Below, piece after piece: positions 1-39,510 of a stretch of 39,510 nucleotides of DNA. Below the pieces are notes generated by a model that made no database searches, was not told the origin of the DNA, and was given only the letters and a program-made list of their open reading frames with translations. The position numbers and the translations under genes were made by a program. Source of the stretch: Miltoncostaeales bacterium (GTDB lineage Bacteria; Actinomycetota; Thermoleophilia; Miltoncostaeales; Miltoncostaeaceae); the NCBI GenBank assembly GCA_030829765.1, contig JAUROO010000040.1, positions 1 to 39,510 of the forward strand. Direction: 5' to 3'. Position 1 is the first letter of the stretch; each line of letters opens with the position of its first letter.

Positions 1-1874
1 AGCGGCGGGTCGAGCAACCGGATGGTTACCGGCAGGCCGCGCATCTCCCGGAAGATCCCGGTGAAGTCATCCACCTGGAACGGACGCAGCAGCGCCAGCA
101 GGCGCCGCCGCGCATCCGGATCGTCACTGAGGATCATCGCCTGCATGAGGGGAACACGTTCCTCGCTGAAGAACATGTGCTCGGTACGGCAGAGCCCGAT
201 GCCCTCCGCACCGAGCTCCCGCGCGCGCCGGGCGTCATCGGGCGTGTCGGCGTTCGCGCGCACGCCGAGGTCACGCACGCGGTCGGCCCACTCGAGCACC
301 CGCATGAGGAACGGGTTCCGGGGGTCCGGTTCGATCACCGGGGCGGCGCCCGCGAATACCGCGCCCGAGGTTCCGTCGATGGTGATCACCTCGCCCTCAG
401 CCAGATCGCGCCCCGCGAGACGCGCCGCGCCGCCCTCCGGGAACTCCAGGGCATGCACGCCGCACACCGCGGGTCGGCCCATCCCCACGGCGACGATGGC
501 GGCATGGCTGGTCTTGCCGCCGCGCGCGGTGAGGATGCCGCGCGCGGCGATCATGCCGTGGAGGTCATCGGGGGTCGTCTCGTCGCGCACGAGGATCACG
601 TCCTCACCACGGGCCGCCCGGCGCTCGGCCTCATCCGCTGAGAGCACCACGGCACCCACAGCTGCCCCGGGTGATGCATTCACCCCGTGGGCGATCGGGC
701 CGCCCGCGGTCGCGGCATCCAGTTGGGGCAGGAGCAGCTGGGGAATCTGTCCGGGGTCGATCAGGTCGCGCAGGGCCTCGTCCTCGGAGACCAGCCCCTC
801 GTCCACCATGTCCACGGCGATGCGCACGCGCGCGAGGGCGCTGCGCTTGCCGCTGCGGGTCTGCAGCATGTACAGACGGCCGTCCTCGATGGTGAACTCG
901 ACATCCTGCATGTCGCGGTAAGTGCGCTCGAGCAGCGCCATGGTGTCCATGAGTTCGGCGAACGCGTCGGGAAGCACCGCCTCCAGCTCATCGAGCGGGC
1001 GGGGGGTGCGGATTCCCGCCACTACGTCCTCGCCCTGCGCGTTCACCAGGAAGTCACCGAATGGGTGGCCCCCCTCCCCCGTGACGTTGTCCCGGGTGAA
1101 GGCCACGCCGGTGGCCGACTGGTCCCCGGTATTGCCGAACACCATCCGCTGCACATTCACCGCGGTTCCGAGGTCGTGCGGGATTCCGTGGAGGCGGCGG
1201 TAGTCGTTGGCCCTCCGGTTCTCCCAACTGCCGAATACAGCCCGGATCGCCCCATCCAGCTGCGCCCGGGGATCCTGGGGGAACTCCTCGCCGAGATGCT
1301 CCTGGAAGATCGCCTTGAACGACGCCACGAGCTCTTCGAGGTCCGCGGCGTCCAGATCCACGTCAGACGCCACGCCGCGCGTGGACTTGAGCGCGGTGAG
1401 GGTCGCCTCGAAGCGCTCGCGTGGCACCTCGCGCACAACGTCCCCGTACATCTGGATGAACCGCCGGTACGAATCGAACGCGAACCGCCGATTGCCCGTC
1501 GCGGCGGCGAGCCCCTCCACGCTGGCGTCGTTCAGGCCGAGGTTGAGGATGGTGTCCATCATCCCCGGCATCGACTCGCGCGCGCCGCTGCGTACCGATA
1601 CGAGCAGAGGGTCCGCGGGGTCCCCGAGACGCTTCCCCGCCTCGTCCTCCAGACGTGCGAGATGCAGACGGACCTGCTGCTGGAGGCCGTCCGGGTACGC
1701 ACGCCCCCCCTCCAGGTACGCCATGCACGCCGCGGTGGTGATCGTGAAGCCCGGGGGCACCGGCAGCCCCAGGCGAGTCATCTCCGCGACGTTCGCGCCC
1801 TTGCCGCCAAGGAGATCGCGCATGTCGCGTGATCCCTCGCTGAACGCGTACACCCAGGTGGCCGACACCGCCAT
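1..1874 (-). CDS. ppdK: Pyruvate, phosphate dikinase, N-terminal and central part (runs off the left edge)
   Basis: Manual reverse-strand translation from ATG (1872-1874): [47 protein letters not shown]... with phosphohistidine motif TARGGKTSHAAIVAVGMGRPAVCG and ...GLPVTIRLLDPP at the edge. Absent from the ORF track because it is open at the window edge. Overlaps the glyS stop. Confidence 0.95.
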   Translation of the reverse strand, partial: MAVSATWVYAFSEGSRDMRDLLGGKGANVAEMTRLGLPVPPGFTITTAACMAYLEGGRAYPDGLQQQVRLHLARLEDEAGKRLGDPADPLLVSVRSGARESMPGMMDTILNLGLNDASVEGLAAATGNRRFAFDSYRRFIQMYGDVVREVPRERFEATLTALKSTRGVASDVDLDAADLEELVASFKAIFQEHLGEEFPQDPRAQLDGAIRAVFGSWENRRANDYRRLHGIPHDLGTAVNVQRMVFGNTGDQSATGVAFTRDNVTGEGGHPFGDFLVNAQGEDVVAGIRTPRPLDELEAVLPDAFAELMDTMALLERTYRDMQDVEFTIEDGRLYMLQTRSGKRSALARVRIAVDMVDEGLVSEDEALRDLIDPGQIPQLLLPQLDAATAGGPIAHGVNASPGAAVGAVVLSADEAERRAARGEDVILVRDETTPDDLHGMIAARGILTARGGKTSHAAIVAVGMGRPAVCGVHALEFPEGGAARLAGRDLAEGEVITIDGTSGAVFAGAAPVIEPDPRNPFLMRVLEWADRVRDLGVRANADTPDDARRARELGAEGIGLCRTEHMFFSEERVPLMQAMILSDDPDARRRLLALLRPFQVDDFTGIFREMRGLPVTIRLLDPP

Positions 1875-3973
1875 CACTCACCGCCCTTCAGGACGAGGAC
1901 CTCGAAGTCCGCGACCCGACCGTACGCCTCACCCGCCCTTCGCACCAGCGCGTGACGGCGGTCACGCACTGCGGGATCGTCGGCGTTGACCATGACATCC
2001 TCGAAGAACGCGTCCACGGCCCCGGACAGCTCGGCGGCCGCCGTGATCGCGCCCGCGGCATCGCCCGCGGCCCGCGCGGCCTCCACGGCCTGCTCGCCCA
2101 CGGCGAGGGCATCGGCGAGCCGGTCCTCCGCCGGGTCACCGGCCGAGGAGTACCCGGATATCCCATGCTCCGAACCGCTCACGATGCGACGGCAGCGGTT
2201 GGCGCCCATGGCGGCGCGGCCCAATCCGGCATCCTCGCGCGCGGCATCGAGGGCGCGGGCCCACGCGGCGATCGAGGCGACCCCGCCCACATCCGCGGCC
2301 AGTGCCGCGCGCACCGCATCGGCCGGCACTCCCTCCTGCCCCATCTGATGCACGAGCCGGTCGGCGATGAACTCCCCGAGGGCCTCCAGTGCGGCGTCAT
2401 CGGACAGCGCGAGGTCGGCCCCCTGTCGCCGGAAGCGGTCCATCGCCGTTCGGAGGACCTCCGCGGGGCGCAGATCCCATCCGCGATCGAGCGCAACGCG
2501 GACGAGGCCGGCTGCGGCACGGCGCAGTCCATAGGGATCACGTGACCCGGAGGGGATCTCGTCGATCAGGAAGGCCCCGGCGAGGTTGTCCACCTTCTCG
2601 GCGCACGCGAGGAGCGCGCCGGGCATGGATGCGGGCACCGGTGAGCCGGGGCCCTCCGGCAGGTACTGCTCGGCGACGGCCACGCACACCTCGGCGGGGC
2701 GCCCGGCCAGCGCGGCGTAATGCGACGCGGCGAAACCCTGGAGCTCGCTGAACTCCGCCACGAGGATCGCACCCTGGTCCGACTTCGCGAGCGCCGCGGC
2801 CCCGGTCGCGGCCTCGACATCCATAGGGTCGGCTCCCACGGCATCCCCGAGGTCCGCCACGCCGGCAATGAGTCGGTCCCGCTTATCGGCCAGTGTTCCC
2901 AGGCGGGCGTGGAAGACGATCGCCCCAAGGCGGGCGTCCAACTCGTCCAGGCCCGCGGCGACGTCCCGCTCGTACGAGAAGGCGGCATCCTGGAGGCGCG
3001 CGTCCAGCACGTCCTCGTTGCCGCGGGCAATGATCTCCGCCGCACCCGGATCCCCATTGGATACCGCGAGGAACGCGGGCATGAGGTTCCCACCGGAATC
3101 GTGCAGCGGCATGTATCGCTGGTGGCTCTGCATCGCGGTGACGAGCACCCTCTCGGGCAGCGCCAGGTGCTGCTCTGCGATGCGCCCGGTGATGACGCTC
3201 GGCCACTCGACCAGGTGCACAACCTCCTCGATCTTCCCGGCGGGGTCGCTCCAGGTGCCGCCCGCCGCGGCCGCGGCGGCGTCGAGGCCCTCGAGGATCG
3301 CCTCGCGTCGCTCACCGTGGTCCGCGATCACGAATGACGAGCGCAACCGTGCGCGGTACGCATCGGCGGAGGAAATCTCCACCGGCCCGCCGAGGAACCT
3401 GTGCCCCCGGCTCCATGCGCCGGCGGGCACGCCGGCCACCTCGAACGTCATCGCCCGGTCCCCCACCACGGCCGTGATCCAGCGCACCGGTCGCGAGAAT
3501 CGCAGGCCCGTGCCATCCCCCCACCGCATGGTCTTCCCGAACCGCAGGCCCTCCAGCACCCGCCGCGCGATGTCCGGCATCAGGTCGTCAAGCGGGGCAT
3601 CGTCGGCTGCGAGGTCCACCCAGACGAACTCCCGCCCGCTGGAGGGGTCCTCGCGCACCACCAGGTCGGACACCTCCACGCCCTGGCCGCGGGCGAATCC
3701 CGCGGCCGCCTTCGTGGGGACGCCATCCTCGCCGAATGCCGCCTGCACCGCCGGCCCGCGGACCGCCCGCGCCTCTCCCCCCTGCCGGGCGGCCACGCCC
3801 TCGCAGGAGACCGCGATACGGCGCGGGGCCACCCACGCGCACGGCTCCCCCGAGGCGTGCAGGTGCAGGTCGGCCAGGGCGGCGGCCAGCAGGCCGGGCG
3901 CCTGCGCGATGGCCTCACGGCAGGCGCTCGACGGAAGCTCCTCGCAGCCGATCTCGATCAGCAGGTCAGGCAC
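1874..3973 (-). CDS. glyS: Glycine--tRNA ligase beta subunit
   Basis: ORF translation (V)[15 protein letters not shown]...[23 protein letters not shown]...; adjacent to glyQ. Start placed at the GTG overlapping the glyQ stop; the track ORF begins further upstream at 4012. Confidence 0.95.
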
Positions 3974-4853
3974 CGGCGGGCTCCGCATCGGATGGCGACG
4001 ACGTCGACGCAAGCCAGTCCTCCGCGCATCGCGCGGCGAGGGCGCGGACGCGCCAGATGTAGGCCCCGCGTTCGGTGACGCTGATCACCCCTCGGGCGTC
4101 CAGCAGGTTGAAGGCATGCGAGCACTTGAGCACCTGGTCGTATGCCGGAAGCACCAACCCGGCATCCAGGCATCGCAGGCATTCGCGCTCATGATCGTCG
4201 AAGTGCCGGAACAGGGTGTCCACGTCGGCCACCTCGAAGTTGAACGCACTCCACTGCCGCTCGTTGTCGCGGTAGACATCGCCGTACGTGACGCCCGGGG
4301 CCCACTCGAGGTCGTAGACGGAGCGCACCCCCTGCAGGTACATCGCGATCCGCTCGAGCCCGTACGTCAACTCGACCGGGATCGGCGCAAGGTCGATGCC
4401 CCCCGCCTGCTGGAAGTACGTGAACTGGGTGATCTCCATGCCGTCCAGCCACACCTCCCAGCCGAGGCCCCACGCGCCCAGCGTGGGCCCCTCCCAGTCG
4501 TCCTCGACGAACCGCACGTCGTGCACCGCGGGGTCGAGCCCGAGCGCGGTGAGCGAGCCGAGGTAGAGATCCTGCACGTCCTCCGGCGAGGGCTTCAGGA
4601 TCACCTGGTACTGGAAGTAGTGCTGCAGGCGGAAAGGGTTCTCGCCATACCGCCCGTCGGTCGGGCGGATGGAAGGCTCCACATAGGCCACCCGCCAGGG
4701 GTCGGGCCCAAGGCTGCGAAGCAGCGTGGCGGGATTGAAGGTGCCCGCGCCCACTTCGGTGTGGTACGGGTGCATGAGGGAGCAGCCGCGCGACGCCCAG
4801 TATGCGTGCAGGTCGAGGATGATCTGCTGGAAGGACGGGGCAGGCGCTGACAC
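3966..4853 (-). CDS. glyQ: Glycine--tRNA ligase alpha subunit
   Basis: [47 protein letters not shown]..., typical GlyQ. GTG start at 4851-4853, 8 nt downstream of TATGCT. Confidence 0.96.
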
Positions 4854-4861
4854 GGGGGCGC

Positions 4862-4867
4862 AGCATA
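4862..4867 (-). promoter_or_regulatory. Putative -10 element (TATGCT) of a leaderless glyQ transcript
   Basis: Reverse strand TATGCT-GCGCCCCC-GTG; 8 nt between the -10 hexamer and the start codon. Confidence 0.5.
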
Positions 4868-4914
4868 GCCGCCGCGTCCGGCTGGGGCGTCTAGGGTCAG
4901 GACGCACCCCACGC

Positions 4915-6471
4915 ATGCCCCGTCGCCCCACATCACCCGTGCTGACCGCCGCCCTCCTCGTCGGGGTCCTCTCGGCCTCCGTGGCCCTCGGGTGGACCGT
5001 TGCCCGGCACACGTCGGGAGTCGCCACCCGCGATGAGTGGGTGGCCCGCGGCGACCCGGCGGAGCCCGCCTACGTCCAGGAGCCCCCGGAGGCCCGTCGG
5101 GCGGGACGCGCACGTCCGGCACAGACCGTGCCGGCACCCGTGGAACCGATTCCAATCGGCCGTCCGGACGTGGGCACACCGGCCGTCGCCGAACCATCAG
5201 GGGCCGAAGGCGTGACGCCCGGTCGCACCATCCCGGCCGTCCCCGCGCCTCCCGCGGCAACCGCCACGACGGCCCCCCAGGCACCGGAACCCCCTGCCAC
5301 GCCCGCCGACCCGTCCGAGCCCGCGCTCGAGCCATACGACCCGCCGCCCGCGATCGGCATCGCCGCCGAGGCGCTCCCGCCGGACGGCGCGGCATGGTCG
5401 ATGATCACGGGGGCGCGGCGCGCCGCAGCCCCGGGCTCGCAGGAGCGCATCGACCTCGACTGGTTGGTGCAGTTCGCCCGCGAGGCCGCCGCCCCGGGCC
5501 GGCCGGAGGGCCGGAGGGCCACCGCGCGACGCGCCCTGCGCGTGAATGCCTGGTGGTACGCCACGCGTGAAGCGCCCGGCGCACGTGTGATCGCCCGCGA
5601 CCCCGAGGGCGTCATCCTCACCTACCGCCGCGGGCACGGGTTCATGGTGAATCCCGTCGCCACCATGGGGCGTTGGCGTGACCTGAACACCGCCTGGACT
5701 CCCGCTCAACTGGCCGACGCGATGCTGCCGATGATCGTGGAACGCGGGCACCCGGGCGGGGCGTGGGGAGCCCTCGAGTACTTCGATGTGCCCGGCGACC
5801 CGAGTGCCATCCGCCCAGGGGTGTCGGCCATGGCCCAGTCCCGCGGCGCCGCGCTGTTCGCCCGCGCGTGGCGGACCACGGGGGATCCGCGCTATCGGCA
5901 GGCGGCCGGTCGGCTGCTGCGGGCATTCGCGGTGCCGGTGGACGACGGCGGGGTGCGGTCGGAGGTCCCGGACCCGGCCGGCGGGGCCCCCGGCACGTGG
6001 TACCCCGAGCGCGCGTACCCCGGGAGCGCGCCGTGGACCGGCGGTGCGCTGAACGGCTTCATGGTGACCCTGATCGAACTGCGCCGCACCGCGTCAGGCC
6101 TCGCCGACACCCCGACGGGGACGCCCGGCGTCGTCGCCACCGCCGCGGGGCCCCCCGCTGACGGGATCGACGAAGCCGGGGCGGGTGCCGACGACCCCGG
6201 GGCCGCCCTCGCCCGCGCGCTGGCCGATGATGGCGCCGTATCGCTCCGGCGGTTCCTCCCCCACCATGACAGCGGTTCGTGGTCCTACTACGGGCTGCTC
6301 ACGCCCGGGAGACCGTGGCGCTCATACTTGGCCGACCTCAACTACCACTGCTACCACGTGGCCCTCCTGCGCGACCTGCATCCGCTGTATCCCGACGCCG
6401 GCTTCGCAGGCGTCTCGGAGCGCTGGCAGGCCTACGTCGATGCGCGCGGTGCCCAGTGCCCGGCACGGTAG
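4915..6471 (+). CDS. Secreted or membrane-anchored D-glucuronyl C5-epimerase-like protein with Pro/Ala-rich linker
   Basis: N-terminal signal/TM segment ([23 protein letters not shown]), long P/A-rich linker, then C-terminal motifs [75 protein letters not shown], resembling the C-terminal domain of D-glucuronyl C5-epimerases. Confidence 0.75.
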
Positions 6472-6520
6472 GCCCGCCGCGCGTGGTCTACCCTGTGCCG
6501 GTCCACGAACAGGAGCACCC

Positions 6521-7018
6521 ATGCCTGAGTTGCCGCCACCCGCAGACCCGTCGAAGTCCTACACGGCCGTGTTCGACACGACCGCCGGCGAGATCCGCTG
6601 CGATCTGTTCGCCGCGGAGTCGCCCCAGACCGTCGGGAACTTCGTCGGCCTCGCGGAGCAGGGCTACTACGACGGCCTGATCTTCCACCGGGTCATCCCG
6701 GACTTCATGATCCAGGGCGGCTGCCCGCAGGGCATCGGGACCGGCGGCCCCGGCTACAACTTCGCCGACGAGATCAACGACCACCCGCTTGTGCGGGGCA
6801 GCCTTGCCATGGCAAATGCCGGCCCCAACACCAACGGGTCCCAGTTCTTCATCGTCACGGCTGAGGCCACGCCATGGCTCGACGGCAATCACACGAACTT
6901 CGGCCGGGTCGCGGCGGGACAGGATGTCGTGAATGCCATCGGCACCACCGCCACGGGCGCGAACGACCGCCCGGTGGACGAGCAGCGGATCAACACGGTC
7001 ACGATCGAGGTCGCCTAG
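6521..7018 (+). CDS. Cyclophilin-type peptidyl-prolyl cis-trans isomerase
   Basis: FDTTAGEIRCDLFAAESPQTVGNFVGLAEQGYYDGLIFHRVIPDFMIQGGCPQGIGTGGPGY...NTNGSQFFI. ATG preceded by AGGAG. Confidence 0.95.
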   Translation: MPELPPPADPSKSYTAVFDTTAGEIRCDLFAAESPQTVGNFVGLAEQGYYDGLIFHRVIPDFMIQGGCPQGIGTGGPGYNFADEINDHPLVRGSLAMANAGPNTNGSQFFIVTAEATPWLDGNHTNFGRVAAGQDVVNAIGTTATGANDRPVDEQRINTVTIEVA

Positions 7019-7066
7019 CACGATTTCCGGGCGCGCGCCATCTTTCGCGCAGACCCCAATCGCATC

Positions 7067-7072
7067 TAGGAT
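7067..7072 (+). promoter_or_regulatory. Putative -10 element (TAGGAT) for the sigma factor gene
   Basis: TANNNT hexamer 30 nt upstream of the ATG; GGAG near 7095. Confidence 0.35.
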
Positions 7073-7102
7073 GCCCGACGACCCGACCCCCATCGGAGAC
7101 CG

Positions 7103-8188
7103 ATGACGACTTCACTCACGCAATTGGCGGAGCTCATCGACCACGGTGAGTTCCGGACCCTGCTGCAGCGGGGGCAGGAGGTGGGCTTCCTCTCGATCGA
7201 GGACGTCGCCGACATGCTCGACCTGCTCAGCGTGGACGCCGGGCTGGCCGAGGACATCTACCAGCAGCTCGACGAGGCTGGTATCGAGCTGCTCGAGCCG
7301 GCCGAGGCCGCGTCCCGCATGGCGGAGATCGCCGAGCAGGCCGATCGCCCACGACGCCAGGCCGCGGTGGAGCAGACCACCGACGCCCTGCAGCTGTTCC
7401 TCAAGGACATCGGCCGCGTGCCGCTGCTCACCGCGGCGCAGGAGGTTGATCTGGCGAAGCGGATCGAGTCCGGCGACCAGACCGCGAAGACGCAGATGGT
7501 GGAAGCCAACCTCCGCCTCGTGGTGTCCATCGCCAAGGGCTACCGGGGCCGCGGCCTGCCGTTCCTGGACCTGATCCAGGAGGGCACCCTTGGCCTGGTG
7601 CGCGCGGTGGAGAAGTTCGACTGGCGCCGTGGCTTCAAGTTCTCCACCTACGCCACATGGTGGATCCGGCAGGCCGTCACGCGCGCCCTGGCCGACAAGG
7701 GCCGTACCATCCGCATCCCGGTCCACGTGGTGGAGAAGCTGAACCAGATCAGCCGCGCGGAGCGCACGCTCGTCGGTCAGCTCGGGCGCGAGCCCACCGC
7801 CGAGGAGATCGGCGCCGTTGCCGGCCTTCCGGCCTCGGAGGTCGAGGACATCCTGCGCAGCGCCCAGCCGATCGTCTCGCTGGAGAAGCCGGTGGGCGAG
7901 GACGAGGAGTCCGAGTTCGGCCGCTTCCTCGCGGACGAGACGAGTATCGCCCCGGAGGTTGCCGCCGAGCAGGCGCTGCGCGACGAGGCGCTCCGCGACG
8001 TTCTCGACCAGCTCTCCTACCGGGAGCGCCGGGTGCTCGAGCTGCGCTACGGCCTCGGGGGCGAGAAGCCCCGCACGCTCGACGAGCTCGGCCGTATGTT
8101 CAACGTCACGCGCGAGCGGATCCGGCAGGTGGAGCACCAGTCGCTGCAGAAGCTCGCGAGCATGGCGGAGGCCAACCGGCTCTCGTAG
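7103..8188 (+). CDS. sigA: RNA polymerase primary-type sigma factor (RpoD/SigA family)
   Basis: Region 1.1-like N-terminus; region 2 (ANLRLVVSIAKGYRGRGLPFLDLIQEGTLGLVRAVEKFDWRRGFKFSTYATWWIRQAVTRA) and region 4 (ELGRMFNVTRERIRQVEHQSLQKL). Confidence 0.95.
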   Translation: MTTSLTQLAELIDHGEFRTLLQRGQEVGFLSIEDVADMLDLLSVDAGLAEDIYQQLDEAGIELLEPAEAASRMAEIAEQADRPRRQAAVEQTTDALQLFLKDIGRVPLLTAAQEVDLAKRIESGDQTAKTQMVEANLRLVVSIAKGYRGRGLPFLDLIQEGTLGLVRAVEKFDWRRGFKFSTYATWWIRQAVTRALADKGRTIRIPVHVVEKLNQISRAERTLVGQLGREPTAEEIGAVAGLPASEVEDILRSAQPIVSLEKPVGEDEESEFGRFLADETSIAPEVAAEQALRDEALRDVLDQLSYRERRVLELRYGLGGEKPRTLDELGRMFNVTRERIRQVEHQSLQKLASMAEANRLS

Positions 8189-8208
8189 GGCCCGTCAGGC
8201 GGGTCGGA

Positions 8209-8769
8209 TCAGTTCAGCAGGGGATCGTCGGGCGCCATCGCCATGAGGCGGTATGAGGCTCCCGCGCGTGTGAGGGCCTCGCGCCAGAGGTCCTCCGGCT
8301 GCGCGGTGAATACATCCGCGACGTCGGGCTCGACGTCGATCCAGGCGTCCTGCCGGATCTCCGACTCGAGTTGGCCACCCCCCCATCCGGCGTAGCCGCC
8401 GAAGGCGCGCGCGCTGCGCATGCCGGGCAAGAGCCCGCCCTCGATGGATTCCGGATCGAGGATTCCCACCGAGCCGAAGGTGATGCCACCCGCCACCCCG
8501 GTGTCCTCGAAGTCCGCCAGCACGATGACCGTGCCGGGCTGGACTGGACCACCGCGGAACACCGGCGCGCCGTCCGGGACCACTGTCGAGAGCGGCTCCG
8601 GCAGTGCCTCGGCGGCCCGCACCTCCATCGGCTGGTTCAGCACGATGCCAAGGGCGCCCTCCTCGGCGTGCTCGAGCACCAGCACCACCGCACGGCGGAA
8701 GTTCGAGTCGTCATCCAGATGCGGAGCCGCCACCAGCAGGCGGCCCCTCCGCCAGCGGGGTGCACTCAT
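8209..8769 (-). CDS. YqgE/AlgH family protein
   Basis: RGRLLVAAPHLDDDSNFRRAVVLVLEHAEEGALGIVLNQPMEV...VFRGGPVQPG...GYAGWGGGQLESEIRQDAW, typical of the family. Confidence 0.93.
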   Translation of the reverse strand: MSAPRWRRGRLLVAAPHLDDDSNFRRAVVLVLEHAEEGALGIVLNQPMEVRAAEALPEPLSTVVPDGAPVFRGGPVQPGTVIVLADFEDTGVAGGITFGSVGILDPESIEGGLLPGMRSARAFGGYAGWGGGQLESEIRQDAWIDVEPDVADVFTAQPEDLWREALTRAGASYRLMAMAPDDPLLN

Positions 8770-8799
8770 GGCGCCAGCCCGCGGCGCTCCGTGCGCGCC

Positions 8800-9045
8800 C
8801 TACTGCAGCGCAGCGCGGCGACGACGGCCCTGCAGGGTGTTCCAGATGCCCCCGCCGATGATCAGCGCCAGGCCGACGACGATCCCGAACCAGAACACGC
8901 CATAGTGCTGCCACAGAGCCCGGCCCACGTCCTCGAAGGCGAAGCCGATCTGGAACCACACGAGCCCGACGACGATGAGGACTGCCCCGAGGGTGAACGG
9001 CCATACCACCGGCAGGCCGGAATCATCCTTGTCGTCATGCGCCAT
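8800..9045 (-). CDS. Small two-TM membrane protein of unknown function (81 aa)
   Basis: Two hydrophobic segments (LGAVLIVVGLVWFQIGFAF; FWFGIVVGLALIIGGGIW); GGAGG upstream of ATG. Confidence 0.7.
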   Translation of the reverse strand: MAHDDKDDSGLPVVWPFTLGAVLIVVGLVWFQIGFAFEDVGRALWQHYGVFWFGIVVGLALIIGGGIWNTLQGRRRRAALQ

Positions 9046-9137
9046 TCGTCGTCCTCCGGGCGGATTTCCTGCGAATCGACGTCACGATACCAGCGCGCAC
9101 GGCGCGGCACCGGCCCGCGCAGGGGCGAAGGGCCCGG

Positions 9138-9800
9138 TCAGACGGGCGGATCGTCCCCCGACGACAGTGCACGCGCCACACGCCGCTCGCGCGCGTCCAC
9201 CGCGAAACGCCCGCCCGCCGATCGGTAGAGGCGCGCCGGGCGCCCGCGCCCCTCGGCACGGAGCTCCCCCGATTCCTCGACCACCCCGGCGCGCAGGACA
9301 TCGCGGCGGAAGTTCCGGGCATCCAGCCGCCGGTCGAGCAGCACTTCGTACACGGCCTGCATCTCGCCCAGCGTGAACAGGTCCGGCAGGAGGTTGACGG
9401 CAACCGGGGCGTAGGACGTCTTCGCACGCAGGCGCTGCAGCCCGTAGGCCACCACCTGCTCCTGGCCCTCCGCGATGGACGGCAGGTCGTCATGCGCGAA
9501 CCACCGCACCTCCGCCACGTCCGGTCCTGGCGCGATGGGGTGGCGTCCCGCGTCGATCAGCGCCAGGTACGCGACCACCACCTCCTCCCCGCCGCGGTCG
9601 AAGGTGTAGAGCTGCTCCATCGCGATGCCGCGGACCCCCGAGGTGTCCTCCACGGCGCGGCCGGCGGCGGCCCCGAGCGCATCGGCCCCCCCGGGACCGG
9701 TGGCCGGAAGCGTCCAGGTACCACCGCCGACCCGGCCGAGCAGCACCTCGAGGCCCCCATCGCGCACCGTGAACACCGCCACCTCGATACGCACCCTCAT
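9138..9800 (-). CDS. NrtR-like regulator: Nudix-fold domain plus winged-helix C-terminus
   Basis: VAVFTVRDGGLEVLLGRV...TWTLPATGPGG...; C-terminal DLFTLGEMQAVYEVLLDRRLDARNFRRDVLRAGVVEES..GRPARLYR is characteristic of the wHTH of Nudix regulators. Nudix box degenerate. Confidence 0.8.
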   Translation of the reverse strand: MRVRIEVAVFTVRDGGLEVLLGRVGGGTWTLPATGPGGADALGAAAGRAVEDTSGVRGIAMEQLYTFDRGGEEVVVAYLALIDAGRHPIAPGPDVAEVRWFAHDDLPSIAEGQEQVVAYGLQRLRAKTSYAPVAVNLLPDLFTLGEMQAVYEVLLDRRLDARNFRRDVLRAGVVEESGELRAEGRGRPARLYRSAGGRFAVDARERRVARALSSGDDPPV

Positions 9801-10714
9801 GCGCGCTGCCGCTCCTCGCGCTCAGCCATGCCCTGCAGGCCGAGGAGGTTGTTGTCCAGCCAGTTGAAGGCGGTCCAGCGCAGGAGCGCATCGGGGGTCC
9901 GCAGCGCCTCGGCGGGGGGCCACGCGGCGTCCACGGCCACCTGCAGCGCCCCGGGGTCGCCCGGCGCCTCACGATGGGCCCGGCGGGCCGCGTCGCCCAT
10001 CGCAGCCTGCGCGCGGCGGCCGAGGTCGATGGCCTCCGCCGGATCTGCGACCGGCCCGAAATGGCTCACGTACAGGCGCGCGGGCCGGAGTCCCTCCAGC
10101 ACATCGAGGCTCGCGAGCGCGGCATCCACGTCATACTCGGGCGGCGGGATGCTCGGGTACATCTCGCCCCCGCCCAGTTGCACGCCCACCGCATCCCCGG
10201 CGAAGACGATGCCCTCCGCCTCGTCCAGGAGGGACATGTGGTGCCGGGCGTGCCCCGGCGTCCACACCACCCGCAGCGCACGCCCCGGTGAGATCGCCAC
10301 GAGATCACCGTCCGCCGCCTCCCGGATGCGCTCCGCCGGGATGGCGGCGAGGCCGCCGATGGCCGGCGAGAGGCGGCCGAACAGGGCATGCGTGCCCGCC
10401 ACCAGGCGGGCCGGGTCCACGAGATGGGGCGCGCCCCGCGGGTGGACCACCACGGTCGCCCGCGGGAATGCCCGCGCGAGGTCGCCGGCCGCCCCGCAGT
10501 GATCGAGGTGCACGTGCGTCAGCACGATCCAGGCCAGATCGTCCGGGGCGATGCCCGCCGCCGCCAGCGCGTCCACGACCGTCACGGCGCTGGTCTGCGT
10601 ACCGCAATCGATGACCGCCGGCTGATCCCCGGGAACCACGTGCACGCCCGTCATGCCGGTGATTCCGGCCAGCAGGGTGTCGAACTGGATGATGCCGCCG
10701 GGGTGCCGGTCCAT
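9797..10714 (-). CDS. MBL-fold metallohydrolase
   Basis: IQFDTLLAGITGMTGVHVVPGDQPAVIDCGTQTSA...IVLTHVHLDHCGAAGDLA...TPGHARHHMSLLDEAEGIVFAGDAVG; ATG at 10712-10714; ATGA overlap with the downstream Nudix regulator. Confidence 0.9.
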   Translation of the reverse strand: MDRHPGGIIQFDTLLAGITGMTGVHVVPGDQPAVIDCGTQTSAVTVVDALAAAGIAPDDLAWIVLTHVHLDHCGAAGDLARAFPRATVVVHPRGAPHLVDPARLVAGTHALFGRLSPAIGGLAAIPAERIREAADGDLVAISPGRALRVVWTPGHARHHMSLLDEAEGIVFAGDAVGVQLGGGEMYPSIPPPEYDVDAALASLDVLEGLRPARLYVSHFGPVADPAEAIDLGRRAQAAMGDAARRAHREAPGDPGALQVAVDAAWPPAEALRTPDALLRWTAFNWLDNNLLGLQGMAEREERQRA

Positions 10715-10730
10715 GCACGCGAGTCTCGCA

Positions 10731-10736
10731 TACGCT
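10731..10736 (+). promoter_or_regulatory. Putative -10 element (TACGCT) of leaderless rpiA
   Basis: TACGCT-TCGGGC-ATG; 6-nt gap to the start codon in the short divergent MBL/rpiA spacer. Confidence 0.45.
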
Positions 10737-10742
10737 TCGGGC

Positions 10743-11402
10743 ATGGCGAACGACAGGGAAGCCGCATGGGCGGCCGCCGGCAGTGCGTGCGCGGCGCTGG
10801 TGCAGGACGGGATGCGGGTCGGGCTCGGCACCGGGAGGGCCGCGACGGCCGGAATCCGCGCGCTCGGGCAACGCATCGATGACGAGGGCCTGCGGGTGAC
10901 GGGCGTGCCCACCTCCGAGGCGAGTGCACTGGTGGCCGCGGACGTGGGCATCCCGCTGGGCGACGCCGGGATGCCGCTCGACCTGGCCTTCGACGGCGCG
11001 GATGCCGTGGACCCGGCGGGCCTCTGCGTGAAGGGTGCGGGCGGCGCGATGGTCCGCGAGCGCGTGCTGGCGCATGCCGCGGCCCGGTTCGTGGTGCTGG
11101 TGGATGCACCCAAGATCGTCGCGACCCTGGACGACTGGGGCGTCCTCCCGATCGCCGTCGTGCCGTTCGCCGCGGCGGATGTCATGCGGGAACTGGACGA
11201 TCTCGCCCCGGATCGACGCGAGCGGGACAGTGATGATGCGATGGCGCTGGTGGACCTGCATGTTCCCGGGGGAGCGGACTGGCCCGCCGTGGCGGAGCGC
11301 GTGCGCGCCCTTCCCGGCGTGCTCGACCATGGACTGTTCCGGCTGGTGCTCGGTGACGTGCTGATCGGACACCCCGACGGAACGGTGACCACCGCCGGGT
11401 GA
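10743..11402 (+). CDS. rpiA: Ribose-5-phosphate isomerase A
   Basis: VGLGTGRAATAGIRALG...GVPTSEASALVA...LDLAFDGADAVDPAGLCVKGAGGAMVRERVLA; 660 nt in frame. Confidence 0.93.
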   Translation: MANDREAAWAAAGSACAALVQDGMRVGLGTGRAATAGIRALGQRIDDEGLRVTGVPTSEASALVAADVGIPLGDAGMPLDLAFDGADAVDPAGLCVKGAGGAMVRERVLAHAAARFVVLVDAPKIVATLDDWGVLPIAVVPFAAADVMRELDDLAPDRRERDSDDAMALVDLHVPGGADWPAVAERVRALPGVLDHGLFRLVLGDVLIGHPDGTVTTAG

Positions 11403-12781
11403 GCATCCGCGCGCGTACAGCGGCCGCCGTGGCGCGGGCGACCGGGCGTGCCTCCCGGGCGCTCGGCCGGGGCGGAGGCACCGCCGTTCCCGGTCACGTG
11501 CTCCTCCGGCTCGATCCGAACGGAATCGAGCACCTGTCCACCCGGATCGGTGGCGGCTCCATCCTCGTCTCGGCCACCAACGGCAAGACCACGACCACGC
11601 GGCTCCTGGCGGGGGCGCTGCGCACCGGGGGCGCTCCGGTGGTCACCAACGCCGCCGGCGCGAATCTCCTGAGTGGCGTGGCGACCACTCTCGCGGAGTC
11701 GGCGGGCAACCTCGGCGGGGCCACCCGGGGCGTCTTCGAGGTGGACGAGGCGGCGCTGCCCGAGGTCGCCGCCCGCATCCACCCCCGAGCCATTCTGCTG
11801 ATGAATCTGTTCCGCGACCAACTTGACCGCCACGGCGAACTCGAGGCAATTGCCGCGCGTTGGCAGGACATGATCGGCACGCTGCCGGCGACCACGCGAC
11901 TGGTGCTGTGCGCGGACGATCCGCTGGTGGCATCCCTTGCCCCAGCAGGCGCCGACGTGACGTGGTTCGGCATCGATGACCCCGAGGCGGCAGCGCCTGC
12001 CCTCCCCCATGCCTCGGACTCGACCCGGTGCCGTACATGCGGGGAGCCCCTGGCGTACGCCGCGGTGTGGGTGGGACACATCGGTGCGTGGTCGTGCCCC
12101 GCGTGCGGGCTGCAGCGCCCCCGCCCGGCGGTCCGGGTGCTGCGCGCAGGACTCCGGGGCACGGCGGGCTCGCGACCCATCATCGAGACACCGGCGGGCC
12201 GCGTGACCCTCGAACTCGCGCTGCCGGGCCTGCACAACGTGCTGAACGCGGCCGGCGCGCTTGCCGGCGCCATTGCGATGGGGATCCCCGGGGAGGCCGC
12301 CGCGGAGGCCATCTGCCGGGTTCCCGCGGCATTCGGCCGGGCCGAGCGGGTGGCGGTGGGTGATAGGGACGTCGTGCTGATGCTGGCCAAGAACCCCGCG
12401 GGGGCGAACGAGAACGTGCGCACCCTGCTGCTCGACACCGACGAGCATGACCTGCTCGTGGCGCTGAACGACCGCATCGCCGACGGGCGGGATGTCTCGT
12501 GGATCTGGGACGTCGACTGGGAACCCCTGCTGCCACGCGTCCGGCGCCTCACCGCCACGGGCGAACGGGCGCATGACCTCGCATTGCGCTTCCGCTACGC
12601 GGGGATGCCGCTTGAGCGCATCCACGTGCAGGAGGATCCCGGCCGGGCTCTCGATGCCGCCCTCGCAGCGGTGGCCCCCGGCGGCACGCTGCAGGTACTT
12701 CCCACGTACACCGTGATGCACCAGATCCGCGCGGACCTCGTCGCCAGGGGCGCTGCCAGCGACTTCTGGGAGGCCGGCTGA
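11399..12781 (+). CDS. murT: Lipid II isoglutaminyl synthase (glutamine-hydrolysing), MurT subunit
   Basis: Mur-ligase P-loop SATNGKTTTTRLLAGAL, Cys4 ribbon CRTCGEPL...WSCPACG, C-terminal MurT-type domain ending YTVMHQIRADLVARG; GTG start overlaps the rpiA stop (GTGA). Confidence 0.92.
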   Translation: MSIRARTAAAVARATGRASRALGRGGGTAVPGHVLLRLDPNGIEHLSTRIGGGSILVSATNGKTTTTRLLAGALRTGGAPVVTNAAGANLLSGVATTLAESAGNLGGATRGVFEVDEAALPEVAARIHPRAILLMNLFRDQLDRHGELEAIAARWQDMIGTLPATTRLVLCADDPLVASLAPAGADVTWFGIDDPEAAAPALPHASDSTRCRTCGEPLAYAAVWVGHIGAWSCPACGLQRPRPAVRVLRAGLRGTAGSRPIIETPAGRVTLELALPGLHNVLNAAGALAGAIAMGIPGEAAAEAICRVPAAFGRAERVAVGDRDVVLMLAKNPAGANENVRTLLLDTDEHDLLVALNDRIADGRDVSWIWDVDWEPLLPRVRRLTATGERAHDLALRFRYAGMPLERIHVQEDPGRALDAALAAVAPGGTLQVLPTYTVMHQIRADLVARGAASDFWEAG

Positions 12782-12782
12782 G

Positions 12783-13556
12783 ATGGAGGGCACGGTCATC
12801 ACACCGGCCCGCGGCTTCATGGCCGAGCACGGCCACTACCACGACGACGACGGCTTCTGGGAGGCGCATGCCGACCGGCTCGGGGGCCCGGTGTGCGACG
12901 TGGGGGCGGCCGCGGGGCGGATCACCTTGCGGGTGGCCGCCCGGGGCCACGATGTGTGGGCCGTCGACACCGACCCCGAAATGCTCGAGGTGCTGCGCGA
13001 ACGGGCGGCCGGGGCCGGCATTGCGGACCGCGTGCACGGGGTCCGGGGGTCCATGACGGGCCCGCTTCCGGTGCGCGGCGCCGGGCTGGTGATGATCCCG
13101 ATGAACAGCCTGCAGCTGATGCGCTCGGGAGAGGATCGGCGTGCATGCTTCGCGGCGGCCCGCGATGCGCTTCGCCCCGGGGGCGAGATGATCTTCGACC
13201 TCGCCATGCCGCACTTCCCGGTGATCGGGGACCTCATCGGGGTGCTCCTGGACACCGGCCATTCCGTGGATCCGGACACCCGCGACCTGCTGATGCACCA
13301 GGCGGTCTTCGAACGCGTCAACCCCGCATGCGGCGAGGCCGACATGCGGATCATCATCGAGCGGATCCACGCGGATGGCACCCGGACACGCGTCGAACGT
13401 CCGCATCACCTGCATCTGTACGAGCCCGACGAGATCCCGGCGCTGGCATCGGATGCCGGCCTCGAGGTGGTCTGCTGCAGGGCGGGCTTCCGTGACGAGC
13501 CCCTGGTCCCGGACGCCGAGCGTCACGTCTGGCGCCTGCGGAGGCCCGACGCATGA
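12783..13556 (+). CDS. Class I SAM-dependent methyltransferase-like protein
   Basis: VCDVGAAAGRITLRVAARGHDVWAVDTDPEMLEVLRERAA...ALRPGGEMIFDLA, Rossmann methyltransferase pattern; lies between murT and gatD with overlapping or near-overlapping ends. Confidence 0.85.
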   Translation: MEGTVITPARGFMAEHGHYHDDDGFWEAHADRLGGPVCDVGAAAGRITLRVAARGHDVWAVDTDPEMLEVLRERAAGAGIADRVHGVRGSMTGPLPVRGAGLVMIPMNSLQLMRSGEDRRACFAAARDALRPGGEMIFDLAMPHFPVIGDLIGVLLDTGHSVDPDTRDLLMHQAVFERVNPACGEADMRIIIERIHADGTRTRVERPHHLHLYEPDEIPALASDAGLEVVCCRAGFRDEPLVPDAERHVWRLRRPDA

Positions 13557-14335
13557 GCGCGCCGGACGATGAGGTGCGCCTGTGCCACCTGTATCCGCGC
13601 GAGCTGAACATCTATGCCGACCGGGGCAACATCGCGGTGCTGCGGATGCGCCTTGCGTGGCGCGGCATGCGCCTGCTGGTGGAGGAGGCGGGAGTGGGTG
13701 ACCCGGTGGCCCCCGGTCGCCATGACCTCTACTACCTGGGCGGCGGCCAGGACCGCGACCAGGCGATCGTGGCCGAGGACATGGCACGCGGCAAGGGCCG
13801 GGCAATCGTCTCCGCCGTGGAGGACGGGGCCGCCCTGCTGGCGGTGTGCGGTGGCTACCAGCTCGCAGGGCACCGCTACGTGGGCGTGGACGGCGTGGTG
13901 ATGCCGGGCATCGGGCTGCTGGATGCGGAGACCACCGCCGGGGACGACCGGCTCATCGGTGACGTCCTGGTGGAGGCCACCCTGGACGGCGTCTCACGCG
14001 AGGTGGCCGGATTCGAGAACCACGCGGGGCGGACGCACCTCGGTGCGGGTGCCACGGCCTTCGGGCGGGTGCTCGCCGGATTCGGAAACGACGGCCGCAG
14101 CGGCACGGAGGGAGTCACCTACCGGCGCGCCATCGGCACGTACCTCCACGGACCGCTTCTCCCCCGCAACCCGTGGGTGGCCGACACGCTGCTCGCGTGG
14201 GCCCTGGCCCATCGCACGGGCGAGCGCGTGACCCTGCCACCGCTCGATGACGCCCTTGAGGACGCGGCTCGTGCGGTCGCGGCCGGTCGCGCCCGGGGCG
14301 GACGGCAGGAACGGCTGATCGGCCGGCGCGCCTAG
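13553..14335 (+). CDS. gatD: Lipid II isoglutaminyl synthase, glutamine amidotransferase subunit GatD
   Basis: LYPRELNIYADRGNIAVLRMRLAWRGM...YLGGGQDRDQ...LLAVCGGYQLAGHRYV...GFENHAGRTHLG, class I GATase of the GatD type. Confidence 0.93.
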   Translation: MSAPDDEVRLCHLYPRELNIYADRGNIAVLRMRLAWRGMRLLVEEAGVGDPVAPGRHDLYYLGGGQDRDQAIVAEDMARGKGRAIVSAVEDGAALLAVCGGYQLAGHRYVGVDGVVMPGIGLLDAETTAGDDRLIGDVLVEATLDGVSREVAGFENHAGRTHLGAGATAFGRVLAGFGNDGRSGTEGVTYRRAIGTYLHGPLLPRNPWVADTLLAWALAHRTGERVTLPPLDDALEDAARAVAAGRARGGRQERLIGRRA

Positions 14336-14757
14336 CGCCCCGTCGAGCCGAAGCCCCCCTCACCACGGCCATCCGTACCCGGCAGGCGATCGGCCTCCAC
14401 CGCCTCCCCCATCGCCACGGGCACGATCACCAATTGCGCCACCCGATCACCGGGATGGATCACCACCGGCGCATCCCCGAGGTTCACGAGGATCACGCGG
14501 AGCTCTCCGCGATAGCCGCTGTCGATGAGCCCGGGCGCGTTCGCGACGGTCAGGCCGTCCCGGAGGGCGCGACCGGATCGGGGCACGACCAGCCCCGCCA
14601 TGCCGCCGGGGACGGCCACCGCCAGCCCGGTGCCCACGGCGCACCGCGCCCCCGGGGCGATATCGGCTTGCTCCACGGATACCAGGTCGAGCCCCGCATC
14701 ACCCGGATGGGCGCGCTGCGGGATGACCGCCTCCGGCGCCAGGCGCCGGAACGGGAT
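14332..14757 (-). CDS. dut: dUTP diphosphatase (dUTPase); probable non-canonical start
   Basis: All five dUTPase motifs: AHPGDAGLDL, PRSGRA, APGLIDSGYRGELRVILVNLG, RVAQLVIVPV, GEGGFGSTG. The track ORF (GTG at 14676) cuts off motif I; in-frame sequence extends to IPFRRLAPEAVIPQRAHPGDAGLDLVS with no ATG/GTG/TTG. The end given assumes ATC at 14755-14757. Confidence 0.85.
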   Translation of the reverse strand: MPFRRLAPEAVIPQRAHPGDAGLDLVSVEQADIAPGARCAVGTGLAVAVPGGMAGLVVPRSGRALRDGLTVANAPGLIDSGYRGELRVILVNLGDAPVVIHPGDRVAQLVIVPVAMGEAVEADRLPGTDGRGEGGFGSTGR

Positions 14758-14758
14758 G

Positions 14759-15934
14759 TCAGGCGCCGACGAGACGGGAGATGCGCTCCGCCGCTTCGAT
14801 CAGGCGGTCATCCGGCACCGTGAGGCTCATCCGCACGAATCCCTCGCCGCTGGGCCCGTATGCCGATCCCGGCGAGATCACGACAGCGGCCTCCTCCAGC
14901 ACCTTCTCGGTGAACGATGCCGAGGTCTCGCCCTGGGGGACCCGCGCCCACACGTAGATCGCGCCCTTCGGGGGCGTGAGATCGAGCCCGATGTCGCGCA
15001 GGGCGTCCACGAGGACGTCGCGGCGGCGGCGGTAGATGTCGCACATGGCCCGCACCGAGGCCTGGTCCGAGTCGAGGGCGGCGATGCTGGCCTCCTGCAC
15101 CGCCTCGAACATCCCGGAGTCGAGGTTCGTCTTCAGCTGCCAGTAGGCGCTCACGACCTCGGGATTGCCGACGACCGCACCACTTCGCCAGCCGGTCATG
15201 TTGTAGGTCTTCGACAGCGAGAACACCTCGATCCCGACGTCCTTCGCGCCGGGCGTGGCCAGGAACGACGGGGCGACGTAGCCGTCGTAGGTGATTTCCG
15301 AGTAGGCGTTGTCGTGGACGATGATGAAGTCGTGACGGCGGGCGAGGTCCACCGCGCGCGCGAACAGGTCGTCCTCCACCACCGCGCCGGTCGGGTTGTT
15401 CGGGTAGTTCAGGTACATGATCCGGGCACGATCGAGGTCGTCCCCGGGAATCGCCTCGAAGTCGGGCTGGAACCCGAGCTCCGGCACGAGGGGCATGGGG
15501 ACCGGCTCCGCGCCCACCAGCAGGGGGCCCATGGTGTACACCGGATAGCCGGGATCGCTCGCCAGGGCCACGTCGCCGGGGTCGAGCAGGGCGAGGTTGA
15601 GGTTGGCGATCGCCTCCTTGGCACCAAGGGCGGGGAGGACCTCGGTGTCCGGATCGAGCTCGACGCCGAACCTGCGGTCGTAGAAGCCCGCCACCGACTC
15701 GCGGAAGCCCGCGCGCCCGCGATTGGACGGGTACTGGTGGGTACCGGCGTCTGCAACGGCGTCCTGCATGCGGCGCACGACCAGGTCCGGGGTCGGGGTG
15801 TCCGGATCACCGATGCCCAGCGAGATGATGTCCACCCCCTCGGCCTTCTTCGCCGCGATCTTTCTCTCGATCTCCGCGAACAGGTACGGGGGCAGGAGCC
15901 CCAGCCGGGCCGCGCCGACAGGACGATTGCTCAC
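14759..15934 (-). CDS. dapL: LL-diaminopimelate aminotransferase (class I/II PLP aminotransferase)
   Basis: LLPPYLFAEIERKIAAKKAEGVDIISLGIGDPDTPTPD...YLNYPNNPTGA...SLSKTYNMTGWRSG; adjacent to dapF, GTGA overlap. Confidence 0.85.
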   Translation of the reverse strand: MSNRPVGAARLGLLPPYLFAEIERKIAAKKAEGVDIISLGIGDPDTPTPDLVVRRMQDAVADAGTHQYPSNRGRAGFRESVAGFYDRRFGVELDPDTEVLPALGAKEAIANLNLALLDPGDVALASDPGYPVYTMGPLLVGAEPVPMPLVPELGFQPDFEAIPGDDLDRARIMYLNYPNNPTGAVVEDDLFARAVDLARRHDFIIVHDNAYSEITYDGYVAPSFLATPGAKDVGIEVFSLSKTYNMTGWRSGAVVGNPEVVSAYWQLKTNLDSGMFEAVQEASIAALDSDQASVRAMCDIYRRRRDVLVDALRDIGLDLTPPKGAIYVWARVPQGETSASFTEKVLEEAAVVISPGSAYGPSGEGFVRMSLTVPDDRLIEAAERISRLVGA

Positions 15935-16746
15935 AGAGCCTCCAGACGTGAGGTAAGGGCCGCGGACATGCGGCCGGAATAGATGGGGTCCGCGGGGCCG
16001 GTCATGGTGACGCGCAGGTCATCGGCCACATCGATCACCAGGTCGCCACCGGACAGGTGGACCGTCACGGGCGCCTCCAGGCCGTCCAGCCGGACTCCCG
16101 CCACTGCCGCGGCGCACGCGCCCGTGCCGCAGGCCATCGTCACACCGGCGCCGCGCTCCCACACCCGCATGGTGATCTCCGACGGCCCATCCCGCCGGAT
16201 GAACTCCACGTTGGTGCGCTGCGGGAAGCGGTCGGCCACTTCCACCGCGGGGCCGATGGTCGCGACCACGGCGTCCGGGTCGTCGTGGCGGATCACGGCG
16301 TGCGGATTGCCCATCGAGACCTCGGCGAGGGTCACGCTGCCCGCAGGGGTTTCGAGGGCCTCATCCGCCTCCCCGGCCGGGAAGCGCGCCTGCCCCATGT
16401 CCACCGACACCATCGACCCGTCCACGACCACGCGAACCTCGCCCGCCCCGGTCAGGATGCTCCCATCGGCCGGCAGCGCACCGGCCGCGTCCAGATACCG
16501 GGCCACCATCCGGATCCCGTTTCCGCAGTTCTCCGCCATGCTGCCGTCCGGATTCCACACCCGCATCTCGGGCATGGGGCCATCCATGCGCACCTCCAGG
16601 ATTCCGTCCGCCCCCACCCCGAAGTTGCGATCGCACACCAGGCGCGCCCGCGCAGCACTGATGGGGAACGGCCACGCCGCCGGGTCGGTCACCACGTAGT
16701 GGTTGCCGAGCCCCTGCCACTTCTCGAACGCGATTCCCTCATGCAC
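15931..16746 (-). CDS. dapF: Diaminopimelate epimerase
   Basis: FEKWQGLGNHYVV...NFGVGADGILEV...WNPDGSMAENCGNGIRMVARYL...ERGAGVTMACGTGACAAAVAG, both catalytic Cys motifs. GTG start at 16744-16746 (HEGIAFEKWQG); the track ORF extends spuriously upstream. Confidence 0.94.
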   Translation of the reverse strand: MHEGIAFEKWQGLGNHYVVTDPAAWPFPISAARARLVCDRNFGVGADGILEVRMDGPMPEMRVWNPDGSMAENCGNGIRMVARYLDAAGALPADGSILTGAGEVRVVVDGSMVSVDMGQARFPAGEADEALETPAGSVTLAEVSMGNPHAVIRHDDPDAVVATIGPAVEVADRFPQRTNVEFIRRDGPSEITMRVWERGAGVTMACGTGACAAAVAGVRLDGLEAPVTVHLSGGDLVIDVADDLRVTMTGPADPIYSGRMSAALTSRLEAL

Positions 16747-16754
16747 GGTGCAGC

Positions 16755-16760
16755 AGGCTA
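16755..16760 (-). promoter_or_regulatory. Putative -10 element (TAGCCT) of a leaderless dapF transcript, overlapping the miaA stop codon
   Basis: Reverse strand TAGCCT-GCTGCACC-GTG; the TAG of the hexamer is the miaA stop codon (16758-16760). Confidence 0.4.
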
Positions 16761-17666
16761 TCCGACGCCCTCGCGGGCGCGCCGCCATGCCGCCGCGATG
16801 GACGCCACGGCCGCCTCCGGTGGGCCGTCGCCCAGGTCGATCTGCAGGTCCGGGCACATCCTGCGCATCCAGGTGCCCTGCATCCGGGCAAGCCGCCGGG
16901 TGCGCACGTTCACGGCCTCCTCGAACTGCGCGATGTCGATGTCCCCCGCCGCAACTGCCCGGGCCTCTCCCATCCCGATCACCTGCGCTGGGCCGCGCGC
17001 GAGGTCCGGGCGGGATGCCGCCCTCGTCAACTCGTCGATGAGGCCGTCTGCCATCTCCCTGCGCACGCGCTGGGCGATGAGCCGGTGCAGTACGTCCCGC
17101 GGACGATCGAGCCCGACGACGAGAGTGGGGCGCCGGGGAGCCGCGGCCCAGATATCGCCTCCGCCCGCGTCCCCGGAATGCGCACGCTCCAGTGCCCGCG
17201 CCAGACGGCGCGGATTGGCGGGGTCGGTGGCCGCCGCGAGGTCCGGTGCGCGGCGGCGCAGTTCCGCCATGGCGGCAGCGGGATCGGCCGCCAGCGCCTC
17301 GGCCCATTCGCGCACATCGGCGTCGGGCGGCGGGCGCATGTCCAGGTCACACGTGGCCGCCCTCAGGTACAGCCCCGTGCCCCCCGCGATGATCGGCACG
17401 CGCCCCCTGCCCACGAGGTCGTCCACAACCGCGTGGGCCGCCTGCGCGAAGCCACCCGCACGGGAATCCTCATGCAATTCCAGATCGCCCACGAAGCGGT
17501 ATGTCACCTCGGCCCGTGCTGCGGGGCCCGGCGCGTCCGACGCCACCTCCAGGCCCCGGTAGCGCTGGAACGGGTCGGCCACCAGGACCTCGCCCCCCAT
17601 CTCCCGTGCCAGCGCGTGCGCCACCGCGCTCTTCCCGCATGCCGTGGGCCCGAACAGGGCGAGCAC
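16758..17666 (-). CDS. miaA: tRNA dimethylallyltransferase
   Basis: LALFGPTACGKSAVAHALAREMGGEVLVADPFQRYRGLEVASDAP...IIAGGTGLYLRA. Confidence 0.94.
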   Translation of the reverse strand: MLALFGPTACGKSAVAHALAREMGGEVLVADPFQRYRGLEVASDAPGPAARAEVTYRFVGDLELHEDSRAGGFAQAAHAVVDDLVGRGRVPIIAGGTGLYLRAATCDLDMRPPPDADVREWAEALAADPAAAMAELRRRAPDLAAATDPANPRRLARALERAHSGDAGGGDIWAAAPRRPTLVVGLDRPRDVLHRLIAQRVRREMADGLIDELTRAASRPDLARGPAQVIGMGEARAVAAGDIDIAQFEEAVNVRTRRLARMQGTWMRRMCPDLQIDLGDGPPEAAVASIAAAWRRAREGVG

Positions 17667-17680
17667 CTCGGCGGGGGTGC

Positions 17681-19024
17681 TCAGGCGGCCCCCGCCGGTT
17701 GCGGCACGGCCACCCGATGCCCTGCCAGCGTCGTGGACGTCGCCGCGTCGATCATCACGGGCACGATCGTCCCGGCCTCCGCTGCCCCGTCGAAGTTGAC
17801 CGTCACGTTGTGCGACGACCGGCCGCTCATCCGCGACGGGTCGGTGCGCGACGGCCCCTCCACCAGGACGTCCGCGACCCGCCCGACGTGACGGGCCAGG
17901 CGCTCACGCGCAGTGGCCTGGACCACCTCGATGAGGCGCGCGATGCGCTCGGACTTCACCTCCGGGCGAACGTCGTCCTCCATCTGCTCGCCTGCCTCGG
18001 TTCCCGGGCGCGCCGAGTACACGAAGGTGTACGCACCGTCGTATCCCGCCTCGCGCACCAGCGATTCGGTGTCGGCGAAGTCGGCGTCCGTCTCGCCGGG
18101 GAAGCCGACGATCAGGTCGGTGGTCAACGCGACGTCCGGAACTGCCTCACGGATGCGCCCCACCAGGTCGAGGTACCGCTCCCGGTCATACGTACGGCGC
18201 ATGGCCTTGAGAACGCGGCTCGACCCCGACTGCGCGGGCAGGTGGATGTGCGCGCACACCTCGGGCACGTCGCGGTGGACGGCGATCACGTCCGCGCGGA
18301 TGTCCTTGGGATGGGGGCTCGTGTACCGGACGCGCCGGATCCCCGGCACGGCCGCAGCCGCTGCCAAGAGCTCCGCGAATCCCATGCGCGCATCGGCCGG
18401 AAGGTCCCGGCCATAGGAGTTCACGTTCTGGCCGAGCAGCGTGACCTCCACCACCCCGTCGTCAGCCTGGGCCGCGACCTCCTCCAGGATCGCCTGCGGC
18501 GGGCGGCTGCTCTCACGACCGCGCACCGAGGGCACGATGCAGTACGAGCAGACGCAGTTGCAGCCCACCGAGATCTGCACCCAGGCCTGATGCGGCCGCT
18601 CGCGCAGCGACGGCAGGTCCCCGCTGAACCGCCCGTCGAACGTGAATGCGCCCACTGACTGCAGGCGCTCGCGCGCGAGCAACTCGCCCAGGCGGGTCAC
18701 CTCGCCGGGCCCGAACGCGATGTCCACGAAGGGGAAGTCGCGGAACACCGACTCCTTCTGGCTCTGGGCCCAGCACCCGCCCACGGCCACCACCACGTCG
18801 GGCCGCTCGCGCTTGATACGCCGCGCATCGCCCAGGTTGCCCATGAAGCGCTCATCCGCCGACCCGCGGATCGTGCATGTGTTGAACACGATCAGGTCCG
18901 CGCCATCGCGATCCGGGCTCTCGTGGTAGCCGAGGGTGCCGAGCAGTCCACGCATCCGCTCGGAGTCATGCGCGTTCATCTGGCACCCGAAGGTGGTCAG
19001 GTGGTACCGGGGCATGGCCGCCAT
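17681..19024 (-). CDS. miaB: tRNA-2-methylthio-N6-dimethylallyladenosine synthase
   Basis: YHLTTFGCQMNAHDSERMRGLL..., radical SAM motif VGCNCVCSYCIVPSVRGRE, C-terminal TRAM-like region; next to miaA. Confidence 0.95.
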   Translation of the reverse strand: MAAMPRYHLTTFGCQMNAHDSERMRGLLGTLGYHESPDRDGADLIVFNTCTIRGSADERFMGNLGDARRIKRERPDVVVAVGGCWAQSQKESVFRDFPFVDIAFGPGEVTRLGELLARERLQSVGAFTFDGRFSGDLPSLRERPHQAWVQISVGCNCVCSYCIVPSVRGRESSRPPQAILEEVAAQADDGVVEVTLLGQNVNSYGRDLPADARMGFAELLAAAAAVPGIRRVRYTSPHPKDIRADVIAVHRDVPEVCAHIHLPAQSGSSRVLKAMRRTYDRERYLDLVGRIREAVPDVALTTDLIVGFPGETDADFADTESLVREAGYDGAYTFVYSARPGTEAGEQMEDDVRPEVKSERIARLIEVVQATARERLARHVGRVADVLVEGPSRTDPSRMSGRSSHNVTVNFDGAAEAGTIVPVMIDAATSTTLAGHRVAVPQPAGAA

Positions 19025-19029
19025 CGTAG

Positions 19030-19063
19030 CCCCGCGCCCGCGGCGTCGCCGACGGGCGCGGGG
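19030..19063 (-). terminator. Strong GC-rich hairpin between recA and miaB
   Basis: CCCCGCGCCCG-CGGCG-T-CGCCG-A-CGGGCGCGGGG: 11-bp perfect outer stem plus 5-bp inner stem; no obvious U-tract. Confidence 0.6.
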
Positions 19064-19076
19064 CCGCGGTGGGGTC

Positions 19077-20195
19077 CTACGCGGCCTTCACCTCTGCTGC
19101 GGCATCCTCCGTGCCACCTGCGACCTCCAGGACCTCGCCGGTCTCCGGGTCCACGACCAGGCCATCCTGCGGGATGATGCCGGTGGCCTCGCGGATGCGC
19201 CGCTCGATCTCGTCCGCGATGTCGGTGTGCTCGAGCAGGAATGCCCGCGCGGCATTGCGCCCCTGGCCCAGACGGTCATCACCGAACGAGTAATACGCGC
19301 CGCTCTTCGTGAGGATGTCGTGCTCGATGCCGAGGTCCAGCAGGGAGCCCTCGCGCGACACGCCCTCCCCGTAGAGGATGTCGAACTCCGCCTGCCGGAA
19401 CGGGGGCGCCACCTTGTTCTTCACCACCTTCACGCGGGCGCGGCTGCCGATCACCTCGGCGCCCTCCTTCAGGTTCTCGATGCGCCGGACATCCAGGCGC
19501 ACCGAGGAATAGAACTTCAGGGCGCGGCCGCCCGGCGTGGTCTCGGGTGAGCCGAACATCACGCCGATCTTCTCGCGGAGCTGGTTGGTGAACACGCAGA
19601 TGGTGCCGGCGCGGTTCAACGTGCCCGCAAGCTTGCGGAGCGCCTGGCTCATCAGGCGCGCCTGGAGGCCCACATGCGTGTCGCCCATCTCACCCTCGAT
19701 CTCGGCCTTGGGCACCAGGGCGGCCACCGAGTCGATCGCCACCACGTCCAGCGAACCGGAGCGCACCAGCAGGTCGGCGATCTCCAGCGCCTGCTCGCCA
19801 TGGTCGGGCTGGGACACCAGGAGCTCATCCGTGTTCACGCCGATGCGTCGCGCATAGGCGGGGTCCAGCGAGTGCTCGGCGTCGATGAAGGCGGCCAGTC
19901 CGCCCCGCTGCTGGGCCTGTGCCATCACGTGGTAGAGCAGGGTGGTCTTGCCCGATGCCTCCGGGCCGAAGATCTCGACGATGCGGCCGCGCGGAAGGCC
20001 CCCGATGCCCAGGGCGATGTCCAGCGGAAGCGCGCCCGTGGGCACGTAGTCGATGTCGGTCTGCGGCATGTCGCCCATCCGCATGATCGCGCCCTTGCCG
20101 AACTGCTTCTCGATCTGCGCGACCGCCGATCCCAGTGCCTCGGACTTCTCCACGGTGCCCCCCTGTCGCGCGCCTGCCGGCGCCCCTTGCGTCAT
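19077..20195 (-). CDS. recA: Recombinase RecA
   Basis: IMRMGDM...[38 protein letters not shown]...[14 protein letters not shown]...[20 protein letters not shown]...[36 protein letters not shown] at 20193-20195; the track ORF extends spuriously upstream. Confidence 0.97.
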
Positions 20196-20211
20196 CTCGG
20201 TACCCGGGCGG

Positions 20212-20217
20212 AGTCTA
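20212..20217 (-). promoter_or_regulatory. Putative recA -10 element (TAGACT)
   Basis: Reverse strand TAGACT 16 nt upstream of the recA ATG, with the LexA box covering the expected -35 zone. Confidence 0.4.
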
Positions 20218-20236
20218 GGTCGCCGCCCGGTCGTAT

Positions 20237-20250
20237 GGAACACATGTTCG
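20237..20250 (-). promoter_or_regulatory. LexA (SOS/Cheo-type) operator upstream of recA
   Basis: Reverse strand CGAACATGTGTTCC matches CGAACRNRYGTTYC at every position; 41 nt upstream of the recA ATG. Confidence 0.8.
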
Positions 20251-20344
20251 CACAGGGACCGGACGCTCCTTCCCCGCCGCGGACAGTAGGGGCCAACCGC
20301 GCACCACCAATGCGCAGCGGTGCGCTTTGGCGCGCACAGCCGCG

Positions 20345-21580
20345 TCAGCCGGCGAGTGCCTGGCGCAGGAGGTGCAGGGCGATGGTGGCCGCCCTCGTGC
20401 GGATGCGTTCGCGGTCGCCGTGCAGCCGGAGTTCCCGCACCTCCTCGTGGCCGGGACCCGCCACGCACACGTACACCAGGCCGACCGGCTTCTGCGCAGT
20501 CGCGCCGCCCGGCCCCGCGATGCCGGTGACGGCGACGGACCAGTCCGCGCCGAGCGCAGCGCGTGCTCCACGCGCCATTTGCCGGGCCACGGGACCGGAC
20601 ACCGCCCCGTGCTCGTCCAGCATCGACCGGGGAACAGCCAGCACCGCGTGCTTGGCGTCGTCCGAGTAGGAGACCACGCCGCCGAGGTACCATGCGCTGG
20701 CCCCGGCCACGCCCGTGAGCCGCGCCCCGATCATGCCCCCCGTGCACGACTCCGCGGTCGCCAGGGCCTCTCCACGCTCTGCCAGGAGCCGACCAACCAC
20801 CTCCTCCACACCGGCGCCATCGCGGGAGAAGATCGCACCTGGGAAGCGTGCCTCGAGCAGGGCGGTGAAGGCGTCGGCCTCGGGGCCCGGCGGCCTGAGC
20901 GTCACCTCGAGCTCACCCGGGCGCGCGCACACGCCCACCACCAGGCCGCGGCCCTCCGGATCGGACTCGTCCAGGACCTGCATGAACTCGGACTCCACCA
21001 CCCCCGCCATCCGCAGTTCGCGCGGCGCGCCGCCGCCCGCAGCGTCCAGCACCCGGGCCACCACGGGCACCTGACGTGCGTCCTCCCACGCCGCCCGGCA
21101 CTCCCACGGCGGGCCGGGCAGCACCACCACCACAGTGCCCCCGGCTTCCACCACCGCCCCCGGAGCCGTGCCCGCCGGGGGCAGTACCACTGCCCCCTCC
21201 GGCACCTGGGCCTGCTTCCGGGCCCCGCGCTCCCGGGCCGCGTGGGGCCCGCGCACGGGGACCCGCTCGAGCGCGGCCTGCACGAGCGCGAGCGCCGCGG
21301 GGTCCTCCACCAGGCTCCTGCCCGAGGCGCGCGCCACGGCTTCCATGGTGCGGTCGTCGTGCGTGGGCCCCAGACCACCGGTCACCACCACCAGGTCCAC
21401 GCCGCCCGAGAACGCGAGCCGCACCGCATCCCGGATGTCGTCGAGGCCATCCCCCACCACGATCGTGCGGGTCAGTGACACGCCGGCTGCTGCCAGGTGG
21501 GCCCCGATCATCGCGCCGTTCTCGTCGCGTACCCGACCCTCCAGCACCTCCGTGCCGGTCACCACCACCGCCGCGCGCAC
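20345..21580 (-). CDS. cinA: CinA family protein (MoCF-like domain plus C-terminal nicotinamide-nucleotide amidase domain)
   Basis: [21 protein letters not shown]...[20 protein letters not shown]...[38 protein letters not shown]...[19 protein letters not shown]; immediately upstream of recA. Confidence 0.95.
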
Positions 21581-21583
21581 GGC

Positions 21584-22306
21584 TCAGCCCGCGGGCAGTC
21601 GCTCGACGCCGGTGCGCGTGATGAGGAACGTCCCCGTGCCGCCCGTGATCTGCACGGGCTCCCCGTCGATGGTGACGCCGATCGCCTTCGGCGCACCGAT
21701 CCGCACCCACGCGGACTCGGCGACCGGGAACGTGCGGGAGGCGCCCGGAACGAGCACGCCGCTGTACAGGGTGGGACCGTCCTCCGAGCCCCGTCGCACC
21801 TCGAGGTAGCTGCCCCGCGATCCCTCGCCCCGGAAGCCCACCTCCACCGGCGGTTGCGGAGCAGTGGCAGTAGTGGGCGTCGACTGGGCCGTCGGCGTGC
21901 TGCTGGTCGGCGTCCCCGCGGGGGATTCCCCGCCACCCACGCCGAGCCAGGCCAGGAGGGCCACTCCCGTCACGCCGCCGATGGCGAGCCACAGCAGCTG
22001 CGCCTCGCGCCGGCGTGGGCCCGCACCGACAGATCGCCGACTCCGGCGGGAGGTGTCGCCGTCCCCGGAGAACTCCCCGAAGCGGGAGTCGTATTCGTCC
22101 AGCACCAGTTCCGCATCGAGACCCAGGTAGTTCGCATACGCACGCAGGAACCCGCGGACGTACGAGGGGTCGGGGAGCAGGTCGAATTGCTCCTCCTCCA
22201 TGGCACGCAGGTACCGGGAGCGTATGCGCGTCCCGGCCTCCGCCGTGGGGTAGTCGATGCCCTGCCGCACGCGGGCCTCGCGAAGGCTGTTGCCGATCTC
22301 AAACGT
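21584..22306 (-). CDS. RodZ-like membrane HTH protein (HTH, TM, C-terminal DUF4115-like domain); probable non-canonical start
   Basis: In-frame [ACG]FEIGNSLREARVRQGIDYPTAEAGTRIRSRYLRAMEEEQFDLLPDPSYVRGFLRAYANYLGLD, TM LLWLAIGGVTGVALLAWLGV, Thr/Pro linker, C-terminal beta domain. The track ORF starts at GTG 22270, inside the conserved HTH N-terminus. Confidence 0.85.
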   Translation of the reverse strand, partial: TFEIGNSLREARVRQGIDYPTAEAGTRIRSRYLRAMEEEQFDLLPDPSYVRGFLRAYANYLGLDAELVLDEYDSRFGEFSGDGDTSRRSRRSVGAGPRRREAQLLWLAIGGVTGVALLAWLGVGGGESPAGTPTSSTPTAQSTPTTATAPQPPVEVGFRGEGSRGSYLEVRRGSEDGPTLYSGVLVPGASRTFPVAESAWVRIGAPKAIGVTIDGEPVQITGGTGTFLITRTGVERLPAG

Positions 22307-22341
22307 GCCCCGACGCTATCACCGGCGGCGGGGCGGCGGGG

Positions 22342-24837
22342 CTAGGCGCCGGGGTCGTCGTCCGCGTCGACGCAGGCGATGCCCAGTACCCGGGGGATGT
22401 CCCCCTCGCCGATCAGCACGGTGCGGGGCTTCGACCCCTCGTGGCCGGAGATCACCCCGAGCCGCTCGAGAGAATCGACCAGGCGCCCGGCCCGCGCGTA
22501 GCCCACGCCCAGCCGGCGCTGCAGCAGCGATACCGAGGCGGTCCCCTGTTGCACGACGGTCTCCACGGCCGTGCGCAGCATCTCGTCACCGCCCGCGTCC
22601 ACCTCCGGCTCGGCCGGCTCGGCGCGCTCCAGCAAGTCCTCGCGCATCTCCGGCGCGCCCTGGCGCCGCCAGTGGTCGGTGATGGCCAGGATCTCGTCCT
22701 CGCCGACGTAGGCCCCCTGGAGGCGCTGCAGGCGCGATGTGCCAACCGGGCGGAACAGCATGTCACCGTTGCCGAGCAGGCTCTCCGCGCCACCGGAGTC
22801 CAGCACCACGCGCGAATCCACCTGGGACGACACCGCGAACGCGATACGCGATGGCACATTGGCCTTGATCATCCCGGTGATCACATCGACCGATGGCCGC
22901 TGCGTGGCCAGCACCAGGTGGATGCCGACCGCCCGCGCCTTCTGGGCGATGCGGATGATGGCGTCCTCCACCTCGCCCGGGGCGACCATCATGAGGTCGG
23001 CCAGCTCGTCGATCACCACCAGGATGTGCGGGATCTCCGACAACCCCTGGTCGCGCCGGATGGCATTCCAGTCGGTGAGGTTGCGCGCCCGCGCCGCGCC
23101 CATGATCTCGTAGCGCGACTCCATCTCCCGCACGATGTTCGCCAGCACGGCCGTGGCGTTCTTCATGTTCGTCACGACCGGGGTCAGGAGGTGGGGAATC
23201 CCCTCGTAGTGGTTGAGCTCCACCTTCTTCGGGTCGATCATGACCAGGCGCAGCTGGTCCGGCGTGGCGCGCAGCAGGATCGAGGCGAGGAGCCCGTTGA
23301 GGCACACGCTCTTCCCGGTGCCCGTCGAGCCCGCGATGAGCAGGTGCGGCATCCGGGCGATGTCCAGGAAGACCGCCTTGCCGCCGATATCCAGCCCGAG
23401 CCACGCTGCGAGCGGGCCGGTGCCCTCCGGGAAGTCCCGCCAGACGTCCCCCAGGGTCACCATGCTGGCGTCGCGGTTGGGGACCTCCACGCCCACCGCC
23501 TGCTTGCCGGGAATCGGGGCCAGGATCCTGAGCTCGTCGGTGGCCGCGAGGGCGTACGCCAGGTCGTCGCGCAGGTTCGACACCTTGGCCACCTTGGTGC
23601 CCGGTGCAAGCCGCAGTTCGTACCGTGTAACCCGGGGCCCCGATATGGCGTCGACCATCTCGGCCTCCACGCCGAACTCGGCCAGCGCCTCCACGAGGCG
23701 GCGGGAGGTGTCACGCACCTGCGCCACCGGCATCCGTGACACGCGGCCGGACGTGCGCAGCGACTTTCGTGGCGGGGTACGCCAGCCGCCGCGCGGCGCC
23801 CCGCCCGCAGCACCGTGCACGTCCTCGTCCGGCGCCGGCTCGTCGGCCGCCCCGTCACCGGCCGCCGCGGCAGCCGGGACCTCGACCGGCATGAAGGGAT
23901 CCCCGTCGGCATCGTCGCCGGCATCATCCAGCGGGTCATCCAGCACGTCGTGCGCGTCCGCGTCGGGGAACAGGTCGGCCGCCTCCCCGGCGTCATCGCC
24001 GTCATCGTCGGCGCCGCCCGGGGCGGGACCACCCGCAAGCGCGGGGCTGGGCGGCAGGTGGCCTTCCTCACCGAAGATATCCGGAAAGCTGTCCGCCCCA
24101 TCCACGGGGTCGACGCCCGGCTCGCGCCGCGTGCTGGGCGCGGCGACCGTGCGCGCGATGGCACGGGCCTCCTCCCCCGCGCGCCGGCTGCCGCGCACGG
24201 CGGTGCCCGTCGCGGTGGCCACGCCGCGCCCCACGGCGACCCCGGCCGCCTGCACTCCACGGCCGGAACCACGCAGCGCCTCGCCCAGCGATGCACCGCT
24301 CATCAGCACCATGCCGGCGGCGATGCCGAGCACGGTCAGGATGTTCGCACCCGCCGGGCCTATGGTGCTGTCCGCCGCCCACCACAGGCCCGCGCCGATC
24401 AGCCCGCCGGTGGCCTGCATCTCGTCCATGTCGAACGTGCCCGTTGCGGTGGCCATTCCCTCGCCGAATAGCCCGGATGCCAGGCCAAGCACGATTGCCA
24501 GGCCGGCCAGCAGCGCACCAATGCGGAACGGTGTGGAGTCGAACACCGGGATGCGGACGATGAGGTGGATACCGATCGCGACCATCACGAGCGGCGCCAG
24601 CCCCACGCCGCGACCCACGAACACGCGGATGAACTCCTCGAGGTACTGGCCGAACATCCCGCCGCTCACCCCGGCGAACACGACCGCGCCGAGGAATGCC
24701 CCGAGGGCGATGAGCGCGAGGCCGCCGATCTCGCGGTAGCCGCCACCCGGGCGCCGGGGCGGGGGTGCCGCACGACGCGACGACGATCCCTTGCGGGACC
24801 CGGAACGCGTGCGGGCCTTCGAGGCAGTCGCGGGCAT
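22342..24837 (-). CDS. ftsK: DNA translocase FtsK/SpoIIIE
   Basis: N-terminal TM helices, acidic linker, PHLLIAGSTGTGKSVCLNGLL Walker A, VVIDELADLMM Walker B, C-terminal gamma winged helix (LLQRRLGVGYARAGRLVDSLERLGVI). Confidence 0.96.
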   Translation of the reverse strand: MPATASKARTRSGSRKGSSSRRAAPPPRRPGGGYREIGGLALIALGAFLGAVVFAGVSGGMFGQYLEEFIRVFVGRGVGLAPLVMVAIGIHLIVRIPVFDSTPFRIGALLAGLAIVLGLASGLFGEGMATATGTFDMDEMQATGGLIGAGLWWAADSTIGPAGANILTVLGIAAGMVLMSGASLGEALRGSGRGVQAAGVAVGRGVATATGTAVRGSRRAGEEARAIARTVAAPSTRREPGVDPVDGADSFPDIFGEEGHLPPSPALAGGPAPGGADDDGDDAGEAADLFPDADAHDVLDDPLDDAGDDADGDPFMPVEVPAAAAAGDGAADEPAPDEDVHGAAGGAPRGGWRTPPRKSLRTSGRVSRMPVAQVRDTSRRLVEALAEFGVEAEMVDAISGPRVTRYELRLAPGTKVAKVSNLRDDLAYALAATDELRILAPIPGKQAVGVEVPNRDASMVTLGDVWRDFPEGTGPLAAWLGLDIGGKAVFLDIARMPHLLIAGSTGTGKSVCLNGLLASILLRATPDQLRLVMIDPKKVELNHYEGIPHLLTPVVTNMKNATAVLANIVREMESRYEIMGAARARNLTDWNAIRRDQGLSEIPHILVVIDELADLMMVAPGEVEDAIIRIAQKARAVGIHLVLATQRPSVDVITGMIKANVPSRIAFAVSSQVDSRVVLDSGGAESLLGNGDMLFRPVGTSRLQRLQGAYVGEDEILAITDHWRRQGAPEMREDLLERAEPAEPEVDAGGDEMLRTAVETVVQQGTASVSLLQRRLGVGYARAGRLVDSLERLGVISGHEGSKPRTVLIGEGDIPRVLGIACVDADDDPGA

Positions 24838-24874
24838 ACGTGACCTATTTGGCCCCGCGAACCCGCGTTCCTTC

Positions 24875-26551
24875 CTAGACCTCGACCACCACCGGCAGGA
24901 TCACTGGCCGCTGGCGCGACTTCCGGTTGATGAGCGAGGCGACGGCATCGTGCAACTGCTTCTGGAGGACGTCGATCTCATGCACGCGCTCCTCGGACGA
25001 CTCGGCGATGCTCTCGGCCACCCGCTCGCGGATCGCATCGATCAAGAGGTCGTCCTCCGCCCCGCCGAAGCCGCGCGTGACGATGTCGGGCGTCCCCTCG
25101 ATGGTGCCGTCATGCGCGTCCACCTGCACCACGATGAGGACCAGCCCGTCCTCTGACATATGCCGGCGATCGCGCACGACCCCCTCCCCCACATCGGCCA
25201 CGCCGTAGGAGTCGACATAGGTGATGCCCGACGGCACGCGCCCGCTGATCACAGCCCCGTCGACGGTCACCTCCATCACGTCGCCGTTCTCGAGGATGAG
25301 GGTGCGCTCGGGGATGCCCAGCTTCGTCGCGAGGTCGGCGTGGGCCACCTGGTGGCGGGCCTCGCCGTGAATGGGCGCGAAGAATCGCGGGCGGACCAGC
25401 TGCAGCATCCAGGCGAGCTCATCGCGGACGGCGTGCCCCGATGCGTGGATGTCCGAGCGGTCATCCGGGGTCACCACGCGTGCGCCGGCGGCCACGAGCC
25501 GGTTGATGGTCTCGTCGATGGCGAGCTCGTTGCCGGGAATGCGCCGTGAGCTGTACACCACCGTGTCGCCGGCGCGGATGGTCACCCGGGGGTGGGCGTG
25601 ATTCGCCATTCGCCGGAGCGCCGACAGCGGCTCGCCCTGGCTGCCCGTGGTGAGGATCACCAGCTCATCGTCGGGGATCCGGTCGATCTCCTTGTCGGAG
25701 ATGATCACGCCGTCCGGGGCCTTCAGGTAGCCCAGATTGCGCGCCACGTTGACGTTGCGCACCATGGAGCGGCCGATCACGGCCACTACGCGGCCATCAC
25801 GGTAGGCGGCGTCGACCACCTGCTGCATGCGGTCGACCTGCGACGAGAAGGTGGTCACGATCACCCGGCCCGGCGAGGTGGCGAACAGGCTCGCGAGCGC
25901 CGGACCCACGGCCTCCTCTGCCCGCTTGCCCGAGACGGGCACGTCCGCGTTGGTCGAATCGCCCAGCATCACCAGCACGCCGCGATCACCCAGCCGGGCC
26001 AGGCCGGGGACGTCGCTGCGCGCGGCCGGTCCACCGATCGGCAGGTGGTCGAACTTGAAGTCGCCGGTGTGCAGCACCGTGCCGGCGGGCGAGTGCAGGG
26101 CCACGGCCACGCAATCGGGAATCGAGTGGGTCACGCGCAGGAACTCCGCCTCGAACGGGCCCACCCGTCGTGGCGGGTCCCCGGCCGCGACCTCGATGAG
26201 CTCGGCATCCCCGAGCAGGCGGTGCTCATCCAGCTTTCCGCGCACCAGCGCGAGGGTGAACCGGGTGCCGAGGATCGGCACCGGACCGACCTCGCGCAGG
26301 AACCAGGGCACGGCACCGATGTGATCCTCATGCCCGTGGGTGAGGATAAGGGCGTCGATGCGCGAGGCGTTCTCCGCCAGGTAGGTCATGTCCGGCAGCA
26401 CCAGGTCCACGCCCAGCTGGTCCGGTGTGGGGAATGTGACCCCGCAGTCGATGACCACCATCCGCCCGTCGTACTCGACCACGTAAAGGTTCTTGCCGAT
26501 CTCGCCCACCCCCCCGAGGGGGACGATGCGGATGGGGCCGGTCTCGCTCAT
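24875..26551 (-). CDS. rnj: Ribonuclease J
   Basis: IRIVPLGGVGEIGKNLYVVEYDGRMVVIDCGVTFP...LILTHGHEDHIGAVPW...VLHTGDFKFD...TTGSQGEPLSALRRMA...IHGEARH. ATG at 26549-26551 overlaps the dapA stop (ATGA). Confidence 0.96.
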   Translation of the reverse strand: MSETGPIRIVPLGGVGEIGKNLYVVEYDGRMVVIDCGVTFPTPDQLGVDLVLPDMTYLAENASRIDALILTHGHEDHIGAVPWFLREVGPVPILGTRFTLALVRGKLDEHRLLGDAELIEVAAGDPPRRVGPFEAEFLRVTHSIPDCVAVALHSPAGTVLHTGDFKFDHLPIGGPAARSDVPGLARLGDRGVLVMLGDSTNADVPVSGKRAEEAVGPALASLFATSPGRVIVTTFSSQVDRMQQVVDAAYRDGRVVAVIGRSMVRNVNVARNLGYLKAPDGVIISDKEIDRIPDDELVILTTGSQGEPLSALRRMANHAHPRVTIRAGDTVVYSSRRIPGNELAIDETINRLVAAGARVVTPDDRSDIHASGHAVRDELAWMLQLVRPRFFAPIHGEARHQVAHADLATKLGIPERTLILENGDVMEVTVDGAVISGRVPSGITYVDSYGVADVGEGVVRDRRHMSEDGLVLIVVQVDAHDGTIEGTPDIVTRGFGGAEDDLLIDAIRERVAESIAESSEERVHEIDVLQKQLHDAVASLINRKSRQRPVILPVVVEV

Positions 26552-27425
26552 GAGCCTCCGGTGATGCCGTGGTCGTCGAGCAGCGCGGCAAGTCGGCCGC
26601 GCTCGCCCGCAGTGGCCGAAACCAGCGGGAGGCGCAGGTGGTCGGTCGGAATCATTCCGCACATGACGAGCGCCGCCTTGATGAGGATGGGGTTGGTCGC
26701 CTCGAACAACCCGGACCACAGCGTAGTCAGCGAGGTGTCGATCGCCCGCGCACCATCGAGGTCCCCCGCGGCCGCGAGGGCAACCATCTGCTGCATCGCG
26801 TCACCCACGAGGTGCGACGCAACGGAGATCACGCCCGTCCCGCCCATCTCCAGGACCGGCATCAGCATGTCGTCGTTACCCGCATAGATGGCCAGGTCGC
26901 AGGCATCCATCACCTGCGCCAGCTGCGAGAGGTCGTCGTTCGCCTGCTTCAGCGCAATAACACCGGGGATCGCGGCGAGCTCGGCGATGAGCGCGGGCTC
27001 CATGTTCAGCGCCGTGCGCCCGGGGATGTTGTAGAGCACGACGGGCACCCCCACCTCTGCGATGGCCGCCACGTGGCGCCGGATGCCCTCGGCGGGGGGC
27101 TTGTTGTAATAGGGGTCACCACCAGCACCGCATCGGCACCGAGCTCGGCCGCGACCTGGGTGAGGTGCACCGAGTGCGCGGTGTCGTTGCTGCCCGTTCC
27201 GGCCACCATGGTGCCGCGCCCCCGCGTCTCCTCGCGGCCGGCCTCGAACAGCGCGATGCGCTCGACATCGCTGAGCGTCGAGGCCTCGCCCGTGGTCCCG
27301 GCCACCACGATCCCATCCGACCCGGAGTCGAGCAGGCGACGCACAAGCGCGCGATAGGCGGCCTCGTCGACGCCCCCCGATTCGTCGAAGGGCGTGACGG
27401 CCGCGGTGAGTACGGCTCCGAGCAC
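26548..27425 (-). CDS. dapA: 4-hydroxy-tetrahydrodipicolinate synthase, split by an apparent 1-nt frameshift
   Basis: N-part (V)LGAVLTAAVTPFDESGGVDEAAYRALVRRLLDSGSDGIVVAGTTGEASTLSD...ADAVLVVTP in one frame; HVAAIAEVGVPVVLYNIPGRTALNMEPALIAELA...VIALKQAND... in another. Length 878 nt, one short of a multiple of 3. Confidence 0.9.
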
Positions 27426-27432
27426 GGGCGGC

Positions 27433-27438
27433 AGTATA
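27433..27438 (-). promoter_or_regulatory. Putative -10 element (TATACT) of a leaderless dapA transcript
   Basis: Reverse strand TATACT-GCCGCCC-GTG; near-consensus -10 7 nt before the start codon. Confidence 0.55.
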
Positions 27439-27463
27439 GGGGCGGCTGTTCCGGCGGGGCGAC

Positions 27464-28546
27464 TCAGGCCGGAATGGCGGCCGCGGGCAGCGGCTCGCGC
27501 GCGCGGCCGTCCGTCAGGAGGTCGGGGCTCGCGACGTTCCAGTACGCGCGGACCGCCCATGTCAGCACACGCCGGCTCGCCACCACGCGGGCAAAATCCG
27601 CGAACAACGGGTCCGGCAGGACATCCAGGGCCGTCTGAAGCCGCTCGAGGATGCGATAGCCCCGGGCGCGGGACGACACGGCCGCGCGATAGGCCGCAAG
27701 CGCCTCGCCCAGCGGCATCTCTCCCGTCCTCACGCGCTCGGCAAGCCGACCGGCCACCTGGCCGAAGACGAGCGCCGGGCGGATGCCCTCGCCGGACACC
27801 GGCAGGCACATGCCGGCCGAGTCGCCCACGAGGAACATGCCATCGCGCACGGGGTCGATCAGCACCGATGTGAAGAACCCGCCATGCACCGGGCCCGGCT
27901 CCCCGAGGTGCAGGTCGTCGCAGAAGGCGCGCAGATCCCCCGACAGATCGGAGTCCCCGGTGTAGGTGGCAAGCCCTGCGCGCAGGTGATCGCCCGCGGG
28001 GAACGCCCAGTAGAAGCGTCGTGTGCCACGGCTCGGCCCCACGTAGAAGTGCAGTCCCTCGCCACGGAACGGCTGCCGTGCCTCGATGCCGAAGCTCTTC
28101 CGGGGCGCCCGCGCCGCACGGCGGCGGTCCCGCGGAGCCACTGTGCGCCACCCCGCGGCATCCACGACCACTGGTGCGTCGAAGGCGCCTTCGGTGGTCT
28201 CCACGCGCCCTGCCCGTGCACCGGTGATGCGCGCGCGCAGGAAGTCGGCGCCGGTGCGGTCGAACAGTTCCTCGCAGAAGCGCCGGTAGTCGAAGGTGCA
28301 GAACGGGAAGAACCGCAGCACCTGCGACCGGCGCCGGGTGTGGATGATGATGTCGTCATGCACCTGGTCGATGACGTGGGTCATTCCCAGGTTCTCAAGG
28401 CAGGCGAGGGGCACGGCCGATGCGGACGTTTCCCCGTCACCGATCTCCAGGCTGTCGATCACCAGCACCCGGCCGCCGATCTGCTGGGCGGCGGCCAGCC
28501 CCGCGAACGACCCGCCGCAGACGATGGCGTCGTACGCCTGCGCCAT
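27464..28546 (-). CDS. FAD-dependent oxidoreductase, geranylgeranyl-reductase-like
   Basis: YDAIVCGGSFAGLAAAQQIGGRVLVIDSLEIG...GTRRFYWAFPAGDHLRAGLATY...GMFLVGDSAGMCLPVSGEGIRPALVFGQVAG, consistent with GGR/FixC-type flavoproteins. Confidence 0.8.
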   Translation of the reverse strand: MAQAYDAIVCGGSFAGLAAAQQIGGRVLVIDSLEIGDGETSASAVPLACLENLGMTHVIDQVHDDIIIHTRRRSQVLRFFPFCTFDYRRFCEELFDRTGADFLRARITGARAGRVETTEGAFDAPVVVDAAGWRTVAPRDRRRAARAPRKSFGIEARQPFRGEGLHFYVGPSRGTRRFYWAFPAGDHLRAGLATYTGDSDLSGDLRAFCDDLHLGEPGPVHGGFFTSVLIDPVRDGMFLVGDSAGMCLPVSGEGIRPALVFGQVAGRLAERVRTGEMPLGEALAAYRAAVSSRARGYRILERLQTALDVLPDPLFADFARVVASRRVLTWAVRAYWNVASPDLLTDGRAREPLPAAAIPA

Positions 28547-28953
28547 CAGGTGCGGGGGATCTCCTCGCCGGTCTCCGGGTTGATGCGGATGCCGTCGGTG
28601 ATGCCCGTGCCCGGGGGTGCACCGATCACGAGCCAGGTGGCGTCGCGGTCGCTGTTGTTCTGGATGCGGCGGGTGGTGTCCTTGCCCACGCGGACCCAGT
28701 CCTGGTCCTCGATGGCGACGACCTCGCCCTCGATCAGCATCTCCTGAGGACCGCCGGCGATCAGGTGGTAGAGCTCCTCCTGCTCATGATGGCGGTGATA
28801 GGCCATCTGGTCCCCGGGATGGAAGATCCACACGCGGCAGGTCATCTGCTCGCAGCCGGTGGAGCCGGCGAAGTCCTGGGAGGAGGGGCCGCCGCCCTTC
28901 CGCTCCCTGCGCTCAACATCGGCGGCGTGGACGTGCGTAAAGCCATCGGCCAT
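28546..28953 (-). CDS. Cupin-domain protein
   Basis: CRVWIFHPGDQMAYHRHHEQEELYHLIAGGPQEMLIEGEVVAIEDQDWVRVGKDTTRRIQNNSD, cupin motif 1-like HxH...E; AGGAG upstream of ATG. Confidence 0.85.
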   Translation of the reverse strand: MADGFTHVHAADVERRERKGGGPSSQDFAGSTGCEQMTCRVWIFHPGDQMAYHRHHEQEELYHLIAGGPQEMLIEGEVVAIEDQDWVRVGKDTTRRIQNNSDRDATWLVIGAPPGTGITDGIRINPETGEEIPRT

Positions 28954-28985
28954 GACGTTCTCCTGATCCGTGAACGCGTCTGAGA

Positions 28986-29675
28986 CTAGTCGAACAGCAC
29001 GGATTCGAGGCCCACGGTCACGCCGGGGCGCTCGCGCACCGCGCGCACCGCCATGAGCACGCCCGGCATGAAGCTCTCACGCGACAGGCTGTCGTGACGG
29101 ATGGTGAGCGTCTCGCCCAGCCCGCCCAGAATGACCTCCTGATGCGCGACGAGGCCCGGCAGTCGAACGGAGTGGATGGGCACATCGCCCTCCATGAGTC
29201 CGGAGGTGCGCGCCGCCGTGCCGGATGGGGCGTCGAGCTTCCCGTCGTGGTGCAGCTCGATGATCTCGGCGGCCGGCATGTGGCGTGATGCCTCGGCTGC
29301 GAAACGCATCATCAGGACCGCGCCGATCGCGAAGTTCGGCGCCACGAGCAGGTTGGCCGCACCCTCCTCCGCGCAACTGACCAGGTCGTCCATCTGCGCC
29401 GGCTCGAGCCCGGTTGTGCCCACGACGGCGTGAACGCCGGCGTCCAGGCAGGCGCGCACGGTCCCATGGGCCACGGCCGGCTGGGTGAAGTCCACGGCGA
29501 CATCCGGCGCGGCAGCCGGGATGGCCTCGGCCACGGAGGCGAAGGCGGTGCGCCCGTCGGAAGTGAGCGCGGGGTCCACCCGGGCGACCAGTTCCATGTC
29601 GTCCGCAGCGCCGACGGCCGCAACGACCGCCTGCCCCATGCGCCCCGCGGCGCCGGTCACCATCACCCGGATCAT
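28986..29675 (-). CDS. dapB: 4-hydroxy-tetrahydrodipicolinate reductase
   Basis: MIRVMVTGAAGRMGQAVVAAV...DVAVDFTQPAV...VVGTTGL...APNFAIGAVLMMRFA...IIELHHDGKLDAPSGTA. Confidence 0.95.
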   Translation of the reverse strand: MIRVMVTGAAGRMGQAVVAAVGAADDMELVARVDPALTSDGRTAFASVAEAIPAAAPDVAVDFTQPAVAHGTVRACLDAGVHAVVGTTGLEPAQMDDLVSCAEEGAANLLVAPNFAIGAVLMMRFAAEASRHMPAAEIIELHHDGKLDAPSGTAARTSGLMEGDVPIHSVRLPGLVAHQEVILGGLGETLTIRHDSLSRESFMPGVLMAVRAVRERPGVTVGLESVLFD

Positions 29676-30952
29676 GCCGCTTCCACGAGCTCGGGGGCCA
29701 GATGCGCCACGGCGGCGCGCACGGCCTCGGTCCGCGGGCCGATCGCCGCGATCGACAGGCAAGAGGGGTCCCAGAACTCCCGGGCCAGGTCGAGGATGTC
29801 GTCCGCGCTCACTGCATCCACGCGGGCGATGATCTCGTCCACGTCGAGGAGCTCCGTGCCACTGAGCACCGACCGGCCGATCCTGTGCATGCGGGTGGCC
29901 GGGCTCTCGAGGCCGAGCACGAGCCGGCCCTTCAGGTGCTCCTTGGCCCGGGCCAACTCATCGGCGGGCACGGGATCCTCCCCTATGCGGCGGAGCTCGC
30001 GCGCGATGATCTCCGAGGCCTCGACGAGGTTGTCCTCGCGGGTGCCCAGGTACACGCCCACCTGCCCGGTGTCCGAGTACCCCACGGAATACGTGCCCAC
30101 CGAGTAGGCCAGGCCGCGCTTCTCGCGGATCTCCTGGAACAGGCGCGAGCTCATTGACCCACCGAGCACCACGTCCAGCACCCCCATCGCGTGCCGGCGG
30201 TCATCCGAGCGATCGAGGCCCGGGCCCCCCAGGGCGACGTGGTACTGCTCGGTGGGCTTGGCCCGAGCGACCAGGCGCGGGGTGCCGGGGGCCGCGGCCT
30301 GCACCTCGTGGGCCGCGCCGCGGGCCAGGTCGCCCAGATGCCGCTCCGCGAGGTCCACCAGGTGCCCGTGCTCGATGTTCCCGCTCGCCGCCACCACGAT
30401 GTTGCCCGCCGTGTAGTGCCCGGCGTGGAACGCCCGTATCTCCTCCTCGGGCATGCCGGCGATCACCTCGGAGGTCCCGATGACGGGCCTGCCCAGCGGC
30501 TGATCGGGGAACACGGCCTCCGACATCAGGTCATGCACCAGGTCCCCGGGGTCGTCCTCGTACATGAGGATCTCCTCGAGGATCACCTGGCGCTCCTGCT
30601 CGAGTTCGCGGAACGCCGGGCGCACCAGCATGTCGGCGAGGACGTCGAAGGCGCGGTCCAGGTGCTCGTCCAGCACGCGGGTGTAGAGCACCGTGTGGTC
30701 CCTGCCGGTTGCCGCGTTCACCTCACCGCCGATCGCGTCGAACGCCTCGGCGATTCCCGCGGCCGAGAACCGGTCTGTCCCCTTGAACAGCAGGTGCTCG
30801 ATGAAGTGCGAGATACCGCCCTCGGACGGCCGCTCGAAGCGCGAGCCCACCCCGATCCACACTCCGAGCGCGATCGAGCGCACACCGCCGAGGGGCTCCG
30901 AGACAACCCGGAGCCCCCCTGCGGTGGTGTCGAGCGCCCTGTTGGAGGTCAC
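29672..30952 (-). CDS. M16 family zinc metallopeptidase
   Basis: GGISHFIEHLLFKGTDRFSA (HxxEH), downstream QVILEEILMYEDDP; GTG start overlaps the pnp stop. Confidence 0.93.
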   Translation of the reverse strand: MTSNRALDTTAGGLRVVSEPLGGVRSIALGVWIGVGSRFERPSEGGISHFIEHLLFKGTDRFSAAGIAEAFDAIGGEVNAATGRDHTVLYTRVLDEHLDRAFDVLADMLVRPAFRELEQERQVILEEILMYEDDPGDLVHDLMSEAVFPDQPLGRPVIGTSEVIAGMPEEEIRAFHAGHYTAGNIVVAASGNIEHGHLVDLAERHLGDLARGAAHEVQAAAPGTPRLVARAKPTEQYHVALGGPGLDRSDDRRHAMGVLDVVLGGSMSSRLFQEIREKRGLAYSVGTYSVGYSDTGQVGVYLGTREDNLVEASEIIARELRRIGEDPVPADELARAKEHLKGRLVLGLESPATRMHRIGRSVLSGTELLDVDEIIARVDAVSADDILDLAREFWDPSCLSIAAIGPRTEAVRAAVAHLAPELVEAA

Positions 30953-33147
30953 TCGGAGACGTCGCTCGCGGACATCTTCCGGCGCCGCCGCGGGCGGCGG
31001 TGCGTGCTCTCGTCCGACTCGGTGTCGCCGTCCCCGGCGGGTGCCGAGTCGTCCGACAGCAGGCGCAGCCCGATACGGCCGCGGGCCCGGTCGACCTCCT
31101 CCACGCGCACGTCCACCGAGTCGCCGCGGTTCAGGACGTCCTCCACCTTCTCCACCCGGCCGGAGCCCAGGTTGGAGATGTGCAGCAGTCCGTCCACGCC
31201 CTTTGTGAGTTCGATGAACGCCCCGAAGGTCGTGGTCTTCACGACCTTGGCGCCCTCGTAGACATCGCCCACCTCGACGTCCTTCGTCATGGAGCGGATC
31301 CGCTCGACGCACTGGTCGGCCTTCTCGCCCTGCACGCCGTAGACGCTCACGGTGCCGTCATCCTCGATGGAGATCTCCACCTCGAAGTCGGCCTCGAGAG
31401 CGCGGATGGTCTCGCCGCCCTTGCCGATGACCATCCCGATCTTGTCGGGATCGATCTTGATGGCGGTGATGCGCGGTGCCCATGCGCTCAGCTCCTCGCG
31501 GGGGCCCGGGATCGTGTCGGCCATGGCGCCCAGGATCGTGAGGCGTGCCTGCTTGGCCTGCTGCAGGGCCTGCGCCAGGGTCTCCTGGGTGACCCCGGCC
31601 ACCTTGTTGTCCATCTGCAGGGCCGTGACGCCCTCGGAGGTGCCCGCCACCTTGAAGTCCATGTCGCCGAGGTGGTCCTCGTCGCCCTGGATGTCGGTGA
31701 GCACGATCAGGTCATCGCCCTCCTTGATGAGGCCCATGGCGATGCCGGCGACCGGGCGGGTGATGTTCACGCCTGCGTCCAGCAGGGCCAGCGTGGAGCC
31801 GCACACCGAGGCCATCGACGACGACCCGTTGCTCTCGAGCGTCTCCGAGACCAGGCGGAGGGTGTAGGGGAACTCCTCCTCCGGCGGGATGACCGGGATC
31901 AGCGCCCGCTCCGCGAGGGCCCCGTGTCCGATGTCACGCCGCTTGGGCCCGCGCATGAAACCGGTCTCGCCGACGCTGAACGGCGGGAAGTTGTCGTGGT
32001 GGATGTAGCGCTTCGTCGTGTCGATGGACAGGTCGTCGATGCGCTGGGCCTCCTTCATCGTGCCGAGCGCCAGCAGGGTGAGCACCTGCGTCTCGCCGCG
32101 CGTGAAGAGCCCCGAGCCGTGCGTGCGCGGCGCGATGCCGGTGTCGCACCAGATGGGGCGGATCTCCTCCGCCGACCGGCCGTCCGGACGCCGCTTGTCC
32201 ACGGCGATGCGACGGCGGATCGTGCGCTTGATCAGCTGGTCGAACGCCATCGAGAACTGCGCGCGCTGATCCGGCGAGGGCTCATCGCCCACGACCTCCA
32301 GCTGGGCGGCGGTCTTCGCCGCGGCGATCTTGTCGCGGCGCTCGAGCTTGCCCTGCTCGAGCGTGGCCTCCTCGATGGATGCCAGGGCGACCTTCTCGAC
32401 CTCGGCGAGCATCGCCGGGTCGACGACCTGCGGCACGACATCCCACTTGGGCTTGCCCGCCTTCTCGCGGAGCTCGTCCTGCACGTCGCAGAGCTTGCGG
32501 ATCTCGTCATGCGCGATCTGCAGGGCCTCGAGCAGGTCCTCTTCCGACACCTCCTTCGCGCCGGCCTCGACCATCGAGATGGCGTCGCGCGTACCGGCCA
32601 CGACCAGGTCGAGCTTGCTCTCCTCCATCTCCTGGAGGGTCGGGTTGATGACGAAGTCGTCATCCAGCATGCCGATGCGCACGGCCCCGACCGGACCCTC
32701 GAACGGCAGCTCCGACAGCATGAGCGCCGCGGAGGCCCCGTTGATCGAGAGGATGTCGAACGCGTTGACCTTGTCGATCGAGAGCACCGTGGTGACAACC
32801 TGCACCTCGTTGCGGTAGCCCTTGGGCCACAGCGGCCGGAGCGGGCGGTCGGTCATGCGCGCGGTGAGGATGGCGCGCTCGCTCGGGCGGCTCTCGCGCT
32901 TGATGAAGCCACCGGGGATCGCCCCCTTGGCGTACATGCGCTCCTCGACGTCCACGGTGAGCGGGAAGAAGTCCGTCCCCTCCCGCGGCGCGCGCGCGCC
33001 CACGGCCGTGACCAGCACCAGGCTGTCGCCCGACCGTACGAGCACCGAGCCGCTGGCCTGCTTGGCCAGCCTGCCGGTCTCGAAGATGATCTCCTGGCCG
33101 CCGATATCGGCGACGACGCGCGTGGCGTCAGGGCCCTTCACTGTCAT
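30949..33147 (-). CDS. pnp: Polyribonucleotide nucleotidyltransferase
   Basis: Two RNase PH domains (TDFFPLTVDVEERMYAKGAIPGGFIKRE; RTHGSGLFTRGETQVLTL...GFMRGPKRRDIGHGALAERAL), KH domain (IGMVIGKGGETIRAL), S1 domain. An alternative upstream ATG exists at 33159. Confidence 0.97.
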   Translation of the reverse strand: MTVKGPDATRVVADIGGQEIIFETGRLAKQASGSVLVRSGDSLVLVTAVGARAPREGTDFFPLTVDVEERMYAKGAIPGGFIKRESRPSERAILTARMTDRPLRPLWPKGYRNEVQVVTTVLSIDKVNAFDILSINGASAALMLSELPFEGPVGAVRIGMLDDDFVINPTLQEMEESKLDLVVAGTRDAISMVEAGAKEVSEEDLLEALQIAHDEIRKLCDVQDELREKAGKPKWDVVPQVVDPAMLAEVEKVALASIEEATLEQGKLERRDKIAAAKTAAQLEVVGDEPSPDQRAQFSMAFDQLIKRTIRRRIAVDKRRPDGRSAEEIRPIWCDTGIAPRTHGSGLFTRGETQVLTLLALGTMKEAQRIDDLSIDTTKRYIHHDNFPPFSVGETGFMRGPKRRDIGHGALAERALIPVIPPEEEFPYTLRLVSETLESNGSSSMASVCGSTLALLDAGVNITRPVAGIAMGLIKEGDDLIVLTDIQGDEDHLGDMDFKVAGTSEGVTALQMDNKVAGVTQETLAQALQQAKQARLTILGAMADTIPGPREELSAWAPRITAIKIDPDKIGMVIGKGGETIRALEADFEVEISIEDDGTVSVYGVQGEKADQCVERIRSMTKDVEVGDVYEGAKVVKTTTFGAFIELTKGVDGLLHISNLGSGRVEKVEDVLNRGDSVDVRVEEVDRARGRIGLRLLSDDSAPAGDGDTESDESTHRRPRRRRKMSASDVSE

Positions 33148-33225
33148 TGCGTTCCCCATCCCTTCGCGCCGTACCCCCGGCACGGCTCATCACGCGGTGC
33201 CGCCATCCGGGCGGCCCGCCGTCAC

Positions 33226-33240
33226 GGGCGCGATGCGCCC
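33226..33240 (-). terminator. Small perfect hairpin between rpsO and pnp
   Basis: GGGCGC-GAT-GCGCCC (6-bp stem, 3-nt loop) just downstream of the rpsO stop; attenuator, terminator or processing site. Confidence 0.35.
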
Positions 33241-33248
33241 CGGTTCGC

Positions 33249-33515
33249 CTACCTGCGGATGCCGAGCGAGTCGGTGAGCTCGCGGTAGGCGTTCAGGTCC
33301 TTCCTCTCGAGGTAGCTCAGGAGCCGACGGCGCCGGCCGACCATGGTCAGCAGACCGCGCCGCGAGTGATGATCCTTGTGGTGGCTCTTGAGGTGCTCGG
33401 TGAGCTGGTTGATCCTCTCGGTGAGGATCGCGATCTGGACCTGGGGCGAGCCCGTGTCCGTGTCGTGCTTGCGGTGGGGCGCCATGACCCCCGCCTTGGT
33501 GTCCTTGTCCAGCAT
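33249..33515 (-). CDS. rpsO: 30S ribosomal protein S15
   Basis: [57 protein letters not shown]. Confidence 0.97.
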
Positions 33516-33585
33516 CTATGTCTGCTCCATGTCCGGCCGCGGGGCAGCCGTGGCCGCACCCGGGTCAATGTGACCGCGGAGGATA

Positions 33586-34530
33586 TCAGGCCCCGCCCGT
33601 CACCTCGCGGGTGCGCGCGATGTCCTCGTTCACCTGACGCACGAGCGCATCGGGAGTCGGGAACCGCTGCTCGTCGCGCAGCCGCTCGATGAACTCCACG
33701 CGCACGCGCTGCCCGTACAGATCGTCCCCCTCATAGTCGAGGATGAAGGCCTCCAGACGCAGGGGTGCGTCGTCCCCGCCCGCGAAGGTGGGTGAGTACC
33801 CGAGGTTCACGGCCGCGGGGAATCGCCCCGCCCCCAGCGCCACCCGGCCTGCGTACACGCCGCGCGCCGGCAGGGCGATCCCCTCCGGCACGGCGACGTT
33901 CGCCGTGGGCAGGCCCAGCGCCCGCCCCCGCTGCTCGCCCGGGACCACCATGCCCTCGACGAGATGCGGACGGCCGAGGAGTGGCGTGACCTCGCCGACC
34001 TGGCCGCGCGCCACGAGGCGGCGCACGCGGGTGGACGACACCGGCTTCCCATCCGGGCTCACGACCGTCGCCGGGCTCTCGACGATCAGCCCCTTCGCCC
34101 GCCCGAGGCGCTGGAGGTAGGCCACCGTGCCCGATCCCCCATGCCCGAATCGGAAGTTCGCGCCCACGACGATGCTCTCGGCGTTGAGGGGCGCGGAACA
34201 CAGCATCTCGGCGAAACGGTCGGCCCGTATGCGCGCGAACGCCTGGGTGAACGGGACGACCAGCAGCGCGTCGGCCCCGAGGGCCTCGATCAGCTGGGAC
34301 TTGACGGCCGGCTCGGTGAGGACGGCCGGCGCGAGTTCAGGACGCAGAACCGCAAGGGGGTTCGGCTCGAAGGTGAGCACCATCGACTGCAGACCCCTCT
34401 CGCGCGCGCGCTCGATGGCCCGGCCGATGATCGCCTGATGCCCGAGGTGCACGCCATCGAAGGTCCCGATGGCCACCACGCGCCGCTCGTCCCCCAGCGG
34501 CAATTCGCCGATCGACTGGTAGCGCCTCAC
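33586..34530 (-). CDS. ribF: Bifunctional riboflavin kinase/FAD synthetase
   Basis: VVAIGTFDGVHLGHQAIIGRAIERARE...VVGANFRFGHGGSG...SSTRVRRLVARGQV...GLPTANVAVPEGIALPARGVYAGRV. Confidence 0.95.
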   Translation of the reverse strand: MRRYQSIGELPLGDERRVVAIGTFDGVHLGHQAIIGRAIERARERGLQSMVLTFEPNPLAVLRPELAPAVLTEPAVKSQLIEALGADALLVVPFTQAFARIRADRFAEMLCSAPLNAESIVVGANFRFGHGGSGTVAYLQRLGRAKGLIVESPATVVSPDGKPVSSTRVRRLVARGQVGEVTPLLGRPHLVEGMVVPGEQRGRALGLPTANVAVPEGIALPARGVYAGRVALGAGRFPAAVNLGYSPTFAGGDDAPLRLEAFILDYEGDDLYGQRVRVEFIERLRDEQRFPTPDALVRQVNEDIARTREVTGGA

Positions 34531-35381
34531 CCGGCCAGGACCACCCGCGGCCGCAGCACCCCGGCATCGGCCTCGGCGATGGCCACGAGGTGGCCGTCGG
34601 CCACCAGCGCCGCCGGGCCGGCCCCGCCCGCCCGCGGGTCGGGCACCGGTCGGCCGTGGACCACGGCCGCGGCTCCGACGGGGTCCAGGTCCACGCGCCC
34701 GATGTGCCCGAGCACGGCGAGCGCATCCGTCACCTGGGCGCTGCCCACGGCATCCGGGGCGATGGCCCCGTCAACCCCCAGATGGCCCACGGCGGTGCGG
34801 CGAAGGGTCGCGCAGTACCCGCCGCAGCCGAGCGCCTCACCCAGGTCAACGGCGATCTGGCGCACGTACGTGCCTGCGCTGCATCGGATGTCGACCTCGG
34901 CGCGTCCGGTCATGGGGTCGTAGGACACCAGATCCGCGCGCTCCACGACGACCGCGCGCGTGGGACGTTCGACCTCGCCGCCCCGGCGGGTGATCGCGTA
35001 CAGGCGCTCGCCGCCCACCTTGACCGCCGACAGCCCGGGCACCACCTGCGTGAGGTCACCCACCATCCCGGCCAGCGCATCCCGGACGGCATCCACCGAG
35101 GCCGGGACTGCGCCGCCAGCCGTGATGGGGCCCTCGGGATCGCCGGATTCCGATCGGGCACCCAGTGCGATCCCTGCCCGGTACCCCTTCGGAAGACCGC
35201 TCAGGAAGGGCGCAAGGCGCGTGGCGCGACCCGTCAGCACGACCATCAGCCCGGTCGCGAACGGGTCGAGCGTGCCCGTGTGCCCCGCGCGGACACCCCC
35301 CAGCGCCCGGCGGCATGCGGCGACGACGTCATGCGAGGTCGGCCCCGCGGGCTTGTCCACCAGCACCGCGCCGGTCGGCAT
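34527..35381 (-). CDS. truB: tRNA pseudouridine(55) synthase
   Basis: GAVLVDKPAGPTSHDVV...RAGHTGTLDPFATGLMVVLTGRATRL...RCSAGTYVRQIAVDLGEALGCGG. ATG at 35379-35381. Confidence 0.95.
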   Translation of the reverse strand: MPTGAVLVDKPAGPTSHDVVAACRRALGGVRAGHTGTLDPFATGLMVVLTGRATRLAPFLSGLPKGYRAGIALGARSESGDPEGPITAGGAVPASVDAVRDALAGMVGDLTQVVPGLSAVKVGGERLYAITRRGGEVERPTRAVVVERADLVSYDPMTGRAEVDIRCSAGTYVRQIAVDLGEALGCGGYCATLRRTAVGHLGVDGAIAPDAVGSAQVTDALAVLGHIGRVDLDPVGAAAVVHGRPVPDPRAGGAGPAALVADGHLVAIAEADAGVLRPRVVLAG

Positions 35382-35398
35382 GTCGGGACGGCGGCCCA

Positions 35399-36406
35399 CT
35401 AGGCGCCCTGATCGAGCATCGCCTGCCGGATGAGCGCGATGATCTCGCCGGGGGCGCGGTGCGACGTGAAGCCTGCCGCCGCGCGGTGGCCGCCGCCGCC
35501 CTCGAGGGCCGCGATGGCCGAGACGTCGATGGCCCCGCCGGAAGCCCGCGTGGACACACGCCACTCGCCGTCGGCAACCTGCCGGATGACCGCTGCCACC
35601 TGCGCGCCCCGTGCGCCGCGCAGGGCCTCCACGACCCCGTCGGAGTCGGTCCCGCCTGCGGCGCGTTCGTCCTCCGGGGTGATCACCGCCACCACGAGGC
35701 GTCCGTCCAGTTCGGAGCGCGCCCCTGCAACGGCGCGCCCCGCCAGCCGGAGATCCCCGAGCGGGATGCCCTCGTACAGGCGCCGGTAGACGGCCCCGGG
35801 GTCCACCCCGGCCTCGATCATCCGGGCCGCCGCCGCGTGCGCCCCCGCGCCGGTGCTCGAGTAGGAGAACCGTCCGGTGTCGGTCACGAGGCCCACGTAC
35901 AGCGGTAGCGCGATGCGGCGCTCCAGCGGCGCACCCATCGCATCCATCACGCGCAGCACCAACTCGGCGGTGCTCGAGGCGTCGCCGTCGATGAGGTTCA
36001 GGTCGCCCCAGGCCGGGTCGTCATGGTGGTGATCGATGTTGATGATCGGACGGCCCAGCGATGTGGGGTCCTCGTCGGTCACGCGGTGGGACGTGGCGGC
36101 ATCCACGCTCACCAGCACCCTGTCCGCGGCGTCCGCGACCCGTCCGGCCCGCACCTCCTCCCCGGGTTCCAGGAGCCAGGCGAGGTCCTCGGCCAACCCC
36201 GGACCCTCCACGTGCCACATCACCACGTCATGCCCGCGCCCGCGCAAGACACGCGCGAGGGCGATCATCGATCCCGCGGCGTCGCCATCCGGCTTGCGAT
36301 GCGTGGTAACCGTGTACCGGCCGCCGGGTGCCGAGAGCGCCGCGGCGATGCCGGCGGCATCCACCCGCGACCCCACCGGCCGATGATGATGCGGGCCGTG
36401 GCTCAC
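35399..36406 (-). CDS. nrnA: DHH family phosphoesterase (NrnA-like oligoribonuclease/pAp phosphatase)
   Basis: TTHRKPDGDAAGSMIALARVL...VDAATSHRV...INIDHHHDDPAWGDLNLIDGDASSTAELV...GLVTDTGRFSYSST...GGGGHRAAAGF. GTG start at 36404-36406. Confidence 0.92.
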   Translation of the reverse strand: MSHGPHHHRPVGSRVDAAGIAAALSAPGGRYTVTTHRKPDGDAAGSMIALARVLRGRGHDVVMWHVEGPGLAEDLAWLLEPGEEVRAGRVADAADRVLVSVDAATSHRVTDEDPTSLGRPIINIDHHHDDPAWGDLNLIDGDASSTAELVLRVMDAMGAPLERRIALPLYVGLVTDTGRFSYSSTGAGAHAAAARMIEAGVDPGAVYRRLYEGIPLGDLRLAGRAVAGARSELDGRLVVAVITPEDERAAGGTDSDGVVEALRGARGAQVAAVIRQVADGEWRVSTRASGGAIDVSAIAALEGGGGHRAAAGFTSHRAPGEIIALIRQAMLDQGA

Positions 36407-36410
36407 GAGG

Positions 36411-36794
36411 TCAGCGTCCGCCGGAGCCGTCGGGCCCGCCGGAATCCGCCGGAGGCGCGACCTCATCGATGAGTGCCGTGAGCCGTCGGGCCCTGTCCTG
36501 GAGCTCATCGCGCTCAAATGTGAGCTGCGGGGTATTGCGGCTGCGGAGTGCACGCCCCACTCGCCCCTGAAGCACCCCGCGTGCGGACTCCAGCGCCGCC
36601 GCGGCTGCTTCGGCGCGCGCAGGGTCGAGCACCGTCCACCAGACCCGCGCGTGGGCCAGGTCGGGGCTCGTCTCCACCGACGTGATGGTCACCATCTGCA
36701 GGCGCGGATCCGACAACTCGGTGAGCAGCGCGCCGGCGATGGCCTCGCGGATGGCCTCGTTCGCCCGGCGCTGGCGCTGGCGCGGTGCGCTCAT
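36411..36794 (-). CDS. rbfA: Ribosome-binding factor A
   Basis: RRANEAIREAIAGALLTELSDPRLQMVTITSVETSPDLAHARVWWTVL; ATG at 36792-36794. Confidence 0.92.
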   Translation of the reverse strand: MSAPRQRQRRANEAIREAIAGALLTELSDPRLQMVTITSVETSPDLAHARVWWTVLDPARAEAAAAALESARGVLQGRVGRALRSRNTPQLTFERDELQDRARRLTALIDEVAPPADSGGPDGSGGR

Positions 36795-37102
36795 GCGATG
36801 TCCTCCCCGATCCCGATCACCTCGCGGTGCTCCGCGAGCAGTTGCCACTCGGGGTCCGCGGACAGCAGGCGCGATGCGCGGTCCAGCCCGGCCGCGGCCT
36901 CGCCCGCGCCGGGCTCGACCACCGCCAGGGACAGGCGGCACCGCTGCCACAGGTCGTGGTGGTCCACCTCGGCGACGCTGGCGCCACAGTTCCGCGCGAG
37001 CCCCTGCCGCACGCGCAGCACCTGACGCCGCTTGTCCTTCAGGGACCCGGCGGTCGGCAGGTGCATGTCCACGGTGAGGATGCCCACGAAGCCGGCTCCC
37101 AT
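36791..37102 (-). CDS. DUF503 family protein
   Basis: FVGILTVDMHLPTAGSLKDKRRQVLRVRQGLARNCGASVAEVDHHDLWQRCRLSLAVV; typical position between infB and rbfA. Confidence 0.92.
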   Translation of the reverse strand: MGAGFVGILTVDMHLPTAGSLKDKRRQVLRVRQGLARNCGASVAEVDHHDLWQRCRLSLAVVEPGAGEAAAGLDRASRLLSADPEWQLLAEHREVIGIGEDIA

Positions 37103-37118
37103 CGCCGTCGCGGACCGG

Positions 37119-39510
37119 CTACTCGGCGGCCTCGGCGGCCGCGGGAGCGGATGCCTGGGCCGTACGGGCGACCTCCTTGAGCTCGAACACCTCGATCTCG
37201 TCGCCGTCCTTGACGTCGTTGTAGTCCTCGAGCAGCACGCCGCACTCGAAGCCCTGCTGCACCTCGCGCACGTCGTCATCAATCCGGCGCAGGGAGCCGA
37301 TCCGGCCGGCATGCACCACGGTGCCGTCTCGCACCAGGCGGCAATCGGCACCCCGTCGCACGGTCCCCTCGGTCACGTAGCAACCGGCGATCGTGCCCAG
37401 GCGACTCGCCTTGAACGTTGCGCGCACCTCCAACGAGCCCAGCGGCTCCTCGACGATGTCCGGCTCGAGCATGCCCACCAGGGCGTCGCGGACGTCCTCG
37501 ATTGCGCGGTAGATCACGCGGTAGGTGCGGATGTCCACGCCCTCGCGCTCGGCGAGCAGCTTGGCCTCCGGGCGCGGCCGCACGTTGAAACCGATGACGA
37601 TCGCCTGGGATGCAGCGGCGAGCATCACGTCGCTCTCGGTGACGGCGCCAACGCCGGTGTGGATGATGCGCAGGCGCACCTCGGTCTGCTCCACCTTGTT
37701 GAGGGCATCCTCCAGGGCGCCGACGGACCCCTGCACGTCGCCCTTGATGATGATGTTGAGCTCCTTGAGCCCGCCCTCCTGAATCCGCGCGAACAGGTCC
37801 TCCAGCGACACCGGCCTGCGGTTCGCCAGCTCCTCCGAGCGCAGGCGCTGGCTGCGCGTGGAGGCGATCTGGCGCGCCAGGCGCTCGTTCTCCACCACGC
37901 GGAACTTCTCGCCCGCGTCCGGGACGCCGTCGAGCCCGAGGATCTCCACCGGTACGGCAGGGGTGGCCTCGCCGAGGGGCTCGCCGTTGTAGTCGAGCAT
38001 CGCCCGCACGCGGCCGAAGGTCTCGCCCACCACGAGGATGTCGCCCACCCGCATGGTGCCGCGCTGAACCAGGAGGGTGCAGACGGGACCACGGCCCGCA
38101 TCGAGCCGGGACTCCACGACGGTCCCCGATGCCTCGGCCGACGGATTGGCCTTGGGATCGGCATCGGCATCGGCCACGAGCAGCACCGTCTCCAGCAGGT
38201 CCTCCAGGCCGTCGCCGCGCTGGGCCGAGACGTTCACGAACTCCGTCCCCCCGCCCCAATCGGTGGGGATCACCTCATGCGTCGAGAGCTCCTGCTTGAC
38301 CTTCTCGGGGTTCGCGTTCTCCTTGTCGATCTTGTTCACGGCGACGACGAACGGCACCTCGGCCGCCTTCGCGTGGTCGATCGCCTCGATCGTCTGGGGC
38401 ATCACGCCGTCATCGGCCGCCACCACGATCACGGCCACGTCGGTGATCCGCGCGCCGCGCGCGCGCATCGCGGTAAACGCCTCGTGGCCGGGCGTGTCGA
38501 GGAAGGTGACCTCGCGGTCGTTGTGGTGAACCTGGTACGCCCCGATGTGCTGGGTGATGCCGCCGGCCTCGCCTGCGGCCACCTCGGTGCGACGGATGGC
38601 ATCCAGCAGCGACGTCTTGCCGTGGTCCACATGGCCCATCACGGTGACGACCGGTGCGCGCGCGACGAGGTCCGCCGGGTCGTCCTCGACCGTCACTTCG
38701 AGGTCGGGCTCCTCCTCGGCGTGGATGACGTTGACCTTGCGCTCGACGTCCGCCGCGATCAGCTCGATGGCGTCGTCGGACAGAGACTGGGTGATGGTGA
38801 CCAGCTCACCCATGCCCATCATGAACTTGATGATCTGCGCAGTCGGAATGCCGAGCCCCTCGGCGACGTCCTTCACGGTCGCGCCCGAGCGGATTTCGGC
38901 AGGCGGCATGTCCGCCGGGTTGATCTGCGGCTGGGCCTGCTGCTCGGAGTGATCCTTGCCGCCACCCCGCCTGTCGCGCCTGTCGCGGCCGCCGCCGCCC
39001 TGCCGGCGCCCCGCCTGGGCGTCGATGACGACGCGTCGCTTGCGGCCGCGCCCGCCTCCGGGGCGACCGATGCCACCCGTGCCTCGCGGCGGCAGGGTGC
39101 CCGACCGCCCGCGATCGCCGGGGTGGCCGGAGCCGGGCCCGGCGCCGTAGCCGCCGGAGGGCCCCGACGGGGTGGGTGGCGATGGTGGTGGCGAGTCACG
39201 CCTCGGCGGTGGGAGCACAATCTTCTCCGGCGCGCGCTTGGGCGGGATCCGCTCCTCCGTCTTCTTCGGGGCCTCCTCCGCCGTCGGCGCAGCGGGGGAC
39301 TCCTCGCCCGCCGGAGGCTCAACAGCCTTCGGCTCGGCGGCGGGCGCCCCGGGCTTCTCCGCAGACTCCCCGGCGGCCGGGCCCGGGGCCGCCTCGTCCC
39401 CGGAGGCAGGGGCCTCGGCCGTCGGCTCCGGGGTGGGCTCCTCGGCCGTCGGCTCCGGGGTGGGCTCCTCGGCCGTCGGCTCCGGGGTGGGCTCTTCGGC
39501 CGTCGGCTCC
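37119..39510 (-). CDS. infB: Translation initiation factor IF-2 (N-terminus beyond the right edge)
   Basis: [40 protein letters not shown]...[16 protein letters not shown]...[17 protein letters not shown]; the frame stays open upstream of the track ORF start (39218) through a Pro/Ala/Glu-rich N-terminus to the edge. Confidence 0.96.
39415..39510 (-). repeat. 27-nt in-frame tandem repeat in the infB N-terminus (about 3.6 copies, continuing past the edge)
   Basis: TCGGCCGTCGGCTCCGGGGTGGGCTCC at 39415-39441, 39442-39468, 39469-39495 (one C-to-T), partial 39496-39510; encodes EPTAEEPTP repeats. Confidence 0.95.

What the first reader, a model, noticed from the sequence alone, without database searches (positions are those of the whole stretch)
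12783..13556. Methyltransferase embedded between murT and gatD in a tightly overlapping rpiA-murT-MTase-gatD cluster
MurT and GatD form one enzyme that amidates D-Glu of lipid II, and their genes are normally adjacent. Here a class I methyltransferase-like gene sits between them. rpiA/murT overlap as GTGA, the murT stop is 1 nt from the MTase ATG (TGAGATG), and MTase/gatD overlap as ATGA, so all four are probably co-translated. Motif I is unusual (DVGAAAGRIT instead of the common D-x-G-C/G-x-G). A role in modifying a peptidoglycan precursor, or in regulating the MurT-GatD complex, is a speculative guilt-by-association hypothesis.
Basis: partly seen in the sequence, partly recalled or inferred. 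Interest (0 to 1): 0.62.

Follow-up and report, generated by a model that had tools for sequence, protein, structure and literature searches.

The report
Methyltransferase gene inside murT–gatD operon
In one branch of soil and freshwater bacteria (class Thermoleophilia) a methyl-transferring enzyme of unknown job is encoded between the two genes of a cell-wall-modifying enzyme; the arrangement is real and old, but in a few relatives the methyltransferase gene stayed after both partners were lost, so it probably has its own substrate.

Summary
Confirmed: an intact class I SAM methyltransferase gene (12783-13556) lies between murT and gatD with the stated overlaps. It is no strain oddity. In Thermoleophilia it occupies the same slot and strand in all sampled MurT-positive members of three families (36/36 Miltoncostaeaceae including this genome; 16/16; 9/9) and 2/3 of a fourth; it is absent from 47 loci of six other families, and no ortholog was found elsewhere in the phylum sample. 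Of 62 loci, 50 overlap murT and 58 overlap gatD. It is under purifying selection and has a residue signature that related stand-alone methyltransferases lack. Predicted fold: Rossmann methyltransferase with a four-stranded cap, nearest to small-molecule, peptide and amino-sugar methyltransferases. So it is not an obligate MurT-GatD subunit or regulator. Best guess (0.4): it methylates a stem-peptide-bearing peptidoglycan precursor independently of D-Glu amidation; a hitch-hiking small-molecule methyltransferase is about as likely. Stem-peptide methylation is reported in Mycobacterium smegmatis, function unknown.

The parts
10743..11402 (+). rpiA, ribose-5-phosphate isomerase A; overlaps murT by GTGA; this neighbour is not conserved outside Miltoncostaeaceae
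   Evidence: PF06026 8.3e-37, TIGR00021 over cut-off; synteny
11399..12781 (+). murT, Mur-ligase-like subunit of lipid II isoglutaminyl synthase
   Evidence: PF08353 1.5e-30, PF08245 1.1e-16, NF045635 1.9e-63 but below its curated cut-off
12783..13556 (+). class I SAM-dependent methyltransferase (257 aa), the finding; type A of a Thermoleophilia-specific family
   Evidence: PF13649 1.7e-12; orthologs in the same slot; AF2 model pLDDT 94.5; Ka/Ks 0.13 against G001
12825..12860 (+). N-terminal signature E-x3-Y-x2-D-x3-W (residues 15-26)
   Evidence: E15, D22 and W26 in 100% of type A and 96-100% of type B, Y19 in 91-94%; Y19 and the spacing are not kept in stand-alone relatives
12897..12920 (+). 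motif I, D-x-G-A-A-x-G-R (residues 39-46); A43 fixed in type A, G in type B and in stand-alone relatives
   Evidence: column comparison
13098..13115 (+). post-motif-IV signature P-M-N-S-L-Q (residues 106-111)
   Evidence: M107/Q111 in 100% of type A and 88% of type B; stand-alone relatives mostly F and L
13553..14335 (+). gatD, glutamine amidotransferase subunit; overlaps the MTase by ATGA
   Evidence: PF07685 2.7e-35, NF045636 1.2e-50 but below its curated cut-off
14332..14676 (-). dut, dUTPase; conserved convergent neighbour of gatD
   Evidence: PF00692 3.1e-21; synteny
14759..15934 (-). class I/II aminotransferase, probably DAP-pathway (inference from position beside dapF)
   Evidence: PF00155 1.8e-60
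15931..16731 (-). dapF, diaminopimelate epimerase
   Evidence: PF01678 2.2e-51

Best explanation
A conserved, working SAM-dependent methyltransferase made from the murT-gatD mRNA. Shown: an intact MTase-fold protein under purifying selection, overlapping murT and gatD, in the same slot across four families of Thermoleophilia, and separable from murT-gatD. Inferred: it methylates a peptidoglycan precursor that carries the stem peptide (UDP-MurNAc-pentapeptide, lipid I or lipid II) on an amine or carboxyl group, most plausibly in the meso-DAP or D-Ala part, without needing the D-Glu amidation made by MurT-GatD. Co-translation would then simply match two tailoring activities that meet the same precursor in the cytosol.
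For: Same slot and overlaps in 63 loci of four families, kept while the upstream neighbour changes. DAP-pathway genes nearby: dapF and an aminotransferase in the window, further DAP genes (labelled by homology, not Pfam-tested) in f7. Purifying selection. Nearest solved folds methylate amines of peptides, amino sugars and small molecules (CypM, MtfA, CcbJ, TylM1, CalS10), among others. Solirubrobacterales peptidoglycan contains meso-DAP (PMC3035278). Stem-peptide methylation on Glu, mDAP or D-Ala is documented in M. smegmatis with unknown function (PMC12632261; PMC9239049). Persistence after murT-gatD loss fits a precursor substrate that does not depend on amidation.
Against: No direct evidence of any peptidoglycan substrate. 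The MTase is missing where murT-gatD works without it (47 loci of six families, G455, G114). No ortholog in the phylum sample outside the class, so it is not the M. smegmatis activity. Stand-alone second copies exist in genus g260. Nearest folds cover many unrelated substrates.
Confidence: 0.4

Rival explanations
1. Hitch-hiker: a small-molecule or lipid methyltransferase with a housekeeping role unrelated to peptidoglycan that entered the murT-gatD operon and stayed because the operon is well and steadily expressed.
For: Kept in G065, G434 and G086 without murT or gatD; lost from G455 and G114 without murT-gatD loss; second copies outside the operon; fold class with very mixed substrates.
Against: The slot between murT and gatD is kept across three whole families and most of a fourth with overlaps on both sides, while the outer neighbours change; a hitch-hiker should move out more often.
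Confidence: 0.4
2. Alternative neutralisation: the MTase methyl-esterifies the same D-Glu alpha-carboxyl that MurT-GatD amidates, giving cells a second way to remove that charge; this would explain why it survives when murT and gatD are lost.
For: Operon context; retention after murT-gatD loss; methylated D-Glu is among the forms reported in M. smegmatis (PMC9239049).
Against: In nearly all carriers both systems coexist, where they would compete for one carboxyl; nearest folds are mainly amine or carbon methyltransferases.
Confidence: 0.1
3. The MTase is a subunit or regulator of the MurT-GatD complex, for instance by methylating MurT or GatD.
For: Overlapping genes and conserved slot.
Against: Three genomes in two genera keep the MTase and its signature residues with neither murT nor gatD detected anywhere; MurT-GatD pairs without it are the rule elsewhere.
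Confidence: 0.06

Closest known systems
Two-gene murT-gatD operon (lipid II isoglutaminyl synthase; S. aureus, S. pneumoniae, M. tuberculosis)
   Same: murT and gatD homologs in one tight, same-strand operon; adjacent in most loci of the phylum sampled here
   Different: A methyltransferase gene is interposed. The papers read describe the pair as a syntenic block, rarely fused (PMC3267633; PMC6085368) and mention no interposed gene
Daptide-type RiPP methyltransferase (NCBIfam NF041820)
   Same: Best NCBIfam match of both MTase types, Rossmann part
   Different: 72-87 bits against a cut-off of 175; no daptide genes seen around it
CcbJ / CypM / MtfA / TylM1 / CalS10 fold group (small-molecule, peptide and amino-sugar methyltransferases)
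   Same: Same fold with an antiparallel insert, TM 0.6-0.8
   Different: 14-25% identity; substrates of these enzymes do not predict this one
Stem-peptide methylation of M. smegmatis and P. aeruginosa peptidoglycan
   Same: Precedent for methyl groups on Glu, mDAP or D-Ala of the stem peptide (PMC12632261, PMC9239049)
   Different: The passages read name no enzyme; no ortholog of this MTase was found outside Thermoleophilia in the phylum sample

Membership tests
MurT-GatD lipid II isoglutaminyl synthase operon | MurT homolog with Mur-ligase middle domain and MurT_C | tested here: met
   PF08245, PF08353 over cut-off
MurT-GatD lipid II isoglutaminyl synthase operon | GatD homolog of the GATase_3 family encoded in the same operon | tested here: met
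   PF07685 over cut-off; overlap chain
MurT-GatD lipid II isoglutaminyl synthase operon | murT and gatD directly adjacent | tested here: not met
   MTase interposed here and in 62 other loci
MurT-GatD lipid II isoglutaminyl synthase operon | Amidation of D-Glu in lipid II | not testable with these tools
   Needs biochemistry or muropeptide analysis
Obligate MTase component of MurT-GatD | Absent whenever murT and gatD are absent | tested here: not met
   G065, G086, G434
Class I SAM-dependent methyltransferase | Rossmann MTase fold with motif I | tested here: met
   PF13649; AF2 and Foldseek; motif I with A for G at position 43
Class I SAM-dependent methyltransferase | Binds SAM and transfers a methyl group | not testable with these tools
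   Needs an assay
Daptide-type RiPP methyltransferase | NF041820 score over its curated cut-off | tested here: not met
   72.3, 86.6 and 73.4 bits against 175

The most novel reading that the evidence does not exclude
A dedicated peptidoglycan-precursor methyltransferase of Thermoleophilia, co-translated with the D-Glu amidating enzyme and kept when that enzyme is lost; it would be an enzyme assigned to stem-peptide methylation, perhaps acting on the very carboxyl that MurT-GatD amidates.
Probability: 0.3. Interest if true: 0.8.

Novelty: new variant of a known kind. Interest (0 to 1): 0.52.

Why it matters
murT-gatD is essential in mycobacteria and pneumococcus and is treated as a two-gene unit. 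A three-gene version with an overlapping methyltransferase, fixed in several families of one class, is undescribed in the papers searched. It offers a concrete candidate for a peptidoglycan modification (stem-peptide methylation) that has been seen by mass spectrometry but has no known function and, in the passages read, no enzyme. The lineages that kept the MTase without murT-gatD, and the converse, are natural knock-outs that make the question testable.

Tried and rejected
Co-loss argument from G012 and G019 (same genus, no MurT, no MTase): rejected, because rpiA and gatD are missing too, so the locus is probably unassembled. An apparent MurT-MTase fusion in G146 (L071) was an artefact of my script; the genes are separate. 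One origin or two: the MurT+GatD tree does not unite MTase-bearing loci (p-AU 5e-6), so either one gain with losses or two gains; the MTase tree sets types A and B against 26 stand-alone MTases (98/95) but cannot be rooted, and a type-A profile scores some stand-alone MTases above type B. Shared motif residues favour one origin; left open. Neighbours of the second copies gave no clue to the substrate. The genome-contig scan with alignment A2 failed for lack of a conserved stretch; A3 worked. Paper searches for a peptidoglycan methyltransferase or a gene between murT and gatD found none.

Full report
Observation. Pfam identifies RpiA, MurT (Mur_ligase_M + MurT_C), a Methyltransf_25 protein and a GATase_3 protein. 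The NCBIfam MurT and GatD equivalogs match with E-values of 1e-63 and 1e-50 but below their curated cut-offs. The MTase passes no named family's cut-off; the best is the daptide methyltransferase model at 72 of 175 bits.

Taxonomy. The window is contig G000:C4. So the window is from a Miltoncostaeaceae genome (class Thermoleophilia), called f1 in the handles.

Distribution. MurT_C was found in 110 of 149 genomes of the class. In 111 MurT loci I asked what follows murT. The MTase lies between murT and gatD, on the same strand, in f1 36/36 (11 genera), f7 16/16 (11), f5 9/9 (8) and f9 2/3. It is absent in f2 0/4, f3 0/24, f4 0/2, f6 0/12, f8 0/3 and f10 0/2, where gatD nearly always follows murT directly (one fusion; one genus split by about 2.1 kb). 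Of 62 scorable loci, murT and MTase overlap in 50, MTase and gatD in 58, 41 of these by 4 bases. Outside the class, of 24 MurT loci examined, 19 have gatD adjacent, 2 are fused and 3 have no gatD within the fetched stretch; none showed the MTase. A profile search of 297 genomes of the phylum drops from 7.6e-64 (weakest member inside the class) to 2.0e-40 outside it, and the 13 outside loci checked have neither murT nor gatD beside them.

Natural experiments. In an 81-genome sample of f7 the MTase was found in 74 and MurT_C in 72; where both occur, the listed coordinates place them side by side. Three genomes have the MTase but no MurT_C and no GatD: G065 (96% complete), G086 (94%) and G434 (72%). 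In G065 and G086 the block is contiguous and reads hflX-dut | MTase-DAG kinase where kin have hflX-dut | gatD-MTase-murT-DAG kinase. Their MTases keep the E-x3-Y-x2-D-x3-W and P-M-Q-T-x-Q signatures, and those of G065 and G434 are both intact at 58% identity. Conversely G455 (f7) and G114 (f9) have murT-gatD without the MTase between them. The apparent co-loss in G012 and G019 is uninformative because rpiA is missing too.

The protein. Ka/Ks is 0.12-0.29 in six close pairs, similar to or above the values of murT and gatD. AF2 models of type A (window, pLDDT 94.5) and type B (G038, 92.6) show the same architecture, a Rossmann core with a four-stranded antiparallel insert before the last helix. 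The nearest PDB folds include 3d2l, CcbJ, CypM, 1wzn, PsmD, TylM1, CalS10, MtfA and CgnL. Across 36 type A, 50 type B and 25 stand-alone MTases, both types share E15, Y19, M107 and Q111 (type A numbering), where stand-alone relatives mostly have F at 107 and L at 111.

Evolution. The MurT+GatD tree largely recovers the families; MTase-bearing loci are not one clade (p-AU 5e-6) and at least four changes are needed. One gain followed by losses, or two gains, both fit. Shared residues favour one gain; a type-A profile that scores some stand-alone MTases above type B leaves two gains possible.

Interpretation. Shown: a conserved, overlapping, selected MTase gene that can be separated from murT-gatD in both directions. 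Inferred: its substrate. The context (murT, gatD, nearby dapF and an aminotransferase in the window, further DAP genes in f7) points to peptidoglycan precursors; Solirubrobacterales peptidoglycan contains meso-DAP (PMC3035278). Methylation of Glu, mDAP or the terminal alanine in M. smegmatis and putative O-methylation of the terminal alanine in P. aeruginosa are reported, function unknown (PMC12632261; PMC9239049). Retention after murT-gatD loss argues against a regulator or subunit and for a substrate that does not need D-Glu amidation. A housekeeping MTase that merely rides in the operon is about as likely.

Verdict. A real, lineage-wide and, in the papers searched, undescribed operon variant whose function is unsolved but readily testable: new variant of a known kind, interest 0.52.

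Noticed in passing
L158 (G065:C2), L196 (G086:C5), L197 (G434:C196): Genomes of two f7 genera lack MurT and GatD altogether although murT-gatD is described as universal in Actinobacteria; the MTase remains (in place in G065 and G086).
   Followed up: yes
L053:439-2793 (G073, f2); L271 and L279 (f29): MurT and GatD read as one fused open frame; rare fusions in Actinobacteria are already reported (PMC3267633).
   Followed up: partly
L065:1893-2408 (G134, f9): An extra gene with a gamma-glutamyl cyclotransferase-like domain (PF06094, 6.2e-06) lies between murT and the MTase.
   Followed up: partly
L268, L276, L286 (family f21): murT without gatD in the fetched stretch; in L268 and L286 the neighbours on the same strand look like rplU, rpmA and obg (read by eye).
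   Followed up: partly
L086 and L113 (f3, genus g28): murT and gatD are separated by about 2.1 kb without the MTase.
   Followed up: no
L199 (G429:C3), L200 (G486:C8): Second, stand-alone copies of the type B MTase in genus g260, away from murT-gatD, with uninformative neighbours.
   Followed up: partly
window 9138-10741 (-): An NrtR-like NUDIX/winged-helix regulator and a metallo-beta-lactamase-fold hydrolase lie divergently upstream of rpiA.
   Followed up: no
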